Under the pieces are notes generated by a model, which was given only the letters and a program-made list of their open reading frames with translations, ran no database searches and was not told where the DNA came from. Positions 1 to 64,000 of a DNA stretch of 64,000 bases are shown in pieces. Position numbers and translations under genes: made by a program. How positions within the stretch are numbered: the first letter of the stretch is position 1; every line of letters starts with the position of its first letter. Source of the DNA: an uncultured Bacteroidia bacterium (GTDB lineage Bacteria > Bacteroidota > Bacteroidia > Bacteroidales > F082); contig CADCJI010000012.1 of assembly GCA_902801625.1 (NCBI GenBank), forward strand, positions 1 to 64,000. Reading direction: 5' to 3'.

Positions 1-852
1 GCCAACGGCGGTGTGTTTGAGCCGCTGCTCGGTCCCGACGATGCCATCATCTCCGATGCTTTGAACCATGCTTCCATCATCGATGGCGTGCGCCTTTGCA
101 AGGCCCAGCGTTTCCGCTATGCTAATGCTGACATGGCCGACCTTGAGAAACAACTGCAAGATGCACAAGGCTGCCGTTTCCGCCTCATCGTCACCGATGG
201 TGTGTTCTCGATGGACGGCAATGTCTGCCCGCTCGATAAGATCTATGAACTCGCACAGAAATACAACGCCATGGTGATGGTCGACGAGAGCCACTCCGCT
301 GGCGTGGTCGGTCGCACGGGTCGTGGTGTCACCGAACACTACAACCTCCGTGGCAAGATTGAGATTTTGACCGGTACCCTCGGCAAGGCCTTCGGTGGTG
401 CCATGGGTGGCTTCACCACAGGTCGTAAGGAAATCATCGACATGTTGCGTCAGCGCAGCCGTCCGTACCTCTTCTCCAACTCGATGGCTCCTGGCCTCGT
501 GGCCGCTGGCATCCGTATGTTCGAGATGATGAGCGAGACCAACGCCCTGCAGGACAAGCTGCACGAAAACACCGCCTACTTCATCAAGAAGATGACCGAG
601 GCTGGCTTCGACTGCAAGCCTTCGCAATCCGCCATCTGCGCTGTGATGCTCTACGATGCCCCGCTGTCGCAGAAGTTCGCTGCCAAGTTGCAGGAAGAAG
701 GCATCTTTGTCACGGGATTCTACTATCCTGTGGTGCCGAAGGGACAGGCCCGTATCCGTGTTCAGGTGAGTGCTGCCCACGAGCGTGAGCACCTCGACAA
801 GTGCATCGCCGCCTTCGTGAAGATTGGCAAAGAATTAGGAATCTTGAAGTAA
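1..852 (+). CDS. kbl: Glycine C-acetyltransferase (2-amino-3-ketobutyrate CoA ligase), 5' end outside window
   Basis: PLP enzyme of the alpha-oxoamine synthase family. It cleaves 2-amino-3-ketobutyrate with CoA to glycine and acetyl-CoA, the second step of threonine degradation. The frame is open from base 1 (ANGGVFEPLLGPDD), so the N-terminal third is missing at the window edge. Visible family features are the DALNHASIIDG block, VDESHSAGVVG with the PLP-binding Asp and His, and GTLGKAFGG with the Schiff-base lysine. The C-terminal half is complete to its stop. The next gene encodes the threonine dehydrogenase that makes its substrate, which settles the choice between kbl and other family members. 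GC-rich, host-like codon use. Confidence 0.93.
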   Translation, partial: ANGGVFEPLLGPDDAIISDALNHASIIDGVRLCKAQRFRYANADMADLEKQLQDAQGCRFRLIVTDGVFSMDGNVCPLDKIYELAQKYNAMVMVDESHSAGVVGRTGRGVTEHYNLRGKIEILTGTLGKAFGGAMGGFTTGRKEIIDMLRQRSRPYLFSNSMAPGLVAAGIRMFEMMSETNALQDKLHENTAYFIKKMTEAGFDCKPSQSAICAVMLYDAPLSQKFAAKLQEEGIFVTGFYYPVVPKGQARIRVQVSAAHEREHLDKCIAAFVKIGKELGILK

Positions 853-891
853 TAGACATGAGACCATGGAACACTGCACTAGACCTTTGAC

Positions 892-977
892 ATCATTGCG
901 GGCGTGACCCGCAATCCCTTATGCGAAAGGGATTTGTCTTCGCATTTGGGAGATGGCGGATGTTCCTCCGCCATGAT
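892..977 (-). repeat. REP-like palindromic element, family R1 copy 1
   Basis: Two outer hairpins (GCGGG/CCCGC and TGGCGG/CCGCCA) flank a central stem. The same arrangement recurs at 12711-12797 and 60421-60508 in the opposite orientation. The outer hairpins are nearly identical in sequence between copies, while the central stem differs in sequence but still pairs. It lies between kbl and tdh. Confidence 0.85.
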
Positions 978-1035
978 GGGAAAGGGGAAAGGTTGTACTC
1001 CACCATGTTGAAATCAAATATTAAAAGGTAACATA

Positions 1036-1983
1036 ATGAAAAAGATATTAATCGTTGGTTCCGGCGGACAGATCGGAACAGAATTGGTGAAGAAGCTTCG
1101 CCGCACCTACGGAAACGAAAACGTGGTTGCGAGCGATCTTCGCCCTTTGACTGGTGAGATTGTCGAGACCGGCCCTTTTGAAAGAATCGACTCGACGCAA
1201 ATCATGCAAATCGTTGAGGTGGTGAAACGCTACAACATCGACACCATCTATAACCTTGCTGCCATTCTTTCGGCCACGGCCGAGAAGAATCCCATGTTGG
1301 GTTGGAACGTCGGCATCGGCTCGTTGGTGAACTGCCTTGAAACGGCTCGCATCTTCAACTGCGCTGTGTTCACGCCTTCATCCATCGGTGCTTTTGGTGC
1401 CAGCACACCGCACGACAACACGCCTCAGGACACCATTCAACGCCCGAATACCATCTACGGTGTGACCAAGGTCACGGGAGAGTTGTTGAGCGACTATTAC
1501 TTCACTCGCTTTGGTGTGGATACCCGTAGCGTCCGTTTCCCTGGCTTGATTTCCAACTTGACTTTGCCTGGAGGTGGCACCACCGACTATGCCGTGGAGA
1601 TTTACTATGCTGCCGTGAAGGGCGAGAAGTTCTACTGCCCCATCAGCAAAGGCACCTACATGGACATGATGTACATGCCCGACGCTTTGGATGCCATGGT
1701 GGACATCATGGAGGCCGACCCGACCAAGCTGGTGCACCGCAACTCATTCAACGTGACGGCAATGAGCTTCGATCCTGAAATCATCTACAACGCCATCAAG
1801 AAGTATTATCCGAACTTCGAGATGGAGTACAAGTTCGACCCGATCCGTCAGGCCATCGCCGACAGTTGGCCGAACAAGATGGACGACAGCTGCGCCCGCA
1901 AGGAGTGGGGCTGGAATCCCAAGTATGACCTCGACAAGATGACGGTCGACATGATCGAGACTTTGAAGAAGAAACTGCTGTAA
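1036..1983 (+). CDS. tdh: L-threonine 3-dehydrogenase, SDR (epimerase-like) type
   Basis: Extended short-chain dehydrogenase that oxidises L-threonine to 2-amino-3-ketobutyrate with NAD+. At the N-terminus GSGGQIGTEL is the nucleotide-binding glycine motif. YGVTK near residue 148 gives the catalytic Tyr and Lys, and SSIGAFG just before it gives the Ser. Length (315 residues) fits the short-chain TDH family known from Bacteroidota, not the zinc-dependent MDR type of enterobacteria. The kbl gene lies 183 bases upstream on the same strand, so the two reactions threonine to aminoketobutyrate to glycine plus acetyl-CoA are encoded together. An R1 repeat sits in the gap. Confidence 0.88.
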   Translation: MKKILIVGSGGQIGTELVKKLRRTYGNENVVASDLRPLTGEIVETGPFERIDSTQIMQIVEVVKRYNIDTIYNLAAILSATAEKNPMLGWNVGIGSLVNCLETARIFNCAVFTPSSIGAFGASTPHDNTPQDTIQRPNTIYGVTKVTGELLSDYYFTRFGVDTRSVRFPGLISNLTLPGGGTTDYAVEIYYAAVKGEKFYCPISKGTYMDMMYMPDALDAMVDIMEADPTKLVHRNSFNVTAMSFDPEIIYNAIKKYYPNFEMEYKFDPIRQAIADSWPNKMDDSCARKEWGWNPKYDLDKMTVDMIETLKKKLL

Positions 1984-2065
1984 AAGACGCGAGATGCGAG
2001 AGTGCGAGACACGAGACAACGGGACGGACAAAGTCTCGCGTCCCGTGTCCCGAAGTCCCGCGTCA
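1984..2065. repeat. Imperfect inverted repeat of CTCGCGTC-like words
   Basis: Directly after the tdh stop the DNA carries repeated words (gacgcgagatgcgag, then tctcgcgtcccgtgtcc) that are mutually complementary and can fold back. Related words occur at 25155-25188 and 36291-36323. It may act as a terminator for tdh, but there is no clear T-run. Confidence 0.55.
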
Positions 2066-2177
2066 AAATAATAACGAATTATAAACCAAATCATTGGCCT
2101 ATGAAATAACGCTTCAAGCGATATGCACATCATAGAATAGGAAAAAGCGAAGTAGTTTTATTCGGGAATTTCTGAAA

Positions 2178-2321
2178 CTTGGACACTTTCAAAATTCCTC
2201 CCTGAGTAGAGCAACAACGCTCCCGCCAAAAGGCGTGGGCTGTATAGTTGTAATTGGGAGGAATAGGTAGTCCAAGACCTCAGAGATTCCGATGAAGACG
2301 AAATAGTGCCACGCTTTTTTT
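2178..2321 (+). ncRNA. Candidate structured RNA A with 3' U-run
   Basis: Nested helices can be drawn: CTTGGAC (2178-2184) with GTCCAAG (2270-2276), ATTCCTCCC (2194-2202) with GGGAGGAAT (2256-2264), ACAAC (2214-2218) with GTTGT (2247-2251), and an inner hairpin 2219-2227/2232-2240 with an AAAA loop. A CCACGC word followed by seven T (2309-2321) can pair back with GCGTGG at 2233-2238, which would disrupt the inner hairpin. The element lies in a 410-base gene-free stretch, 73 bases before the VWA gene. The same order of helices and the same 3' word are seen at 42586-42746. It could be a leader attenuator or a free small RNA. I do not recognise a known family. Confidence 0.5.
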
Positions 2322-2393
2322 GTGTGTTTATCCAACTTATTGGCGCAGAGTGGAAAAATTAATTTAGTAATCAGAAAATCAATATATTAAAAA

Positions 2394-3890
2394 ATGAAGA
2401 AGAACATAATTTTAACGGCACTCCTTTTGATAGGTTTGTTTATGGGTGCTAGTGCGCAAGACTATTACATCGAAGGCTTCTATGAAATAAAAAATAACAG
2501 GCATTACCTTAATAATGTTACCACTCGCGGAATCACCATTGATGGTAAAAACTACATTTCAGAAGTGGAAGGATCTTTTGAAATGGTAACAAGTAAAGAT
2601 GGCCGAAGTGGAGAATTGACAGAGTTTGTTTTTGATAAAGCAAAAACAGAATGTGACAATGGTTTTGACGGTGGTTTTTACCTCCAATATTTGTTAGAAG
2701 TAGGCCGTCAACGCGAATGGGTTGATGAAAAGGAGTATCTTCAGAATAGCGGTTCTCGTTATGAAAAAAAAGACATGCTTGTAATGCTTGTTCTGGACTA
2801 TAGTACTTCTATGCTTAGAAATGACTATATTTCAAAGATGCAAAAAACTGCTATAGATTTTATCAATACACTCTACAAAGCCTCGGTCGATGGAAATATA
2901 CGAGTTGGTATTATAGCTTTTTCTGGCAAATCACAGACGAAAGAATTTCCGATAAAAGGACTGGATAGTTATTCAAAACGCGAGATGGAGAGTTTCATAA
3001 ATAGTGTAAAACCAGGCATCAATACAGCTTATTATTATGCCATTGACCATGCTGTTGATATGTTAGAAGAATTCTCTTCAGATGCTTATCTGGATAGGGA
3101 AAATTATGGTGGAGCGTGTGTTGTTACCTTTACCGACGGATTGGATAATGAGTCTGCCACAGGGGATAGTGATTTGGCCTATATCAACAATACTCTTCGA
3201 TATAAGGCGATTTTGGGTAAGAATATTGAATTTTTCAGTATTGGCTTCACAGGAGCAGAAGATTTCAGCAGACTTCAGAGAGCAAAGTTTGATGAAGTTA
3301 TGGAGAAGACTTCAACTGACAAAGAACACTTTAAGACTTCTGACGATTTTGGAGAAATAGAGAAATACTTTGGTGAAATCGCAAGAAAATTGATTGACCG
3401 ATGGAAAATTATTGCATTATATACGCCTCAAGGCCATAATGGGAAAAAGGTGCGTTGGGTATTAAATTGTGGAGGCTCACGTCCTACTCCTCCACGGGAA
3501 CCTAGTATAAGACGTTCACCATGGTTTGGCATCAGTGCAGAAGTGGGTGTCTTTGATGAAGATGAGCCATTCGGAGGAATTAATCTTGATATGGCATTTT
3601 CGGTCAACGACTTTTTGGCCATTGGTGGACGAATAGGTATAATGGTTGATGAAGATTTTGAACAAGGCATTATGGTTGGACCCGAGGTAAAGTTGACTTT
3701 CCCTAATAATTCTGCGGTCATTGCCGGTCTTGGCGGTGGTATAGTCTGTGATGAAGGTGTCTTTTATCTACGCGCGGGTTATAAAACCAGAAAATCGTTT
3801 TTTGTTACATCAGAAATCTTGACAAATGGCTATGAAATTGGTTTTGGTGTCGGATTGGGATTTTCTTTCGGAGGAAAGCGACGCGAATGA
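2394..3890 (+). CDS. Secreted VWA-domain protein with beta-barrel-like C-terminus
   Basis: Residues 1-22 form a signal peptide ending in the SAQ typical of Bacteroidota. A von Willebrand A domain follows at about 125-330: VLDYSTSM carries the DxSxS part of the metal-binding MIDAS site, and FTDGLDN near residue 246 supplies the later Asp. Residues 380-498 are made of alternating short hydrophobic strands rich in Gly (GISAEVGVF, AIGGRIGIM, GFGVGLGFSFGG) and look like a small outer-membrane beta-barrel, so the VWA domain would be periplasmic or membrane-tethered. The exact partner is unknown. The gene is much richer in A and T than tdh upstream, which suggests acquisition. It follows structured RNA A and probably forms a unit with the Thr-rich secreted protein downstream. 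Confidence 0.75.
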   Translation: MKKNIILTALLLIGLFMGASAQDYYIEGFYEIKNNRHYLNNVTTRGITIDGKNYISEVEGSFEMVTSKDGRSGELTEFVFDKAKTECDNGFDGGFYLQYLLEVGRQREWVDEKEYLQNSGSRYEKKDMLVMLVLDYSTSMLRNDYISKMQKTAIDFINTLYKASVDGNIRVGIIAFSGKSQTKEFPIKGLDSYSKREMESFINSVKPGINTAYYYAIDHAVDMLEEFSSDAYLDRENYGGACVVTFTDGLDNESATGDSDLAYINNTLRYKAILGKNIEFFSIGFTGAEDFSRLQRAKFDEVMEKTSTDKEHFKTSDDFGEIEKYFGEIARKLIDRWKIIALYTPQGHNGKKVRWVLNCGGSRPTPPREPSIRRSPWFGISAEVGVFDEDEPFGGINLDMAFSVNDFLAIGGRIGIMVDEDFEQGIMVGPEVKLTFPNNSAVIAGLGGGIVCDEGVFYLRAGYKTRKSFFVTSEILTNGYEIGFGVGLGFSFGGKRRE

Positions 3891-3972
3891 TTACATTTTC
3901 AAATACTTTTACTTATATTATCAATGATTTAAAAACCGATGGACCGATGGGATATAACTGGTGACAATAAAA

Positions 3973-4323
3973 ATGAAAAAATTATTAATCCTCTTTTTCT
4001 TCTTAGGATTAGGAATGGCAGTTTCTGCGCAGAACAACAACTCTTCTCCTCAATACACATGTCCTACGGGAATATCTCCCAGTAGTAACTCACAAAGTAC
4101 GAAAAAAACGGAAGTCACTTCTTGTGAAACAACAACGGCGAAAGTTGCTGGAAATGGTGTAACGAGAACGACTTGTAATCAAACAAATTCTGATGGTAGC
4201 ACAACTAAAACTACAACAACTTGCGTGAGTTCGGGTGCTAAGGTGAGTTTTGGTGTGGGTGAAGTTGGAAAAACAAAACAAACATGTGTGAAAGAGACTG
4301 AGACGAAGCCAGGGAATCGATAA
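3973..4323 (+). CDS. Small secreted Thr/Ser/Asn-rich protein with five cysteines
   Basis: 116 residues. I chose the ATG at 3973 because a signal peptide starts there (MKKLLILFFFLGLGMAVSAQ); an upstream GTG would add four residues before it. The mature part is low in hydrophobic residues, rich in Thr, Ser, Asn and Gln, and carries five regularly spaced Cys in repeated contexts (TSCETT, TTCNQT, TTCVSS, QTCVKE), as if it were built from a degenerate short repeat. I know no family for it. It lies 82 bases behind the VWA protein gene and is followed at once by a strong terminator, so the two may be co-expressed and act together outside the inner membrane. AT-rich like its neighbour. Confidence 0.7.
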   Translation: MKKLLILFFFLGLGMAVSAQNNNSSPQYTCPTGISPSSNSQSTKKTEVTSCETTTAKVAGNGVTRTTCNQTNSDGSTTKTTTTCVSSGAKVSFGVGEVGKTKQTCVKETETKPGNR

Positions 4324-4364
4324 ACGCCTGTGTTTAGAAATGCATTGATATGTGTTTCTGACTA

Positions 4365-4409
4365 AAAAAACGAATAGCGGAGCCCAACCATCTCCGCTAT
4401 TCGTTTTTA
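4365..4409 (+). terminator. Intrinsic terminator
   Basis: The stem CGAATAGCGGAG (4371-4382) pairs perfectly with CTCCGCTATTCG (4392-4403), with an A-run before it and a T-run after it. It ends the VWA/Thr-rich unit. Confidence 0.93.
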
Positions 4410-4494
4410 TGGCTAGTTTTGGAAAAATCCATTCAGATTCCCATTTTATGATTACTATTTTATGGTAATTATTTTATAGTAATCAAAATTTTTG

Positions 4495-4502
4495 TATTTT
4501 TG
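4495..4502 (+). promoter_or_regulatory. Bacteroidota -7 element for the ATPase gene
   Basis: TATTTTTG, 24 bases before the ATPase start, in a very AT-rich stretch with repeated TTATGGTAAT/TTATAGTAAT words. Confidence 0.6.
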
Positions 4503-4525
4503 CGGGCAAATAACAAATCAAATCC

Positions 4526-5653
4526 ATGAAGAATCCTTTTGTTACCAATGGCTATGCCGGTGCCGAGTATTTTTGCGACCGTGTGCAGGAGACCGAGATT
4601 TTGCGAGAACTCCTTCTCAACGAGAACAATATCGCATTGATTTCTCCTCGTCGAATAGGAAAGACGGATTTAATCTGGCATGTATTCGATAATCCCGAAA
4701 TCCAGAAGAATTACCACTGTTTTGTGGTTGACATCTATGCCACCAAAAATCTCAGTGATTTTGTGAACATGCTGGGCAAAGCCTTGGTTGACGAGCTTCG
4801 TCCCAAAGGCAGGAAGGCTTGGGAAAAGTTTGTGAACATGGTGGCGTCGCTGCGCAGTGAAATCACATTTGACATTAGCGGAATGCCTGTATGGGGCGTT
4901 GGGATTGGCTCAATTAACAACCCGACGGTTACCTTGGATGAGATTTTCACTTACTTGGAAAAAGCGGATAAACCCTGCCTGGTGGCTATTGATGAGTTTC
5001 AACAGATTACCCGATATGGGGACGAAACCATCGAAGCGACCATTAGGACATACGTGCAGCGTTGCACCAATGCCCATTTCATTTTCTCGGGTTCACAACG
5101 CCACATGATGAACGGGATGTTCACTTCGCCTTCTCGCCCGTTCTATCAGGCGGTTACCATTATGAATTTGCAACCGTTGGATTTGACCGTTTACACTGAT
5201 TTTTGCGTAGGTAAGTTTGAGGAAGAGGGAAAACACCTTGATGCGAAGGTCGTGACACTGCTTTATGAGCGTTTCGAGGCGGTGACAAGTTATATGCATC
5301 GCGTGATGAATGTGCTTTTCTCCAGAACGGACAAGGGTGCCACCTGTGACGTTTCGATGGTGGACGAGGCCGTGGAGTTCATCATTAGGCTCTCTTCCGA
5401 CACATACGAGTCTCTGTTTTATCAAATGCCTGAAAAACAACGTTCTCTGTTCTTGGCTATTGCAAGAGAAGGAAAAGCTAAAGAGGTGACAAGTGGTGCG
5501 TTTATTAAAAGGAACAAACTCAATTCGGCTAGTAGTGTAAGTTCTGCATTGAAGGGGCTACTTGATAAGGATTTTATTACTGAGGACAAAAATGTCTATT
5601 CGGTATATGACCAGTTTTTTGCCTTGTGGCTGAAGTTTAAAGGCCTTATTTAA
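4526..5653 (+). CDS. AAA-family ATPase (archaeal ATPase-like) with C-terminal winged helix
   Basis: 375 residues. A P-loop is seen as SPRRIGKTDL near residue 42, the SPRRxGKT form usual for the ATPase_2 (PF01637) group. Walker B is CLVAIDEF near residue 155, and a FSGSQRHMM sensor-1-like block follows. The C-terminal 90 residues (EKQRSLFLAIAREGK ... SSVSSALKGLLDKDFI) look like a winged helix. Such proteins are common and often multicopy in Bacteroidota; their cellular task is not established. It has its own promoter and is bounded upstream by a terminator, so it is probably a single-gene unit. No obvious partner gene. The assignment to the ATPase group is sure; the function is not. Confidence 0.8.
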   Translation: MKNPFVTNGYAGAEYFCDRVQETEILRELLLNENNIALISPRRIGKTDLIWHVFDNPEIQKNYHCFVVDIYATKNLSDFVNMLGKALVDELRPKGRKAWEKFVNMVASLRSEITFDISGMPVWGVGIGSINNPTVTLDEIFTYLEKADKPCLVAIDEFQQITRYGDETIEATIRTYVQRCTNAHFIFSGSQRHMMNGMFTSPSRPFYQAVTIMNLQPLDLTVYTDFCVGKFEEEGKHLDAKVVTLLYERFEAVTSYMHRVMNVLFSRTDKGATCDVSMVDEAVEFIIRLSSDTYESLFYQMPEKQRSLFLAIAREGKAKEVTSGAFIKRNKLNSASSVSSALKGLLDKDFITEDKNVYSVYDQFFALWLKFKGLI

Positions 5654-5676
5654 TCACGTTATACACCTAATATAAT

Positions 5677-6258
5677 ATGCTCTCCAACCTAAAAAAATAC
5701 CATATCATCCTCGCCTCCAAGTCCCCGCGCCGGCAAGAGCTGCTGCGTGGCATGGGCGTGGTTTTCGAGATTTTGACCAAGGAAACGCCTGAAAACTATC
5801 CAACAAACTTGCCCTTGGATGAGGTTCCCAAATACCTCAGTCTGCAAAAGTCGCTGGCTTTTAATGATGATGAGCTTCCCGCAGATTATCTGTTAATCAC
5901 TTCTGATACTGTTGTCATTTGCGAAGGCGAGATCTTGGGAAAGCCGAAGGATAGGGAAGATGCTGCTCGTATGCTGCAATTGCTCTCTGGCAAGACACAC
6001 CATGTTGTAACGGGTGTCACAGTGCGCTCTGCTGAGAAGAAGGAGTCGTTTGCGGTGCGCTCCAATGTGACTTTTGCGGATTTGGAACAGGATGAAATCG
6101 ACTATTACATCGAGCATTGCAAGCCTTTTGACAAGGCGGGTGCTTACGGCATTCAGGAGTGGATTGGCTATGTAGGCATCAGTGGGCTGGAAGGTTCTTT
6201 CTACAATGTGATGGGCCTGCCGACCCGAAAACTCTATCAATGTTTGAAGGTGTTCTAA
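5677..6258 (+). CDS. maf: Maf-like nucleoside triphosphate pyrophosphatase
   Basis: 193 residues, the normal length. It hydrolyses non-canonical or modified NTPs to NMP plus pyrophosphate in the cytosol. The N-terminal signature ASKSPRRQELL, the central SDTVV with the catalytic Asp, GKPKDREDA, and the C-terminal KAGAYGIQEW block are all present. The subfamily (dTTP/UTP-type, YhdE) is suggested by the SKSPRR and IQEW wording, but this is an inference. It starts 23 bases after the ATPase gene, without a visible promoter of its own. Confidence 0.92.
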   Translation: MLSNLKKYHIILASKSPRRQELLRGMGVVFEILTKETPENYPTNLPLDEVPKYLSLQKSLAFNDDELPADYLLITSDTVVICEGEILGKPKDREDAARMLQLLSGKTHHVVTGVTVRSAEKKESFAVRSNVTFADLEQDEIDYYIEHCKPFDKAGAYGIQEWIGYVGISGLEGSFYNVMGLPTRKLYQCLKVF

Positions 6259-6259
6259 T

Positions 6260-6358
6260 ATGGGATTGCTTCGCAAGAAATGCTCTGCATTCAACGCAGT
6301 TAAATCGTTCAAAAATCAGTATAAAAATCATTCAAAATTTATTATTTCTCTTTTTTAA
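6260..6358 (+). repeat. Dispersed repeat, possibly a 32-codon micro-ORF, copy 1
   Basis: Directly after maf, about 75 bases are closely similar to 47870-47956. In both copies an ATG opens a frame beginning M-x-LLRKK and continuing FN(A/V)VK, and no indel occurs for about 27 codons (here 32 codons to TAA). The differences include amino-acid changes, so a coding role is not proven; the reverse strand is open as well. I annotate it as a repeat with coding potential. Confidence 0.55.
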
Positions 6359-6423
6359 GATTTTTCAATTAGATTTTTGACAGATTTCTTGCCCGACAGG
6401 GCAATTCCAACAATGCTTTTTCC

Positions 6424-6431
6424 TATCTTTG
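6424..6431 (+). promoter_or_regulatory. -7 element that fixes the surE start
   Basis: TATCTTTG, 18 bases before the ATG at 6449. The reading frame is open further upstream, but that part would include this promoter, so the shorter start is preferred. Confidence 0.65.
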
Positions 6432-6448
6432 CAGCATATTGTTGTAAA

Positions 6449-7228
6449 ATGGACAAAAATCGCCCGCAAATACTGATTACCAACGATGATGGCTATGCTG
6501 CCAAAGGCCTGCGCAAGCTGGTCGCACTGATGCGTATCCTTGGTGATGTGACCTTGGTTTCCACAGATGAGGTAATGTCGGCCAAAAGCCATTCCTGCAC
6601 CATCCGCGAAAGGATTTATGTCCGTCTTGTTCATGAGGAGGAAGGCTTCAAGGAGTACCGCTGCAACGGCACGCCCGTCGACTGTGTGAAGCTTGGTTAC
6701 CAGAAATTGATGCCTACACCGCCTGATTTGGTGGTCTCAGGCATCAACCACGGAATGAACGCAGCCACAACGGTGGTCTATTCCGGAACCATTGGCGCGG
6801 TCATCGAGGCGTGCATGAACGGCTTGAATGCCATTGGCTACAGCCTCTTCAGCCTCAATCCCGATGCCGACTTCGACCACCTCGACACAGCTATCCTTGA
6901 TATCACAAAAAAGGTACTGAATGAAGGTTTGCCCAAAGGCGTCTGCTTGAATGTGAACTTTCCCAAACGCTGTGAGGAACCTATGAAAGGCATCAAGGTG
7001 TGTCGTCAGGCAGCTTGCCGCTGGGTTGAGTATTTCAAGGAACAATACGATGAGAACGGGCAGCAGTTTTACGACTTGGAAGGCACCTTTGAGAGTGAAG
7101 ACATCACGGAAGACACCGACCTTTGGGCCTTGCAAAACAACTTCATCGCGGTGGTCCCCACCTGCTTCGACTGGACGGCACATTCGCAGATTGGACCGAT
7201 GAAAGAATTTGAAACTTTAAGCATATAG
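6449..7228 (+). CDS. surE: 5'/3'-nucleotidase SurE
   Basis: 259 residues from the ATG at 6449. Metal-dependent nucleoside monophosphate phosphatase. TNDDGY at the N-terminus holds the paired Asp metal ligands, and SGINHGMN with YSGTIGAV forms the rest of the conserved site. The length matches the family. It is the first gene of a tight group with a small membrane protein (2 bases downstream), lpxB and comEC. SurE is often found beside stress-survival or lipid A genes. Confidence 0.94.
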   Translation: MDKNRPQILITNDDGYAAKGLRKLVALMRILGDVTLVSTDEVMSAKSHSCTIRERIYVRLVHEEEGFKEYRCNGTPVDCVKLGYQKLMPTPPDLVVSGINHGMNAATTVVYSGTIGAVIEACMNGLNAIGYSLFSLNPDADFDHLDTAILDITKKVLNEGLPKGVCLNVNFPKRCEEPMKGIKVCRQAACRWVEYFKEQYDENGQQFYDLEGTFESEDITEDTDLWALQNNFIAVVPTCFDWTAHSQIGPMKEFETLSI

Positions 7229-7230
7229 CA

Positions 7231-7503
7231 ATGAAAATCAAAGATAGTTTTTGGCTTGGATTATTGATAGGGGCAGCCAGTTTCGGCTTGTTTTTCCTAT
7301 TGTTGAGCCTCATCAACTGGGAATCGTTGGGAGTTTTCGCCAAGCGCGCTCCTTATCTCTTGGCCTTTATTCCTGGTGTCGTCTTGTTCAGGATGATGCT
7401 GGTGAAATGGAATCTCGACAAGATGGGAAGAGGTGTGTTGGCTGTCACAATCGTCGGAATGCTGTTGGTCTTCTTCCTTGTTAAATCAGTTGTAACCCCA
7501 TGA
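7231..7503 (+). CDS. Small inner-membrane protein between surE and lpxB
   Basis: 90 residues with three predicted membrane segments (about 8-28, 40-57 and 68-86) and short Lys/Arg-containing links. It begins 2 bases after surE and overlaps the lpxB start by an ATGA, so it is translationally coupled to both. I do not recognise a family. The position suggests a role linked to envelope lipids, but that is only context. Confidence 0.75.
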   Translation: MKIKDSFWLGLLIGAASFGLFFLLLSLINWESLGVFAKRAPYLLAFIPGVVLFRMMLVKWNLDKMGRGVLAVTIVGMLLVFFLVKSVVTP

Positions 7504-8642
7504 GGTATTATATCATAGCAGGTGAGGCTTCGGGCGATTTGCACGCTTCCAATCTTGTTGCCGAGATTAAGAAGAAGGACAAGAAGGCCGAGTTTCGTGG
7601 CTTTGGTGGCGACCTGATGAAGGCGCAAGGTGTCGACTTGGTGAAGCATTACCGTATGATGGCCTACATGGGTTTTGTGGAGGTGGCGGTTAACCTGCGA
7701 AAGGTGTTGGGTAATATCTCGTTGTGTAAGAAAGATATCCTTGAGTATCAACCCGATGTCATCATTTTGGTGGATTATCCAGGCTTCAATTTCCGTATTG
7801 CCGATTACGCTCATGAGAAAGGCTTCAAGGTGATTTATTACATCTCGCCCCAGCTTTGGGCTTGGAAACGCCGCCGCGTGAAGAAGGTCAAGCGCTCGGT
7901 GGATAAGATGTTGGTGATTTTGCCTTTTGAGGAAGCGTTCTACAAGCAGTATGGCGTGGATGTGACCTATGTCGGCAACCCTTTGTTGGACGAGCTGGCG
8001 AAATTTGGCACGGCCAACCGTTCCATTTTCCTGCGTCGTAACAGTTTGGGCGAGTCGCGCGAGATTATCGCCATGCTGCCGGGAAGCCGCCGTCAAGAAG
8101 TGAAACGCATGCTGCCTGTCATGCTGAAGGTGGTGCCTCATTTTCCGAATTATCAGTTTGTCATCGCAGGCGTGTCGTCGCTCGACAAGGCCTTGTATAA
8201 GGACATCATCGGCAATGCCGACGTTTTTTTGGTTGAGAATCAAACTTATGAGTTGCTCCAGAATTCTAGTGCTGCCATGGTCACATCAGGAACGGCCACG
8301 CTTGAAACGGCACTATTCACCGTGCCGGAAGTGGTGTGCTATAAAGCGACAGACTTCTCCTATCGTCTTGCCAAATGGATGATAAAGGTGAAATTCATCT
8401 CGTTGGTCAACCTGGTGATGGATAGGGAAGTGGTCAAGGAGTTGATTCAGGCCGACTTGACAGAAGACAATTTGGTTAAGGAATTGGACCAGCTGCTACA
8501 TAATGCCAAGCGTCAGCGCAAGCTTTTGGAGGATTATGTCGAACTGAAAGACCGACTCGGTAATGCAGGTGCTTCCGAAAAGGCGGCCGAGGTCGTCAGC
8601 GAGTCGTTAGAACCGAGACCGTATGGAACTGTAAAGCCTTAG
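7500..8642 (+). CDS. lpxB: Lipid-A-disaccharide synthase
   Basis: 380 residues. Glycosyltransferase family 19 enzyme that joins UDP-2,3-diacylglucosamine and lipid X to the lipid A disaccharide at the inner membrane. The N-terminus YIIAGEASGDLHASNL is diagnostic. YISPQLWAWKRRRVKK, LLPGSRRQEVKR-like wording (MLPGSRRQEVKRML) and TSGTATLETAL all occur in the expected order. It overlaps the small membrane protein gene and is followed by comEC after 13 bases. Confidence 0.95.
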   Translation: MRYYIIAGEASGDLHASNLVAEIKKKDKKAEFRGFGGDLMKAQGVDLVKHYRMMAYMGFVEVAVNLRKVLGNISLCKKDILEYQPDVIILVDYPGFNFRIADYAHEKGFKVIYYISPQLWAWKRRRVKKVKRSVDKMLVILPFEEAFYKQYGVDVTYVGNPLLDELAKFGTANRSIFLRRNSLGESREIIAMLPGSRRQEVKRMLPVMLKVVPHFPNYQFVIAGVSSLDKALYKDIIGNADVFLVENQTYELLQNSSAAMVTSGTATLETALFTVPEVVCYKATDFSYRLAKWMIKVKFISLVNLVMDREVVKELIQADLTEDNLVKELDQLLHNAKRQRKLLEDYVELKDRLGNAGASEKAAEVVSESLEPRPYGTVKP

Positions 8643-8655
8643 AACCATGTAAGCG

Positions 8656-10770
8656 ATGACCGACTGGAGCAAATACCCCTTTGTCAGAATGCTGATACCT
8701 TTTGCCTTGGGCATTTGGGTCAGCATTTTTGTTGTCGCTTTTCGGTTGTCGCCTACTTTTTTGATTGCTGCGTCATTGTCGCTTCTCGTCATGGCAGTAT
8801 TGACGGCGTTTTTGTTGAAGCATCAACGGCACAGCTGGTTTTTTGGCGCGGTCATGGCTTCTTACTTGTTTATGGCGGGTTATTCGCTGGTACGGGTACA
8901 TGGGAAAGAAGTTCGGGAAAGCTATTATCGTAATTTTCAAGCGGAAGCAAGTTACTATGTGGCACGCGTTTACGATTATCCTACAGAGCGTCCAAATTCT
9001 ATCCGCACGGTGTTGGAGCTTGAGTATCAGTTTGGCGACAGTCTACCTTCACGACCTGTCTCAGGCAAGGTGATGGCATATTTTCCCAAGTCGGACTCGG
9101 CTTTTGCTTTGCATTACGGTGACCTGATAGCCATTCCGGCTCCCATTCGCGAAGTGTCTCCACCTTTGAATCCGGAGGAGTTTGACTATCGAGCTTATTT
9201 GGCGCGGAAAGGCATAACGGGACAGACTTATTTGAAGGATGATGACTGGATTGACTTGCAGGCCAATGATGCCAATCCGATTTATGCTTTTTCCTATCGT
9301 TTTCGTGATGTATTGCTGGCATCGTTGCATCGTAGTGGTTTGAACGACAATGAGTTTGGAGTTGCAGCTGCCATTTTGTTGGGTTATGACGATTATCTCG
9401 CTGATGAAGTGAGAAAAAACTATGTGGCGGCGGGTTCTATGCACATCCTCTGTGTTTCGGGCATGCATGTGGGCATTATCTATCTTTTGGCCTCGTTCCT
9501 TTTAGGGTTCCTCAACCGCAAGAAATGGCAAAAGACCCTGAAACAAGTGCTTTTGTTAGCCTTGATTTGGTTTTATGCCCTCATTGCTGGACTCTCGCCT
9601 TCCATTTTGCGCGCCTCGCTGATGATTTCGTTCGTCATCATTGGTGAAGCCATTCGTCGCAAAGGGTTTGTTATCAATTCTATAGCGGCATCCGCGTTTA
9701 TTTTGCTCTGCATCAACCCGAACAATCTGTTCGAAATAGGTTTCTTGTTGTCGTATGCCGCTGTCATGGGTATTGTGGTGCTACAAAGACCGATTTATAA
9801 CTTGTTGTATGTCAAGAATAAGCTGCTTGATAAGGCCTGGCAGATTACGGCAGTTGCCCTGTCGGCACAAATCGCGACAATACCTTTTACCTTATTCTAT
9901 TTCCAACAATTCACCACCTACTTTTGGCTCAGCAACTTGTTCATGACTCCGATTTCGTTTATCGTGGTTATCAGTGGAATGATACTGCTTTTGGTGTCGT
10001 GGATTCCCTATCTCAATACCTTGGTCGGCTATCTGGTTTGGGGCTCGGTGTATGTGATGAATTGGGTGGTGGCTAAGATTGAGAGCATACCTTATTCTAT
10101 CATCAAAGGCCTGTACATCAACGATTTTGAGTTTGCTGTATTACTTGTGGCCTTGCTGTTATTGATGTTGACTTTTGTGTTGCGCAAACGACATTTGTTC
10201 ATCGCCATGTTGGCATCGCTGCTGTTGGTGATGACTTCGGTAACAATCAGGATCTATAATTCTGACCATCAACAAGGTATGACAATTTTTAGTTTGCGTA
10301 ATCATACGGCTATTGATTACATCAGAGGGAGTGAGCATGTCCTTTTGGCTGACTCGGCATTGATGGTCGATGAATCTACCGTTGACTATAGCTTGAAAGG
10401 CGCATGGAGTAAGCGGCATTTGTCGCATCATCCGCAAGTGATTGGTCTTGAGGAGGATTATGCGAACGAGTATCTTTGCAAAAAGTCGAACCTGGTCTCT
10501 TTTGATGGAAAGTTGCTGGCCATTTGGGAAGACCAACGGATTAGTGACAGCCTTTCCTTCCGTCTTCCTGTGGATTATCTTTTGATTGTTGGAAAACAAA
10601 AACCAGATGTTCAATCGACTGTGAATGGATACGAGGCAAAGATGCTCCTTATCGATGGCTCGGTACCACGCTATCTCGCCGAAAAATGGATTGCTCAGGC
10701 GCAGGATTTGGACATACCTTATTATAATATAGGGGAAGGAGCAATGGAAATCGGATATGTTTTGAAATGA
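8656..10770 (+). CDS. comEC: ComEC/Rec2-family DNA uptake channel
   Basis: 704 residues. Integral membrane channel for single-stranded DNA entry during transformation. Two N-terminal membrane segments are followed by a DUF4131-like soluble part (about 70-200), then the Competence domain with MHILCVSGMHVGIIYLL near residue 265 and about eight further membrane segments. The C-terminal 180 residues are soluble but show no HxHxDH metallo-beta-lactamase motif; a ComEC without that nuclease domain is usual in Bacteroidota and is not a truncation. The dprA gene at 48 kb is the other competence-type gene in the window. Confidence 0.88.
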   Translation: MTDWSKYPFVRMLIPFALGIWVSIFVVAFRLSPTFLIAASLSLLVMAVLTAFLLKHQRHSWFFGAVMASYLFMAGYSLVRVHGKEVRESYYRNFQAEASYYVARVYDYPTERPNSIRTVLELEYQFGDSLPSRPVSGKVMAYFPKSDSAFALHYGDLIAIPAPIREVSPPLNPEEFDYRAYLARKGITGQTYLKDDDWIDLQANDANPIYAFSYRFRDVLLASLHRSGLNDNEFGVAAAILLGYDDYLADEVRKNYVAAGSMHILCVSGMHVGIIYLLASFLLGFLNRKKWQKTLKQVLLLALIWFYALIAGLSPSILRASLMISFVIIGEAIRRKGFVINSIAASAFILLCINPNNLFEIGFLLSYAAVMGIVVLQRPIYNLLYVKNKLLDKAWQITAVALSAQIATIPFTLFYFQQFTTYFWLSNLFMTPISFIVVISGMILLLVSWIPYLNTLVGYLVWGSVYVMNWVVAKIESIPYSIIKGLYINDFEFAVLLVALLLLMLTFVLRKRHLFIAMLASLLLVMTSVTIRIYNSDHQQGMTIFSLRNHTAIDYIRGSEHVLLADSALMVDESTVDYSLKGAWSKRHLSHHPQVIGLEEDYANEYLCKKSNLVSFDGKLLAIWEDQRISDSLSFRLPVDYLLIVGKQKPDVQSTVNGYEAKMLLIDGSVPRYLAEKWIAQAQDLDIPYYNIGEGAMEIGYVLK

Positions 10771-10870
10771 GCATAATTTGTATTATATTGAGAATCAATC
10801 GAGTGTAATTATTATTGGAAAATAATTCAAAAAAATCGCAAAAAATCATTGTCAGTTTCAGAAAAGGTTG

Positions 10871-10878
10871 TATTTTTG
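10871..10878 (+). promoter_or_regulatory. -7 element of the tRNA-Asp promoter
   Basis: TATTTTTG with a TTG word 19 bases upstream (10849-10851), 38 bases before the mature tRNA. Confidence 0.7.
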
Positions 10879-10916
10879 CACCCGCAAAGCAAAGCAATAG
10901 AGTTCTTTTTCAGGCT

Positions 10917-10991
10917 GGTCCGGTAGTTCAGCTTGGTTAGAATGCCTGCCTGTCACGCAGGAGGTCGCGAGTTCGAGTCTCGTCCGGACCG
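10917..10991 (+). tRNA. tRNA-Asp (GTC)
   Basis: The acceptor stem GGTCCGG pairs with CCGGACC, with discriminator G. The anticodon arm CCTGC-CTGTCAC-GCAGG gives anticodon GTC. The T arm contains GTTCGAGTC. CCA is not encoded. The 3' end is included in a 29-bp tandem duplication. Confidence 0.96.
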
Positions 10992-11041
10992 CAAGAGCGC
11001 AAGTCCAAAAGACCGGACCGCAAGAGCGCAAGTCCAAAAGA
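10984..11041 (+). repeat. Perfect 29-bp tandem duplication of the tRNA-Asp 3' end
   Basis: The 29 bases 10984-11012 (the last 8 bases of the tRNA plus 21 flanking bases) are repeated exactly at 11013-11041. The terminator follows from the second copy. Confidence 0.9.
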
Positions 11042-11056
11042 CCTGCGCTTTTGTTT
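11025..11056 (+). terminator. Probable terminator of tRNA-Asp
   Basis: AGCGCA (11025-11030) pairs with TGCGCT (11044-11049), and T-rich sequence follows. The first copy of the duplicated segment lacks the 3' arm. Confidence 0.65.
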
Positions 11057-11086
11057 TATAATCAGATTGTTGAAAACGAGAGCGTT

Positions 11087-12661
11087 ATGTCATTTATTGA
11101 TGAAATCAACAGGCGACGCACTTTCGCCATTGTCAGCCACCCCGACGCAGGTAAGACCACATTGACCGAAAAGCTGCTGCTTTATGGCGGCGCCATCCAG
11201 GTGGCCGGTGCCGTGAAGTCGAACAAGATTCGCAAGACCGCCACCTCCGACTGGATGGAGATCGAGCGCCAACGCGGCATCTCGGTGGCTACCTCTGTCA
11301 TGGGCTTTGATTATAAGGATATCAAGATCAATATTTTGGACACCCCTGGTCACAAGGACTTCGCTGAAGACACCTTCCGCACTCTCACGGCTGTCGACAG
11401 CGTCATCGTGGTCATCGACTCTGCCAAAGGCGTCGAGTCGCAGACGGAGAAACTGGTCGAGGTGTGCCGCATGAGGAATACGCCCATCATCGTATTCATC
11501 AACAAGATGGACCGACCTGGCATGGATCCTTTCGAGCTGTTGGACGAAATCGAGCAGAAGCTGAACATCCGCCTGACGCCATTGAGCTGGCCTATCAATA
11601 GCGGGCCGAAGTTCAAGGGCGTGTATAGCATCTACGACAAGAGCCTGTATCTTTTCAACTCCGACAAGCAGCACATCACCGAAGGCATCGCTTTCGACGA
11701 CCTCAACAACCCTGAGCTGGACAAGATGATTGGCGAGGATGCCGAGACGCTGCGCAATGAGACCGAACTCGTGCAGGGTGTGTATGACGACTTCTCGCGC
11801 GAGGCCTACCTGAAAGGCGATATCTGCCCCGTGTTCTTCGGCTCGGCTTTGAACAACTTTGGCGTGAAGGAACTGCTGGATTGTTTCATCGAGATTGCGC
11901 CTACGCCCATTGGCCGCGACACGGTGGAGCGCCGCATCGAGCCGACGGAAGAGAAGTTCACGGGCTTCGTCTTCAAGATCCACGCCAACATGGACCCCAA
12001 CCACCGCGACCGTATCGCCTTCGTACGCGTGGTGTCGGGCCGTTTTGAGCGCAACAAGAACTACTTCCATGTGCGTCAACGCCGCGAATTGAAGTTCTCC
12101 AACCCCACGGCTTTCATGGCGCAGAAAAAGTCGGTGCTCGACGAAGCCTATCCTGGCGACATCGTGGGTCTTTACGATGCTGGCAATTTCAAGATTGGCG
12201 ATACCCTAACTGAGGGTGAAATCCTCAACTACAAGGGCATCCCAAGCTTCTCGCCCGAGCAGTTCCGCTACGTGGAGAACGCCGACCCGATGAAGTCGAA
12301 GCAGCTGGCCAAGGGCTTGGAGCAACTCACCGACGAAGGTGTGGCCCAGCTCTTCACGGGTAAGATGACGGGCCGTAAGATCATCGGTACGGTGGGTGAG
12401 TTGCAGTTTGAGGTCATCCAATACCGTCTGCTGCACGAGTACAATGCCTCCTGCCGCTATGAACCCATCTCGCTCTACAAGACCGCGTGGATCACCAGCG
12501 ACAATGAGGCCCAACTCGCCGACTTCAAGATGCGCAAGGCCTTGAATCTGGCTGAGGACAAAGAGGGTAGGGACGTCTTCTTGGCCGAATCACCCTACGC
12601 CTTGCAGATGGCGATGGAGAAATATCCCGACATCGAGTTCCATTTTACTTCGGAGTTCTGA
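11087..12661 (+). CDS. prfC: Peptide chain release factor 3
   Basis: 524 residues from the ATG at 11087 ([13 protein letters not shown]), matching the usual RF3 N-terminus; a longer frame from 11051 would start in the terminator. GTPase that removes RF1 or RF2 from the ribosome after termination. G1 is [10 protein letters not shown]3 DTPGHKDF, G4 NKMD, and [11 protein letters not shown] is the RF3 form of switch I. The C-terminal RF3 domain is present. Single-gene unit. Confidence 0.95.
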
Positions 12662-12710
12662 TTTGCCGCTTTGTGTCACTGGCTGGGAAACACCGTCCTA
12701 ACGCTTAAAC

Positions 12711-12797
12711 CGTCATGGCGGAGGAACATCCGCCATCTCAAGCGCTCGAAGATGAACTATTTAGCGCTAGAGATTGCGGGTCAAGCCCGCAATGACG
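12711..12797 (+). repeat. REP-like palindromic element, family R1 copy 2
   Basis: The hairpin TGGCGGAGGAaCATCCGCCA, a central stem with AGCGCT in both arms, then a hairpin GCGGGTCAAGCCCGC. It lies in the 316-base gap between prfC and mscL. The rest of the gap is a T-rich stretch leading to the mscL promoter. Confidence 0.85.
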
Positions 12798-12891
12798 TTT
12801 TAAGTGGGTTTTTGTTTCGTGCAGTGATATAATGTGTGAGCACTTTTAGTTTTTTTTTCTTCTTTTTTCTTGTGTCAATTCAAATAATCCC

Positions 12892-12899
12892 TAATTTTG
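12892..12899 (+). promoter_or_regulatory. mscL promoter -7 element
   Basis: TAATTTTG with TTG at 12870-12872, 19 bases upstream; a 79-base A/T-rich leader with AATTAAACAATCAAC-type words follows. Confidence 0.65.
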
Positions 12900-12977
12900 C
12901 AGTGATAAACAATTCAACAAATCGAAGATTCAACGTAGTTAATTAAACAATCAACAATTAAATTAAACATCATTGCA

Positions 12978-13400
12978 ATGGGATTTTTCAAAGAATTCAA
13001 GGAATTTGCCGTTAAAGGCAATGTAATGGACATGGCTGTCGGTGTCATCATCGGCGGCGCGTTCGGCAAAATTGTCACCTCTTTGGTGAACGATGTCATC
13101 ATGCCGTTGATCAGCAAGGCAACGGGTGGCGTGAGCTTTACTGACCTCTTCGTCAATCTTACAAATGATGAGAAATTTGCGACACTTAAAGCTGCCCAAG
13201 AAGCTGGCGTTTCGGTGTTCGCTTGGGGTCAATTTGTTCAGAATATCATAGATTTTCTGATCATTGCATTGTGCATCTTCCTGATGATTAAGGCTATCAA
13301 CAAGGCTAAGAAAAAGGAAGAACCAGCACCTGAAGCTCCCAAAGGCCCAAGTCAAGAGGAACTCCTCACCGAAATCCGTGATTTGCTGAAGAACAAGTAA
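12978..13400 (+). CDS. mscL: Large-conductance mechanosensitive channel
   Basis: 140 residues. Pentameric inner-membrane channel that opens under membrane tension to release solutes at osmotic downshock. The amphipathic N-terminus [31 protein letters not shown] leads into TM1; TM2 ([18 protein letters not shown]) is followed by a charged cytoplasmic helix. Length and order are normal. It has its own promoter and terminator. Confidence 0.95.
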
Positions 13401-13421
13401 TCTTTGGCTTGTCTTAGAATG

Positions 13422-13459
13422 AAAAGCATCCACCTAGACTAAAGGTGGGTGCTTTTTTT
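13422..13459 (+). terminator. Terminator of mscL
   Basis: AAAAGCATCCACCT (13422-13435) pairs with AGGTGGGTGCTTTT, followed by a T-run. An R2 repeat starts at once after it. Confidence 0.92.
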
Positions 13460-13461
13460 GC

Positions 13462-13485
13462 GGTCCCTGAGCCTGTCGAAGGGCC
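13462..13485 (+). repeat. R2 dispersed repeat, copy 1
   Basis: 24-base element starting GGTCCCTGAGCC and ending GTCGAAGGGCC, with complementary ends. Other copies are at 24646, 43889 (reverse), 55337 and 61903. Confidence 0.88.
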
Positions 13486-13503
13486 GCTTTTAGAAAAAAA
13501 CAC

Positions 13504-13511
13504 TACATTTG
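13504..13511 (+). promoter_or_regulatory. -7 element of the type B T9SS cargo gene
   Basis: TACATTTG, 20 bases before the ATG at 13532. Confidence 0.6.
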
Positions 13512-13531
13512 CATTCTCAAATGATAGCACA

Positions 13532-15793
13532 ATGAAGCGTAAACTGTTGCTCATATTGGGACTTCTCTTTTGTTTCGCCTTTACCGTGAAGGCGACCCAC
13601 CAGCGTGCGGCCGAAATCACCTATACCTGGCTCGGCGGCAATGCCTATGAGTTTACGCTGACTTGTTACACTTATACTCCCAGCCCTGCTGGTTTGCAGC
13701 GAGATTCCTTGCTCGTTCAATGGGGTGATGGCTCCGAGGAATTTATTCCCCGCGTGGTGCTGCAAAACTTAGGCGAAGATTATACGCTCAATGTCTATAA
13801 ACAAATCCACAACTTCTCGACTTCGGGCACTTATACTATCAGCATGGAGGATGCCAACCGTAATTTCGGCGTCGTCAATGTGCCCAACTCGGTGATGGTG
13901 CCTATGCATATCGAGACGGAGTTGGTCATTAATCCGTTTTTGGGCTACAACAATTCGGTGCAGTTGCTCAATGCGCCTGTCGACAAGGGCTGCGTGGGCA
14001 AGCTTTACCTGCATAATCCTTCGGCCTATGACCCCGATGGCGACAGTTTGAGCTATAAACTCGTTACCTGCAAAGGACAAGATGGTATTGAAATCGCAGG
14101 CTACACATTTCCTCAAGCCTCGCAATCTTTTGACATTGACCCGATTACAGGTGAATTGCGCTGGGAAAACCCAGTTATGCAAGGCGAATACAATGTGGCT
14201 TTTATGGTGGAAGAGTGGCGTCATGGCGTGAAGATTGGCTCTGTCATTCGTGATATGCAGATTTTGATTTCGAATTGCAGCAACAATCTGCCTGAAATCC
14301 AGTGTGATGATCAGTATTGCCTTGTGGCTGGCGAGCAGTTGGATTTTGTCATCTCGGCTTCCGACCCTGATGGCGACAATGTTAGCCTATCTGCTTCTGG
14401 TGCGCCTTTGGAAGTGGCGGTGAGTCCTGCTTTGCTCAATCCTCCGACAGCTTTCGGACTACAGCCTCAGATAGAATTTTTTTGGAACACTAACTATGCC
14501 CATATCCGCAAAGCGCCATATCAGTTGGTGATTCATGCCAAGGACGACGACACTCCTGTCAGCTTGACCAATGTCAAGACGGTGACCATCAACGTGATGG
14601 CTCCCAAGGTGCAGAACTTTGCCGCAGAGGTCCGTGGTCATGATGTGGCGCTCAGCTGGATGGCTTACCCTTGTCCCAATGCATCTGCACTTCTGGTCTA
14701 TCGCAAGGCGGGCTGCGACAGCTATGCACCTGATGAATGCGAGACGGGCATTAGAAATGGTTACCAGCTTGTCGCCACTTTGAATGATGTCCACTCCATC
14801 TCGTTTGTTGAACATGACCTATCCCAAGGTGTTGAATATGAATACCGTATTTTGGCACAGTTCCCTGATGGTGCTTTGGGCATAGTCAGTGATGCGGCTT
14901 GCGTGACACTGAAAAACGATAGTCCGCTGATGACGCATGTCTCCAACGACAGTATCGACCTTGTCTCAGGTCATGTTGTCACTTGTTGGACTCAGCCGAA
15001 AGATATTGACGAACAATATGTTGCACCTTATAGCTATGCTTTGACTCGTGTCCTCGACGGTGAGACTGCTGTCGTTTACGAAGGTGTCGACACGACTTTC
15101 CTCGATGCAACGTTGGATTTGGCGGAGCACGCCTCATTAATATATAAGGTGGAGATGCGTGATGCCCAGCACCAATTAATGGGGACGAGTGCGACAGCTT
15201 CAGCCGTCATGCTCTCGGTGAGCGGAACCAACGATGAGGCTATGCTTACTTGGACTGAAGCAGTGCCTTGGATTGTGGATAGCACCCAAGTCGTCAAGGA
15301 AGTGGACAATCGTTTCGTAAGAATTGCTTCAGTGACAGATATGGCCTACACCGACACAGATGTGGAGAACGACGAGACCTATCGCTATTATGTACGCACC
15401 TACGGACATTACACCATGGAAGGTATTGTAAGGCCATTGGTCAACTATTCCGCTATCAAGACGGTGCGTATCGGACACGAAGAGCCTACGGAAGAGTTTT
15501 CTTACACCTTACCCAATGTCTTCACGCCTAATGGTGATGGCTATAATGACATTTTTGAACCCAAAGTGACCGGTGCCGATTTGATTATTAGTGCAAAGAC
15601 GGTCATCTTCAATCGTTGGGGCAACATCTTGTGCGATACCGATGATCCGCTCATCCAATGGGATGGTAAGAGCAAGCAGACCAAGATGGATTGTCCGTCT
15701 GGCACGTATTTTTATGTTTGCGATATCTCCTACATAGGTGAGGCAGGGGAGGAGACAATGCATCTGCAAGGGTCAATCACCATTGTCAGATAA
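13532..15793 (+). CDS. Large secreted protein with type B (gliding-associated) T9SS sorting domain
   Basis: 753 residues from the ATG at 13532, where a signal peptide begins (MKRKLLLILGLLFCFAFTVKA). The frame is open further upstream, but that part is translated R2 repeat (VPEPVEGP) and lies before the promoter. The body holds PKD-like and cadherin-like beta domains (SAYDPDGDSLSYKL, SASDPDGDNVSLSA) and fibronectin III-like stretches at about 365-650. The last 90 residues, LPNVFTPNGDGYNDIFEP ... FNRWGN ... GTYFYVCDI, are the gliding motility-associated C-terminal domain that directs export by type IX secretion. Likely cell-surface or released; binding target unknown. Confidence 0.88.
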   Translation: MKRKLLLILGLLFCFAFTVKATHQRAAEITYTWLGGNAYEFTLTCYTYTPSPAGLQRDSLLVQWGDGSEEFIPRVVLQNLGEDYTLNVYKQIHNFSTSGTYTISMEDANRNFGVVNVPNSVMVPMHIETELVINPFLGYNNSVQLLNAPVDKGCVGKLYLHNPSAYDPDGDSLSYKLVTCKGQDGIEIAGYTFPQASQSFDIDPITGELRWENPVMQGEYNVAFMVEEWRHGVKIGSVIRDMQILISNCSNNLPEIQCDDQYCLVAGEQLDFVISASDPDGDNVSLSASGAPLEVAVSPALLNPPTAFGLQPQIEFFWNTNYAHIRKAPYQLVIHAKDDDTPVSLTNVKTVTINVMAPKVQNFAAEVRGHDVALSWMAYPCPNASALLVYRKAGCDSYAPDECETGIRNGYQLVATLNDVHSISFVEHDLSQGVEYEYRILAQFPDGALGIVSDAACVTLKNDSPLMTHVSNDSIDLVSGHVVTCWTQPKDIDEQYVAPYSYALTRVLDGETAVVYEGVDTTFLDATLDLAEHASLIYKVEMRDAQHQLMGTSATASAVMLSVSGTNDEAMLTWTEAVPWIVDSTQVVKEVDNRFVRIASVTDMAYTDTDVENDETYRYYVRTYGHYTMEGIVRPLVNYSAIKTVRIGHEEPTEEFSYTLPNVFTPNGDGYNDIFEPKVTGADLIISAKTVIFNRWGNILCDTDDPLIQWDGKSKQTKMDCPSGTYFYVCDISYIGEAGEETMHLQGSITIVR

Positions 15794-15798
15794 AAAAA

Positions 15799-15828
15799 TG
15801 TAGAGACGTAGCGTGCTACGTCTCTACA
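15799..15828. repeat. R3 palindrome GTAGAGACG, copy 1 (possible bidirectional terminator)
   Basis: TGTAGAGACGTAGC pairs with GCTACGTCTCTACA, preceded by an A-run and followed by AAAAA. It sits between the convergent T9SS cargo gene and gapA, so it may terminate both. Other copies are at 37501, 43952 and 44150; 59034 is related. Confidence 0.85.
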
Positions 15829-15855
15829 AAAATCTTGGCCGAAGGCCAATCCCAA

Positions 15856-16863
15856 TCAATATTTCATCATCTCAATGAGGTCGACCATTCTGTTGGAATA
15901 ACCCCATTCGTTGTCGTACCACGACATGATCTTCACCATCTTGCCCATCACCATCGTGCTTTGGGCATCGAAGATGCTGCTGTGTGGGTTGTGGATGACG
16001 TCGCAGCTCACGATCGGGTCCTCAGTATACTCGAGCACACCCTTCATCGGACCTTCGGCGGCTTCCTTCATGGCGGCATTGATCTCTTCCTTCGTGGCTT
16101 CAGTCTTCAAGGTGCAGACAAGGTCGACAAGTGAACCGGTCGGCGTAGGAACGCGGACGGCGATGCCGTCGAGCTTGCCATTCAGTTCGGGGATGACGAT
16201 ACCCACAGCTTTGGCGGCACCAGTGGTGGTCGGGATTTGCGACATAGCGGCGCTACGGGCACGGCGAAGGTCACTGTGAGGACCGTCGAGGATGACCTGG
16301 TCGTTGGTGTAGCTGTGGATGGTGGTGATGTAACCCTGCTCGATGCCGAAACGGTCATTCAAGACCTTGGCGACGGGAGCCAAACAGTTGGTGGTGCAGG
16401 AAGCGTTGCTGACGCATTCCACTTCATCAGTCAGGTCGTTGTTGTTCACGCCGACCACGACGGTGGCGTCGATGGCGTCCTTCGAGGGTGCGGAGAGGAT
16501 GACCTTCTTGGCACCAGCCTTCAGGTGGTCGCCATAGCCGCCCTTGCTGCTTTCCTTCGAGCGGAACACGCCAGTGGATTCAACCACGACATCGGGAGTC
16601 TTGCTCCATTTGATGTTCAGAGGAGCACGCTCAGCCGTGACGGGAATACGCACGCCGTTGACGATGAGTGCAGTCTCATCATATTCCACTGTGCCAGGGA
16701 ACTTGCCCTGCGTGGAGTCGTATTTCAACAAGTGGGCCAGCACCTTGGTGCTTGTCAGGTCGTTGACACCCACGATTTCAAGATTCGGACGTTCGCAAAT
16801 GATGCGGAACACATTGCGGCCAATGCGGCCGAAACCATTGATACCTACTTTAATTTTTTCCAT
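15856..16863 (-). CDS. gapA: Glyceraldehyde-3-phosphate dehydrogenase, type I
   Basis: 335 residues. Glycolytic NAD-dependent enzyme making 1,3-bisphosphoglycerate. INGFGRIGRNVFR is the NAD site, SNASCTTNCLAP carries the catalytic Cys, and SWYDNEWGYSNRMVDL the C-terminal signature. On the minus strand it diverges from the PPDK-like gene; its -7 element reads TAATTTTG on the minus strand at 16902-16909. Confidence 0.97.
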   Translation of the reverse strand: MEKIKVGINGFGRIGRNVFRIICERPNLEIVGVNDLTSTKVLAHLLKYDSTQGKFPGTVEYDETALIVNGVRIPVTAERAPLNIKWSKTPDVVVESTGVFRSKESSKGGYGDHLKAGAKKVILSAPSKDAIDATVVVGVNNNDLTDEVECVSNASCTTNCLAPVAKVLNDRFGIEQGYITTIHSYTNDQVILDGPHSDLRRARSAAMSQIPTTTGAAKAVGIVIPELNGKLDGIAVRVPTPTGSLVDLVCTLKTEATKEEINAAMKEAAEGPMKGVLEYTEDPIVSCDVIHNPHSSIFDAQSTMVMGKMVKIMSWYDNEWGYSNRMVDLIEMMKY

Positions 16864-16901
16864 TGTTATCGAGTTTAAATGTTAATTTTTAATCGAAGCG
16901 G

Positions 16902-16909
16902 CAAAATTA
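16902..16909 (-). promoter_or_regulatory. gapA -7 element
   Basis: TAATTTTG on the minus strand, 39 bases before the gapA start. Confidence 0.65.
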
Positions 16910-16942
16910 CGATTTTCGCAGGAATTTTCGTGCATTTTTCCT

Positions 16943-16950
16943 TATTTTTG
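16943..16950 (+). promoter_or_regulatory. -7 element of the PPDK-like gene
   Basis: TATTTTTG, 20 bases before the ATG at 16971; divergent from the gapA promoter. Confidence 0.65.
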
Positions 16951-16970
16951 CAAACCTTATTGAATTGGAT

Positions 16971-19900
16971 ATGTCAGAAACCTTCAAATCACAAGCCCTA
17001 GCGGCTAATCTGGCTCAGACCAGATATAAAGATATCTTCATTCCTGAAGAACACCAACACTTTATTTCCCTGTCAGCCAAATATTTTGGCATCAACAAGC
17101 GAGCCAAGGAGTGTATCACTGAATACCATCACCCGCTCTCGAACCACACTTTTGTGACGGAGGAGTTACGCAAGATGCTCATGGACGACTTTTGGTTCTA
17201 CACCCGCGAAGACATTCCCGCGGATGCCCTGCACATCCCATTGGAGATGATGCATAGCCTGATGAAGCCTGAAGTGGCGCCTAAGTTGCGGCTTAATATT
17301 ATCATCACTTTGATGGAGTTTGCCAATAAGGTCATTTCAGAGTCTCAAAAACATTCAGATCTGATTACATTGGTTTTCAATATTTTAAATAATGCCTTTG
17401 AAGGCAACAAAGACATCTATATCTTGGCCACGAAGCATGCCGGACGTTACCTTGACAAAGTGGCGCAAGATGAGCGATTCAATGTCCCAGCCTGTGATTT
17501 GCTTCGCATGATGCTTATGGAAAACTACCGCTATTGGCAGGAGACCTCCCAGGTGGAAAATTGGGTGGAGAGTAAGAAGTCGCTACTGAATGAGGAGGAA
17601 ATTCAAACTGTTTGCAAAGAAATCGGCAAACCCTATTTCGACCAACTGAATGCCGATTTGGCTTCTGCCGACACTTGGGAGAAGCTGACCAACATGCCAC
17701 ATTTTGAGCAGGTTGCCAAGCGCTTCACCGAGTCGGAGAAGGCCTTCCCGCATTTCATCACTAAGTTCCATTATGTGTTTTTCCTCCTGCATTTGCCAGG
17801 CATGGAGAATCAGCGCGAACGCCTGATATGGAACATGGATCGCATGATGCGCGACGCCATCGATGAGATGCCTCAAGATGACCTGATTCCCTTCATCGAC
17901 ACGATTTTTGGCTTGGCTGAAGAACTGCGCAAGGATTACATGTCGGCTGTGCTGGATTTCCAACAGACCTTAGGCCTGAAAATCATCGATGTGGACCAGA
18001 CCGAACAAAAGGAAATCGTCAACTATTTCGAGAAGAAACTCATCGCTTTCGGGTTTGTCACGCCGGGCAATGTGTTTGTCGGAGAGGATTGGCAACTCTC
18101 TGTGGATGAGAACCATATCAAGAATATTCGCGTTTGGCTTGAGCTAATCGAACATGCCAAGTTGCCGATGGATAAGCTGCTTTCCGCTTTGATTGTCAAC
18201 CTGAAATTGGGCGGCATCTTCTTGAGCGATACAGACCTCTTCCAGCGTGAAATTACCAAGATCCTGAATTCCAACATCACACCTTATTATAAAAAGGTGA
18301 AGCAATTGACGCGTATTTTCCCAGTCTATTTCAATGAAATCGGCGCCGAGGGCGAAATCCGCAATGTGACCACCAATATGGATGAAATCTCGGGCCGTCA
18401 GGACAAACTGGTGCATTTCCTCCGCAAACAAGTGCATACCGAGAGCAACAACACCTTGATTGCCTTGACTTTTGACGTTTTCAAGTTCTGGAGTGACGGC
18501 AACCTTGACCCGCTGAAGCCCATCCTGCCCAACAACGTCTTTGACAGTATTGATATGGGAAGCACTTGGTTTGTGCCTATCCATAACCTCGTGCAGACCA
18601 TGTGCGAAATTTCGTGCCTCAATCCTGAAGATGTGCTGATGCTTTCTCGTGATGATTACGAAAGCCTCATCGGCTCTGCCGCTCGCCGCCTTGAATTGGA
18701 GGATGACTTGTATCAGCGTGAGCGCGCCCGACTGATGGACATACGTGACCTGTATGCTTATTTGCGTGAGAAATACAGCTTCGAGTCGGTCAACATTTTC
18801 AACTCGTTGCGTAGTTTCCCCTTCATTCCCGATGAGGAGATTGACGAGTTCGAAAAGGTCTACAAGGCCAAGGATTTCGGCAAGTCGCTGACCATGATTT
18901 ACGCCTTCATGGACAAACTCAAGACAGTGATTTTCAATCCTGAGCAGAGCGAAGGCTGGGAAAACATCTACCACAAGCGACACATTGCTATCGGTATTCC
19001 TTCGATGTACGGCACCTACCGCGAGAACAAGTTCGAGGCCATGGGCTTGACTTTCCGCTTGGAACGCGTCGCCACCCAGTTGATGGAGAAAGTGGTGCAA
19101 AGCATCAACTTGGATTATATCTCGGAGCGCACCCTGAATCAGATCTATAGAATCCTTGAATATTTCCGCGAAGGCCTTGAACTTGACGGCATCACCAACC
19201 AAAGCTTCAACTCCAAGCTCGACATGTTGCGCTACAGTTTAACCTCGCGAAGCTTCTCTTTCGGTCAGTATATTAACATTTTCCAGTTCATCGCCGAGGA
19301 TGTGCGCCGCATCATCATCAAGTACTTCCTGAAGTCGTACGAATACCCGCTAAAGATAGTCATTCCGCAGCTCTTCGACCCTGATGGGAAACTCAACGAG
19401 CGTGAGACCGCTGCTTTGGTCAACACAAAGTCGGAGGAATTCCACCGCGACCTGCTTTCCGATGCCTTCCTGATGCAGCCTTTGGACAACTTCATCGGTC
19501 GTATCCTCAACTCGTTGCGCACCATGGAAGCCACCCTCGACCCGAAGCTCATCAGCGATATCATGACCTACAACTCTGAGATGCTGGTCAGTCCATTCTG
19601 GGAAAGGACTCCCAAGATGGACAACCAAGTCTTCATCGGAAACAAAGCTAATAACCTGAAGAACTTGTATTTGCATGGTATGCCAGTGCCCCCAGGATTT
19701 GTCATCACCACGGAGACTTTCCGTCGCAATGAGACCATCAACACTATTCCCGAATTGCGCACGGAGATTCACGGCATGATCCGAAAGCACATTGAGGAGT
19801 TGGAAAACATTTCGAGTCGCAAGTTTGGCGCTCCTGAGAATCCTTTGCTAGTGTCGGTACGTTCGGGTACGGCCATCTCCATGCCTGGAGCCATGGACAC

Positions 19901-21113
19901 CTTCTTGAATGTGGGTTTGAACGATGAGATTACCGAAGCCATTGCTCAAGACGAAAGTGTTGCATGGGCGGTGTGGGATTCCTACCGTCGTTTCTTGCAG
20001 AGTTGGGGTATGGCCAAGGGCATTGAACGCGATGTCTTTGATGACGAAATCAATGCTTTCAAGCATAAAAGCAGCGTTAAAATGAAGGCTGACTTCAGCA
20101 TCAACCAAATGCGCGAGGTGGCTCAATCCTACAAGCGCATCCTCGCCGACCACAATGTGGTCTTTGAGCAGGATTCGTTCAAGCAATTGATAGAGTGCGT
20201 GAATATGGTTATCGAGTCGTGGAACTCGGAACGCGCTTTGGCCTATCGCCGTCATTTGGGCATCTCCGAGAATTGGGGTACCGCGGTCATCGTCCAGCAG
20301 ATGATATTCGGCAACCGCAGCGAGACTTCGGGTTCGGGTGTGGTGTTCACACAAAACCCGCACCGCGAACGCCCGGGTGTTCACCTTTATGGCGACTTCA
20401 CTATGCGCAGTCAGGGTGAGGATATCGTTGGTGGTTTGGTCAAGCCTCTGCCGATTGGCGAGACCCAACGAAAGGCCGCAGGCCTTGAAGGGCCTTCTAT
20501 GCAAACATTGCTCCCCGACATCTACAAGAAGATTTATTCCATCGCTGTCGAACTCACTGAGAATCTTGGCTATAGTCCGCAAGAAATGGAGTTCACCTTT
20601 GAGTCTGACAAGCCTGAAGATTTCCGTATCCTGCAGATTCGCGACCAAGACCTGAAGACAGAGGAGGAAAAGACCGCTTTTGTGTTGCCACCCGAGGAGA
20701 TGAAGCAGTTGGGACATGGTATGGGAATCGGAGGCGGTGCCATGAACGGTTTGGCGGCTTTCAATGCAGACCAAATCAAGTTGTTGCGCGAAAAACATCC
20801 CGGTAACGATGTCATCTTGGTTCGTCCTGATACCGTTCCTCAAGACATCGGTATGATTTTCGACTGCGACGGCCTGCTGACGGCTCGTGGCGGTGCCACC
20901 TCACATGCTGCAGTGACGGCTGTCCGTCTCGGTAAGGTGTGTGTGGTCAGCTGCGACGGCCTTGAAGTCGATGTTGACGACCAGTTCGGTCAACTCAATG
21001 GTCATCCACTCAAGATGGGCGACAAAATCGCCATCGATGGCAACCTTGGTATAGTCTATCTAGGCCATTATCAGACTGAAAAGATGAATGTAGGGAAAGG
21101 GTATAGGTATTAG
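16971..21113 (+). CDS. PPDK/PEP-synthase-like phosphotransferase with long unassigned N-terminal region
   Basis: 1,380 residues. The C-terminal third is recognisable. A PPDK_N ATP-grasp module runs from about 885 (GNKANNLKNLYLHGMPVPPGFVIT), through SVRSGTAISMPGAMDTFLNVG (about 961-981) and SGSGVVFTQNPHRE to FRILQIRDQ. A swivelling phosphohistidine domain follows, with GGATSHAA, in which His1312 is the expected phospho-carrier. The protein ends about 68 residues later, so the PEP/pyruvate TIM barrel of PPDK and PEP synthase is absent. Residues 1-880 are mostly helical and unknown to me. Known relatives with this ATP-plus-His design (glucan dikinases, rifampin phosphotransferase) pass the phosphate to another substrate; here the N-terminal part may bind it. 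Own promoter and terminator. Confidence 0.8.
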   Translation: MSETFKSQALAANLAQTRYKDIFIPEEHQHFISLSAKYFGINKRAKECITEYHHPLSNHTFVTEELRKMLMDDFWFYTREDIPADALHIPLEMMHSLMKPEVAPKLRLNIIITLMEFANKVISESQKHSDLITLVFNILNNAFEGNKDIYILATKHAGRYLDKVAQDERFNVPACDLLRMMLMENYRYWQETSQVENWVESKKSLLNEEEIQTVCKEIGKPYFDQLNADLASADTWEKLTNMPHFEQVAKRFTESEKAFPHFITKFHYVFFLLHLPGMENQRERLIWNMDRMMRDAIDEMPQDDLIPFIDTIFGLAEELRKDYMSAVLDFQQTLGLKIIDVDQTEQKEIVNYFEKKLIAFGFVTPGNVFVGEDWQLSVDENHIKNIRVWLELIEHAKLPMDKLLSALIVNLKLGGIFLSDTDLFQREITKILNSNITPYYKKVKQLTRIFPVYFNEIGAEGEIRNVTTNMDEISGRQDKLVHFLRKQVHTESNNTLIALTFDVFKFWSDGNLDPLKPILPNNVFDSIDMGSTWFVPIHNLVQTMCEISCLNPEDVLMLSRDDYESLIGSAARRLELEDDLYQRERARLMDIRDLYAYLREKYSFESVNIFNSLRSFPFIPDEEIDEFEKVYKAKDFGKSLTMIYAFMDKLKTVIFNPEQSEGWENIYHKRHIAIGIPSMYGTYRENKFEAMGLTFRLERVATQLMEKVVQSINLDYISERTLNQIYRILEYFREGLELDGITNQSFNSKLDMLRYSLTSRSFSFGQYINIFQFIAEDVRRIIIKYFLKSYEYPLKIVIPQLFDPDGKLNERETAALVNTKSEEFHRDLLSDAFLMQPLDNFIGRILNSLRTMEATLDPKLISDIMTYNSEMLVSPFWERTPKMDNQVFIGNKANNLKNLYLHGMPVPPGFVITTETFRRNETINTIPELRTEIHGMIRKHIEELENISSRKFGAPENPLLVSVRSGTAISMPGAMDTFLNVGLNDEITEAIAQDESVAWAVWDSYRRFLQSWGMAKGIERDVFDDEINAFKHKSSVKMKADFSINQMREVAQSYKRILADHNVVFEQDSFKQLIECVNMVIESWNSERALAYRRHLGISENWGTAVIVQQMIFGNRSETSGSGVVFTQNPHRERPGVHLYGDFTMRSQGEDIVGGLVKPLPIGETQRKAAGLEGPSMQTLLPDIYKKIYSIAVELTENLGYSPQEMEFTFESDKPEDFRILQIRDQDLKTEEEKTAFVLPPEEMKQLGHGMGIGGGAMNGLAAFNADQIKLLREKHPGNDVILVRPDTVPQDIGMIFDCDGLLTARGGATSHAAVTAVRLGKVCVVSCDGLEVDVDDQFGQLNGHPLKMGDKIAIDGNLGIVYLGHYQTEKMNVGKGYRY

Positions 21114-21141
21114 TTTAGAGTTTAGAGTTGAGTGTTTAGAG
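21113..21141. repeat. TTTAGAGTT short tandem words
   Basis: Overlapping GTTTAGAG and AGAGTT words directly after the stop. The complementary wording recurs at 38897-38951. Confidence 0.5.
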
Positions 21142-21147
21142 ATTATA

Positions 21148-21187
21148 AAAACCAGCGTCCGGAAGGCCCGAACGCTGGCTTCTTTTT
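21148..21187. terminator. Bidirectional terminator
   Basis: CCAGCGTcCGG (21152-21162) pairs with CCGaACGCTGG (21168-21178), with an A-run before and a T-run after. It separates the convergent PPDK-like and DUF2723 genes. Confidence 0.9.
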
Positions 21188-21203
21188 GCGACTTGATGAG
21201 TCT

Positions 21204-24200
21204 TTATTCATAATATAAGTTGAGGTACTGCATCCAGCGGTCGGAAATGTCTTGCGCTAATTCGTTGCGCTCGTATTTCTTGGTCACGTCGACGAAGTGC
21301 TTCAGCAAACTCATGCCTTCTTCAATATCTTCTTCGAAGTACTTCTTGAACTTGGGCTTCATCTTGCCATAGTACTGTATCTTGTCGCAGTAGTTGTTGA
21401 CCAGATTCAAGAGGTAGGCATCACCTTTCTCATTGGCACCGCAGATGTAATACATCTCGGGGAACTGATAGGTGTGGATTTCAGCAGGGAACTTCTCATT
21501 GGGGAAGAACTCCTGGAACTTGTCCATCACGATGACGGCTGAGTCGAATTGGTCGTGGTTGACCAAGGCTTGTGCAAGACGCGAGTAGGCAAGCTGTGCA
21601 TAACTCATGTTGCGCACGCTCTCGCGGTCGGGCACCACGCCTTCTTGATTTAGGCAACCCCAATTGACAATGCCTTCATTGGCCTTAGTGACCAGCAGGT
21701 CATAGCTTCCTTCGCGATAAACACCGCCATAGCGTTTGAGGTAATCTTCTGCTTCGACGGGGATGAAACGATAGGCCAAGCCTTCCATGTGGAGGTACTT
21801 GTCGATGCCAAGCACCTTCGACATATCGCTGAACGAGGTGAAGTACACGGGACGCTCCCAATTGTTTGTGGCCATGAAGTCCAAAAGCATGATGGCATTC
21901 TTGTAGAGGTAGTTGTCCTTGATTTCCCAAGTGATTTCGTCCACGATTTGGTCTTTCATGCTCTCGGGCACGATGCCGTTGCGGAGGCAAGCCTCTTTGT
22001 CAACAGTGAGTTTCACGTTGCGACAGGGCACATAGTTGTAGGTATTACCCATGTAACGCTTCACCGCTTTGGGGTTGTGGAGGAAGTCGATGACTTGTTT
22101 CAGCTCGACATTCTTGCCCTTGAAATAGTCTTCCTCCTCAATAGGCACGGATTCGTTGACGCCATTATCGTATTCCTTTTGGGTCAAGGTGAGCGGAAGT
22201 TTCTCGGACTCATATACCTTGCGGCCCATCTGGTGGACATACCAATAACCGCTCGAAAGCATGTAGTTGCACACGCGCACATCGGTGCGGAAACCCTCAA
22301 CCTCTTGCACATACCACAAGGGGAAGGTGTCGTTGTCGCCACGGGTGAAGATGACCGAGTTGGGCGGCAATTGGGCTAAATAGTTTCGTGCCCAGTCGCG
22401 GGCCGAGGTCTTGCCTGAACGGTTATGCTCTTCCCATCCGTTGGTCGCGAGCACGCAAGGCACGGCGAGGAAACAGACCAAGCCGACGGCTACGGTGGTA
22501 ATCATGGTGTTTTTCTTGACCAGCTTGCCAATCCAGTCGATGAGGGCAATGACACCGAAACCGATCCAGATGGCAAAGGCATAGAACGAACCAGCATAAC
22601 TATAGTCGCGCTCACGGGGTTGGTTGGGTGTTTGGTTCAGATAGATGACGATAGCCAAACCTGTCATGAAGAAGAGCAGGAAAATGATCCAACTCTGTTT
22701 CCAGTCCTTGCTGAGCAGCCAGAACAAGCCGATGAGTCCCAGGATGAGTGGCAGGAAATAATAGGTCGTACGACCAGGATTCTGCAAGCAGTCAGGGATA
22801 TCTGTCTGGTCGCCTAGTCTTGCGCTGTCGATGAAGTTGATGCCGCTGAGCCAGTTGCCATGAGAGAGTTCGCCTTGACTTTCGATGTCGTTCTGACGGC
22901 CAACGAAGTTCCACATGAAGTAACGCCAATACATCCAGTTGCATTGGTAGTCGATGAAGAACTTCAGGTTTTGCCCGAAAGTGGGTTTGCTCACATTGAC
23001 CATTTCGCCACGGTAGTTCCTGACTTGTATTGTGTTGCCAGTGACCACGCCGTTTCCATTCTTCCTGTAACTTTCGTACATCTCTGAGTGCGATCCTCTT
23101 TGTGTGCTCCACATGCGGGGGAACAAGGTCTTTAACTCATCGGGATATTCCGGCAGACTGTGCTTGTTATCGTCGGTGATGACATATTTGCCTTGCTCTT
23201 TGTCTTTGACATAGATGGGATTGCCGTCCTTAAGGCCAGAAACGGGCGCATTGTAATAAGGGCCATAGAGCAAAGGCCAACTACCGTATTGGTCGCGGTT
23301 GATATAGGACAACATCGAAAGGGCTTCCTTGGGCTCGTTCTCGTTGATAGGCGTATTGGTGTTGGCACGGATAATCAGCATGAAGAACGAAGAGTAGCCG
23401 ATGAGGATGAACATGAGGGAGAGAATGGCGGTGTTGACAATGACGTGTCCTTTTTTCTTTGAACACCATAATCCCCAGATGATGAGACCAGTGATGACGG
23501 CAAAGAAAACGATGGCTCCCATATTAAATGGTGCGCCAAGCGAGTTCACGAAGAAAAGCTCTGTCTTGCCAGCCAGGTTGATGACTTGAGGCACGAGGAA
23601 CATGTTGAGGAACCACAAAAGGACCAAGGAAACCAAGCCACACAAAACGAAGCCCCAGAACGAGGTCTTTTGCCACTTCTTGAAGTAAACTACATACACG
23701 AAGGCTGGGACACACAACAAGTTGAGCAGGTGGACGCCGATGGAGAGGCCGATAAGGAAAGCGATGAAAATAATCCATCGGGTACTTTTCGGGTCGTCAG
23801 CCACTTGTTCCCATTTCAGGATGGCCCAGAAGGTGACGGCAGTGAAGAACGACGACATGGCGTAGACTTCGCCTTCAACGGCGTTGAACCAGAACGACTC
23901 GGTGAAGGTGTAGGCCACTGCGCCGACGATGCCAGCCAGCAGCACACCTATTTTATTTACCCAAGGTGCGTCTTCGCCTTCTTTCATCCACACTTTGCGT
24001 GCCATCATGGTGATGGTCCAGAAGAGGAAAGCGATGGTAAGAGCACTGCAGATGGCCGACATCACATTGACCATCATGGCCACCTTGGTGACATCGCCGC
24101 CCGCAAAGAGCGAGAAGAAACGCCCAATCATTTGGAACAGAGGTGCCCCAGGCGGGTGACCCACTTGAAGTTTGTAAGCCGTTGAAATGTACTCGCCGCA

Positions 24201-24302
24201 GTCCCACCAGCTCACGGTAGGCTCAAGGGTGAGGAAATACACGACGGCGGCAATAAGGGCTACCAACCATCCTGTAATTGCGTTTAACCTTTTGAATGTC
24301 AT
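21204..24302 (-). CDS. DUF2723 multi-spanning membrane protein
   Basis: 1,032 residues. The N-terminus TLEPTVSWWDCGEYISTAYKLQVGHPPGAPLFQMIGRFFS is the DUF2723 signature, with an acidic pair after the first membrane segment as in protein O-mannosyltransferase-type GT-C enzymes. About 12 membrane segments fill residues 1-600 and a soluble part covers 600-1032. DUF2723 proteins are near-universal in Bacteroidota and are considered GT-C-fold transferases; the donor and acceptor are not shown here. The -7 element TATCTTTG lies at 24359-24366 on the minus strand. Confidence 0.85.
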   Translation of the reverse strand: MTFKRLNAITGWLVALIAAVVYFLTLEPTVSWWDCGEYISTAYKLQVGHPPGAPLFQMIGRFFSLFAGGDVTKVAMMVNVMSAICSALTIAFLFWTITMMARKVWMKEGEDAPWVNKIGVLLAGIVGAVAYTFTESFWFNAVEGEVYAMSSFFTAVTFWAILKWEQVADDPKSTRWIIFIAFLIGLSIGVHLLNLLCVPAFVYVVYFKKWQKTSFWGFVLCGLVSLVLLWFLNMFLVPQVINLAGKTELFFVNSLGAPFNMGAIVFFAVITGLIIWGLWCSKKKGHVIVNTAILSLMFILIGYSSFFMLIIRANTNTPINENEPKEALSMLSYINRDQYGSWPLLYGPYYNAPVSGLKDGNPIYVKDKEQGKYVITDDNKHSLPEYPDELKTLFPRMWSTQRGSHSEMYESYRKNGNGVVTGNTIQVRNYRGEMVNVSKPTFGQNLKFFIDYQCNWMYWRYFMWNFVGRQNDIESQGELSHGNWLSGINFIDSARLGDQTDIPDCLQNPGRTTYYFLPLILGLIGLFWLLSKDWKQSWIIFLLFFMTGLAIVIYLNQTPNQPRERDYSYAGSFYAFAIWIGFGVIALIDWIGKLVKKNTMITTVAVGLVCFLAVPCVLATNGWEEHNRSGKTSARDWARNYLAQLPPNSVIFTRGDNDTFPLWYVQEVEGFRTDVRVCNYMLSSGYWYVHQMGRKVYESEKLPLTLTQKEYDNGVNESVPIEEEDYFKGKNVELKQVIDFLHNPKAVKRYMGNTYNYVPCRNVKLTVDKEACLRNGIVPESMKDQIVDEITWEIKDNYLYKNAIMLLDFMATNNWERPVYFTSFSDMSKVLGIDKYLHMEGLAYRFIPVEAEDYLKRYGGVYREGSYDLLVTKANEGIVNWGCLNQEGVVPDRESVRNMSYAQLAYSRLAQALVNHDQFDSAVIVMDKFQEFFPNEKFPAEIHTYQFPEMYYICGANEKGDAYLLNLVNNYCDKIQYYGKMKPKFKKYFEEDIEEGMSLLKHFVDVTKKYERNELAQDISDRWMQYLNLYYE

Positions 24303-24358
24303 GATAATATAGATACTATTAGTTGATTGTCAAATCAAAAACGGCACTTGCCAAACGG

Positions 24359-24366
24359 CAAAGATA
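24359..24366 (-). promoter_or_regulatory. DUF2723 gene -7 element
   Basis: TATCTTTG on the minus strand, 57 bases before the start. Confidence 0.6.
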
Positions 24367-24482
24367 CGGCTTTTTTGTTTCTAATTCATTCGAATAACAC
24401 CAAAAACGGTATTCGTATTGCAGGAATGCAACTTTTTTTCAAAAAAAACGAAAAAAACGCTTGCGCGTAACAAAATTAGTTG

Positions 24483-24490
24483 TACTTTTG
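24483..24490 (+). promoter_or_regulatory. tRNA-Gln -7 element
   Basis: TACTTTTG, 23 bases before the tRNA, with a TTG word about 20 bases further upstream. Confidence 0.65.
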
Positions 24491-24513
24491 CAGCCGCATT
24501 CGGGAACGAATGA

Positions 24514-24584
24514 TGTCGAGTGGTGTAATGGCAGCACTGCAGATTTTGGTTCTGCCTGTCAAGGTTCGAATCCTTGCTCGACAA
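24514..24584 (+). tRNA. tRNA-Gln (TTG)
   Basis: Acceptor TGTCGAG pairs with CTCGACA, discriminator A. The anticodon arm GCAGA-TTTTGGT-TCTGC gives TTG. The T arm is CAAGG-TTCGAAT-CCTTG. CCA is not encoded. Confidence 0.96.
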
Positions 24585-24601
24585 CTTAAGGTGGAAGAAA
24601 A

Positions 24602-24632
24602 GACCTGCTACTTTGAGTAACAGGTTTTTTTA
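24602..24632 (+). terminator. Terminator of tRNA-Gln
   Basis: ACCTGCTACT pairs with AGTAACAGGT, followed by a T-run. Confidence 0.9.
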
Positions 24633-24645
24633 TTGTTAAAGCAAA

Positions 24646-24669
24646 GGTCCCTGAGCTTGTCGAAGGGCC
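24646..24669 (+). repeat. R2 dispersed repeat, copy 2
   Basis: Same 24-base element as at 13462 with one change (GAGCTTGTC). It lies just upstream of rimP. Confidence 0.88.
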
Positions 24670-24691
24670 GATATAAACGATTGAAGTTAAA

Positions 24692-25147
24692 ATGATTAAC
24701 AAAGAACAAGTATCAACCCTCTGTGAAGAAGCCCTCGCTAACACCGACCGCTTCCTGGTGGAAGTGAAGGTGAAGCCCAACAATGTGATTGAGGTCTATG
24801 TTGATTCCGACACAGCCGTCAACATTGACCATTGCGCAGAGTTGAGCCGCTATGTCAACGAGAAGCTCGACCGCGATGTGGAAGACTACGAGTTGACCGT
24901 GCTCTCGTGGGGCCTTTCGGGTGCCTTGAAGATGGACCGCCAACTGCAGAAATATGTGGGTAAGGATGTGGAAGTGAAGACGAAAGAGGCGGGCAAGATG
25001 CAAGGCAAGTTGGTGAGTTTTGATACCGAGAAGGTGGAGTTTGCCCCTGCACCAAAGAAAACCTCGAAAAAGAAACCTGTGGAGGAAGCTACTAACCTGT
25101 TCTTCGAACGCAATAAAGTGGAAATAAAGCCAGCCATAATCTTTTAG
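24692..25147 (+). CDS. rimP: Ribosome maturation factor RimP
   Basis: 151 residues. Binds the 30S subunit during assembly. VKPNNVIEVYVDSDTAVNIDHCAELSRYV and YELTVLSWGLSGALK (the usual LEVSSPGL position has diverged, as in other Bacteroidota) are followed by the C-terminal Sm-like domain with GKDVEVKTKEAGK. The order rimP, nusA, infB is the classic transcription/translation operon. The start is 22 bases after an R2 repeat. Confidence 0.92.
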   Translation: MINKEQVSTLCEEALANTDRFLVEVKVKPNNVIEVYVDSDTAVNIDHCAELSRYVNEKLDRDVEDYELTVLSWGLSGALKMDRQLQKYVGKDVEVKTKEAGKMQGKLVSFDTEKVEFAPAPKKTSKKKPVEEATNLFFERNKVEIKPAIIF

Positions 25148-25154
25148 TCATAAT

Positions 25155-25188
25155 AGTCTCGCGTCTCGCAGTCTCGCGTCTCGCGTCA
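25155..25188. repeat. GTCTCGCGTC short repeats between rimP and nusA
   Basis: Four near-identical GTCTCGC words in a row, related to those at 1984-2065 and 36291-36323. Confidence 0.6.
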
Positions 25189-25227
25189 ACAGTTCAACGA
25201 TTAAACAATAAACAATCAACATAAAAA

Positions 25228-26487
25228 ATGGACAACTACAAATTAGTAGAAACTTTCTCGGAATTCAAGGAATTCAAGAACATCGACCGCGAAGCCATGA
25301 TGCGCATCATCGAGGATGTGTTCCGTGGCATGTTGAACAAGAAGTTCGACTGCGACACCACCGACTTCATCGACATCATCGTGAATGTCGACAAGGGTGA
25401 CTTCGAAATCTACCACAACCGTACCGTGGTTGAAGACGACGAACTGGAAGACCCGCTGCGCGAAATCAAGCTGTCGGATGCCATCAAGATTGAGCCCGAC
25501 TTCGAGGTGGGTGAGGAAGTGAACGAGGAACTGCGTATCGAGAGTTTCGGCCGCCGCGACATCCTTGCTCTGCGCCAGAACCTTCAGACCAAGGTCTCTG
25601 AGTACGAAAAGGAAAACATCTTCCAGAAGTACAAGGAGAAAGTCGGTGAAATCATCACTGCAGAGGTGGCTCATGTGTGGAAACGCGAGATTGTGGTCAT
25701 CGACGACGAGAATATCGAGCTGATCCTGCCCAAGGCAGAACAGATTCCTGCCGACATATATAAGAAAGGTGATACCATCCGTGCCATCGTGAAGAGCGTG
25801 GAGAGTGTCAATGGCTCGCCTGTGGTTACCTTGTCGCGTACCTCTGAGGTTTTCTTGCAGCGTCTGCTTGAAGCTGAGGTTCCCGAGATTTACGATGGTC
25901 TTATCACCATCAAGAAAATTGTCCGTGAGCCTGGTCAGCGTGCCAAGATTGCCGTTGAGTCCTACGACGACCGCATCGACCCCGTCGGTGCCTGTGTCGG
26001 TATGAAGGGAACGCGTATCCACGGTATCGTCCGCGAGCTGCGCAACGAGAACATTGATGTCATCAACTGGACCACCAATCCGGTGTTGCTTATCACCCGT
26101 GCACTTAGCCCGGCTAAGATTACGAATATTGTGCTGAGTAGCGACAACACGATGGCCAATGTATATATGGAGAACGACCAGATCAGCCTCGCCATTGGTA
26201 AAGGTGGCTATAACATCAAGCTGGCCGGTAAGTTGACGGGTTACGAAATCGATGTCTACCGCAACAGCGAGGCCAACAATGCAGAAGAGGATGTCGACTT
26301 GCAAGAATTCTCCGACGAAATCGACCAGTGGGTCATTGACTCTCTGATCAAGATGGGTTGCGACACCGCTAAGGATGTGCTGTCGTACACCCCAGAAGAG
26401 GTGGCCAACCGTGCCGACCTCGAAATTGAGACCGTCAAGGATGTGTTCCATATCCTGAAGGCCGAGTTTGAACAAGATGCCGAATGA
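25228..26487 (+). CDS. nusA: Transcription termination/antitermination factor NusA
   Basis: 419 residues. Binds RNA polymerase and nascent RNA. An N-terminal polymerase-binding domain (1-130) is followed by an S1 domain (EIITAEVAHVWKREIVV) and two KH domains (DPVGACVGMKGTRIHGIVREL and ISLAIGKGGYNIKLAGKLTGYEIDV). After the KH domains there is only one short helical domain (DSLIKMGCDTAKDVLSYTPEEV), so it is shorter than the E. coli protein, as in related phyla. Middle gene of the rimP-nusA-infB operon. Confidence 0.96.
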   Translation: MDNYKLVETFSEFKEFKNIDREAMMRIIEDVFRGMLNKKFDCDTTDFIDIIVNVDKGDFEIYHNRTVVEDDELEDPLREIKLSDAIKIEPDFEVGEEVNEELRIESFGRRDILALRQNLQTKVSEYEKENIFQKYKEKVGEIITAEVAHVWKREIVVIDDENIELILPKAEQIPADIYKKGDTIRAIVKSVESVNGSPVVTLSRTSEVFLQRLLEAEVPEIYDGLITIKKIVREPGQRAKIAVESYDDRIDPVGACVGMKGTRIHGIVRELRNENIDVINWTTNPVLLITRALSPAKITNIVLSSDNTMANVYMENDQISLAIGKGGYNIKLAGKLTGYEIDVYRNSEANNAEEDVDLQEFSDEIDQWVIDSLIKMGCDTAKDVLSYTPEEVANRADLEIETVKDVFHILKAEFEQDAE

Positions 26488-26529
26488 TGCCAAGGCAAAT
26501 AAATAAACGAGAAACAAAGAGAAGAAACT

Positions 26530-29427
26530 ATGTCCGAAGAAACTAATTTTTCAATTCGATTGTCGAAAGCGGCAAAAGAATTCAATGTGGGAAAGGACAC
26601 CATCGTGGAATTCCTTGCTAAAAAAGGATTCCAAGTGGATCCCTCTCCCAACACGAAGCTCACGTCAGACATGTATGCGCTGCTCGTGAAGGAATATCAG
26701 GGCGAGAAGGAAGTGAAGAACGAGGCTATGAAATTGGGTAACCTCTCTTTCAAGGGTGGTAGTGTTTCCGTTGATTCGGCATTGCAATCGCAAAAACCCG
26801 TCGATGAGGAAGAACACGAGGAAGTGATCATCCGCACGAACACGATAGCATCGCCTACTAAGAAGACGACTAAACCTGTAGCTGCTGAGCCAGAAAAGGT
26901 AGAGGCAAAGGAAGAAACTCCGAAGCAAGAAGTTGAAACGACGGCCGAAAAGGCAGAACCTGAAAAGAAGGACGACAGCACTCCGGGCATCTCGCTGAAT
27001 ATCCTCGGCAAGATTGACCTGGAGCCGAAGCCTCGTGAGAAGCAGGAAAAGAAGAAAGAAAAGGAAAAGAAACCCGAAAAGCCTGCCCAACCTCAGGAAA
27101 AGAAACAGGAGAAACCTCAGCCTCAGCCAAAACAAGAGGAGAAGAAAAAGGAAGAGCCTGCCAAGGTCGCTCCCGCCAAGGTGGAAGAGAAGCATGTTGA
27201 GCCTAAGGTCATCCGTTTGGAAGCTCCCAAACTGACGGGTCCCACCGTTTTGGGTACTTTGGAACTGCCTGTCGAGAAGAAAGGCGGCAAGCCTGGCGAA
27301 TCGAAGAAAAAGAAACGTAAACGCATCTCAGGCGCCAAGCCTGAAGGCTCGTCGGAGAATCCTACAGGCCCGAATGTGAACGCAGGCGGCAAGAAACAGG
27401 ATGGCAATAAACCTGGCAAGGGCCAAAAACCCGCTGACCAAGGTGGTAAGAAAGGCCAGAAGGATAATCAGAAACTGAGCAAGAAGGACAAGAAGTCGAA
27501 GCGTGAAGAAAAGCCCGAACTGAGCGAAGAGGAAATCTCGAAGCAGATCAAGGACACCTTGGCGCGTCTCGCTCCCATGGGCAAGTCGAAGACCTCCAAG
27601 CACCGCCGTGAGAAGCGTCAGGCCGTGGCCGGCACCATGATGGAAGAGATGATGCGTCAGGAGGAGGACAAGAAGGTGCTGAAAGTGACCGAATTTGTGA
27701 CCGCCAACGAACTGGCCACGATGATGAATGTGCCTGTCGTTAAGGTCATCGGCACCTGCATGAGCCTCGGTATGCCCGTCTCCATCAACCAACGTCTTGA
27801 TGCCGAAGCCCTGACTGTGGTTGCCGAGGAGTTCGGTTTCCAAGTTGACTTCGTCAGCGCCGATGTGCAGGAAGCCATCGCAGAGACAGAAGAGATTGAC
27901 CACGAAGAAGACCTTGTCCCCCGCGCTCCTGTCGTCACCGTCATGGGTCACGTCGACCATGGTAAGACTAAACTCTTGGACTACATCCGTAACACCAATG
28001 TGGTGGCCGGTGAGGCAGGTGGTATCACCCAGCACATCGGTGCCTATGAGGTGACCACCGAGAGTGGCAAGAAGATTACCTTCTTGGATACCCCTGGTCA
28101 CGAAGCCTTCACCGCTATGCGTGCCCGTGGTGCCAAGATCACCGATGTCGCCATCATCGTCATCGCTACCGACGACAGTGTGATGCCGCAAACCGTCGAG
28201 GCTATCAACCATGCCCAGGCCGCTGGTGTGCCTATCGTCTTCGCACTGAACAAGATTGATAAGCCCACTGCCAACCCCGACAAGATTCGTGAGCAACTGG
28301 CTAACATGAATATCCTCGTCGAGAGCTGGGGCGGTAAATACCAAGACCAGGAAATCGCTGCCAAGATCGGTTTGAATGTCGATGCATTGCTTGAAAAGGT
28401 GTTGCTTGAGGCAGAGCTCCTCGACCTGAAGGCTAACCCCAACCGTCTCGCTAAGGGTACGGTCATCGAGTCGGCATTGGACAAGGGCCGTGGCTATGTG
28501 GCCAAAATCCTGGTGCAGAACGGCACCTTGAAGATTGGTGACATGGTGCTTGCTGGTACCACTTACGGTAAGGTGAAGGCCATGTTCGACGACCACAACC
28601 GTCCTGTCAAGGAGGCTGGTCCTTCCACGCCGGTGCTGTTGCTGGGTCTGAATGGTGCTCCTATGCCGGGTGATGCCTTCAATGTGATGACTGATGAGCG
28701 CGAGGTGAAAGCCATCGCCAACCGCCGCGAGCAGTTGCAACGCGAACAGACGCGCCGCACCAGTCCGCATATCACTTTGGATGAGATTGGTCGTCGTATC
28801 GCCATCGGCGACTTCAAGGAGCTTAACATCATCGTCAAGGCCGACGTGGACGGCTCCGTGGAGGCTCTGGCCGACAGCTTGCTGAAGCTCTCCACTGAGG
28901 AGGTGCAAGTCAACGTCATCCACAAGTCGGTGGGTGCCATCAGCGAGTCGGACGTCATGCTGGCTTCTGCCTCCAACGCCGTCATCGTGGGCTTCAACGT
29001 GCGTCCTACCGCACAAGCGCGTAAGATGGCTGAGAATGAGAAGATCGACATCCGCCTCTACTCCATCATCTACACCGCCATCGAAGAGATCAAGGCCGCT
29101 ATCGAAGGTATGTTGGCTCCTGAGATCGAGGAAGTGGTCACCTGCAACCTCGAAATCCGCGAGACCTTCAAGATCAGCAAGGTCGGCACTATCGCCGGCT
29201 GTATGGTTTTGGACGGCAAGGTCACCCGCAACACCAAGGTTCGTGTCATCCGTGATGGCATCGTGATTTACACGGGTGTGCTCGGCTCCTTGAAGCGTTA
29301 CAAGGACGACGTCAAGGAAGTCAGCGCCGGTATGGACTGCGGTTTGAACATCGAGAACTTCAACGACATCAAGGTCGGCGACATCATCGAGGGTTACACC
29401 GAGAAGGAAGTTGCTAGGAAGTTGTAA
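26530..29427 (+). CDS. infB: Translation initiation factor IF-2
   Basis: 965 residues. Delivers fMet-tRNA to the ribosome. The N-terminal 45 residues form the IF2_N fold ([23 protein letters not shown]). A long, low-complexity Lys/Glu/Pro/Gln-rich linker runs from about 95 to 340. The G domain begins near 465: G1 GHVDHGKT at about 473, G3 DTPGHEAF, G4 NKID. Domains II to IV follow. The linker is strongly biased in composition, which explains the large open frames on the opposite strand. Confidence 0.97.
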
Positions 29428-29445
29428 ACGATAGTTTACTGCATG

Positions 29446-29480
29446 ATAAAGCCTCGGCAACAAGTTTGTCGAGGCTTTAT
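29446..29480. terminator. Bidirectional terminator after infB
   Basis: ATAAAGCCTCGgCAA pairs with TTGtCGAGGCTTTAT, with T and A runs on both strands. It serves infB and the convergent lipoprotein gene. Confidence 0.9.
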
Positions 29481-29502
29481 GTGTTATTTGGATAGTGATA
29501 TA

Positions 29503-32055
29503 TTAAAGTTTCGCCATTACCTTCAACATCTGCTCGCCCAAACCAATCGTGTAACCCTGCTTCACAAACACCACCTCACTGTTGGCATTGCCGATGATGA
29601 AGATGGGGCGGATGTCGGTGTTGAGGTGCAGACCGTCAACGATTTCGTCGCGTATCTCACCTTCATCTATGCCGTAGACGATGCCTTCGGGCAACTCGCT
29701 GAAGTTCTTCAATTTGAATTTGTCGTAGTCGGCTTTGTCGCTGAAGACAAAGACTATCGGCAAGTTGCTCTCTTCAAAGTCTTTGCGGAAGGCGGCGATG
29801 TCCTGCATGGCATGGGTGGTGGGTTCGCTGCCTTGATCTAAGTAACCGAGGATGAAATAGCTGTCTTTGATCAGTTGTTTCGGGTTGCCTTTTTCGCCCG
29901 TTTCAGGGTCGGTGAATTTGCTATCAGCATAGTAACTGCCGACAACACGAAGCTCGTTGTCGGGCTGGCGCAGGACGAGGTTCACTTGTGTGGTTTCACC
30001 CGCCTTGATGGTGAAAAACTCGCTGTGGGTCAGGGCTGTGCCGTCATCCAAGCGCGTGCCTGCCGTGAGGATATAATAGCCTTCATCCAAAGGTGTGGGA
30101 TGTTCGAAGGTGGAGAGCATCATGCCATCGTCGATGCCAGGATCTTTGGCATCATAGGCCAAGAGGCGGAAACTTTGGCCATCGAACTTCTTGATGCTGA
30201 AGTGCGTGTAGTATTTCGGGTCGGCCACGGAGGCGATAGGGAAATAATGGATGTCCAGATAGCCAATGGCAGTGCTAGTTGGCTCAGCGGCTTCAAAGTC
30301 CACATTAACCCATTCATTGCCAAAATATTGCACATTACCATTCACAGGGTTGATTTGTGCCGCGATACCCAAGCTGCGTGCCATACTGACGAAGAAGATG
30401 TCGCGCGAGTGGCGGTCGGCCTTACGCGCTTTCAGGACGCCTAGGGGCGAAATCGGGATGCGCTGTAAAGCCAAATTGTCGTCGGCTTGTATGTTCTTTT
30501 TTACCCAATCGACCAACAAGGCGGGATTGTCATGGTATTGTCTTCTTTCCGCTTCGGGGAAGAACTCGGAGAGGGTCTTGCGGTAAGGCACAATCATTTC
30601 ATTGCTCATTCTAGGGCTGAGGATGTATTGCGCATAGAGTTCAGGCGGCATGGAGATGATGGATTGCTCAAGACCGGGTGTGTTGTCAAAATGGTCTTTC
30701 AGCACCTCAAGGCTGACATCGCGCAGGTCTTTGTCGGAGATGTTGCTGAGCAGTTCCACGGCTTTGATTTCTGCGTTTTGGCCTTGGGCGTATTTCACAA
30801 AGGCGGCGATGGTCTGGTAGTTACCCCAAGTCTTTTCGTAAATGCTGCACAGCTTTTTGTTGCCCGTGTTCATAATCACATCCATCTGGGCTTTCTTGCA
30901 GTCGGCGATGTAGGCGTTGCGCAGCGAGTCTTCAAAGGCTATGCGGCGGTCGTTTTCGGCACGCATCTCAGCCGTCACCTCGGGCAAGATGCTTGTCGGG
31001 GCGGGTGGTACCATGTCGAACTCAAAGATGTCGTTTTGGCCCTGCATATGGTCAAGGGTGATGGTAACATTCTCTTGTTTGCCCGACTTGAACACTTGGA
31101 AACCAAACTTACCGTCTTTGGCGGCGTAGGCCATCATGCAGCCCAAACCAGAGGTGAGCCAGGTCTGACCATTCTCGTCGGTGGTCTTCGTGACGACGGT
31201 GCAGAACTCGGCGTAGTTGTAAATTTTGAACTCCACGGGCAGGTTAGCTTGCGGTTTGCCGTTGTTGTCCACCACGGTGATGGTAGTCTTGGCAGCCTTT
31301 CCATAGTTGCCCACCACATTGATTTCCGTGTAGTTGGCACTACGGCTGATGACTTCTTCTGGACCGTCGTAGTCACCGAATACGCGGGTGTGTAATAATA
31401 AGGTGCGTGAGGCAGGCTCGTTGAACCAACCCAAGTCGAGCACAGGCTCAGGCTCGCAGGCGCCTAAGAAATGCCAATTCCCGTCTACCCAGGCCTCCAC
31501 CCAGGCGTGGTTGTCGTCGCAGTGGGCCCAGCGGGGGGTGTAGACTTGACGGGCAGGGATGCCCACGGTGCGCAAGGCCGTTACCAGTAGCGTCGACTCC
31601 TCGCCGCAGCGCCCCCACGAGGTCTTGATGGTCGCCATTGGTGCACTGGTGCGGCTGTCGCTACCTTTATAGTTCACATGCTCGTGACACCAATGGTTCA
31701 CTTCGAGTACGGCATCGTAAAGCGACAAATCCTTCACGCGGCCTTTCAGCTCCTCATAATAGGTGGCACGGAAGCGGTCGAGGTTCTCGTTGTTGACGCG
31801 CACGGGCACCACGAAATGCTTGAACTCGCGCTCGGGGATGCTATTGCCCCAAGGCATCTCTTGTTTGGCGAGGAAGGCATAGTGGACACACTCGCGGTAA
31901 TAGTCCTCGGTGTAGTCCACGCTATCGCCAAGGGGCATGTATTGGTAGAGGAACTGTAAGGCTTGTTTTTCGTTGAAAGTCGTTTCCTTTTCCGACGAGC
32001 AGGCCGAGAAAAGCAGTGCTGATAGAACAGCAAAAGATAGGATGAGGTTTTTCAT
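29503..32055 (-). CDS. Transglutaminase-like lipoprotein with C-terminal thioredoxin-like domain
   Basis: 850 residues. Signal peptide with lipobox LLFSAC (Cys19). Transglutaminase core at about 120-215: RCGEES has the nucleophile Cys150 and NHAWVEAW has His183. The third acidic residue is not at the usual place (HFLGACEPEP in place of the usual LD after the Trp), so Glu201, Glu203 or Asp207 may serve, or activity may be altered. Beta-sandwich-like segments follow. The C-terminal 140 residues (SYFILGYLDQG ... PIVFVFSDKADYD ... RPIFIIGNANSEVVFVKQG) resemble a thioredoxin/AhpC fold but have no CxxC. Probably an outer-membrane or periplasmic lipoprotein; substrate unknown. Confidence 0.8.
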   Translation of the reverse strand: MKNLILSFAVLSALLFSACSSEKETTFNEKQALQFLYQYMPLGDSVDYTEDYYRECVHYAFLAKQEMPWGNSIPEREFKHFVVPVRVNNENLDRFRATYYEELKGRVKDLSLYDAVLEVNHWCHEHVNYKGSDSRTSAPMATIKTSWGRCGEESTLLVTALRTVGIPARQVYTPRWAHCDDNHAWVEAWVDGNWHFLGACEPEPVLDLGWFNEPASRTLLLHTRVFGDYDGPEEVISRSANYTEINVVGNYGKAAKTTITVVDNNGKPQANLPVEFKIYNYAEFCTVVTKTTDENGQTWLTSGLGCMMAYAAKDGKFGFQVFKSGKQENVTITLDHMQGQNDIFEFDMVPPAPTSILPEVTAEMRAENDRRIAFEDSLRNAYIADCKKAQMDVIMNTGNKKLCSIYEKTWGNYQTIAAFVKYAQGQNAEIKAVELLSNISDKDLRDVSLEVLKDHFDNTPGLEQSIISMPPELYAQYILSPRMSNEMIVPYRKTLSEFFPEAERRQYHDNPALLVDWVKKNIQADDNLALQRIPISPLGVLKARKADRHSRDIFFVSMARSLGIAAQINPVNGNVQYFGNEWVNVDFEAAEPTSTAIGYLDIHYFPIASVADPKYYTHFSIKKFDGQSFRLLAYDAKDPGIDDGMMLSTFEHPTPLDEGYYILTAGTRLDDGTALTHSEFFTIKAGETTQVNLVLRQPDNELRVVGSYYADSKFTDPETGEKGNPKQLIKDSYFILGYLDQGSEPTTHAMQDIAAFRKDFEESNLPIVFVFSDKADYDKFKLKNFSELPEGIVYGIDEGEIRDEIVDGLHLNTDIRPIFIIGNANSEVVFVKQGYTIGLGEQMLKVMAKL

Positions 32056-32072
32056 GTTGCAATTGTTTGCTG

Positions 32073-32080
32073 CAAAGATA
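32073..32080 (-). promoter_or_regulatory. Lipoprotein gene -7 element
   Basis: TATCTTTG on the minus strand, 18 bases before the lipoprotein start. Confidence 0.65.
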
Positions 32081-32143
32081 GTGTTTATTTCAATCCTTCC
32101 GTCAGGAACTTCCGCAAATGGAGGTGGGTTTTGTCTCGGATTT

Positions 32144-32242
32144 TTCTTTTATGGAAGAAATTTTCCATAAAATCAGGAAATAATTCTTTTATAGAAGAAT
32201 TTTTATTGAAAAAGTTGAAATTCTTCTTTTATGGAAGAAATT
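32144..32242 (+). repeat. Three operator-like repeats at exact 40-bp spacing
   Basis: TTCTTTTATGGAAGAAATT occurs at 32144-32162 and 32224-32242, and TTCTTTTATAGAAGAATT at 32184-32201. Starts are exactly 40 bases apart. Each has the dyad TTCTT/AAGAA. They lie between two divergent promoters, 58 bases upstream of the -7 element of the methyltransferase unit. Probably binding sites for a regulator on one face of the helix. Confidence 0.75.
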
Positions 32243-32299
32243 GTATTGATGGAAAGATTGGTTTTCTGAATTTGAAATGTAATTATCAGAAAAATACGC

Positions 32300-32307
32300 T
32301 ATCTTTG
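32300..32307 (+). promoter_or_regulatory. -7 element of the methyltransferase unit
   Basis: TATCTTTG, with a TTTG word at 32271-32274. Transcription from here gives a leader of about 320 nt. Two ACCAAAGCAT words (32320 and 32369) lie early in the leader. Confidence 0.6.
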
Positions 32308-32391
32308 CGCCAAATAAAGACCAAAGCATCGTTAGAGATAAAAATAGAGAATAAATAACATATTATAAACCAAAGCATTAGCTATTATTTC

Positions 32392-32635
32392 GCGTTTAGC
32401 CAAGAGCCTCGCAAACTATTTGGAAATAAACAATCAGAAATAATAACAGGTAGTCATCCGATTGGAAAACCTGACCAACGAATAAAGCAATGCTTGCATC
32501 GAATAGGTGTAAGCATCTTATTTGTTGGTAGAGGTTTCCATGCGAGGCCGCCTCTAAGCTAAACGCAATAAGTGTAAGTCTTGCACCTTATCTTATTGTG
32601 TTTGCGGAAAATAGAAGTGCTAAACTATTATCCGC
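32392..32635 (+). ncRNA. Candidate structured leader RNA C of the DNA methyltransferase gene
   Basis: The leader folds into one long, interrupted hairpin: GCGTTTAGC (32392-32400) with GCTAAACGC (32558-32566); AGAG and CCTCGCA (32403-32413) with TGCGAGG and CTCT (32541-32555); GGAAAACCT (32464) with AGGTTTCC (32532); ACCAACGAATAA (32474) with TTATTTGTTGGT (32518); ATGCTTGCA (32490) with TGTAAGCAT (32508). A second hairpin follows at 32564-32599. A third pairs GCGGAAAATAG (32603) with CTATTATCCGC, ending at base 32635 immediately before the ATG. The last one would hide the ribosome entry region. No known riboswitch family recognised. Confidence 0.6.
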
Positions 32636-33706
32636 ATGGCCAATAAAAACCTGAATCAAGCAAAGAACGCAAAAAAGGATGAGTTTTATACCCAACTTGT
32701 TGATATTGAGAACGAGTTGAGGCATTATAAAGAGCATTTTAAGGGCAAGACGGTGCTTTGTAACTGCGACGATCCGCGTGTGAGCAACTTTTTCCATTAT
32801 TTCAGCTACAATTTCGAGCAATTGGGTTTGAAGAAGCTAATTACCACTTGCTACAAGAACCAAAACCGCGACTTGTTCAGTCAAAACGATGCCGAACAAG
32901 CCATTTGGTTGGAGTATTTTGGTGACCGCAATGGCAACCGTGTGCCCGACCCCGAGGAAATCGGTATTCATTATTTCAAAGGTGATGGTGATTTCCGTTC
33001 TGCTGAGTGCATCGAGTTGCTCAAAGAAGCCGATATTGTGGTGACCAATCCCCCTTTCTCATTGTTTCGGGAGTATGTGGCGCAATTGATGAAGTATGAT
33101 AAGAAGTTTGTTATCTTAGGAAGAATGAGTGCATTGCATTATTCAGAAATATTCCCTTTGATTCAAGATAACAGAATATGGTTGGGATACGGGTTTAACC
33201 TATCGATGATATATAAAACGCCATATTCTAATGATTTAGAGGCAAATAAAAAGTTTGTGCAATCTAAAGGCTATAATCCTGATGAAAACTATATTAAGGT
33301 TCCTGCTATTACTTGGTTTACCAATCTAGATCATCAAAAGCGTCATGAATCACTGATAATGTATAAACAGTACAACCCAGAAGAATACCCAAAATATGAG
33401 AACTATGATGCTATCAATGTTGATTCTGTAAGTGAAATACCTATGGATTACTTTGATGTGATGGGTGTGCCAGATTCTTTTCTTGGGCAATTAAACCCTG
33501 AGCAATTTGAGATAGTAGGATTAGGAAGCGGTGATTTAGCAAAACAGATTGGAATTAAGAAGAATTATAGAGGAAGAACAGATCTTGCTTTGTGCATTAA
33601 TGGAGTGAATAGATGTCCCTATAGCCGTATCCTCATCCGTCGTAAACAAAAGCCAATAGACTACGCTTCGGTAGAACTGACGGTCTCGATGGCGGCAGAA
33701 AACTAA
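32636..33706 (+). CDS. EcoRI-family adenine-specific DNA methyltransferase
   Basis: 356 residues. Predicted N6-adenine DNA methyltransferase of the M.EcoRI family (PF13651). KKDEFYTQ near residue 14, LCNCDDPRVSNFFHYF (41-56, SAM-binding region) and the catalytic VVTNPPFSLFREY near 138 are present. Length is close to M.EcoRI. Base composition changes inside the gene: 32636-33120 looks host-like, while about 33120-33610 is clearly richer in A and T, as if the region that sets the target had been exchanged. It is preceded by the folded leader and followed, after a 200-base repeat region, by a DUF262-HNH gene. No EcoRI-like endonuclease is present, so it may be an orphan or work with the HNH protein. 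Confidence 0.85.
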   Translation: MANKNLNQAKNAKKDEFYTQLVDIENELRHYKEHFKGKTVLCNCDDPRVSNFFHYFSYNFEQLGLKKLITTCYKNQNRDLFSQNDAEQAIWLEYFGDRNGNRVPDPEEIGIHYFKGDGDFRSAECIELLKEADIVVTNPPFSLFREYVAQLMKYDKKFVILGRMSALHYSEIFPLIQDNRIWLGYGFNLSMIYKTPYSNDLEANKKFVQSKGYNPDENYIKVPAITWFTNLDHQKRHESLIMYKQYNPEEYPKYENYDAINVDSVSEIPMDYFDVMGVPDSFLGQLNPEQFEIVGLGSGDLAKQIGIKKNYRGRTDLALCINGVNRCPYSRILIRRKQKPIDYASVELTVSMAAEN

Positions 33707-33876
33707 GTCCCGTAGGGACGCAGGACATTAAGCAGGTGGATTCATCCCCTGCGCATAAAACGACGATGAAGAAAGGACGCAGCCATAGATCCCAAGCCAA
33801 CGCGCAAACCTGCGTGGGGATGACATGGCTGCTGCCTCCACCAAGTCCCATAGGGACGTAGGATATTAAGCAGGCG
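33705..33876 (+). repeat. Pair of 34-bp direct repeats between methyltransferase and HNH genes
   Basis: The 34 bases at 33705-33738 recur at 33843-33876 with four differences; both begin AAGTCCC(G/A)TAGGGACG and share ATTAAGCAGG. The first overlaps the methyltransferase stop codon. The segment between them contains CAGCCAT/ATGGCTG and other small palindromes. No gene is supported in this 200-base gap. Confidence 0.75.
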
Positions 33877-33906
33877 ACGTAAGTCCTTGCGACAAACAAA
33901 GAGAAA

Positions 33907-34998
33907 ATGAACATAGAACTACACAAAATCACCGTCCGCGAGCTGACCAAAGGCTACGTGGATAACAATGAAAACGGCGTGCGCGCCTATGGCGGCCGCC
34001 TCGACGTGCGCCCGCCCTACCAGCGCGAGTTCGTCTACAAAGAAAAACAGCGCGATGCCGTCATCGACACGCTCACCCAAGGCTTTCCGCTCAATGTGAT
34101 GTATTGGGCCGTACGCGACGACGACACTTTCGAAATCATCGACGGGCAGCAGCGCACCATCAGCATCTGCCAATATGTCAATGGCGACTTCGCCTTCAAC
34201 TTCCGCTATTTCCACAACCTCCAGCCCGATGAGCAAGAACAAATCCTCAACTATGAGTTGCAAATCTACATCTGTAGCGGCACCGACAGTGAGAAGCTGA
34301 AATGGTTCCGAACCATCAACATCGCGGGAGAGGCGCTCACCGAGCAGGAGCTGCGCAACGCGGTGTATGCAGGCAGTTGGGTGAGCGACGCCAAACGCTA
34401 TTTCAGCAAGAACGGTGCACCTGCCGCAAAAATCGGTAGCGACTACCTCAACGGCTCCGCCATCCGTCAGGACTACCTCGAAACCGCCATCGACTGGATT
34501 TCGGACGGCAATATCGAGGTCTACATGTCGAACCACCAGCATGATGCCAGTGCCGCACCGCTGTGGCAGTTCTTCCAGTCGGTCATCACCTGGATTGAGA
34601 CCTCGTTCCGCCCGACCAAGGAACGCAAGAAAATCATGAAAGGCGTGGAGTGGGGGATGCTCTACAAGCAATACAAAGACCAAGTGTTTGACTACAAAGC
34701 CATCGATGAAGAAGTAAAACGCCTTATCCTCGACGATGATGTAACTAAAAATTCAGGTATTTATCCCTATATTCTTACACGCAAGGAGAAATATCTGTCG
34801 ATTCGAGCCTTCACCGATGCACAAAAATTGTCGGCATACGAAAGGCAGATGGGTTTTTGTGCCGACTGTAAGCAGCATTTCGAGCTCTCCCAAATGGAAG
34901 CCGACCACATCACACCGTGGCACCTCGGCGGCAAGACCATTGCGGAGAATTGTCAGATGCTCTGCAAGGAATGTAATAGACGGAAGAGTGGAAAATAA
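33907..34998 (+). CDS. DUF262 (GmrSD/ParB-like) protein with C-terminal HNH nuclease domain
   Basis: 363 residues. The N-terminal DUF262 domain shows RPPYQREFVY and DGQQRTISI (about residue 79), the motifs of a ParB-like nucleotide-hydrolysing fold. The C-terminus is an HNH nuclease: CADC near 318, EADHITPWHLGG with the HNH His residues, and CKECNRRKSGK at the end, with the two CxxC pairs as zinc ligands. This layout fuses on one chain the GmrS-like and nuclease parts of type IV restriction enzymes; relatives occur in defence islands. It lies behind the methyltransferase gene, so a modification-plus-nuclease pair is plausible but not shown. Confidence 0.82.
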   Translation: MNIELHKITVRELTKGYVDNNENGVRAYGGRLDVRPPYQREFVYKEKQRDAVIDTLTQGFPLNVMYWAVRDDDTFEIIDGQQRTISICQYVNGDFAFNFRYFHNLQPDEQEQILNYELQIYICSGTDSEKLKWFRTINIAGEALTEQELRNAVYAGSWVSDAKRYFSKNGAPAAKIGSDYLNGSAIRQDYLETAIDWISDGNIEVYMSNHQHDASAAPLWQFFQSVITWIETSFRPTKERKKIMKGVEWGMLYKQYKDQVFDYKAIDEEVKRLILDDDVTKNSGIYPYILTRKEKYLSIRAFTDAQKLSAYERQMGFCADCKQHFELSQMEADHITPWHLGGKTIAENCQMLCKECNRRKSGK

Positions 34999-35028
34999 AC
35001 TGCTAAAAGTTGGTTTACCACAAAAAAT

Positions 35029-35046
35029 GGTGGTAAGCTTACCACC
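35029..35046. promoter_or_regulatory. Perfect palindrome GGTGGTAAGCTTACCACC
   Basis: 18-base perfect dyad just after the HNH gene, followed by a T-run, so it could be an operator, a terminator or both. It shares its half-site with 35113-35144 and 36248-36266 around the Fic gene. Confidence 0.75.
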
Positions 35047-35112
35047 TTTTTTAGAAAATAATGCGCTAATCCCACGCGATTCAGCAAAAATGTGTATTTT
35101 TGTCGGCGAAAT

Positions 35113-35144
35113 GGTGGTAATGTTACCACCAAATTTGGTGGTAA
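35113..35144. promoter_or_regulatory. Overlapping GGTGGTAA/TTACCACC palindromes upstream of fic
   Basis: GGTGGTAATGTTACCACC (35113-35130) overlaps a second perfect dyad, centred on AAATTT, that spans 35123-35144. Three half-sites in alternating orientation end 18 bases before the Fic start. Likely operator for the fic gene. Confidence 0.75.
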
Positions 35145-35162
35145 ATGTAAATCTTTGTACTG

Positions 35163-36233
35163 ATGGAAGCGAAAAAACTGCAAATTGCATTGGAGAAGTG
35201 GAATGCTATTCAACCCTTGTCGGAGAAAGATCGAGAAAGGTTGAGTCGAAAGTTTTCCGTTGATTTCAATTACAACAGCAACCATATGGAGGGCAATACT
35301 CTGACATACGGTCAAACCGAATTGCTTTTGCTGTTTGGGAAGGTCATCGGTGAGGCTGATTTTCGGGAATATGAGGAGATGAAAGCGAGCAATGTGGGAT
35401 TGAAAATGATGACCGTCGAGGCAGTTGACCAGGACAAGCCACTCACTCAAAATTTTATTCGGACTCTGCATCGCACGTTGCTACGTGAGGATTACACCGT
35501 ATATAGAACGCTTCCTGGAGGCGTGCAGACCAGTTATGTCATTCATGCGGGGCAGTACAAAACCCGTCCTAACAGTGTAATTACTCGCTATGGTGACCGT
35601 TTCGACTATGCTTCTCCTGAGGAGACACCCTCTTTGATGACTGACTTGGTTGATTGGTATAATCAAACGGAACAAAGCGGTACTTTGTCGCCTGCTGATT
35701 TGGCCATTTTATTTCACTATCGCTACATACGTATTCACCCGTTTGAGGATGGCAACGGACGCATAGCCCGACTTCTGATGAATTTCATCCTTTCAAGGCA
35801 TGGTTATCCGATGATTGTGGTGCGAAGTCGGCAAAAGCAGCAATATCTTGAAGCCTTGCATCGCTCTGATTTGAAGGTGGGAAGTGAGCCAGCGGTTGGT
35901 GCCAAAGCCACTATTAAGCAAATCAAGCCTTTCCAAAAGCACATGACAGACCTCATGGCGCATGAGATAGAGATGGATACGCTTTTTGTGACGGAGAAAT
36001 CGGAGGATTTGTGGTGGTATGACGGACAAAGAATCATGTTTCGCACGCCTACCTACGGAAAAATCCTAAACGAATTGCTTACCGATAGTCATCCTACATA
36101 CGCATCTTTGCAGGAAGCGACTGGGGTCAACCGCTCGGCTCTTCAGAAAATGATTCAAACCATGATTGAAAAGGGGTATATCGAACGTGATGATGAGGGT
36201 GGCTGGCGCGTGTTCATCACCTCATCTATGTAA
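35163..36233 (+). CDS. Fic-domain protein (probable AMP transferase) with winged-helix C-terminus
   Basis: 356 residues. HPFEDGNGRIARLL (His192) is the complete Fic active-site motif, so transfer of AMP from ATP to a protein hydroxyl is likely. The inhibitory helix motif SNHMEGN (Ser39, Glu43) lies N-terminal to the Fic core, making this a class II, self-inhibited Fic protein. The C-terminal 80 residues (YASLQEATGVNRSALQKMIQTMIEKGYIERDDEGG) form a winged helix that could bind the palindromes before and after the gene. Fic proteins of this layout occur alone, without a separate antitoxin, as here. The target protein is unknown. Confidence 0.88.
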   Translation: MEAKKLQIALEKWNAIQPLSEKDRERLSRKFSVDFNYNSNHMEGNTLTYGQTELLLLFGKVIGEADFREYEEMKASNVGLKMMTVEAVDQDKPLTQNFIRTLHRTLLREDYTVYRTLPGGVQTSYVIHAGQYKTRPNSVITRYGDRFDYASPEETPSLMTDLVDWYNQTEQSGTLSPADLAILFHYRYIRIHPFEDGNGRIARLLMNFILSRHGYPMIVVRSRQKQQYLEALHRSDLKVGSEPAVGAKATIKQIKPFQKHMTDLMAHEIEMDTLFVTEKSEDLWWYDGQRIMFRTPTYGKILNELLTDSHPTYASLQEATGVNRSALQKMIQTMIEKGYIERDDEGGWRVFITSSM

Positions 36234-36281
36234 AATGTTGGCTAAATAGTGGTAATCTTACCACCTTTTAGCCAACATTTT
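36233..36281. terminator. Long palindrome containing a GTGGTAA dyad, probable terminator of fic
   Basis: TTGGCTAAATAGTGGTAA (36238-36255) is followed after TC by TTACCACCTTTTAGCCAA (36258-36275), 16 of 18 positions pairing, with A and T runs outside. It carries the same TTACCACC half-site as the upstream operators. Confidence 0.75.
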
Positions 36282-36290
36282 GTTCGGAAC

Positions 36291-36323
36291 GTCTCGCGTC
36301 CCTTGTCTGATAGTCCCGCGTCT
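36291..36323. repeat. GTCTCGCGTCCC short repeats
   Basis: Words like those at 1984-2065 and 25155-25188, between the fic palindrome and the end of the ATP-grasp gene. Confidence 0.5.
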
Positions 36324-36324
36324 A

Positions 36325-37476
36325 TTATACCATAAACTCTTCCAAAGAAGAGAACAGGATTTCTTTCAATTCCTCTTTATGTTCGGGCGTGGTCTGCGTG
36401 AACAGGAAGCCCCAGATGCTCATGGCAGGGTTCATGATGTCGCGGGTCTCCAACACGCCGTGGAAGTGCCGCTTGATGCGCTCGAAGTCCAAGGCGCGGT
36501 TGGTGTCGTAAGGTTTGTCCAGGACAATGAAGCTGAACACATCGTTTTCGATGCCGTTCCACATGGTGGCATAGTCGGGGTGTGTGCCTTCGAAGTAGGC
36601 CTGCACGGGCAGTAGATGGCAGGTGTGACGCGTCAAGTCGTTGAGGCACATGCCAGCAAAACGCAGCGGGTTGACCTCAATCGGGATGGCGCGACCCGAG
36701 TGCTTGTCGACGCGGAACTCCACATGCATCGGGAAGTTCTTCAATCCAAGCACACCGTTCAAGTCGATGCAGAACTGGTTGAAAGCCGGATAGTTGGCTT
36801 CGAAGATTTGCTTACTCATGCAGTAGAGGCGGTCGCTGACATCGGTTTCGCTCTTGAAGATATGGTGGAAGATGTTGATGATGTTGGGCTTGCCCTCGGC
36901 ATCATAATAGGCATCCACGGCATATTCCTCACCTTCGATGAACTGTTCCAACACGAACTTCTCGCTACGCACCACGGTCTCGGGGAACACGGCGCACTGC
37001 TTAGCGAAGTTTTGGTCGATGTCATCCAATGCGGCCTGCCATTCAGCTTTGTTGCGGACGATATACACGCCCACGCTGAGGAAGCCAACTGCGGGTTTCA
37101 GCACCAAAGGCAACGGCAACTCGTCAGGGTTGAGGCTGCGCAAGGCTTTCATCTCCACCTCTTTGTAATAGAAGTCGGGATAGATCTGCTGGCAGATGCG
37201 CCGGAAAGCGGCCTTATCTTTCAGGATCTTGACCTTCTTAACCAGTTCCGACTCGGGCATCTGGGCATAGAGCCACACTAAGGCGTTCTCCGAGACGGCA
37301 TACAACTGGTGACTTTGTTCGTATTTCTCGACAAAAGCCTTGTCATCCAAAAGGTTAAGGTGATGGCCTTGCTGCTTCAGCACCTCGGCCATGTCGTTAT
37401 GTAAAACGGGGATTTGTTTTTCCTCCAAATAGGCCACCAGCGGGGCGGATACGTATGGTTTTTCTAAAATGATCAT
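36325..37476 (-). CDS. ATP-grasp domain protein, substrate unknown
   Basis: 383 residues. The central part reads as an ATP-grasp fold: LVLKPAVGFLSVGVYIV (nucleotide-binding Lys and glycine loop, about residues 129-145), FVLEQFIEGEEYAVDAYY (about 191-208), and PIEVNPLRFAGMC with the Glu and Asn metal ligands (about 283). The N-terminal 100 residues form the small preceding domain. Such enzymes join a carboxylate to an amine or thiol using ATP. No neighbouring biosynthetic gene points to a substrate; purA downstream on the same strand direction begins a separate unit. Host-like base use. Confidence 0.72.
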   Translation of the reverse strand: MIILEKPYVSAPLVAYLEEKQIPVLHNDMAEVLKQQGHHLNLLDDKAFVEKYEQSHQLYAVSENALVWLYAQMPESELVKKVKILKDKAAFRRICQQIYPDFYYKEVEMKALRSLNPDELPLPLVLKPAVGFLSVGVYIVRNKAEWQAALDDIDQNFAKQCAVFPETVVRSEKFVLEQFIEGEEYAVDAYYDAEGKPNIINIFHHIFKSETDVSDRLYCMSKQIFEANYPAFNQFCIDLNGVLGLKNFPMHVEFRVDKHSGRAIPIEVNPLRFAGMCLNDLTRHTCHLLPVQAYFEGTHPDYATMWNGIENDVFSFIVLDKPYDTNRALDFERIKRHFHGVLETRDIMNPAMSIWGFLFTQTTPEHKEELKEILFSSLEEFMV

Positions 37477-37500
37477 TGTTTAATTATTATTGTGTGGTTT

Positions 37501-37528
37501 GTAGAGACGTAGCGCGCTACGTCTCTAC
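37501..37528. repeat. R3 palindrome GTAGAGACG, copy 2
   Basis: GTAGAGACGTAGCG pairs perfectly with CGCTACGTCTCTAC; it lies between the purA stop and the ATP-grasp start. Confidence 0.88.
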
Positions 37529-37532
37529 CAGT

Positions 37533-38810
37533 TTATCTCAAAATATTCTGTGTTCTATCCGGTCCGTACGAAACGAATTTGATCGGCACGCCGACGTAAT
37601 CCTCAATGAATTTGATGTAGTCTTCCAATTTCTGCGGAATCTTGCCTTCAATCTTCTGCTGCCAGCCCGGGATTTCGGTGTAAACGGGTTCCATGGTCTC
37701 GGTGCAGGCAGCGAAAGGCAGGTGCTTGGTCTCTTGTCCTTTGTAGCGATAGGCCGTAGCAACTTTTAGGGTGGCGAAGTCGTCCATCACGTCGCTCTTC
37801 ATCATCATCAGGTCGGTGACACCGCTGAGCATGACGGCATACTTCAGTGCGGGCAGGTCGAGCCAGCCGCAACGACGCGGACGACCCGTGGTGGCACCAA
37901 ACTCGTGTCCGTTTTGGCGGAGCATTTCGCCCGTCTCGTCAAACAACTCGGTGGGGAAGGGACCTGTACCTACGCGGGTGCAGTAGGCCTTGAAGATACC
38001 GTACACCTTGCCGACTCTGCTTGGAGCAACGCCCAAACCTGAGCAGACGCCGGCGGCGATGACATTCGAAGAAGTGACGAAAGGATAGCTGCCGAAGTCC
38101 ACATCGAGCATGGAACCTTGAGCACCTTCGGCCAGCACTTTCTTGCCGTTGTCAAGGGCCTCGTTGATGAAGTATTCGCCGTCAACGAACTGGTATTGCT
38201 TCAGGTATTCGATGCCTTCGAACCACAGCTTTTCGTATTCAGCGAAATCTAGGCCGTCGAGTTGGAAGCCTTGCATCTCAAAGCCGAGGCCGGCGATTTG
38301 CTGCAGATGGGCTTTCTTTAGGCTTTCGTATTTCTCGCGGAAGTCGGCGGAATTGATGTCGCCGATGCGGAGTCCCCTACGAGCGGTCTTGTCGGTGTAG
38401 GTTGGGCCGATGCCTTTCAGCGTGGTGCCGACTTTCATCTTGCCTAATGCCTTCTCATTGGCGGCATCCATGGCGCGATGGGTGGGCAGGATGAGATGGG
38501 CGCGGTTGGCAATCATCAAAGTCTTGCGCAGGTCGAAACCGGCTTCACGCAAGCCTTCGATTTCACCTTTTAATATATGTGGCTCGATGATGACACCGTT
38601 GCCAATGAGGTTGATGCAGCCTGGTGTCAGCACACCCGAAGGGATGTTGTGTAACACAAACTTCCTGCCTTCAAATTCGATGGTATGCCCAGCATTGGGA
38701 CCGCCTTGGAAGCGGCAGACAATGTCATAATTCGGGGTGAGGGCATCGACTACTTTGCCTTTGCCTTCGTCGCCCCATTGGAGGCCTAAGAGGATATCTA
38801 ATTTGTTCAT
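37533..38810 (-). CDS. purA: Adenylosuccinate synthetase
   Basis: 425 residues. Converts IMP, GTP and aspartate to adenylosuccinate in AMP synthesis. GLQWGDEGKGKVVD and FQGGPNAGHTI at the N-terminus, IGPTYTDKTARRGLRIGD and TTGRPRRCGWLD in the middle, and VPIKFVSYGPDRTQNI at the end are all family signatures. On the minus strand, 138 bases downstream of the Fur-like gene. Normal length. Confidence 0.97.
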   Translation of the reverse strand: MNKLDILLGLQWGDEGKGKVVDALTPNYDIVCRFQGGPNAGHTIEFEGRKFVLHNIPSGVLTPGCINLIGNGVIIEPHILKGEIEGLREAGFDLRKTLMIANRAHLILPTHRAMDAANEKALGKMKVGTTLKGIGPTYTDKTARRGLRIGDINSADFREKYESLKKAHLQQIAGLGFEMQGFQLDGLDFAEYEKLWFEGIEYLKQYQFVDGEYFINEALDNGKKVLAEGAQGSMLDVDFGSYPFVTSSNVIAAGVCSGLGVAPSRVGKVYGIFKAYCTRVGTGPFPTELFDETGEMLRQNGHEFGATTGRPRRCGWLDLPALKYAVMLSGVTDLMMMKSDVMDDFATLKVATAYRYKGQETKHLPFAACTETMEPVYTEIPGWQQKIEGKIPQKLEDYIKFIEDYVGVPIKFVSYGPDRTQNILR

Positions 38811-38896
38811 ATTTTGAAATTCAAGATTTAAAATTCAAAAATTAAAAGATTCAAAAAATGGATTGCTTCGTTTCTCCAATGACGCAAAGCGTCTTC

Positions 38897-38951
38897 TAAC
38901 TTTCAACTCTTAACTAACCACTGACTCTAAACTCTCAACTCTAAACTCTCA
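38897..38951. repeat. CTCTAAACTCTCAACT tandem words
   Basis: CTAAACTCTCAACT is repeated twice after related CAACTCTTAACT words. The minus-strand stop codon of the Fur-like gene lies inside the repeat. Complementary wording is seen at 21113-21141. Confidence 0.65.
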
Positions 38952-39392
38952 ACTTTTCTTATGTCCGTAAAATATCAACGAATGATGCGTAATCTCAACA
39001 CCCAACTGCTCCTCAATCGACCGTTGGATCTCAAGCAGTCGCGGGTCGCAAAACTCCATGACGGTCTCCGTCTCCAAGTCGATGAAATGGTCGTGTTGAC
39101 GGAACTTGTAGGAGCGTTCGTACTGCGCACAGTTGTGCCCGAACTGGTGTTTGATGACCAGACCGCAGTCGAGCAGCAAGTCGATGGTATTATATAAGGT
39201 AGCCCGACTGACGCGGTACTTGTTGTCTTTCATTTGGTTGTACAGCGAGTCGATGTCGAAATGCCCATTGGTCGAGTAAATCTCCTTAAGGATGGCAAAA
39301 CGCTCTGGAGTCTTGCGAAGCTTCCTCCGTTGCAGGTAATCGACAAATAACTTCTTGACAGCCAGGTAGGTGTTGTCGAATGAGTCTTTCAT
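38949..39392 (-). CDS. Fur-family transcriptional regulator (PerR-like candidate)
   Basis: 147 residues. N-terminal winged helix (LRKTPERFAILKEIYSTNGHFDIDSLYNQM ... VSRATLYNTIDLLLDCGLV) is typical for Fur, PerR and Zur. In the C-terminal dimer domain the metal-site wording QHDHFIDLETETVMEFCDP is present, but the CxxC pairs of the structural zinc site are absent (only one Cys here). The metal or signal sensed cannot be told. A PerR-box-like dyad ATTCTAAATAGTTTGAAT lies upstream at 39441-39458, suggesting self-control. Confidence 0.88.
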   Translation of the reverse strand: MKDSFDNTYLAVKKLFVDYLQRRKLRKTPERFAILKEIYSTNGHFDIDSLYNQMKDNKYRVSRATLYNTIDLLLDCGLVIKHQFGHNCAQYERSYKFRQHDHFIDLETETVMEFCDPRLLEIQRSIEEQLGVEITHHSLIFYGHKKS

Positions 39393-39414
39393 TTTTTTAC
39401 GTCGTGATGAGGCG

Positions 39415-39422
39415 CAAAGGTA
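39415..39422 (-). promoter_or_regulatory. Fur-like gene -7 element
   Basis: TACCTTTG on the minus strand, 22 bases before the start. Confidence 0.6.
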
Positions 39423-39440
39423 AGAATTATTTTCAGATTG

Positions 39441-39458
39441 ATTCTAAATAGTTTGAAT
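39441..39458. promoter_or_regulatory. Candidate Fur/PerR operator
   Basis: ATTCTAA-ATAG-TTTGAAT: 6 of 7 positions of the two arms pair. It lies 18 bases upstream of the -7 element, where it would cover the -33 region. Confidence 0.45.
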
Positions 39459-39608
39459 TATTTTGAAGGCATAGATTCCAAACCCACAGACCCAAGCGTG
39501 GAATGACATGCCTTCAAAAGTTAATTGTCCGACCTCTTATGTCATTCCATGCAGAGGATGTGCGATTGGAATCTATAAGAGGTCGAGCAACAGATGACCA
39601 ATCTTTAA

Positions 39609-41813
39609 TTACTTGCTGTTTTTCCTCACCACCTTTTGGATTTCCTTCAGTTGGTTCAGTTTGGCCATCAGGTCGTCAAGTTCCTTGGTGTTGTGAACAT
39701 AGATGGAGATGGCGGCTTCCACCACATCTTGCTTGGCCTCCATGTGGAGCGAGTGCAGGTTGAGTTGCATCTCGTTGGAGAGCAGGTTGGTCATGCGGTT
39801 GAGCAGTCCCTTGGTGTCCAAAGCCGTGATTTTCAGCTCTGCGAGGAAGGCAATCTCACTCTTGGGTTGCCATTTGGCTTTCACGATGTTGTTGCCGAAG
39901 CGCGATGAGAGCTGGATGGCCTTGGGACAGTTGCTCCTGTGGATTTGCAGGGGCTCACCGGGGAAACTGAAGGCGATGACATCATCGCCGGGGATGGGAT
40001 TGCAGCAGGTCGACACATTGAAGTCGAACTCGCCCGAAGTGGTGATGGACGGTGTTTCATCCTTTTCCTTGCTGTTGTTGCCCAAAAGTCCGAATGTGAT
40101 GTAGCGCACAAAACTGCTGCTGCTTGACTGGGGCTTCAGCACGCTGCGAATAAGTCGCTCATCGATTTTTCCAGTGGCTACATTGTAATAAAAGTCGATG
40201 GTACTGGTAAGCTTTTCAGCCGCCATCACTTCGTTGCGGTTGACTTTTGAAGGCTCCATGTCGAGCTTGCGCATGATTTCCTCATATTTCTTCTCGCCCT
40301 CTTCGCGGAAGCCACGGCGGTATTCCTTGATGCCGCTCTTGAGGCGCGACTTGGCCGTGGCCGTGGCCAAAAACTCGAACCATTTCTCCTGCGGATGCTG
40401 CGATTCGGAGGTGATGATTTCCACTTGGTCGCCTTTGGTGAGCTTACGGTCGAGTTGGGCCAGCTGGTTGTTGACATTGGCCGCGATGCTGTGGTCGCCA
40501 ATTTCGGAGTGGATGCTGTAGGCGAAGTCAAGCACGGTCGAGCCTTTGGGCAACGTGATCATTCTGCCTTGTGGGGTGAAAACATAGATTTCGTCGGAGA
40601 AGAGGTCGAGCTTGAAGTTGTCGACAAACTCGATGGCGTTGTCCGATTCGCCACTGATAAGGTCTTGGGCCTTTTTCAGCCATTCGTCGAAGCCGCTCTC
40701 AGTCGTATCGTTGTCGGTCTTGTATTTCCAATAGGCGGAGAAACCCTTCTCGGCAATTTCTTCCATGCGTTCGCTGCGGATTTGCACCTCGACCCAGTTG
40801 CCCGTTTGACCCATCACCACGGCGTGTAGCGATTCGTAACCGTTGGCTTTCGGGAAGGAGATCCAGTCCTTCAGTTTTTTGGTATAGGGGCGGTAGCAAT
40901 TGGTCAGCACGGCATAGATTTTCCAGCATTCCATGCGCTCTTCTTCCCTCGGGCAGTCAGTGATGAGGCGCACGATGAAGGAACCATACAGGTCTTCGAA
41001 AGCCAACTCCTTGTCCATCATGCGTTTCCATACCGAGTTGACAGAGCGTTCCTTGATCTCGGCCCTTGCTTTGATGCCGTTTTTCTTCAATTCGGCCTCA
41101 ATCGGGGCGATAAAGTTGCGCAACTCGCCCATGCTTTTGCTGCGCACATCATCCATGCGCTTGCGGATGTTGTAGTAGATGGTGGGGTTGGTATATTTCA
41201 GCGACAGGTCTTCCAACTCGATTTGGATGGCATGTAGGCCCAGACGGTAGGCGAGGGGAGCGTAGATATAGGTAGTCTCAGAGGCGATTTTCAGCTGCTT
41301 GTGCTTGGGCATCGAGTCCAAGGTGCGCATGTTGTGCAAACGGTCGCTGAGCTTGATGAGCACCACGCGGATGTCGTACGACAGCGAGGAGATGACCTTC
41401 TTGAAGTTCTCGGCTTGGGCGCTCTCGGCACCTTCCATGTTGGCGAACTTGGTGAGGCCGTCCACCACGCGCTCCACCTTTTCGCCGAACATCTCCTTGA
41501 TGTCGTCGAGGGTATATTTCGTGTCTTCCACCACGTCGTGCAGCAGGGCACAAATGATAGAGGTGCGGCCTAATCCGATGTCGTGGGCGGCGATGGTGGC
41601 CACCTCGATGGGGTGATAGATATAGGGCTCGCCCGAGCGGCGGCGCTGGTCCTTATGCGCCTCACAGGCGAAATAGAACGCCTTGTCGACCATCTCCAGG
41701 TCGGCGGCTTCCTTGCGCGTCTGCCAAGCGTCGATGAGGCGCTGGTGTCGTCGCTCGATTTCTTCTTTTTCTTCTTTGGAATAAGTGTCGGGTAAAATGG
41801 GCATCATAGGCAA
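39609..41813 (-). CDS. rsh: RelA/SpoT bifunctional (p)ppGpp synthetase/hydrolase
   Basis: 734 residues. Controls the stringent-response alarmone. HD hydrolase domain with HPIEVATIAAHDIGL and LLHDVVEDT near residue 92, synthetase domain with YKTDNDTTESGFDEW and the preceding SFPKANGYESLHAVV, TGS domain (VFTPQGRMITLPKGSTVLDFAYSIHSEIG), a Cys/His-containing linker (STCCNPIPGDDVIAF) and C-terminal ACT domain. All parts needed for both activities are seen. Minus-strand -7 element TAATTTTG at 41831-41838. Confidence 0.96.
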   Translation of the reverse strand: MPMMPILPDTYSKEEKEEIERRHQRLIDAWQTRKEAADLEMVDKAFYFACEAHKDQRRRSGEPYIYHPIEVATIAAHDIGLGRTSIICALLHDVVEDTKYTLDDIKEMFGEKVERVVDGLTKFANMEGAESAQAENFKKVISSLSYDIRVVLIKLSDRLHNMRTLDSMPKHKQLKIASETTYIYAPLAYRLGLHAIQIELEDLSLKYTNPTIYYNIRKRMDDVRSKSMGELRNFIAPIEAELKKNGIKARAEIKERSVNSVWKRMMDKELAFEDLYGSFIVRLITDCPREEERMECWKIYAVLTNCYRPYTKKLKDWISFPKANGYESLHAVVMGQTGNWVEVQIRSERMEEIAEKGFSAYWKYKTDNDTTESGFDEWLKKAQDLISGESDNAIEFVDNFKLDLFSDEIYVFTPQGRMITLPKGSTVLDFAYSIHSEIGDHSIAANVNNQLAQLDRKLTKGDQVEIITSESQHPQEKWFEFLATATAKSRLKSGIKEYRRGFREEGEKKYEEIMRKLDMEPSKVNRNEVMAAEKLTSTIDFYYNVATGKIDERLIRSVLKPQSSSSSFVRYITFGLLGNNSKEKDETPSITTSGEFDFNVSTCCNPIPGDDVIAFSFPGEPLQIHRSNCPKAIQLSSRFGNNIVKAKWQPKSEIAFLAELKITALDTKGLLNRMTNLLSNEMQLNLHSLHMEAKQDVVEAAISIYVHNTKELDDLMAKLNQLKEIQKVVRKNSK

Positions 41814-41912
41814 TCGTCTTTTTCAAACCGCAAAATTAGGCATATTCCTTGTTTTTCGTTGCCGTTTGAGGGCGAATTTTTTATGGTTTGGGATGGATTT
41901 TTGGAAAATGTT

Positions 41913-41920
41913 TATATTTG
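41913..41920 (+). promoter_or_regulatory. -7 element of the DUF4160/DUF2442 pair
   Basis: TATATTTG with TTTG at 41887-41890. It lies inside the upstream extension of the reading frame, supporting the ATG at 41943. Confidence 0.6.
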
Positions 41921-41942
41921 CAGTCGGAAATATAACAAAGTT

Positions 41943-42236
41943 ATGGGCCAGCTCGCATTTATTAAACTCTTCATGCTTGTGTCGATACCGACTGATATAA
42001 ATGACAATCGTCGACATGTGCATGTGTTTTATAGGAATGGCCGTCAGCAGCACTCAGTGGCAAAGATTTGGATTGAGAAGAATGGTGAACGGTGTATTGA
42101 AATCGCTGAATCGAAGTTGTCACAAAAAGAGGACAAAATGTTAGTGGATGCAATTTCCAACAACTGGGAGTTTATTAACGAGCAGATTACCCGCTGCTTC
42201 AATGGAGAAAAGACAAGAGTAAGAAATATTGAATAA
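41943..42236 (+). CDS. DUF4160 domain protein
   Basis: 97 residues from the ATG at 41943. The block MLVSIPTDINDNRRHVHVFYRNG with the RHVHV pair of His residues is the DUF4160 signature, usually written as a short PHVHV-like motif. The C-terminal half (ISNNWEFINEQITRCFNG) is helical. DUF4160 genes are regularly followed by DUF2442 genes, as here with 1 base between them, and such pairs have the size and spacing of toxin-antitoxin modules, but no activity is established to my knowledge. Confidence 0.78.
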   Translation: MGQLAFIKLFMLVSIPTDINDNRRHVHVFYRNGRQQHSVAKIWIEKNGERCIEIAESKLSQKEDKMLVDAISNNWEFINEQITRCFNGEKTRVRNIE

Positions 42237-42237
42237 A

Positions 42238-42477
42238 ATGTGTAAGATTAAGGAAACCAATATTGGAATTAAAAGCCTTGATTTCAGTGGACATCGAGGG
42301 AAGTTGTGCGCAGTGTTGACTGACGGACGGGTTATCATTGTGCCCATTGGCTTTTTCCCCGACATCAAAAAGTTGTCAGTAAAGGAGCGCGAGGATTGGA
42401 TGATTCTTGATGACCAGTTCTTCACATTCCACAACCTGAGCCGTGTTTATGCTGTAACGGATTTAATGCGGCTATGA
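42238..42477 (+). CDS. DUF2442 domain protein
   Basis: 79 residues. LTDGRVIIVPIGFFPDIKKLSVKEREDW is the DUF2442 core (a short beta-rich domain, often seen as GR.i.vpl..fP.l). It follows the DUF4160 gene with a single base between stop and start. Probably its obligate partner; DNA or protein binding is possible but unproven. Confidence 0.8.
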   Translation: MCKIKETNIGIKSLDFSGHRGKLCAVLTDGRVIIVPIGFFPDIKKLSVKEREDWMILDDQFFTFHNLSRVYAVTDLMRL

Positions 42478-42585
42478 ATCAGTTTGTTATAATGAGATAA
42501 ATTAAAGTTGAACCAAAATAATCGAACAAAAGAAAAGAAGATAAACACAAAGACATAAAATAATCAGATAGCACTTGTTGCTGTC

Positions 42586-42746
42586 CTTGAACACCAAAGT
42601 TCCATTTAGACCCCGTTTTGGCGGGGCAACAACTCAAGGACAAGTTGCAAATGCCGTATTGGGTACGGCGTGGAATACTTGTTAGAGTTGTAGGGCGTGG
42701 AACCCCTGGTGTTCAAGCAAGGAATTGATTCCACGCTGTTTTTTTT
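42586..42746 (+). ncRNA. Candidate structured RNA B with alternative terminator pairing
   Basis: Closing helix CTTGAACACC (42586) with GGTGTTCAAG (42708-42717); second helix GTTCCA (42599) with TGGAAC (42698); hairpin CCCCG/CGGGG (42611-42626); helix ACAACTC (42629) with GAGTTGT (42685); inner hairpin GCCGT/ACGGC (42653-42669). ATTCCACGC (42728-42736), followed by a T-run (42739-42746), can pair either with GCGTGGAAT at 42668-42676 or with GCGTGGAA at 42695-42702; both pairings compete with the helices above. The rest of the 322-base gap is A-rich. It resembles RNA A at 2178-2321 in helix order and 3' word. Confidence 0.55.
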
Positions 42747-42799
42747 ATGCCTGAAATATCAAGGAAACTCAATTACATAAAAAAGAAAGGACTTAGCCT

Positions 42800-44134
42800 A
42801 TGAAGAAGTTAATTCTCTTAGTTACGATGGTGATAGCCAGTGTTATCTCGGCTCACGCACAAACAGACACTGTAATGTATATTACAGAAATGGATGGAGA
42901 AGTACACAACATTTGTTTCAATCAACATGAACGTGCTATTATATTTGGACCAGATGGATGTGCTGAACCACATTGGTTAATTGATTATAACCAGCAGTTG
43001 ATAGGTGATTCTATTATATTGGATGGGAACAATTCAGGTTCCTATTTAATAGATTGTGGTGGGTGGAACTGTGGACAGTATAGCTCAGTGATATACTTTA
43101 AACACCCTACCACACCTTGCGAAACCACTGACATCCTTTGGAAACATCAGGATGAAACTCTATCGATAGTACCAGTCGGAGCTGATTCCTTGGAGATGTA
43201 CGACTTCCACTGGAACACTGGCGAGACCATACCGACTGTCGAAGTATCCGAACCAGGTATCTATACCTGCGGCATCTCAGACCAGTGTGCCACCGCCACG
43301 CGTACATTCATCGTCCGTGACAATGTAGAACTTTACCGCGCTACAGTGGATTTGGAGACCAAGTTGAACAAGGTCACATGGCAGACTACACCCGAGCAAG
43401 CTGAATACATCAGCGAGGTGAAGGTGGAACGCGATGGTATGGTCGTAGGCACAGCGCCATACGAGCAGGGCTATTTCTTGGACAACATCGGCAGCGAGAA
43501 CGCCGCACGCAACTACCGCCTCACGGCCATCACAACCGATGGCACTGAATGCCCCATCCCAAGCTACCAGAAAGGCACCCTTCATGTGGACTACAGCCCC
43601 AACGCCAGCAATCCCAACAAGCTCAACATGGCTTGGACACCACCGTTCATTGAGGAAGGTGCCTCCATCTCGGTCAGCTATTTCCAAATCTGCAAATACG
43701 ACCCTGCAACTAACGAAGTGACCGTCGTTGACCAGCTTGGGGCCAATAACACTATCGGTAGCTATGATGTGAACCTTTTTGACGGAGGCTATGCCGTTGT
43801 CGCCGCCATGTTCAACGAAGGCAAGGAATATGAGGAACTGGCCTTCTCCAACCTTACGGATTTTTTGGTGGGAATCGAGGAGAACGAAGGCCCTTCGACA
43901 GGCTCAGGGACCTTAACCGTTTATCCGAATCCCGCCAATGGCGTTTTGTATGTAGAGACGCGGCACGCCACGTCTCTACCAGTGGAAACCTACCGCATAA
44001 TGAATCCCATCGGCCAAACCGTGATGGAAGGCCAAATCACGTCGGAAAAACAACAGATTGACGTGCGCAACTTGCCACAAGGTGTGTATTTCATCACCGT
44101 GGGTGGTGCCACAAGGAAATTCGTGGTGGAATGA
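42800..44134 (+). CDS. Secreted protein with type A T9SS C-terminal sorting domain
   Basis: 444 residues. Signal peptide MKKLILLVTMVIASVISAHAQ. Middle region with immunoglobulin-like or PKD-like strands (YDFHWNTGETIPTVEVSEPGIYTC) and a fibronectin III-like part. The last 70 residues, LTVYPNPANGVLYVE ... YRIMNPIGQTVMEGQI ... DVRNLPQGVYFITV, are the type A sorting domain for type IX secretion. Two repeat elements lie inside the gene: R2 reversed at 43889-43912, read as GPSTGSGT in the linker, and R3 at 43952-43979, read as VETRHATSLPV within the sorting domain. The first 330 bases are AT-rich and the rest GC-rich, suggesting a composite gene. It follows structured RNA B. Confidence 0.85.
   Translation: MKKLILLVTMVIASVISAHAQTDTVMYITEMDGEVHNICFNQHERAIIFGPDGCAEPHWLIDYNQQLIGDSIILDGNNSGSYLIDCGGWNCGQYSSVIYFKHPTTPCETTDILWKHQDETLSIVPVGADSLEMYDFHWNTGETIPTVEVSEPGIYTCGISDQCATATRTFIVRDNVELYRATVDLETKLNKVTWQTTPEQAEYISEVKVERDGMVVGTAPYEQGYFLDNIGSENAARNYRLTAITTDGTECPIPSYQKGTLHVDYSPNASNPNKLNMAWTPPFIEEGASISVSYFQICKYDPATNEVTVVDQLGANNTIGSYDVNLFDGGYAVVAAMFNEGKEYEELAFSNLTDFLVGIEENEGPSTGSGTLTVYPNPANGVLYVETRHATSLPVETYRIMNPIGQTVMEGQITSEKQQIDVRNLPQGVYFITVGGATRKFVVE
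43889..43912 (-). repeat. R2 dispersed repeat inside a coding gene
   Basis: Full 24-base R2 unit in reverse orientation, in frame, encoding GPSTGSGT just before the sorting domain. Confidence 0.88.
43952..43979. repeat. R3 palindrome inside a coding gene
   Basis: GTAGAGACGCGGC with GCCACGTCTCTAC, in frame, in a loop between the first two strands of the sorting domain. Confidence 0.88.
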
Positions 44135-44149
44135 TATTGTTTTGTTTGT

Positions 44150-44177
44150 AGAGACGGTGTGCACACCGTCTCTACTG
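44150..44177. repeat. R3 palindrome, copy 4 (possible terminator)
   Basis: Perfect dyad GTAGAGACGGTGTG/CACACCGTCTCTAC, 15 bases after the sorting-domain gene. Confidence 0.88.
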
Positions 44178-44179
44178 TA

Positions 44180-44272
44180 GGATTGTCACGCCGTGGTTTG
44201 TAGGGCTGTCACACCGTGGCAGCCGCAGCATTGTTTTTCGCTGCGGCTGCCGCAATGCGACAGCCCTACAAA
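44180..44272. repeat. Large foldback element
   Basis: TGTAGGGCTGTC (44201) pairs with GACAGCCCTACA (44261-44272), and GCAGCCGCAG (44221) with CTGCGGCTGC (44243). Before it lies a partial copy, GTAGGATTGTCACGCCGTGG at 44180. REP/MITE-like. Confidence 0.8.
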
Positions 44273-44307
44273 TTTCCATAAAAATGGGGAATGATTGTGT
44301 TTTTATA

Positions 44308-44315
44308 TATCTTTG
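44308..44315 (+). promoter_or_regulatory. -7 element of the zinc-ribbon gene
   Basis: TATCTTTG, 25 bases before the ATG at 44340. Confidence 0.65.
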
Positions 44316-44339
44316 CCCCAAATTTATTACGATAAAACC

Positions 44340-44789
44340 ATGGAAGGATACAAGAAATGCCCCTATTGCGGCGAGGAAATACCTGAGAGCGCTACGAAAT
44401 GCATGTATTGCACGGCTTGGGTGAACGAGCCACAAGCTGCAACTCAACCTCAACCACGACCTGTACAACCTCAACCTCAGCCAATAAATGTTCAGCCCCA
44501 GCCCGTGAGACAGAAAAATGGACCTGGGAGCGCGGGTCTCGTATTGTCCATCCTCGGTTTGGCACTCTTTTGGATACCATTGGTGAATTTGGTTCTTTGG
44601 TTCCTTGGTTTGTTGTTCTCGTTTATTGGAGTCTTCAGGCGCCCCAAGGGTAAAGCCATCGCAGGATTAATCATTTCTGGGGTCTGTGCCGTGTTTCTCA
44701 TCGGTATTGGAGCTTCGATTTTTGAGTTAGACCTCTTTGAGGATTTGTTTGATGATTTTGAGGATTTGTTCGATACGGTTGCTTTATAA
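44340..44789 (+). CDS. Zinc-ribbon, Pro/Gln-linker membrane protein
   Basis: 149 residues from the ATG at 44340; the upstream part of the frame contains the promoter. CPYCGEEIPESATKCMYC at residues 6-23 is a double CxxC zinc ribbon. A Gln/Pro-rich linker (about 33-57) made of short PQPQP words follows. Two or three membrane segments (SAGLVLSILGLALFWIP, LVLWFLGLLFSFIGVF, AIAGLIISGVCAVFLIGIG) resemble DUF4190 proteins. The tail is strongly acidic (LFEDLFDDFEDLFD). Function unknown; the ribbon would face the cytosol. Confidence 0.75.
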   Translation: MEGYKKCPYCGEEIPESATKCMYCTAWVNEPQAATQPQPRPVQPQPQPINVQPQPVRQKNGPGSAGLVLSILGLALFWIPLVNLVLWFLGLLFSFIGVFRRPKGKAIAGLIISGVCAVFLIGIGASIFELDLFEDLFDDFEDLFDTVAL

Positions 44790-44856
44790 TTTGTTTTTTG
44801 CCTAAACCACCTGCGCTTTTCAATCGTTTTTCTGAGGCTGCAAACGAAATTTTTTC

Positions 44857-44864
44857 TAATTTTG
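44857..44864 (+). promoter_or_regulatory. -7 element of the HipA-like kinase pair
   Basis: TAATTTTG, 29 bases before the ATG at 44894, within the upstream extension of the frame. Confidence 0.6.
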
Positions 44865-44893
44865 CACTCAATTATTCAAGAAAGCAGCCAACC

Positions 44894-45682
44894 ATGCCAA
44901 TTTCTTTGTTAGACAGCGTAAAATCCATTGAAAGGCAATACTTTACAGGTGAGGAACCCGTTTTGGTCATGTGCTCCGACAAAAACGCTTATATCTGTAA
45001 GTATATGCGTTCGCCTTTTGCTGCGTACAAATTGGTTTGTGAACTGATTGGCGCACAAATGGCCATGGCATGGCGACTTAATACGCCAGAAATTGCTTTT
45101 GTGAGAATTAGACCTTCCCATTGGTCAAAAGGAAGCAATACCGCTTTGTCGATCGGGAGCAAAAAAATGGACGGTGTTGTCGACGTTACGCCATCAACTA
45201 ACAGAGAAGTGAAATCGTCGACAAAGATATTGATGCAACTCTTGAAAATCGCATTGTTCGACTTTTGGATGGCCAACGAAGACCGAAACGCCAACAATGC
45301 GAATTTGCTATACGATGTGGAACGGGAGGACTTGGTTTCAATTGACTATGGGTGCATTTTCAACACCGCCACTTTTGAGTTTCCATTGTCTCAATTGACT
45401 TCAACGGATACCATTCTTTATTCCGACATGTTTCAACACTTGACCCAAGAGAGGTCAACTTCTTCACTTGAAGCAATGGTAAAGCCTTTGAAGTCATACT
45501 ACTTGGTTTGTGTCAGCCATAGCCGACAGTTGTCCATGCAGATTGTCGATACCGTTCCTAAAGAGTGGAATGTACCTGCTGATATTGTAAAGAATAAGGT
45601 AAACCAACTTTTTGAGCCAGAATGGGTTGAAGGCGTTTGGAATAACTTCACTGAATGTTTGAAAGAAAATATTGGAAAATGA
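44894..45682 (+). CDS. HipA-like kinase family protein
   Basis: 262 residues from the ATG at 44894 (MPISLLDSVKSIERQYFTG). FDFWMANEDRNANNANLLY (catalytic Asp near 129 and Asn near 134) and LVSIDYGCIFN (metal-binding Asp near 150) match the catalytic and DFG-like loops of HipA-type kinases. It lacks the HipA N-terminal subdomain and is shorter than HipA, fitting the HipA_2 family. The next gene (DUF3037) overlaps its stop by an ATGA. Such pairs recur in bacteria; the substrate is unknown and toxin activity should not be assumed. Confidence 0.78.
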   Translation: MPISLLDSVKSIERQYFTGEEPVLVMCSDKNAYICKYMRSPFAAYKLVCELIGAQMAMAWRLNTPEIAFVRIRPSHWSKGSNTALSIGSKKMDGVVDVTPSTNREVKSSTKILMQLLKIALFDFWMANEDRNANNANLLYDVEREDLVSIDYGCIFNTATFEFPLSQLTSTDTILYSDMFQHLTQERSTSSLEAMVKPLKSYYLVCVSHSRQLSMQIVDTVPKEWNVPADIVKNKVNQLFEPEWVEGVWNNFTECLKENIGK

Positions 45683-46050
45683 ATAGTTTAAGATACAGCA
45701 TTATTTACGCAGTGATTCGTCCGGAAATCTCGGAGCAGCTGAGTGTCGGGCTTATCATAGTTGACAATCAAGGTATTGAAGTGCGTTATTCGCAGAAAAA
45801 ATTGAGCCTTTTGCAGGGCGTTTTTTCTGAGAAGGAATCAAAGTTCATTTCAAGGGTGATCAATTCATTGCAAAGAAACAAAAGTTTGAATTCAGTGGAC
45901 GCTGTTAATTATTTGACGCGATACTCCAACAATTTGATAACGGTTTCGCCTTTGCAAACCATCGAAATTGAAGCATCCGAGCAAAGTAAGAACTGGTTGT
46001 TCCGCAATTATGTTTATGATAGTACACAAAAAGTTGGCAAACGAGCGTAA
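45679..46050 (+). CDS. DUF3037 family protein
   Basis: 123 residues, starting in the ATGA that ends the kinase gene. [37 protein letters not shown] is the DUF3037 core. Tight coupling with the HipA-like kinase implies that the two act together, perhaps as partner or regulator. The C-terminal part has no recognisable motif. It ends 11 bases before lepA but is unrelated to it. Confidence 0.78.
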
Positions 46051-46061
46051 CTAGAGGTAAA

Positions 46062-47849
46062 ATGAAAAACATCCGAAATTTTTGCATCATAGCCCATATC
46101 GACCACGGCAAATCGACCTTGGCCGATAGGCTTTTGGAACTGACCCATACGCTCAACGACAAAGAACTTGTCGACCAGGTGCTCGACGACATGGACCTTG
46201 AGCGCGAGCGCGGCATCACCATCAAGAGCCACGCCATCCAGATGAAATACAACTACAAGGGCGAGGAATATACCCTCAACCTTATCGATACTCCTGGCCA
46301 CGTCGACTTCTCCTACGAAGTGTCGCGCAGCATCGCGGCCTGCGAAGGTGCTTTGCTAGTGGTGGATGCTACACAAGGTATTCAGGCCCAGACCATTGCT
46401 AACCTCTATTCCGCCCTTGAGCATGACCTCGAAATCATCCCCGTGATGAACAAAATCGACATGGACAGCGCCATGGTCGACATCGTGGAGGACCAGATGG
46501 TTGACCTCTTGGGATGCGACCCGAGCGAAATCCTGAAGGTCAGCGCCCGTACGGGTGAAGGTGTACCCGCCGTGCTTGATGCCATCGTGGAGCGCATTCC
46601 CTGCCCGAAAGGTGACCCTGAAGCACCGCTTCAGGCCCTCATCTTCGACTCGGTGTTTAACTCGTTCCGCGGCATCATCGCCTATTTTCGCATCATGAAT
46701 GGCACCATGCATACCAACGACTTGGTGAAGTTCTTCGCCACGGGTAAGGAATACAACGCTGATGAAATCGGTGTGCTGCAACTGAAACAGGTGCCTAAGA
46801 AAGAGCTTTCCGCAGGCGATGTGGGTTACATCATCTCGGGCATCAAGACCTCGAAGGAGGTCAAGGTGGGCGACACCATCACACATGTCGAAAGGCCTTG
46901 TGCTGAGCCGGTGGCGGGCTTCGAAAATGTGAAACCCATGCTGTTCGCGGGTATCTATCCTGTGGATGCGGATGACTACGAGGAGTTGCGAGCTTCGTTG
47001 GAGAAACTGCAGCTCAACGATGCTTCCCTCGTTTGGGAGCCCGAGTCGTCGGCAGCCTTGGGTTTCGGCTTCCGTTGTGGCTTCCTTGGCTTGCTTCACA
47101 TGGAGATTGTGCAGGAGCGCCTTGACCGCGAGTTCGACATGGATGTCATTACCACGGTGCCCAACGTCTCGTTCAAGTGCTTCAAGACTGACGGAGAGAT
47201 GATCGAGGTGCATAACCCCAGCGGATTGCCCGAGGTGACGAAGATTGACCACATCGAGGAACCATATATCCTCGCGCAAATCATTTCGAAGAACGACTTT
47301 ACTGGCCCCATCATGACGCTCTGCATCGACCGTCGTGGCGTGCTGAAGAACCAGGTCTACCTCTCCACCGACCGTGTGGAGCTGACCTTCCAGATGCCGT
47401 TGAGCGAAATCGTCTTCGACTTCTACGACAAGCTGAAATCCATCTCGAAGGGCTATGCCTCCTTCGACTACCATATTGCCGGCTATCAAGATGCTGACTT
47501 GGTGAAGCTCGACATCATGCTCAACGGCGAGTCCGTCGACGCTTTGTCCACCTTGATCCACCGCGGCCATGCCTACGACTTCGGTCGCCGCATGTGCGAG
47601 AAATTGAAGGAATTGATACCAAGACACCAGTTCGATATCGCCATCCAGGCCGCCATCGGCGCTAAGATTATCGCCCGCGAGACGGTGCGCCAGGTGCGCA
47701 AGGACGTGACGGCGAAGTGCTATGGCGGCGACGTCTCCCGTAAGCGCAAGCTACTGGAGAAACAAAAGGCTGGTAAGAAACGCATGCGCCAAATCGGCAA
47801 TGTCGAGGTGCCGCAGTCGGCGTTCCTTGCTGTCCTGAAACTGGATTAA
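46062..47849 (+). CDS. lepA: Elongation factor 4
   Basis: 595 residues. Ribosomal GTPase that back-translocates or aids initiation. G1 [11 protein letters not shown]2 [10 protein letters not shown]3 DTPGHVDF, G4 NKID; the LepA-specific C-terminal domain with [35 protein letters not shown] and [28 protein letters not shown] is complete. Standard length. Confidence 0.97.
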
Positions 47850-47869
47850 TTGTCAACGGAACAAATATG

Positions 47870-47956
47870 ATGGAATTGCTTCGCAAGAAATACGCAGTAT
47901 TCAACGTAGTTAAATTGGTCAAAAATCAAATTGAAAATCAATCAAAAATCGAATGA
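47870..47956 (+). repeat. Dispersed repeat, possibly a 28-codon micro-ORF, copy 2
   Basis: Copy of the 6260-6358 repeat, 20 bases after lepA. The frame M-E-LLRKKYAVFNVVKLVKNQ runs to TGA at 47954 without indels against copy 1. Both copies sit just after a conserved gene on the same strand. Confidence 0.55.
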
Positions 47957-48056
47957 AAACGAAAAGAGGAAATAATATGATTTTGAAAGATTTTGAAAGT
48001 CAGATTTTTTGGATGATTTCTACACGAAGTGTATCCCACAAAACAAGGATAACTGA

Positions 48057-49154
48057 ATGACTGACCTTCAATACCAAATCGCCCTAACACTCTTGCCTGG
48101 TATCGGTGATATCAGCGGGAAGAAATTCGTGCAGTATTGCGGTAGTGCCGAGGCCATTTTCAAGGAGACGCGCAAGTCGCTGGAGAAGATTACGGGAATG
48201 CGCGAGGCCTCCATCGATGCCATTTGTAAGCCTAAGGAATACCTGAAGAGGGCAGAGGAGGAGATTGAGTTCATAGAGAAAAACGGAATTCAACCTTTGT
48301 TTTTCCTTGATTCCGACTATCCACGCCGCTTGTTGCAATGCGATGACGGACCGATGATGCTGTATTACAAAGGCAAGGCCAACCTCAACGCCAACCGTGT
48401 GGTGGCCATTGTCGGCACCCGCAACATTACCGAATACGGTAAGGAAAACTGCCTCCAATTGGTCGAGGATTTGAAGGATGACAATGTGTTGATTGTGAGT
48501 GGTTTGGCATACGGTGTCGACACCTGTGCCCACAAAGCTTCCGTGAAGCAAGGCATCCCGACCGTAGGCGTGATGGGCAGTGGAATGCAACAAATCTATC
48601 CCGCGCCTAACAAAAAGTTGGCTGCTGACATGGTGGAGCAAGGCGGCGGCATCCTGACGGAGTGCATGAGTGGCACCTTGCCCGACCGAGAGAACTTCCC
48701 GCGTCGCAACCGCATCATCGCGGGCATGGCCGACGCCGTGGTGGTCATCGAGTCTGCGATGAAAGGCGGCTCGCTGATTACGGCTGATTTGGCTAACTCC
48801 TACAGCCGCGATGTGTTCGCTTATCCTGGCCGTGTGTTGGACATCTACAGCCAAGGTTGCAACTACCTGATCCGCACCAATCGCGCCCACCTCATGGAGA
48901 GCGTGCTTAACTTGCGATATATCATGCGCTGGGACTCAGAGTCGAAGAGCGAGAAACAGACGGCCTTGTTCCGCGAGTTCACCGCCGAGGAAAAGCTGGT
49001 CATGGACTGCTTTGGCGCGAATGCCATGGTCAGTCTCGATGACATCATCGTGAAGACCGAGCTACCGACCACGAAAATCGCAGCCATTCTGTTGACCTTG
49101 GAATTCGACGGCGTGCTGATGGCCATGCCAGGTAAAAGATACCAGAAATGTTAG
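48057..49154 (+). CDS. dprA: DNA-processing protein DprA
   Basis: 365 residues. Loads RecA on incoming single-stranded DNA in transformation. A helix-hairpin-helix region is seen at the N-terminus (LLPGIGDISGKKFV), the Rossmann core has AIVGTRNITEYG, VSGLAYGVDTCAHKASV, GSGMQQIYPAPNK and RRNRIIAGMADAVVVIESAMKGGSLITA. The C-terminal winged helix is included. It overlaps rsgA by 7 bases. With comEC at 8.7 kb this suggests a competence route, though other uptake genes are not in the window. Confidence 0.95.
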   Translation: MTDLQYQIALTLLPGIGDISGKKFVQYCGSAEAIFKETRKSLEKITGMREASIDAICKPKEYLKRAEEEIEFIEKNGIQPLFFLDSDYPRRLLQCDDGPMMLYYKGKANLNANRVVAIVGTRNITEYGKENCLQLVEDLKDDNVLIVSGLAYGVDTCAHKASVKQGIPTVGVMGSGMQQIYPAPNKKLAADMVEQGGGILTECMSGTLPDRENFPRRNRIIAGMADAVVVIESAMKGGSLITADLANSYSRDVFAYPGRVLDIYSQGCNYLIRTNRAHLMESVLNLRYIMRWDSESKSEKQTALFREFTAEEKLVMDCFGANAMVSLDDIIVKTELPTTKIAAILLTLEFDGVLMAMPGKRYQKC

Positions 49155-50086
49155 GCAAGGTTATCAAATCGACGGGTAGTTGGTATATCGTCCTTGATGA
49201 GACGGGGCGACAGTGGGAGTGTCGACTGCGCGGCAAGATTCGTTTGGACGGCATACGCTCCACCAACCCTGTGGCCGTCGGCGACAATGTGCAGTTTGAG
49301 CAGGAACCGGGTAAAGAGACTGGCGTTATCAAGATAATTGAGCCGCGCGACAATGTGATTGTCCGCCAATCGGTCAATTTGAGCAAGGCCTCGCACATCA
49401 TCGCCGCCAATGTCGACTTGGCCATTGTGGTGGCGACCATCGCCCAACCACGTACCTCCACGGGTTTTATCGACCGTTTTCTGGTCACTGCCGAAGCCTA
49501 TCATATCCCAGCTGCGCTGATTTTCAACAAGTGCGACCTTTACACTGATGAGCAGATAGGGGAGATGTGCGTGTTGATGGAATACTACCAGAGCCTTGGT
49601 TACACCTCTTTCGGCGTTTCGGCCAAGACAGGCTTCCAAATCGACCAATTGAAAGACTTGATGCAAGATAAGATTTGCCTCTTTTCGGGTCATTCCGGAG
49701 TTGGCAAGTCGGCTCTAGTAAAAGCCCTCGATCCCTCTTTGGATGTCCGCATCGGAGCCATTTCCGACTACCACGAAAAAGGTAAGCATACAACCACTTT
49801 TGCCGAGATGCACCATCTTGGTTTCGGTGCTTGGATTGTGGATACGCCTGGCATCAAGGAGTTTGTGCTTTACGACCTTGAGAAAGAGACTTTGGCACAG
49901 CGTTTCCCCGAGATGCGTAATCTGATGAGCGAGTGCCGTTTCGCCAACTGTACTCATACCCATGAACCAGGCTGTGCAGTGAAAGCAGCTGTTGAAAACG
50001 GAGATATCGCTGACTGGCGTTATGTGAATTACATCCGCATGATGACCGACGAAAGCCATGATTCAGTAAAAGAAGAAGGAATATGA
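49148..50086 (+). CDS. rsgA: Ribosome small-subunit GTPase RsgA
   Basis: 312 residues. Circularly permuted GTPase for late 30S maturation. N-terminal OB fold (LGKVIKSTGSWYIVLDETGRQWECRLRGKIR), G4 NKCD precedes G1 GHSGVGKSALVKAL, and G3 DTPGIKEF follows. The C-terminal zinc motif is CRFANCTHTHEPGC. It overlaps dprA upstream and nadK downstream by four bases. Confidence 0.95.
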   Translation: MLGKVIKSTGSWYIVLDETGRQWECRLRGKIRLDGIRSTNPVAVGDNVQFEQEPGKETGVIKIIEPRDNVIVRQSVNLSKASHIIAANVDLAIVVATIAQPRTSTGFIDRFLVTAEAYHIPAALIFNKCDLYTDEQIGEMCVLMEYYQSLGYTSFGVSAKTGFQIDQLKDLMQDKICLFSGHSGVGKSALVKALDPSLDVRIGAISDYHEKGKHTTTFAEMHHLGFGAWIVDTPGIKEFVLYDLEKETLAQRFPEMRNLMSECRFANCTHTHEPGCAVKAAVENGDIADWRYVNYIRMMTDESHDSVKEEGI

Positions 50087-50958
50087 AAACCATCGCCCTA
50101 TTTGGAAAGACCCTTGCCCCCGAAAACGGGGAATATATGAAGCAACTATTCAAGGAACTGGCTGGTAATCAAGCTGAAATCGTTGTGTACCAGCCTTTTG
50201 CTGACATTGTAGCCACCTATGTCCCCGAAGGAGTGCAATATAGTGTTTTCCACTCACATGAAGACCTGAATGCCGACCTGCTGTTTTCCATCGGTGGCGA
50301 CGGTACCATACTTGACACGGTGCCCTTTGTCCTAGACTCGGGCATTCCCGTATTGGGCATTAATTTGGGACGCTTGGGTTTCCTTTCCAGTATCTCAAAG
50401 AATGAGATTGTTAATGCGGTCAACAGCGTGCTCACTGGCGATTACACCGTGGAGCAGCGCACGCTTTTGGAATTGGTCTCCCCCGAGAAGGTTTTCGACA
50501 ATGTGAAATATGCCCTTAACGAGTTGAATGTCATTCGTAATCCTGAACATAGCCTATTGGCTATCAAGGTGTTTGTTGACAATGTCTACCTTAATACCTA
50601 TTGGGGCGACGGCATCCTTTTGGCTACCCCGACGGGTTCCACGGCGTATTCGCTGAGTGCAGGCGGCCCCATCATCGCGCCAAATGCAAAAAACTTTGTC
50701 ATCACGCCTATCGCCACGCATAACTTGACGGTGCGTCCTGTGGTCATCCCCGACGGCAGCACTATCCGCATCCAAGTGGAGGGAAGAGAGAAGAAATTTG
50801 TCTTCAGCATGGATTCAAGGAGCTGTACCTTAGATACTTCCGTTCAACTGGAGGTGCGCAAGGCAGGCTTCTGTCTCAATCTGGTCAGGATGCGTGGCGA
50901 GGACTTTTTCGGCACCATTCGCAACAAATTGATGTGGGGCAAAGACAATAGAAATTGA
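50083..50958 (+). CDS. nadK: NAD kinase
   Basis: 291 residues. Phosphorylates NAD to NADP. SIGGDGTILDTV is the GGDG motif, LGRLGFLSSI and NELNVIRNPE follow, and TPTGSTAYSLSAGGPII is the second signature. Start in the ATGA overlapping rsgA. Normal length for the family. Confidence 0.95.
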   Translation: MKTIALFGKTLAPENGEYMKQLFKELAGNQAEIVVYQPFADIVATYVPEGVQYSVFHSHEDLNADLLFSIGGDGTILDTVPFVLDSGIPVLGINLGRLGFLSSISKNEIVNAVNSVLTGDYTVEQRTLLELVSPEKVFDNVKYALNELNVIRNPEHSLLAIKVFVDNVYLNTYWGDGILLATPTGSTAYSLSAGGPIIAPNAKNFVITPIATHNLTVRPVVIPDGSTIRIQVEGREKKFVFSMDSRSCTLDTSVQLEVRKAGFCLNLVRMRGEDFFGTIRNKLMWGKDNRN

Positions 50959-50986
50959 TTTCTGTCGTTTTCATTGGAAAAATTCA

Positions 50987-50994
50987 TACCTTTG
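50987..50994 (+). promoter_or_regulatory. -7 element of the DUF6089 gene
   Basis: TACCTTTG, 13 bases before the ATG at 51007; suggests a promoter for the envelope group DUF6089, uppS, bamA. Confidence 0.55.
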
Positions 50995-51006
50995 CACGAT
51001 AGAATT

Positions 51007-51909
51007 ATGTGGAGAAAAATTCGTTTATTACTGATAATCAGCTGTTTGATTGCTGCTGTTAATGCTAATGCCCAATTTGACGACCCCAAGACGATTGAGG
51101 TGGGGCCACATGTGGGCGTGAGTTATTACATGGGCGACCTTAATCCGACTTTGCCTTTTGCCATGGCCGACCTGCAATATGGTGGCCTCGTTCGCTTCAA
51201 TTACAATAACCGTTGGACGTTCCGCGCCGACTATGCATACGCTACGGTGAAGGCAGATGACAAAGTCATCAAATGGCGTCCTGAGCGCGAGCTGAACTTT
51301 CTGAGTAAGATACACGACCTCAGTTTTGTGGCGGAGTTTAACTTCTGGGAGTATTATACCGGCAATCCGAAAAAGAATGTCTCGCCTTATATCTTTGGTG
51401 GCATTTCGGTGTTTTATTACACAGCCTATGCTAATGTTAGTGGTACATTGGTTGACTTGAGTGACTATAAGACAGAGTCGTTACCTACTGATCCCAAGTG
51501 GTATGACCAGGCTTTTGGTAAAACTAGTCCCATCGGCATATCCATTCCTTTTGGTATGGGTGTGAAGTTCGCTCTTTCCCGCCACATGGCTGGCACGGTG
51601 GAGTGGCGCATGCAGAAGACTTTCACCGACTATCTTGATGATGTGGGCACGGTGTATCCTGCCGACGACCAACATGCCACTGTTATTGTAGACAACATGT
51701 ATTATGACCTGACTGACCCTACGGCGACGCCTTCGGGAATACCGGTGAATGCCAGCGGACATCCTACATCTAATCCTGACGGAATCTACACAAAAGACCA
51801 ACAACGCGGCAATTCCGCCTTCAACGACTGGTTCGGCATGGCGCGTGTGTCGCTGACTTGGAAATTCAATCTGCCCGACGGAAGGGGCTGTAACTTAAGC
51901 AAATTCTAA
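51007..51909 (+). CDS. DUF6089-type outer-membrane beta-barrel protein
   Basis: 300 residues. Signal peptide MWRKIRLLLIISCLIAAVNANAQ. Mature part GVSYYMGDLNPTLPFAMADLQYGGLVRFNYNNRWTFRADYAYATV is the start typical of DUF6089, followed by alternating strands as in an 8-stranded barrel. It lies just upstream of uppS and bamA, its usual place in Bacteroidota, so a role in envelope biogenesis is inferred. The start at 51007 is chosen because a promoter lies within the longer frame. Confidence 0.85.
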   Translation: MWRKIRLLLIISCLIAAVNANAQFDDPKTIEVGPHVGVSYYMGDLNPTLPFAMADLQYGGLVRFNYNNRWTFRADYAYATVKADDKVIKWRPERELNFLSKIHDLSFVAEFNFWEYYTGNPKKNVSPYIFGGISVFYYTAYANVSGTLVDLSDYKTESLPTDPKWYDQAFGKTSPIGISIPFGMGVKFALSRHMAGTVEWRMQKTFTDYLDDVGTVYPADDQHATVIVDNMYYDLTDPTATPSGIPVNASGHPTSNPDGIYTKDQQRGNSAFNDWFGMARVSLTWKFNLPDGRGCNLSKF

Positions 51910-51911
51910 CT

Positions 51912-52667
51912 ATGGAACTGAAAGACCAACTGATGCAACAAATAGACCGCGAACGCTTGCCACAGCATGTCGCGATTATCATGGACGGTAACGGGCGTTG
52001 GGCCAAGGAGAGAGGGAAAGCCCGCCTCTTTGGACACCAAAGTGCCATACAGTCGGTGCGCGAGGTGTCGGAGGGCTGCGCAGAGCTGGGCGTGGGATTT
52101 CTGACCTTATATGCGTTCTCCACAGAGAATTGGAATCGTCCTTTGGCTGAAGTTAGCGGACTGATGTCGTTGTTGGCGACGACCATCACGAAGGAGGTCA
52201 TCACGATGAACAAGAACAGCATCAAGTTGAACGCCATCGGTGACCTGAAGAGCTTGCCCAAAGCCAATTACGACCAGCTGATGCAAGCCATCGAAGACAC
52301 AAGTCACAACACGCGCATGGTGCTGACTTTGGCCTTGAGCTATTCAGGCCGTTGGGACTTGAAGCAAGCCACGCAGCGCATGGCGCAAGATGTGGCTGCA
52401 GGTAAACTGGCACCGAATGCTATCGACGATGCGACGATTTCGTCTTACCTTTCCACTTATAATATGCCCGACCCCGAACTGCTCATTCGTACCAGTGGCG
52501 AGGAACGCATCAGCAACTTCCTGCTGTGGCAGTTGGCTTATTCTGAACTGTATTTCACCCCAAAATATTGGCCTGACTTCCGTAAGGCCGACCTCTACGA
52601 AGCGATTTTGAACTATCAACACCGTGAACGCCGTTTTGGAAAGACCAGCGAGCAAGTAACGAAATAA
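51912..52667 (+). CDS. uppS: Isoprenyl (undecaprenyl diphosphate) synthase
   Basis: 251 residues. Makes the C55 lipid carrier for peptidoglycan and O-antigen. HVAIIMDGNGRWAKERG at the N-terminus is the substrate loop, LTLYAFSTENWNRP and LLIRTSGEERISNFLLWQLAYSELYF are later signatures. Two bases after DUF6089; its stop overlaps the bamA start. Confidence 0.96.
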   Translation: MELKDQLMQQIDRERLPQHVAIIMDGNGRWAKERGKARLFGHQSAIQSVREVSEGCAELGVGFLTLYAFSTENWNRPLAEVSGLMSLLATTITKEVITMNKNSIKLNAIGDLKSLPKANYDQLMQAIEDTSHNTRMVLTLALSYSGRWDLKQATQRMAQDVAAGKLAPNAIDDATISSYLSTYNMPDPELLIRTSGEERISNFLLWQLAYSELYFTPKYWPDFRKADLYEAILNYQHRERRFGKTSEQVTK

Positions 52668-55330
52668 TGATTGAAAGAAGAATTATGCGATTGAGATATT
52701 TACCTATAATGCTGTCTCTTGTGGCTCTCTTGGGCTTCGGGAGCAGCGTTTCTGCCCAAATCCAAATCGGCGACGACCTTTCGGAAATCGACTATGCCCG
52801 TCCGCAGAAGTACGAGATTGGCGGTGTGGTCGTCGAGGGTGCCAAATATGTCGACGGCTCCATGCTGAGCATGATTGCCAATCTGAGGGTGGGAGAGACC
52901 ATTTCCATCCCTGGCGATGAGATTTCGAATGGCATCCGTAAGATTTGGGAACAAGGCCTGTTTGAGGATGTGGCCATCAACGCTACCGACTTTGTGGGCA
53001 ACAAGGTCTTCCTGCAAATCGTCATCAAGGAGAAACCGCGTGTTTCGAGATTTTCTTTCAACGGCATCAAGAAGAGTGAGGCCGATGACATCCGCGAAAA
53101 GATCAATTTGTCGCGCGGTGATATCGCTACTGAGCATTTGATAACCAAGACTACCCGCATCATCGAGGATTTCTTTTATGACAAGGGCTATCTCAATGTG
53201 GACATCGACATCGAACAAAAGCCCGACACTATTCGTGAAAACTATGTTGACATGGTAATCAATGTCAACAAGGGTGAAAAGGTCAAAATCGGTAAAATCA
53301 ATGTGATTGGCAATGAGAACCTTTCAGAAGGTCAGATTCTTTCGGCTATGAAAGAGACCAAGCAGCGTGGCCATTTCGACCCGTTGAATCCACTTGGTCC
53401 GACCATTGTGAATGCCATAGCAGATGTGGTGACGCTGCATCCCTTGAGAGCCATCAATGGCATAGAGGAATATTTCTATGATAACTACCGCCCGCGCATC
53501 TTCAAGGCCTCGAAGTACATGGAGAAGAACTACGAGGATGACAAGAAGCTCATTATCGACAAATACAACGCCAAGGGCTATCGCGATGCGCGTATCGTCC
53601 GTGACTCAGTGTATCGTATAGATGATAGGAACTTGGGCATCGACCTTGTCATTGACGAAGGCAACAAGTACCACTACCGCAACATCACTTGGACGGGTAA
53701 TACGAAATACACCGCCGAAACCCTCAATTCCATTTTGGGCATAAAGAAGGGCGATGTATATAATAAGGAGTTGCTCGACAAGAACCTGAACTATAGTGAG
53801 ACCAATCTCGACATCAGCTCGCTGTATATGGACGACGGCTACCTCTTCTTCCGCGTCGATCCTGTGGAAGTAGCCGTTGAAAACGACTCAATCGACATGG
53901 AAATACGTCTTACTGAGGGCAAGCAGGCTCGTATTAGCAACATTTCTTTGGTGGGTAACTCGAAGACATACGACCATGTAGTGCTGCGTGAACTTTATAC
54001 CCGTCCGGGACAGCTCTTCAGCCGTAGCGATGTGGTGCGCTCTGTGCGTGAATTAGCCACCCTGGGCTTCTTCAACCAAGAGTCAATCAATCCTGATGTG
54101 CAGCCCAATCCTGCCGACAATACTGTTGACATCAAATATTCCGTGGAAGAGGCCGCTTCTGACCAAATCCGTTTTTCGGCTGGTTTTGCCGCAGGTTATC
54201 TGATGTTGGAGGCAGGCTTGCAGTTCTCCAACTTCTCGATGCGCAACATCTTCAACAAGAAGGCCTGGCGGCCTTTGCCGATGGGCGATGGACAGAAACT
54301 CGCTTTGAGCGTGAGCACCTTGGGCAGCCGTTACATCACTTATAACATTTCGTTTACCGAGCCTTGGCTGGGTGGCCGCAAGCCAAACTCTCTGACTGCT
54401 TCGTTCTACCAAGCATTCTATGCTAACAACTATGAGAAGACAGATAATAGATATGGTTGGTTCAACATGACAGGCGGTACCATCGGTTTGGGTCGACGCT
54501 TGACCTGGCCTGATGACTACTTCTCTTTGTATCAAGGACTCAACTTTAAACGATACAAGTTGAACAACTATTCAAATTCATTCCTTTCCGTGGGTGATGG
54601 CAATGGTAAGTTCAACCTTATTAGTTACAGTTTTGTACTGTCGCGCAACTCGGTGAGCCAACCCTTGTATCCGCGAAACGGTTCCGAGTTCCAACTTGGA
54701 GTTGAAATCACGCCGCCATATTCATTGCTTGCAAATAAGGACTATTCTAGTCTTTCTGAGAACGAGAAGTACAAGTGGATAGAGATGCACCGCTGGACCT
54801 TCAAGGCGGCTTGGTACACCGAACTATACGAAAAACTCGTGATGATGACCCGCGTGCGCTTTGGCTATCTGGGTCACTACAACAGCCAAATTGGTCCCAC
54901 GCCTTTCCACCGTTTCTTCATGGGTGGCGACGGCTTAGCTAACTATTCGTTCGACAGTCGCGAGCTCGTAGGTATGCGTGGCTATGCCAACAACTCGCTC
55001 ACGCCTGGTTTTTACAGCAATTCCGGTTCGGGAGGAAATGGCGGCAACCTTATGACAAAGTATACCTTGGAGTTGCGTTACCCGCTCTCATTGAACCCAC
55101 AGGCCACTATCTATGCCTTGACCTTCTTGGAAGCAGGTAACTGCTGGCTCGGTTTCAATAACTTCAACCCGTTTGATGTGAAGCGTTCGGCTGGTGTCGG
55201 CGTGCGCATCTACCTGCCTATGTTCGGCTTGCTCGGCCTCGACTGGGGTTATGGCTTCGACGATGTTTATGGCACCGCAGGCAACAACCACAGCCAGTTC
55301 CACTTCTCCATCGGCGGCTCCATTGACTAA
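52667..55330 (+). CDS. bamA: Outer-membrane protein assembly factor BamA
   Basis: 887 residues. Signal peptide to about residue 31 (LGFGSSVSAQ). Five POTRA-like units fill about 45-490 (for example VVVEGAKYVDGSMLSMIANLRVGETI), and the 16-stranded barrel fills 500-887, with VRFGYLGHYNSQIGPTPFHRFFMGGDG near the lid-loop region. It inserts beta-barrels into the outer membrane. The first ATG overlaps uppS; a second at 52685 (MRLRYLPIML) is also possible. Two ompH genes follow, as usual. Confidence 0.95.
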   Translation: MIERRIMRLRYLPIMLSLVALLGFGSSVSAQIQIGDDLSEIDYARPQKYEIGGVVVEGAKYVDGSMLSMIANLRVGETISIPGDEISNGIRKIWEQGLFEDVAINATDFVGNKVFLQIVIKEKPRVSRFSFNGIKKSEADDIREKINLSRGDIATEHLITKTTRIIEDFFYDKGYLNVDIDIEQKPDTIRENYVDMVINVNKGEKVKIGKINVIGNENLSEGQILSAMKETKQRGHFDPLNPLGPTIVNAIADVVTLHPLRAINGIEEYFYDNYRPRIFKASKYMEKNYEDDKKLIIDKYNAKGYRDARIVRDSVYRIDDRNLGIDLVIDEGNKYHYRNITWTGNTKYTAETLNSILGIKKGDVYNKELLDKNLNYSETNLDISSLYMDDGYLFFRVDPVEVAVENDSIDMEIRLTEGKQARISNISLVGNSKTYDHVVLRELYTRPGQLFSRSDVVRSVRELATLGFFNQESINPDVQPNPADNTVDIKYSVEEAASDQIRFSAGFAAGYLMLEAGLQFSNFSMRNIFNKKAWRPLPMGDGQKLALSVSTLGSRYITYNISFTEPWLGGRKPNSLTASFYQAFYANNYEKTDNRYGWFNMTGGTIGLGRRLTWPDDYFSLYQGLNFKRYKLNNYSNSFLSVGDGNGKFNLISYSFVLSRNSVSQPLYPRNGSEFQLGVEITPPYSLLANKDYSSLSENEKYKWIEMHRWTFKAAWYTELYEKLVMMTRVRFGYLGHYNSQIGPTPFHRFFMGGDGLANYSFDSRELVGMRGYANNSLTPGFYSNSGSGGNGGNLMTKYTLELRYPLSLNPQATIYALTFLEAGNCWLGFNNFNPFDVKRSAGVGVRIYLPMFGLLGLDWGYGFDDVYGTAGNNHSQFHFSIGGSID

Positions 55331-55336
55331 AGCAAA

Positions 55337-55360
55337 GGTCCCTGAGCCCGTCGAAGGGCC
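55337..55360 (+). repeat. R2 dispersed repeat, copy 4
   Basis: R2 unit 6 bases after the bamA stop, preceded by GCAAA as in copies 2 and 5. Confidence 0.88.
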
Positions 55361-55439
55361 GACTTGAGAATAGACAATCTGTTTTTGGAACGATTATTGA
55401 TAAACCCAACAGAAAAACAATTAGAAACTCAATAAGAAA

Positions 55440-56165
55440 ATGAAAGCATTTAAAACCTTGATCTTGACCGCTGCCTTGGTTTGTGGCGGCATTATGACTG
55501 CCAACGCGCAGCTTGGCGGTGGACAGAAAATCGTCTATGTCGATTCGGAATACATCATGGAAAACATTCCCGAATACGGTGACGCACAGGAAGAACTGAA
55601 TGCCATGTCGGATAAGTGGCAGAAAGAAGTGAAAGCCATTTACGATAAGGTGTCGGAAATGTACAGCAAGTACCAAACCGAGATGCTTCTTCTTTCGGAA
55701 GACCAAAAACGCGCCCGCGAGCAGGCCATCGTCGACAAGGAACAAGAAGCCAAGAACCTGCAGATGCAGTATTTCGGCTCAGAAGGCCAGCTCTATCAAA
55801 AGCGTGCTGAACTCATCCAGCCCATCCAAGAGAAGGTCTATACGGCCATGAAGGAATTGGCCCAAACCAAGGGCTATGCCTTCATCCTTGACTTGGCTTC
55901 GGGTACCTCGGTGCTGTATGCTAGCGACAAGAACGATGTCAGCGATGATGTGCTCGACCAACTTGGCAATGTGATGCAGACCGTGCGTCGCGAGAACCGC
56001 CGCAAGACTACTGCAACCGTTGGTACTACTGGATCTAAGGGCGCCAGCGCAGGTAGTAAAGGCACGAGTACGGGAGCCAAGAGCCTTAACACTGGTTCGA
56101 AAGGCGAATCGAAAACCAAGGCTGGTGGCGGAGGTGAGTCCAAAATGGAGAAAAAGAAGAATTAA
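55440..56165 (+). CDS. OmpH/Skp-family periplasmic chaperone, with Gly/Ser/Lys-rich tail
   Basis: 241 residues. Signal peptide MKAFKTLILTAALVCGGIMTANAQ, then the OmpH fold: IVYVDSEYIMENIPEYGDAQEELN, a long coiled-coil (about 55-110) and a strand ILDLASGTSVLYASDKNDVSDDVLDQL. The last 50 residues are low-complexity Gly, Ser, Thr and Lys repeats (SKGASAG, SKGTSTGAKS), unusual for Skp and absent from the next copy. Binds unfolded outer-membrane proteins. Behind bamA. Confidence 0.9.
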   Translation: MKAFKTLILTAALVCGGIMTANAQLGGGQKIVYVDSEYIMENIPEYGDAQEELNAMSDKWQKEVKAIYDKVSEMYSKYQTEMLLLSEDQKRAREQAIVDKEQEAKNLQMQYFGSEGQLYQKRAELIQPIQEKVYTAMKELAQTKGYAFILDLASGTSVLYASDKNDVSDDVLDQLGNVMQTVRRENRRKTTATVGTTGSKGASAGSKGTSTGAKSLNTGSKGESKTKAGGGGESKMEKKKN

Positions 56166-56197
56166 CTGAATAATCGCCAAAGAACACAGATTTTTTG

Positions 56198-56205
56198 TAT
56201 CTTTG
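56198..56205 (+). promoter_or_regulatory. -7 element of the second ompH gene
   Basis: TATCTTTG, 50 bases before the start. Confidence 0.6.
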
Positions 56206-56255
56206 CGGCTCGTTAGACCAACTAATAATCGGATAAATCATTAAAAGTCAATAAA

Positions 56256-56774
56256 ATGAAAAGAGTATTCAAAGTTTTGTTTTTGGGTGTGGCGCTCTTT
56301 ATGTTGAGTGGCGTGGCAAATGCCCAAGTGAAGATTGCACATGTCAATACGGCAGAAATTCTCGATGCCATGCCTGATAAGGCCAAGGCTGAGAAAAACC
56401 TGGAGAAGTACTATGACGAATTGCAGAACCAACTGCAGGCTATGGCAAAGGAATACCAGACCAAGATGCAGGATTACGAAGCCAACCAGGCTACCATGTC
56501 GAATCTGGTGAAACAGTCGAAGGAGAAGGAAATCGTTGACCTTCAAACCCGCATTCAGCAGTTCCAAGTCAATGCTGAGGGCGAATTCGAAGCCAAGCGT
56601 GCCGAGTTGCTGAAGCCCATGCTCGACAAGATCCAAAATGCCATCAACACGGTGGGTAAGGAAAAGGGTTATACCTACATCCTCGACCTGGCCACGGGTG
56701 CTGCCGTCTATGTGGGAGACAATGCCGTTGACTGCACCAAGGATGTGAAAGCCAAATTGGGCATCACCAAATAA
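56256..56774 (+). CDS. OmpH/Skp-family periplasmic chaperone
   Basis: 172 residues. Signal peptide MKRVFKVLFLGVALFMLSGVANAQ, mature start VKIAHVNTAEILDAMPDKAKAEKNLEKYYDEL, coiled coil, and C-terminal ILDLATGAAVYVGDNAVDCT. Normal length. Paralogue of the gene just upstream, without the Gly/Ser tail. Has its own -7 element and a strong terminator. Confidence 0.93.
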   Translation: MKRVFKVLFLGVALFMLSGVANAQVKIAHVNTAEILDAMPDKAKAEKNLEKYYDELQNQLQAMAKEYQTKMQDYEANQATMSNLVKQSKEKEIVDLQTRIQQFQVNAEGEFEAKRAELLKPMLDKIQNAINTVGKEKGYTYILDLATGAAVYVGDNAVDCTKDVKAKLGITK

Positions 56775-56794
56775 GGATTGTTGAAATCCGAATC

Positions 56795-56833
56795 AACAAA
56801 ACAGCCGACTCAATTGAGCCGGCTGTTTTGTTG
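56795..56833. terminator. Bidirectional terminator
   Basis: AACAAAACAGCCGaCTCAA pairs with TTGAGcCGGCTGTTTTGTT. It separates the ompH gene and the convergent VOC gene. Confidence 0.93.
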
Positions 56834-57901
56834 TTATTTGATGCTCTCTCGCTTGACTTTGGCGAACCGTAGTAACTTGAGGATGCCCAAGGGTTTGTGG
56901 TCATCTTTCTTGGCGAGGTTGAGATAAAGGCCGAATTTTTTCGCAATCGGGATTTTGAAGGTCTCGACAAACTCGATGAGGGTGCCGTCGGGGTCTTCCA
57001 CATAGGTGAAGTGTCCGTTGGCGTCGCCCATGTCGAAGTCTACGCCGCTGTCGCAAACAAAGGGATGACCCATAAGCTCGGCTTCGTCTTGCACGGCGTT
57101 CATGTTGCGCACGTCAAAGCAGAGGTGGATGAAGCCGGGGTCGCCCCAATAACGGCCTTCGTAAAGTTTCTTGCCTGAAGTTTCAACGCTTTGAATCAAT
57201 TCAAGATGCGATGTGCCCATGATACGGCATAAAGGCCCTTCGATGGGCTTGGAGCGCTCGAGGATGACACGGCGTAGCGTGCCTTCACCTCCAGGGAGGC
57301 ATTTTAGGTCCTCGAACACGTCCGTTTGGTCAAAGACTACTTTGTCGTATTCCAGCAACTGTGTATAAAAGGGGAGGGAACGCTCGATGTCGCTGACGCC
57401 AATGATGGCACCGTTGGCACCGCCCGTGGTCTTCTTCTCATCGATGAAGACGTAGTCATCTTGCTCCAGTTGGAAGAGGTTGCCGTAAGGGTCTTTCATG
57501 AAGAATTCCTTTTGGCCCGTGGGAGAGGTCAGAATCTCGCTGATGACATCGAGGCCTTTATTAATAAAGGTGTTGTAGGCCGTTTCGATGTCGGGGGTCT
57601 TCACCTTGGCGATGAGGATGCCTAAGTCACCGAGTTTGACGGGCTCTTTCAGATAGTTGAGCTCACGTCCCTTAGGCTGCCAGATTTCGAAGCCGCCGCC
57701 GCCTCGAATGTTGACGGCGATGCCCGAGCGACGGGGCTGGGGCTTGCCGCCTGTGTAGGAAAGCATGCGCTCTGCCACGCCTTCATCATCGACAATCTTG
57801 ATCTCGAAACCGAAGTTGTCGTAATACCATTTCCAGGCCTCCACGAAGTCGTTGACTCCGATGCCTACTTGTTGTATGCCGCAGATTACTTTTTCTTTCA
57901 T
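56834..57901 (-). CDS. Two-domain VOC (glyoxalase/dioxygenase-like) protein
   Basis: 355 residues. Two vicinal-oxygen-chelate modules: residues 5-155 (CGIQQVGIGVNDFVEAWKWYYDNFGF ... DPYGNLFQLEQ) and 160-320 (GAIIGVSDIERSLPFYTQLL ... DPDGTLIEFVE). The first module has Gln where His is usual, while the second keeps candidate ligands (GTSHLEL, FIHLCFDV, LIEFVE). This resembles the two-module layout of hydroxyphenylpyruvate dioxygenase, but the sequence is not convincing for that enzyme. Substrate unknown. The SDR gene lies 121 bases upstream on the same strand. Confidence 0.75.
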   Translation of the reverse strand: MKEKVICGIQQVGIGVNDFVEAWKWYYDNFGFEIKIVDDEGVAERMLSYTGGKPQPRRSGIAVNIRGGGGFEIWQPKGRELNYLKEPVKLGDLGILIAKVKTPDIETAYNTFINKGLDVISEILTSPTGQKEFFMKDPYGNLFQLEQDDYVFIDEKKTTGGANGAIIGVSDIERSLPFYTQLLEYDKVVFDQTDVFEDLKCLPGGEGTLRRVILERSKPIEGPLCRIMGTSHLELIQSVETSGKKLYEGRYWGDPGFIHLCFDVRNMNAVQDEAELMGHPFVCDSGVDFDMGDANGHFTYVEDPDGTLIEFVETFKIPIAKKFGLYLNLAKKDDHKPLGILKLLRFAKVKRESIK

Positions 57902-57933
57902 GGTGGTATTTTATTATTTTGCTATTGGCTGCT

Positions 57934-58008
57934 GGCTTCTGGCCGTTGGCAGCTTCAATCAAGGTTTGAAGTCTATTCCTTTTGGGGTGCTGCCAGAGGC
58001 CAAAAGCC
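57934..58008. repeat. Foldback repeat between VOC and SDR genes
   Basis: GGCTTCTGGCCGTTGGCAGC (57934-57953) faces GCTGCCAGAGGCCAAAAGCC (57989-58008), 17 of 20 pairing. Related GGCT/AGCC wording is seen at 63147-63215. Confidence 0.75.
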
Positions 58009-58022
58009 AGTGGCTAGAAGCC

Positions 58023-58814
58023 TTATGTTGCCGATATTTTTCTCGATAGTTTATAATACAAAGGTAAGCAATATTTATGGATATGTGCCATCAGCAGCTC
58101 GGTACGCCCGATGAGCTTGCGGTGCTTCTGTCGTTTGATGGCGCGCACGGCGATAGCGCCGCATTTCTCTACACTGAGGCCGTTGGCTTGTCCGGCGTCC
58201 ATTTTGGCGTGGGCGGTGCCGTCGCCGTGAAGGGCGCTTTTGCTAATTTGCGTGTTGATGCGCCCGGGGATAAGGAAGGTGACTCCGATGTTGTCGTATT
58301 CCAGCTCCAGTGACTCGTAGAAGCCGAACAAGGCATGCTTGGCGGCGCAATAGGCCGAGCGTAGCGGGAAGCCGAACAAGCCCGATAGGGAAGTGGTCAC
58401 GCTGAACTGCACATGCTCCTTGGCGAGAATCATCTCCTTGAACTTTTTCACCAGGTAGACGCCGCTGAGGAAGTCGATTTTTAGGATCTTTTCATCAACG
58501 CTAATGTCGGTGTCTAAGGCCTTCTCGCGTTGCGAGATGCCTGCGTTGAGCACGAAGAGGTCGATGCTCAGACCCTTTTCGATCACATAATCATAGAGAC
58601 GGTCGATGGAACTGTAGTCATCGAGTTGGGTCTCGGTGGCATAGGCTTTCACACCGTATTGCTCGCACATCTCCTTGGTCTTGTTGAGGTCATCGATACC
58701 CAAGCCAGTCAGCACGAGGTGACAGCCTTCCTGCGCGAGATGCAGCGCGATGCTTTGCCCGATGCCTGTGCCACCTCCGGTGATGAGGGCGGTTTTGTTT
58801 TTGAGTTGTAACAT
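58023..58814 (-). CDS. Short-chain dehydrogenase/reductase (candidate 3-ketosphinganine reductase)
   Basis: 263 residues. ALITGGGTGIGQSIALHLAQ is the NAD(P) motif, VLNAGIS the NAG block, SLSGLFGFPLRSAYCAAKHAL the Ser, Tyr and Lys triad. Classical SDR length plus a short C-terminal extension (LPLYYKLSRKIS) that could be a membrane-associated helix, as in ketosphinganine reductases. The spt-like gene lies next to it in divergent orientation, so reduction of ketosphinganine is a reasonable guess, but the evidence is context only. Confidence 0.8.
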   Translation of the reverse strand: MLQLKNKTALITGGGTGIGQSIALHLAQEGCHLVLTGLGIDDLNKTKEMCEQYGVKAYATETQLDDYSSIDRLYDYVIEKGLSIDLFVLNAGISQREKALDTDISVDEKILKIDFLSGVYLVKKFKEMILAKEHVQFSVTTSLSGLFGFPLRSAYCAAKHALFGFYESLELEYDNIGVTFLIPGRINTQISKSALHGDGTAHAKMDAGQANGLSVEKCGAIAVRAIKRQKHRKLIGRTELLMAHIHKYCLPLYYKLSRKISAT

Positions 58815-58833
58815 AACAATAATGCTCTTCAGT

Positions 58834-58953
58834 TTCCCTTCGGGAATGGAGTCTGTTGTTGTTTTCCTGCGGCGGCCTGTGGCGTTTTCGATTAGGCAGC
58901 TGACTCTAGCCGCCGCTTGTTAAATATTGCCCCCTTTCCATTCCCGAAGGGAA
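58834..58953. repeat. 120-bp nested foldback element
   Basis: TTCCCTTCGGGAATGG (58834-58849) pairs perfectly with CCATTCCCGAAGGGAA (58938-58953), and inside it GCGGCGGC (58869) pairs with GCCGCCGC (58909). It fills most of the 304-base gap between the divergent SDR and spt genes. Confidence 0.8.
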
Positions 58954-59033
58954 TCTCCTTTTCTGCGCTGCAAAGATAAAAATAAATCCTTCATGTTGGG
59001 ATAATCAATATATTTACTAATTTTGTGGCTCGT

Positions 59034-59110
59034 TGTGTGAGACGCAAACATTGCGTCTCTACAACAATCAACAATTAAACAATCAACAATTAAACAATCA
59101 ACAATTAAAC
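59034..59110 (+). repeat. R3-related palindrome plus ACAATTAAACAATCA tandem repeat
   Basis: TTGTGTGAGACGCAA/TTGCGTCTCTACAA (59034-59063) leads into about three copies of a 15-base unit AACAATCAACAATTA (59063-59110) that ends 8 bases before the spt-like start. Similar A-rich leaders precede mscL, nusA and the DUF4956 gene. Confidence 0.75.
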
Positions 59111-59118
59111 ATATCTCA

Positions 59119-60378
59119 ATGGACATTTTCGAAAGAATATCAAAGGATTCCGGTGGCCCGATTGGGCAATACCGCGAACGCGCTGACGGTTATTTCGCAT
59201 TCCCGCGTCTGGAAGGCGAACTTGGACCTCGCATGACCTTCAACGGCAGGGAGGTGCTCTGCTGGAGTTTGAACAACTATTTGGGTCTGGCTAACCACCC
59301 TGAAATTCGTCGCGTGGATGCCGAAGCCGCCGCCAAATACGGCCTCGCCGCTCCCATGGGCGCCCGTATGATGACGGGTCACACCCGTATGCACGAGCAT
59401 TTCGAACATGAGTTGGCCGACTTCGAGAAGAAAGAAGCCGCCTATCTGTTCAACTTCGGTTACCAAGGCATTGTGTCGACCATCGATACCTTGACCAGCC
59501 CCCATGATGTCATTGTCTATGACAACGAAGCTCATGCCTGCCTCTTGGATGGCATCCGTCTGCATATTGGCAACAAGTACAAGTACCGCCACAACAATAT
59601 GGAAGACTTGGAGAAGAAGCTGAAGGTCGCCACTGAGGTGGTGGCCAAGACGGGTGGCGGCATCCTTGTCATTACCGAAGGCGTGTACGGCATGACGGGC
59701 GCTTTGGGCGATCTCGCCGGCATCGTGGCCCTGAAGAAGAAATACAGTTTCCGCATTCTCATTGATGACGCCCACGGTTTCGGCGTGATGGGCCCAACAG
59801 GTCGCGGTACGTCAGAACACTTCAATGTGATGGATGACATCGACATTTACATTGGTGCCTATGCCAAAGCTATGGCCATCATCGGTGGCTTTGTGGCTGG
59901 ACCGAAGTATGTCATTGAATATCTGCGCTATAACATGCGTTCGCAGATGTATGCCAAGAGTCTGCCGTTAGCCATCGTTGAAGGCTGTGAGAAACGTCTG
60001 GAAATCATTCGCAGCGCTGAGGGTGATGCCTTGCGTGCCCAGCTGTGGAAGGTGACCCGCGCCTTGCAGAAGGGCTTCCGTGACCTAGGCTTCGACATCG
60101 GTCCCGCCGAGGCTTGCGTGACGCCGGTGCATGTGCTGGGCGACGTGGTGCAGGCCACCAACATCGCTATGGACTTGCGCGAGAACTACAAGATTTTCTG
60201 TTCGGTCATCACCTATCCTGTCATCCCCAAAGGCATGATTATCTTCCGCATCATCCCGACGGCGGCTCACACCATGGATGACGTCAACTACACGCTTAAC
60301 GCCTTCGCCGAGGTGCGTCAGAAACTCGACAAGGGCTATTACGACGGCACCGAAGTCCCGAATATGCGCATCGAGTAA
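59119..60378 (+). CDS. spt: Alpha-oxoamine synthase, probable serine palmitoyltransferase
   Basis: 419 residues. PLP enzyme, paralogue of kbl at the left end of the window. NNYLGLANHPEIRRVDAEAAAKYGLAAPMGARMMTGHTRMHEHFE is the family start, DDAHGFGVMGPTGRG holds the PLP Asp and His, and IGAYAKAMAIIGGFVAG holds the Schiff-base Lys250. This wording (AYAKA instead of TLGKA) and the longer N-terminus differ from kbl and fit bacterial serine palmitoyltransferases, which start sphingolipid synthesis from serine and palmitoyl-CoA; Bacteroidales do make sphingolipids. No acyl-carrier or acyltransferase gene is adjacent, so the choice is good but not certain. Confidence 0.75.
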   Translation: MDIFERISKDSGGPIGQYRERADGYFAFPRLEGELGPRMTFNGREVLCWSLNNYLGLANHPEIRRVDAEAAAKYGLAAPMGARMMTGHTRMHEHFEHELADFEKKEAAYLFNFGYQGIVSTIDTLTSPHDVIVYDNEAHACLLDGIRLHIGNKYKYRHNNMEDLEKKLKVATEVVAKTGGGILVITEGVYGMTGALGDLAGIVALKKKYSFRILIDDAHGFGVMGPTGRGTSEHFNVMDDIDIYIGAYAKAMAIIGGFVAGPKYVIEYLRYNMRSQMYAKSLPLAIVEGCEKRLEIIRSAEGDALRAQLWKVTRALQKGFRDLGFDIGPAEACVTPVHVLGDVVQATNIAMDLRENYKIFCSVITYPVIPKGMIIFRIIPTAAHTMDDVNYTLNAFAEVRQKLDKGYYDGTEVPNMRIE

Positions 60379-60420
60379 AGCGATACAATCAACAGGGAAG
60401 GACTACCCGAAACCTTAAAC

Positions 60421-60508
60421 CCTCATGGCGGAGGAACATCCGCCATCTCCCAAATGCGAAGTCGACACCCTTTCGTTTGGGAGATTGCGGGTCAAGCCCG
60501 CAATGACG
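60421..60508 (+). repeat. REP-like palindromic element, family R1 copy 3
   Basis: Outer hairpins as in copies 1 and 2; central stem CTCCCAAATGCGAAG with CTTTCGTTTGGGAG. It lies 42 bases after the spt-like gene. Confidence 0.87.
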
Positions 60509-60564
60509 GTTCGGTTTTTGGTAGTCTTTTTATGTATTCTTTTGCCTCATCTAAATAATTTCCC

Positions 60565-60572
60565 TATTTTTG
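60565..60572 (+). promoter_or_regulatory. -7 element of the MarR gene
   Basis: TATTTTTG with TTTG at 60541-60544, 20 bases upstream. Confidence 0.65.
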
Positions 60573-60611
60573 CATTTTCATAAAGCAAGATAATCCCAAA
60601 AATATGATAAT

Positions 60612-61034
60612 ATGATACTCGTGAAACAAGTTGGTGTTTACATCAACATCGTCAATTGCAAGCTCAAGAAGTACATTGCTGAAGCATTCAAGAAGAATAG
60701 CGTCAACCTGACGGGCGAACAGTACCTCGTCATGGACGCGCTATGGAATGAGGGCACGCTTACCCAACAGGCCATCGCCTTCATCATCCAGAAAGACAAG
60801 AACTCGGTCACCCAGTTCATTGACAACCTTGAGAAGAAAGGTCTTGTCACCCGTTCGGTGGCCAAAGAAGACCGCCGTGTGAACAACATCATGCTTACCG
60901 AGGAAGGCATGGCGTTGAAAGATTCCACAAAACAGTTGGCCATCGACACGATGAACAAAGCCCTCGACGGCATTTCGGAGGATGACCTGAACACTTTCGT
61001 GGGCGTGTTGAAGAAGGTTTGTGCTAATATTTGA
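60612..61034 (+). CDS. MarR-family transcriptional regulator
   Basis: 140 residues. The winged helix reads LTGEQYLVMDALWNEGTLTQQAIAFIIQKDKNSVTQFIDNLEKKGLVTRSVAKEDRRVNNIMLTEEG, with DRR in the wing as in MarR proteins. The flanking helices form the dimer. Ligand unknown. Single-gene unit with its own promoter; the neighbouring lipoprotein gene has a separate promoter. Confidence 0.92.
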   Translation: MILVKQVGVYINIVNCKLKKYIAEAFKKNSVNLTGEQYLVMDALWNEGTLTQQAIAFIIQKDKNSVTQFIDNLEKKGLVTRSVAKEDRRVNNIMLTEEGMALKDSTKQLAIDTMNKALDGISEDDLNTFVGVLKKVCANI

Positions 61035-61105
61035 CAGATTTCAAGTTTTTTATGGCGATTGGTATGATAATTGAATGAAAAATTACGAATAAAGCGTGAA
61101 TTTCA

Positions 61106-61113
61106 TATTTTTG
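61106..61113 (+). promoter_or_regulatory. -7 element of the lipoprotein gene
   Basis: TATTTTTG, 21 bases before the ATG at 61135, inside the longer open frame. Confidence 0.6.
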
Positions 61114-61134
61114 TACCCCAATTTTTTCGACGAA

Positions 61135-61851
61135 ATGAAAATAATGACAAAATTATTGATGGCGCTTCTTGTATTGGCCTTGATTATGCCTTCGTGTAAT
61201 AAAGGTCCAGGAGAGGGCGGTACAGGAACGGTGCAAGGCTTTGTGAAACTTGTGCATCATCCCGATGACGACTATACTTTGACCCCTGACACCATGGCTG
61301 CCGCCAAAACGGATGTGTTCATCATCTATGGTGACGAGGCGTATTTTGGAAATGATGTGGAAACGGGAGCCGATGGCATGTATCAGTTTGAATATCTGCG
61401 TCCTGGCGATTATACCGTGTTTGCCTATTCCACTTTGCCCTCAGGCGAAAAGGTAGCCGTTTACGAGTCGGTCAACCTGCAACATGGTGCGGTGATGAAT
61501 GTGCCAACACTCTACATCCACGATGGCAAGGCTTACGGCACTTCCATCGTAAAGGGTCGCGTACATGCCACCTATTACCACAACGGCAGTTACCGTGGCG
61601 AGGCTTGGGCTTGTGAGCATCGTGTCTATATCCGCAGGGTAGGCGAGGATATTCCCTTTGATGACACCCGTGTGGGTCCCGATGGCTATTTTGCTTTCCA
61701 GAAGCTGCAACCCGGCGAATATGAGGTGTTTACGGCTTCCGATGATATTACCACAGAAATCCCCGATTTTGTCTTCCAGACCGTCAATGTTGAGGAAGCG
61801 GGGCAAATCTACGAGATTGAGGAACAATTTGAAGTGATTATCAACGTGTAA
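61135..61851 (+). CDS. Lipoprotein with two carboxypeptidase-regulatory-like beta domains
   Basis: 238 residues from the ATG at 61135. Signal peptide with lipobox LIMPSC (Cys22). Two similar halves: TVQGFVKLVHHPDDD ... YQFEYLRPGDYTVFAYS and SIVKGRVHATYYHNG ... YFAFQKLQPGEYEVFTASDD, each ending in the GxYxFxxLxPGxYxVxA pattern of prealbumin-like or CarboxypepD_reg domains. Probably surface or periplasmic; function unknown. Upstream of a secreted YD-type protein and the VTC gene but separated from them by an R2 repeat. Confidence 0.75.
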   Translation: MKIMTKLLMALLVLALIMPSCNKGPGEGGTGTVQGFVKLVHHPDDDYTLTPDTMAAAKTDVFIIYGDEAYFGNDVETGADGMYQFEYLRPGDYTVFAYSTLPSGEKVAVYESVNLQHGAVMNVPTLYIHDGKAYGTSIVKGRVHATYYHNGSYRGEAWACEHRVYIRRVGEDIPFDDTRVGPDGYFAFQKLQPGEYEVFTASDDITTEIPDFVFQTVNVEEAGQIYEIEEQFEVIINV

Positions 61852-61902
61852 CAGACGGGGCCTATGATAAGCTTAGGCACCCTCGACTTCAGTAAAAGCA
61901 AA

Positions 61903-61926
61903 GGTCCCTGAGCCCGTCGAAGGGCC
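61903..61926 (+). repeat. R2 dispersed repeat, copy 5
   Basis: Identical to copy 4 over the 24-base unit, again preceded by GCAAA. Confidence 0.88.
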
Positions 61927-61958
61927 GATTTAAAAGAACCCCAAATCATCTACTGAAT

Positions 61959-62387
61959 ATGAAGAAACTATTGTTTTTATTGGTATTTTGCGCCTGCGCT
62001 TTTGGCACCATGGCCCAGTCGGTTTCGGAGAGCACCATCCAGAAACGTGAGAATCGCAAAGGCATGGTGTTGAAGGAGTGGAATACGGCGGCTGGCGACA
62101 AACGCGCTTTCCTTGACCGCGTGACGACTTACGACGAGATGGGCCGTAAGATTGAGGAAATCGAGTATGCCAGCTATGGCCAGAAATGGCGCATCGTGTT
62201 CGAGTATCCTCAAAATAGCGACATCACGGCCAAGGTGGTGCGCGAAATCGAGTACAACGACCGCGACAAGGTGACCCGAATCCGCAAGTACGAGTACAAC
62301 GACGACGGCTCTAAGAAATGCCAGAAGAACTATTATCCCAATGGCAAGCTGGAATCGGTAAAGACCTTCGAATACGTCCCCAAATAA
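61959..62387 (+). CDS. Small secreted protein with YD-like repeats
   Basis: 142 residues. Signal peptide MKKLLFLLVFCACAFGTMAQ. The mature part has three to four repeats of the form (T)YDEMGRKIEEIEY, EYNDRDKVTRIRKYEY, YYPNGKLESVKTFEY, similar to short YD/RHS or MORN-type strand repeats. No enzyme motif. It ends 3 bases before the VTC gene, so it is probably co-translated and may be part of that unit. Confidence 0.72.
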   Translation: MKKLLFLLVFCACAFGTMAQSVSESTIQKRENRKGMVLKEWNTAAGDKRAFLDRVTTYDEMGRKIEEIEYASYGQKWRIVFEYPQNSDITAKVVREIEYNDRDKVTRIRKYEYNDDGSKKCQKNYYPNGKLESVKTFEYVPK

Positions 62388-62390
62388 ACT

Positions 62391-63203
62391 GTGGAAGAGA
62401 TTCTCGACATAGTGCAAGGCATGAAGTCCATCACCTTGGATGAGATGAGTGCCGTGAAGCTGATGAACCGCATCGACACGAAATATGTGGTGACGGAGTG
62501 TCAGCTTCGCGCCATTTTGTTGGGAATCTGCGACAACTATTATGCCCAAGAAGTGGAAGGCAACCGCCTTTCGCCCTATAGCACAGTCTATTACGACACG
62601 CCAGAGCTGACGATGTACCTTATCCACCACGACCGACATCTGGTGCGTGACAAGGTGCGGGTGCGAACCTATGTTGACTCCCACTTGACTTTCTGCGAGG
62701 TGAAGCACAAGAACAACAAAGGGCGCACGAAGAAAAAACGCATCGAAGTGGAGCCTATCCCGAACATCCTCGACAACCCCGAGGCGGCGGCATTCTTGGC
62801 TGAGAAACAGCCTTACGATGTGAACACCTTGACCCCACATCTTGTCACTATTTTTGACCGGTTTACGCTGGTGAATTACGACAAGACTGAGCGTCTCACC
62901 ATCGACTGCAACCTTCGTTTCGAGAACCTGCGCAATGGACATACCGCCTCGATGGCGCCACTTGCCGTAATGGAGCTCAAGCAGGACGGGCGCGCTCACT
63001 CGCTGCTGAAAGATGTGCTTTTTGAATTGAGAATCAGACCGTTCAAGGTCAGCAAATATTGTATCGGCACCTGCCTGACCTGTCCCGAGGTGAAGCAGAA
63101 CCGGTTTAAGAAGAAACTGAGGAGAATTGAAAAGTTGAAAGTCGTCAGCTATCAGCCGTCAGCCGTCAGCTTGGTAGAACCAGAGCTGATTGCTGAAGGC
63201 TGA
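62391..63203 (+). CDS. VTC-domain protein (polyphosphate polymerase-like)
   Basis: 270 residues, GTG start at 62391, 3 bases after the previous stop. MNRIDTKYVV at about 24-33, YYDTPELTMYLIHHDRHLVRDKVRVRTY and FCEVKHKNNKGRTKKKRIEVE match the tunnel-fold VTC domain with its basic phosphate-binding residues, and LAVMELKQDG supplies the late Glu and Lys. In yeast this domain makes polyphosphate; in bacteria it occurs next to DUF4956, as here. The last 18 residues (SYQPSAVSLVEPELIAEG) are encoded by a GCTATCAGCC-type foldback repeat and are probably not part of the original protein. Confidence 0.82.
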   Translation: MEEILDIVQGMKSITLDEMSAVKLMNRIDTKYVVTECQLRAILLGICDNYYAQEVEGNRLSPYSTVYYDTPELTMYLIHHDRHLVRDKVRVRTYVDSHLTFCEVKHKNNKGRTKKKRIEVEPIPNILDNPEAAAFLAEKQPYDVNTLTPHLVTIFDRFTLVNYDKTERLTIDCNLRFENLRNGHTASMAPLAVMELKQDGRAHSLLKDVLFELRIRPFKVSKYCIGTCLTCPEVKQNRFKKKLRRIEKLKVVSYQPSAVSLVEPELIAEG

Positions 63204-63215
63204 ATGCTGATAGCT
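63147..63215. repeat. Foldback repeat overlapping the 3' end of the VTC gene
   Basis: AGCTATCAGC (63147-63156) pairs with GCTGATAGCT (63206-63215); between them lie CAGCCGTCAGC repeats. The VTC stop codon is inside it. Confidence 0.8.
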
Positions 63216-63251
63216 AACAATTAAACAATTAAACAAACAACAATCAACAAT

Positions 63252-63980
63252 ATGAACCTACTACAAATCAACCTGCAGGATTTCGATCCTGACATTGCGC
63301 GCGAGTTTGGCGGTGGTGCCTCCACCATGGATTTCCTCGGTGTGCCGCTTTTCGATGCCCAGAGTCTTTGGACGACTTTGATCCGCTTCGTGTTCAACAT
63401 CCTTGTCTGCTGGGTCATCATTCATTTCTTCTATTACAAGAAGGCCAACCGCAAGGATTATTACTTCACTTTCATCATGTTTGCCGCGGTCATCTTCCTC
63501 ATCATCTCGCTGATGGAGAACATGAAGATGAACATCGCCTATGCCTTGGGTCTCTTTGCTATCTTCGGCATGATACGTTACCGAACGGAGACCATCAAGA
63601 TCCGTGAGATGACCTACCTCTTCGTGGTGATGGGTTTGAGCATTGTCAACGGCATGGCACTCTCGACGAGTTATATTGAGCTTTTGGCAGTGAACCTCAT
63701 GGTGGTGTTGATTATCTGGATGTTAGATGGAACAAAGCTGCTGAAGCACACTGCCACGAAGATTATCCTGTACGACCGTATCGAGAACACTAAGCATGGC
63801 AAGGAAGAAGACTTGAAGGCTGACCTCATCGAGCGCACGGGCCTCGACATCTCGAAGGTGGAGGTAGGGCATATCGACTACCTGCGCGATGCGGCTTTCG
63901 TAAAAGTGTATTACAAACCTATCGACGGCGAGGTGAATACGATTGATACGATTACGAAGCTAAAAGACTTTGATGTATAG
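63252..63980 (+). CDS. DUF4956 membrane protein
   Basis: 242 residues. Four membrane segments between about 45 and 160 (FVFNILVCWVIIHFFYY, YYFTFIMFAAVIFLIISL, MNIAYALGLFAIFGMIRYRTETIKIREMTYLFVVMGLSIVNG, LLAVNLMVVLIIWML). GMIRYRTETIKIREMTYLF is the DUF4956 signature with conserved basic residues. The C-terminal 80 residues form a small cytosolic domain. Paired with the VTC gene, a common arrangement, so a channel or assembly partner for polyphosphate synthesis is inferred. The remaining 20 bases of the window hold nothing readable. Confidence 0.85.
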   Translation: MNLLQINLQDFDPDIAREFGGGASTMDFLGVPLFDAQSLWTTLIRFVFNILVCWVIIHFFYYKKANRKDYYFTFIMFAAVIFLIISLMENMKMNIAYALGLFAIFGMIRYRTETIKIREMTYLFVVMGLSIVNGMALSTSYIELLAVNLMVVLIIWMLDGTKLLKHTATKIILYDRIENTKHGKEEDLKADLIERTGLDISKVEVGHIDYLRDAAFVKVYYKPIDGEVNTIDTITKLKDFDV

Positions 63981-64000
63981 ACTATGGCCTATGGCTGCCT

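Follow-up and report, generated by a model that had tools for sequence, protein, structure and literature searches.

A long folded leader precedes the gene for an EcoRI-type adenine DNA methyltransferase in the window, a 64,000-nt stretch of contig CADCJI010000012.1 from an uncultured Bacteroidia bacterium. Computational comparison of homologous leaders shows the fold to be a genuine RNA structure of the gene strand. We class it as a new family among structured leader RNAs, a kind already known, and an earlier unnamed sighting of it is possible. Judged from sequence, we give a little better than even confidence to the reading that the leader is a cis-acting RNA switch of an unclassified Bacteroidota family, in which a 3′ segment (F3) would compete with the 5′ strand of a hairpin (P6). 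Comparative analysis also shows exchange of the leader core at orthologous loci that retain the gene. If these readings hold, Bacteroidota carry an undescribed class of leader RNA, in many copies per genome, before restriction-modification and secreted-protein genes, the controlled functions bear on phage infection and host contact, and an RNA layer is added to a phylum in which such control is little known. The family would also offer an example of wholesale exchange of leader cores with the gene retained; its leaders are ready reporters, and the timing of restriction-modification genes would become testable with one leader and a reporter.

Architecture of the leader

The methyltransferase gene (32636–33706, + strand; PF13651; PADLOC MTase_II) begins with the ATG at 32636 and is followed by a gene for a GmrSD_N and HNH nuclease (33907–34998, +; PADLOC REase_II, a type II restriction enzyme), the probable partner of the methylase. 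All leader features described below lie on the same strand. A promoter-like box, TATCTTTG, at 32300–32307, which we take to match the Bacteroidota −7 consensus, is in line with the leader length of about 320 nt given in an earlier note on this DNA. Positions 32392–32635 (244 nt) fold at −88.8 kcal/mol, compared with a mean of −51.9 (sd 4.5) for 200 dinucleotide shuffles, none of which folds as well (z −8.26). The nested helices that the earlier note had drawn between 32392 and 32566 are borne out with their coordinates unchanged, as are the two hairpins that it placed after this core, at 32566–32598 and 32604–32635; the last pairs 32604–32614 with 32625–32635 (11 positions, 10 pairing) and stops at the base before the ATG.

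The architecture extends beyond these helices and comprises a P1–P3 rod, a P5/P6 arm, the two pseudoknots PK1 and PK3, the F3 segment and the hairpin adjoining the ATG. The conserved element starts 5′ of 32392, as PK1 uses 32383–32391 (TATTATTTC), where a conserved motif of about 35 nt (AATAACATATTATAAACCAAAGCATTAGCTATTATT, 32354–32389) ends; this motif forms the left border of the replaced stretch. The core domain (32392–32566), defined by fold and covariation, is closed by the outer helix P1 (GCGTTTAGC/GCTAAACGC, 32392–32400/32558–32566). Within it stand P2 (GCCTCGCA, 32406–32413, with TGCGAGGC, 32541–32548) and P3 (GGAAAT, 32422–32427, with GTTTCC, 32534–32539), followed by the 3′ strand of PK1 (GAAATAATA, 32437–32445), which thus joins the 5′ flank to the segment after P3. 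A side hairpin, P4 (32447–32473), precedes P5 (32475–32485/32518–32528), whose sequence is very variable while its pairing is conserved, and the P6 hairpin (32490–32516; strands 32490–32500/32506–32516). PK3 (32530–32555) pairs AGAGG (32530–32534) with CCTCT (32551–32555), flanking the 3′ strand of P2. The P7 hairpin (32566–32598) carries F3 (CTTGCACC, 32580–32587) in its loop, and F3 is complementary to the P6 3′ strand (GGTGTAAG, 32506–32513), for which it is a second partner. The SL8 hairpin (32604–32635) lies directly before the ATG at 32636, and among the leaders read its sequence varies with the pairing kept. A possible pairing of the 5′ and 3′ ends is seen in short forms of the element. 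A pairing of TATTATT with ATAAG is invariant in 14 leaders and hence uninformative. A conserved leader peptide was considered and rejected by inspection, the longest open reading frames in 41 leaders differing in start and length (12–42 aa).

Covariation and the transcribed strand

The structure was examined in A3, an alignment of 40 distinct leaders fitted to a covariance model. In A3, which like A5 was fitted to a model that found its own rows, 93.0% of 1941 cells pair, and 45 of 51 pairs show changes on both sides. Cells with such double changes number 440, against 134.5 in shuffles (0 of 500 had as many) and 43–89 for slid structures. A fresh RNAalifold prediction on A3 gives 43 pairs, 39 with compensatory change, and a plain MAFFT alignment of 14 leaders, outside any model fitting, already covaries. 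The check on homologous leaders proposed in the earlier note therefore reveals heavy compensatory change, the opposite of the outcome that would speak against the helices. Among the non-Watson-Crick cells read on the gene strand there are 234 G-U against 18 A-C, with 118 other mismatches; the G-U excess fits a transcript of the gene strand.

Three further pairings lie outside the models. The long-leader counts for PK1 and F3, the strand, promoter-signal and terminator-signal counts and the comparison of leaders with methylases below omit leaders shorter than 158 nt and L080, L200, L207, L208 and L209; all of these except the PK1 and F3 counts also omit L038. PK1 takes the forms TATTATTTC/GAAATAATA, TTATTCG/CGGATAA, ACTATTATTTTG/CAAAATGATGGT and GCTATCATTG/CAATGATGGT, and exceeds the cross-pairing mean in 73 of 90 long leaders but in only 51 of 76 short ones. 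PK3, with strands such as AGAGGT/GCCTCT, AAGGT/ACCTT and CGGGG/CCCCG in long leaders, is above cross-pairing in 29 of 40 long and 69 of 75 short leaders; in the latter 75 it reads GGT/ACC in 53 and GGC/GCC in 13. F3 and the P6 3′ strand remain complementary in different sequences (AGGTGTGAAC/GTTCACACCT, GGTGCAGGC/GCTTGCACC, AGCGTGGG/CCCACGCT, GATGTAAG/CTTGCATC); among long leaders 75 of 87 score higher than the cross-pairing mean, and among short ones 71 of 76 do. This pairing reaches at least 6 bp in 73 of 76 short leaders and goes down to 5–6 bp in several type-B leaders. Because both F3 and the P6 5′ strand pair with the P6 3′ strand, the two are mutually exclusive. In the window the F3 duplex, at −11.6 kcal/mol, outweighs the corresponding P6 strands (−8.8), but the whole P6 hairpin, at −14.9 kcal/mol, is stronger than the F3 duplex.

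Distribution of the family

All genomes searched belong to Bacteroidota, and the tallies include the window's own genome and come from overlapping samples. A DNA search of 149 relatives finds matches in 50, and the homologous loci are two-layered: the conserved motif of about 35 nt (32354–32389 in the window) is followed by a structured element of very different sequence. A covariance model from 14 near leaders (R1) matched 40 of 99 genus genomes, many of them outside the training types. A model from 41 leaders (R2) matched, at E 0.01, 55 of 173 family genomes (one genus of 16), 35 of 393 order genomes and 4 of 395 phylum genomes, the weakest near the threshold. A motif scan of named genomes returned 63 stretches, titled Bacteroidales, Bacteroidia, Bacteroidetes, Paludibacteraceae, Candidatus Limimorpha caballi or bacterium F082. 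The short form of the element, modelled from twelve short relatives (R3), is present at E 0.001 in 106 of 247 order genomes and 32 of 247 phylum genomes, where copy numbers are lower bounds, few candidates having been scored per genome. In the window's own genome R3 marks 19 places at E 0.01 among the 150 of 782 candidates scored. One of these lies in the window at 2147–2321 (+), 72 nt before a gene at 2394; a weaker match at 42571–42743 (+) has E 0.004 in the window search only and is not among the 19. The same window search recovers the methylase leader itself at E 0.006.

The earlier note recognised no known RNA family in the leader, and the Rfam scans agree. At the gathering score, Rfam 15 finds two tRNAs only in the whole window; up to E 10, positions 32280–32680 draw one miRNA model, at 19 bits versus 75; and 9 + 8 further loci give only sub-threshold miRNA or leader-peptide models, none credible. 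One long leader compared by blastn with both a phage and a plasmid collection, and two short ones compared with one collection each, gave no match, and two exact motifs were absent from viral contigs. There is thus no evidence of phage carriage at that sensitivity.

Genes that follow the leader

Distinct R2 leaders numbering 104 were collected with the window as seed, not as a census. A PF13651 methylase adjoins 65 of them, all among the 89 long leaders, and in a second set of loci (L170–L209, mostly from other families) it follows 14 of 30 long leaders. The distance from the end of the model to the DEFYT motif of the methylase, which involves no choice of start codon, is 93–117 nt in 64 leaders; with the start taken as the in-frame ATG nearest 65 nt, the spacing is 51–75 nt, a range that arises partly by that choice. 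Conversely, 60 genus genomes contain 40 methylase places, of which 32 have an R2 match within 700 nt upstream. The other eight comprise one contig end, one short-form leader (L233), one fragment, two 35% paralogues, one place with none (G001) and two not read. Two methylases in other families, at L226 and L230, also show no leader by eye.

The element also precedes other genes. By Pfam, these encode MmeI-type enzymes (L171, L175), a D12 methylase (L180), N6_N4 methylases (L186, L192), N6/Eco57I methylases (L037, L039), a ResIII-HNH protein (L035), a SNF2/ResIII helicase (L181), DarT (L038), acyltransferases (L139, L195), DUF2334 (L084, with the same start at L094), glycosyltransferase 2 (L101, L087), sulfatases (L185, L190, L196), GDSL hydrolases (L204, L206) and weak HTH matches (L174, L176); methylase motifs are seen by eye only at L173, L179, L034 and L091. 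Export-signal-like starts, scored by a crude rule, occur in 43 of 65 first downstream genes versus 25 of 95 other open reading frames from the same loci (Fisher p 7.5e-7), and in 14 of 46 open reading frames of the window. The copy at 2147–2321 precedes a gene (2394) with an export-signal start and a VWA domain, and the match at 42571–42743 lies 56 nt before the gene of a Por-secretion-tail protein (42800). The view that the leader is particular to a DNA methyltransferase thus finds no support, since other restriction genes, DarT, envelope enzymes and export-signal genes also carry it. A tie to the entry of a genomic island finds no support either, as the RNA fronts envelope and export-signal genes and the identities of leader and methylase are scarcely correlated (below). 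What stands of the earlier proposal is a structured, plausibly regulatory leader, which may bind a metabolite or a protein; what lacks support is its methyltransferase- or island-specific role.

Orientation is consistent with a leader. The next open reading frame is on the same strand for 99 of 104 R2 leaders (opposite for 3, none seen for 2) and for 14 of 14 fetched later. Of 71 short copies, 67 are followed by a gene in the same orientation, 2 by one in the opposite orientation and 2 by none seen, at a median of 68 nt, and the upstream gene is on the same strand in 40 and divergent in 24 of the 71; in the window's own genome, by reading, the next gene is on the same strand for 19 of 19 short copies. 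Conserved structure, on the gene strand and directly upstream of a gene, is therefore the rule, the exception being one shared place in three genus genomes (L207, 3016–3198, +; L208, 5080–5242, −; L209, 3029–3205, +). There a copy with a −7 box and an F3/P6 match has a divergent gene upstream and a convergent gene after it, and by position it looks like a stand-alone RNA.

Several groups of loci were also noted beside these counts. A diverged leader stands before one kind of gene in eleven genus genomes (L319–L326, L328–L330), which, where its start is plain, encodes a basic protein of about 105 aa (NEIKETKRGTRKPRAKRATAAEGDE). Two short copies of the own genome (L302, L303) precede, by eye, large PLD-nuclease and SNF2-type helicase-like open reading frames. 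Seven short copies (L272, L273, L275, L277, L280, L290, L293) lie about 200–680 nt before genes with similar export-signal starts (such as YFSFYKDGKALYCL), possibly outer-membrane receptors. In L021 (987–5459), L022 (1848–3736) and L025 (reverse strand), DUF1016- and RhuM-like genes, identified by eye, form arrays in which each gene follows the 35-nt motif, in some cases joined by an incomplete 5′ part of the leader; a full leader follows the array in L025, and in L021 a leader begins at the contig end.

Replacement of leader cores

Across 60 methylase leaders, leader identity and methylase identity correlate at r = 0.11, which points to uncoupled histories of leader and methylase. Six pairs have methylases more than 85% identical and leaders less than 60% identical, and seven pairs have leaders above 80% and methylases below 55%. 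The orthologous L127 and L086 are near-identical over the upstream 320 nt through the motif, fall to about 40% in the core and match again at the gene. For L119/L136 and L090/L085, similarity upstream of the core covers only about 95 nt. The sequences come together again at SL8 in L119/L136, while SL8 itself differs in the other two pairs; thus the right border of the replaced stretch varies.

Promoter-like and terminator-like signals

A −7-like box (TAnnTTTG) occurs within 250 nt upstream of 49 of 88 long leaders, mostly 64–106 nt upstream, where 8.8 are expected, and a hairpin with a U-run occurs within 60 nt 3′ of P1 in 30 of 89, where 3.1 are expected; both expectations come from mononucleotide shuffles, and the counts include orthologous loci, which are not independent of one another. 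The same scan finds no terminator in the other 59 long leaders. P7 is accordingly terminator-like in part of the family; in the window copy, this hairpin and U-run scan gives no terminator at P7. A consensus tool marks P6, not P7, as terminator-like in the window, with 11 sites in 4.5 kb where 4.2 are expected. Short leaders, which lack SL8 where read, have a run of five T at the element end in 53 of 76 cases, a frequency biased by R3, which itself models the U-run.

A proposed switch and its alternatives

Standing directly before restriction-modification and secreted-protein genes, the RNA probably controls their switching on. In the mechanism that we favour, transcription would begin from a promoter near 32300, and the emerging RNA would fold into a knotted core, a P1–P3 rod tied by PK1 and PK3 and bearing the P5/P6 arm. 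Once the 3′ part has been made, F3, carried in the P7 loop, could take over the P6 3′ strand and so drive off the P6 5′ strand; the choice between these exclusive pairings would determine whether RNA polymerase halts or goes on into the gene. A translational gate may be added by SL8, next to the ATG. We infer the switch function, its output in termination and, from the kinds of genes that follow, a signal in phage exposure or the state of the cell surface. The fold, its strand and position and the conserved, exclusive F3/P6 pairing fit a switch of the attenuation type, and a terminator-like site is found in about a third of long leaders, though not in the window copy. A terminator spanning a structured loop of 60–90 nt would be unusual, which counts against attenuation, as do the lack of a terminator by the scan in 59 of 89 long leaders, the short F3/P6 3′ pairing of several type-B leaders and the greater stability of the whole P6 hairpin over the F3 duplex in the window.

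The leader could instead act on translation or mRNA stability only, with a protein or ligand at the core or SL8 gating the start site and the F3/P6 exchange being a structural rearrangement, with no terminator switch. SL8, which ends at the start codon and keeps its pairing while its sequence varies, and the window P7, which scores no terminator, agree with such a mode of action; it is nonetheless unlikely, given that terminator-like sites of long leaders are enriched about tenfold within 60 nt after P1 and that the U-run ends most short copies, which, where read, do without SL8. It is also conceivable, though we hold it quite improbable, that a stand-alone trans-acting RNA is produced from the element, as its only product or as a further one. 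As at loci of the type III toxin-antitoxin or retron kind, the U-run would then be the normal 3′ end of this RNA, with expression of the downstream gene depending on read-through, and a solitary copy could even regulate leaders by pairing. A promoter-like box, a structured RNA, a U-rich end and then a gene, in many copies, fit such an arrangement, and at L207–L209 there is nothing to lead; this placement counts against pure cis action and has lowered our confidence in it while raising that in a stand-alone RNA. However, only 3 of 118 R2 copies are so placed (113 have a gene on the same strand and for 2 no gene is seen), the spacing to the methylase is tight, and no single protein partner recurs, with neither ToxN nor a reverse transcriptase among the downstream proteins scanned.

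Replacement of cores at orthologous loci, the uncoupled histories of leader and methylase, and the arrays with the motif before DUF1016/RhuM-like genes would suit an element that is chiefly a DNA-level recombination site or a mobile cassette end for the exchange of defence and surface genes. This we consider highly improbable, because G-U is tolerated on one strand only (234 to 18), which argues for a transcript, and homologous recombination in the flanks is enough for exchange. A wider picture can be drawn tentatively, and is as a whole rather doubtful: a phylum-wide RNA switch would set the restriction-modification and cell-surface genes that decide phage susceptibility, its cores being swapped between genes as control parts, so that the leaders would be under diversifying selection. 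It might respond to one shared signal, act stochastically or work through a solitary trans-acting copy.

Relation to known systems

The trp attenuator, T-box and metabolite riboswitches are structured 5′ leaders with mutually exclusive pairings near a U-rich hairpin. The leader shares this layout, including its place right in front of a gene, and differs in that it lacks an Rfam match in the loci scanned and has a core tied by two pseudoknots. Its downstream genes are of mixed function, so that no metabolite is obvious and the gene content suggests no ligand. Restriction-modification genes are known to be controlled by C proteins or antisense RNA, which time methylase and nuclease; unlike in that control, the same leader here also precedes genes outside restriction-modification. 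The attC site is a single-stranded DNA hairpin 3′ of cassettes that works with an integron integrase; the leader element lies 5′ of genes, and its strand asymmetry fits RNA. As to type III toxin-antitoxin systems, the leaders read contain no tandem copies and the downstream proteins scanned include no ToxN. With respect to HEARO or IscB omega RNA, the loci scanned match no Rfam family and a PF13651 gene follows the leader; with respect to retron RNAs, the scanned products of downstream genes include no reverse transcriptase.

The epsC (EAR) motif of Bacillales and JUMPstart of gamma-Proteobacteria, both with Rfam numbers, are described as elongation-altering RNAs in the leaders of surface-polysaccharide genes (PMC2864571). 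They are likewise surface-gene leaders, and neither Rfam model matched here. The FopS small RNAs of Bacteroides are reported to be trans-acting, with a single-stranded 5′ part and one terminator hairpin, and to comprise 9 intergenic, 4 antisense and 1 3′-UTR member (PMC11697453). FopS and the present family are both multi-copy Bacteroidota RNAs linked to surface genes. Structured RNAs of Bacteroidota have come from comparative genomics (Weinberg 2010, PMC2864571; Fremin and Bhatt 2021, PMC8040213), and those Bacteroidota candidates that are in Rfam do not match the leader. Bacteroides-2 and GUCCY-hairpin are listed without an Rfam number (PMC2864571), and overlap with such uncurated predictions, including the models of Fremin and Bhatt 2021, is possible. 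A literature search found no description of this RNA.

Other features of the locus

A Fic family gene (35163–36233; PADLOC SoFic and PDC-S04) lies 3′ of the restriction pair, and open reading frames with similar starts also lie 3′ of the restriction pair at L119, L107 and L136. In the interval from a transglutaminase gene to the promoter of the leader, positions 32140–32242 hold three 23-nt copies (TTCTTTTATGGAAGAA-like) with an exact spacing of 40 nt. A 29-nt inverted repeat (32063–32091/32289–32317; 79% complementary, 197 nt apart) is probably no invertible switch, because it contains two divergent TATCTTTGC boxes. A 52-nt direct repeat (33702–33753/33840–33891, 77% identical), accompanied by a GTCCCGTAGGGAC palindrome, lies between the methylase and nuclease genes.
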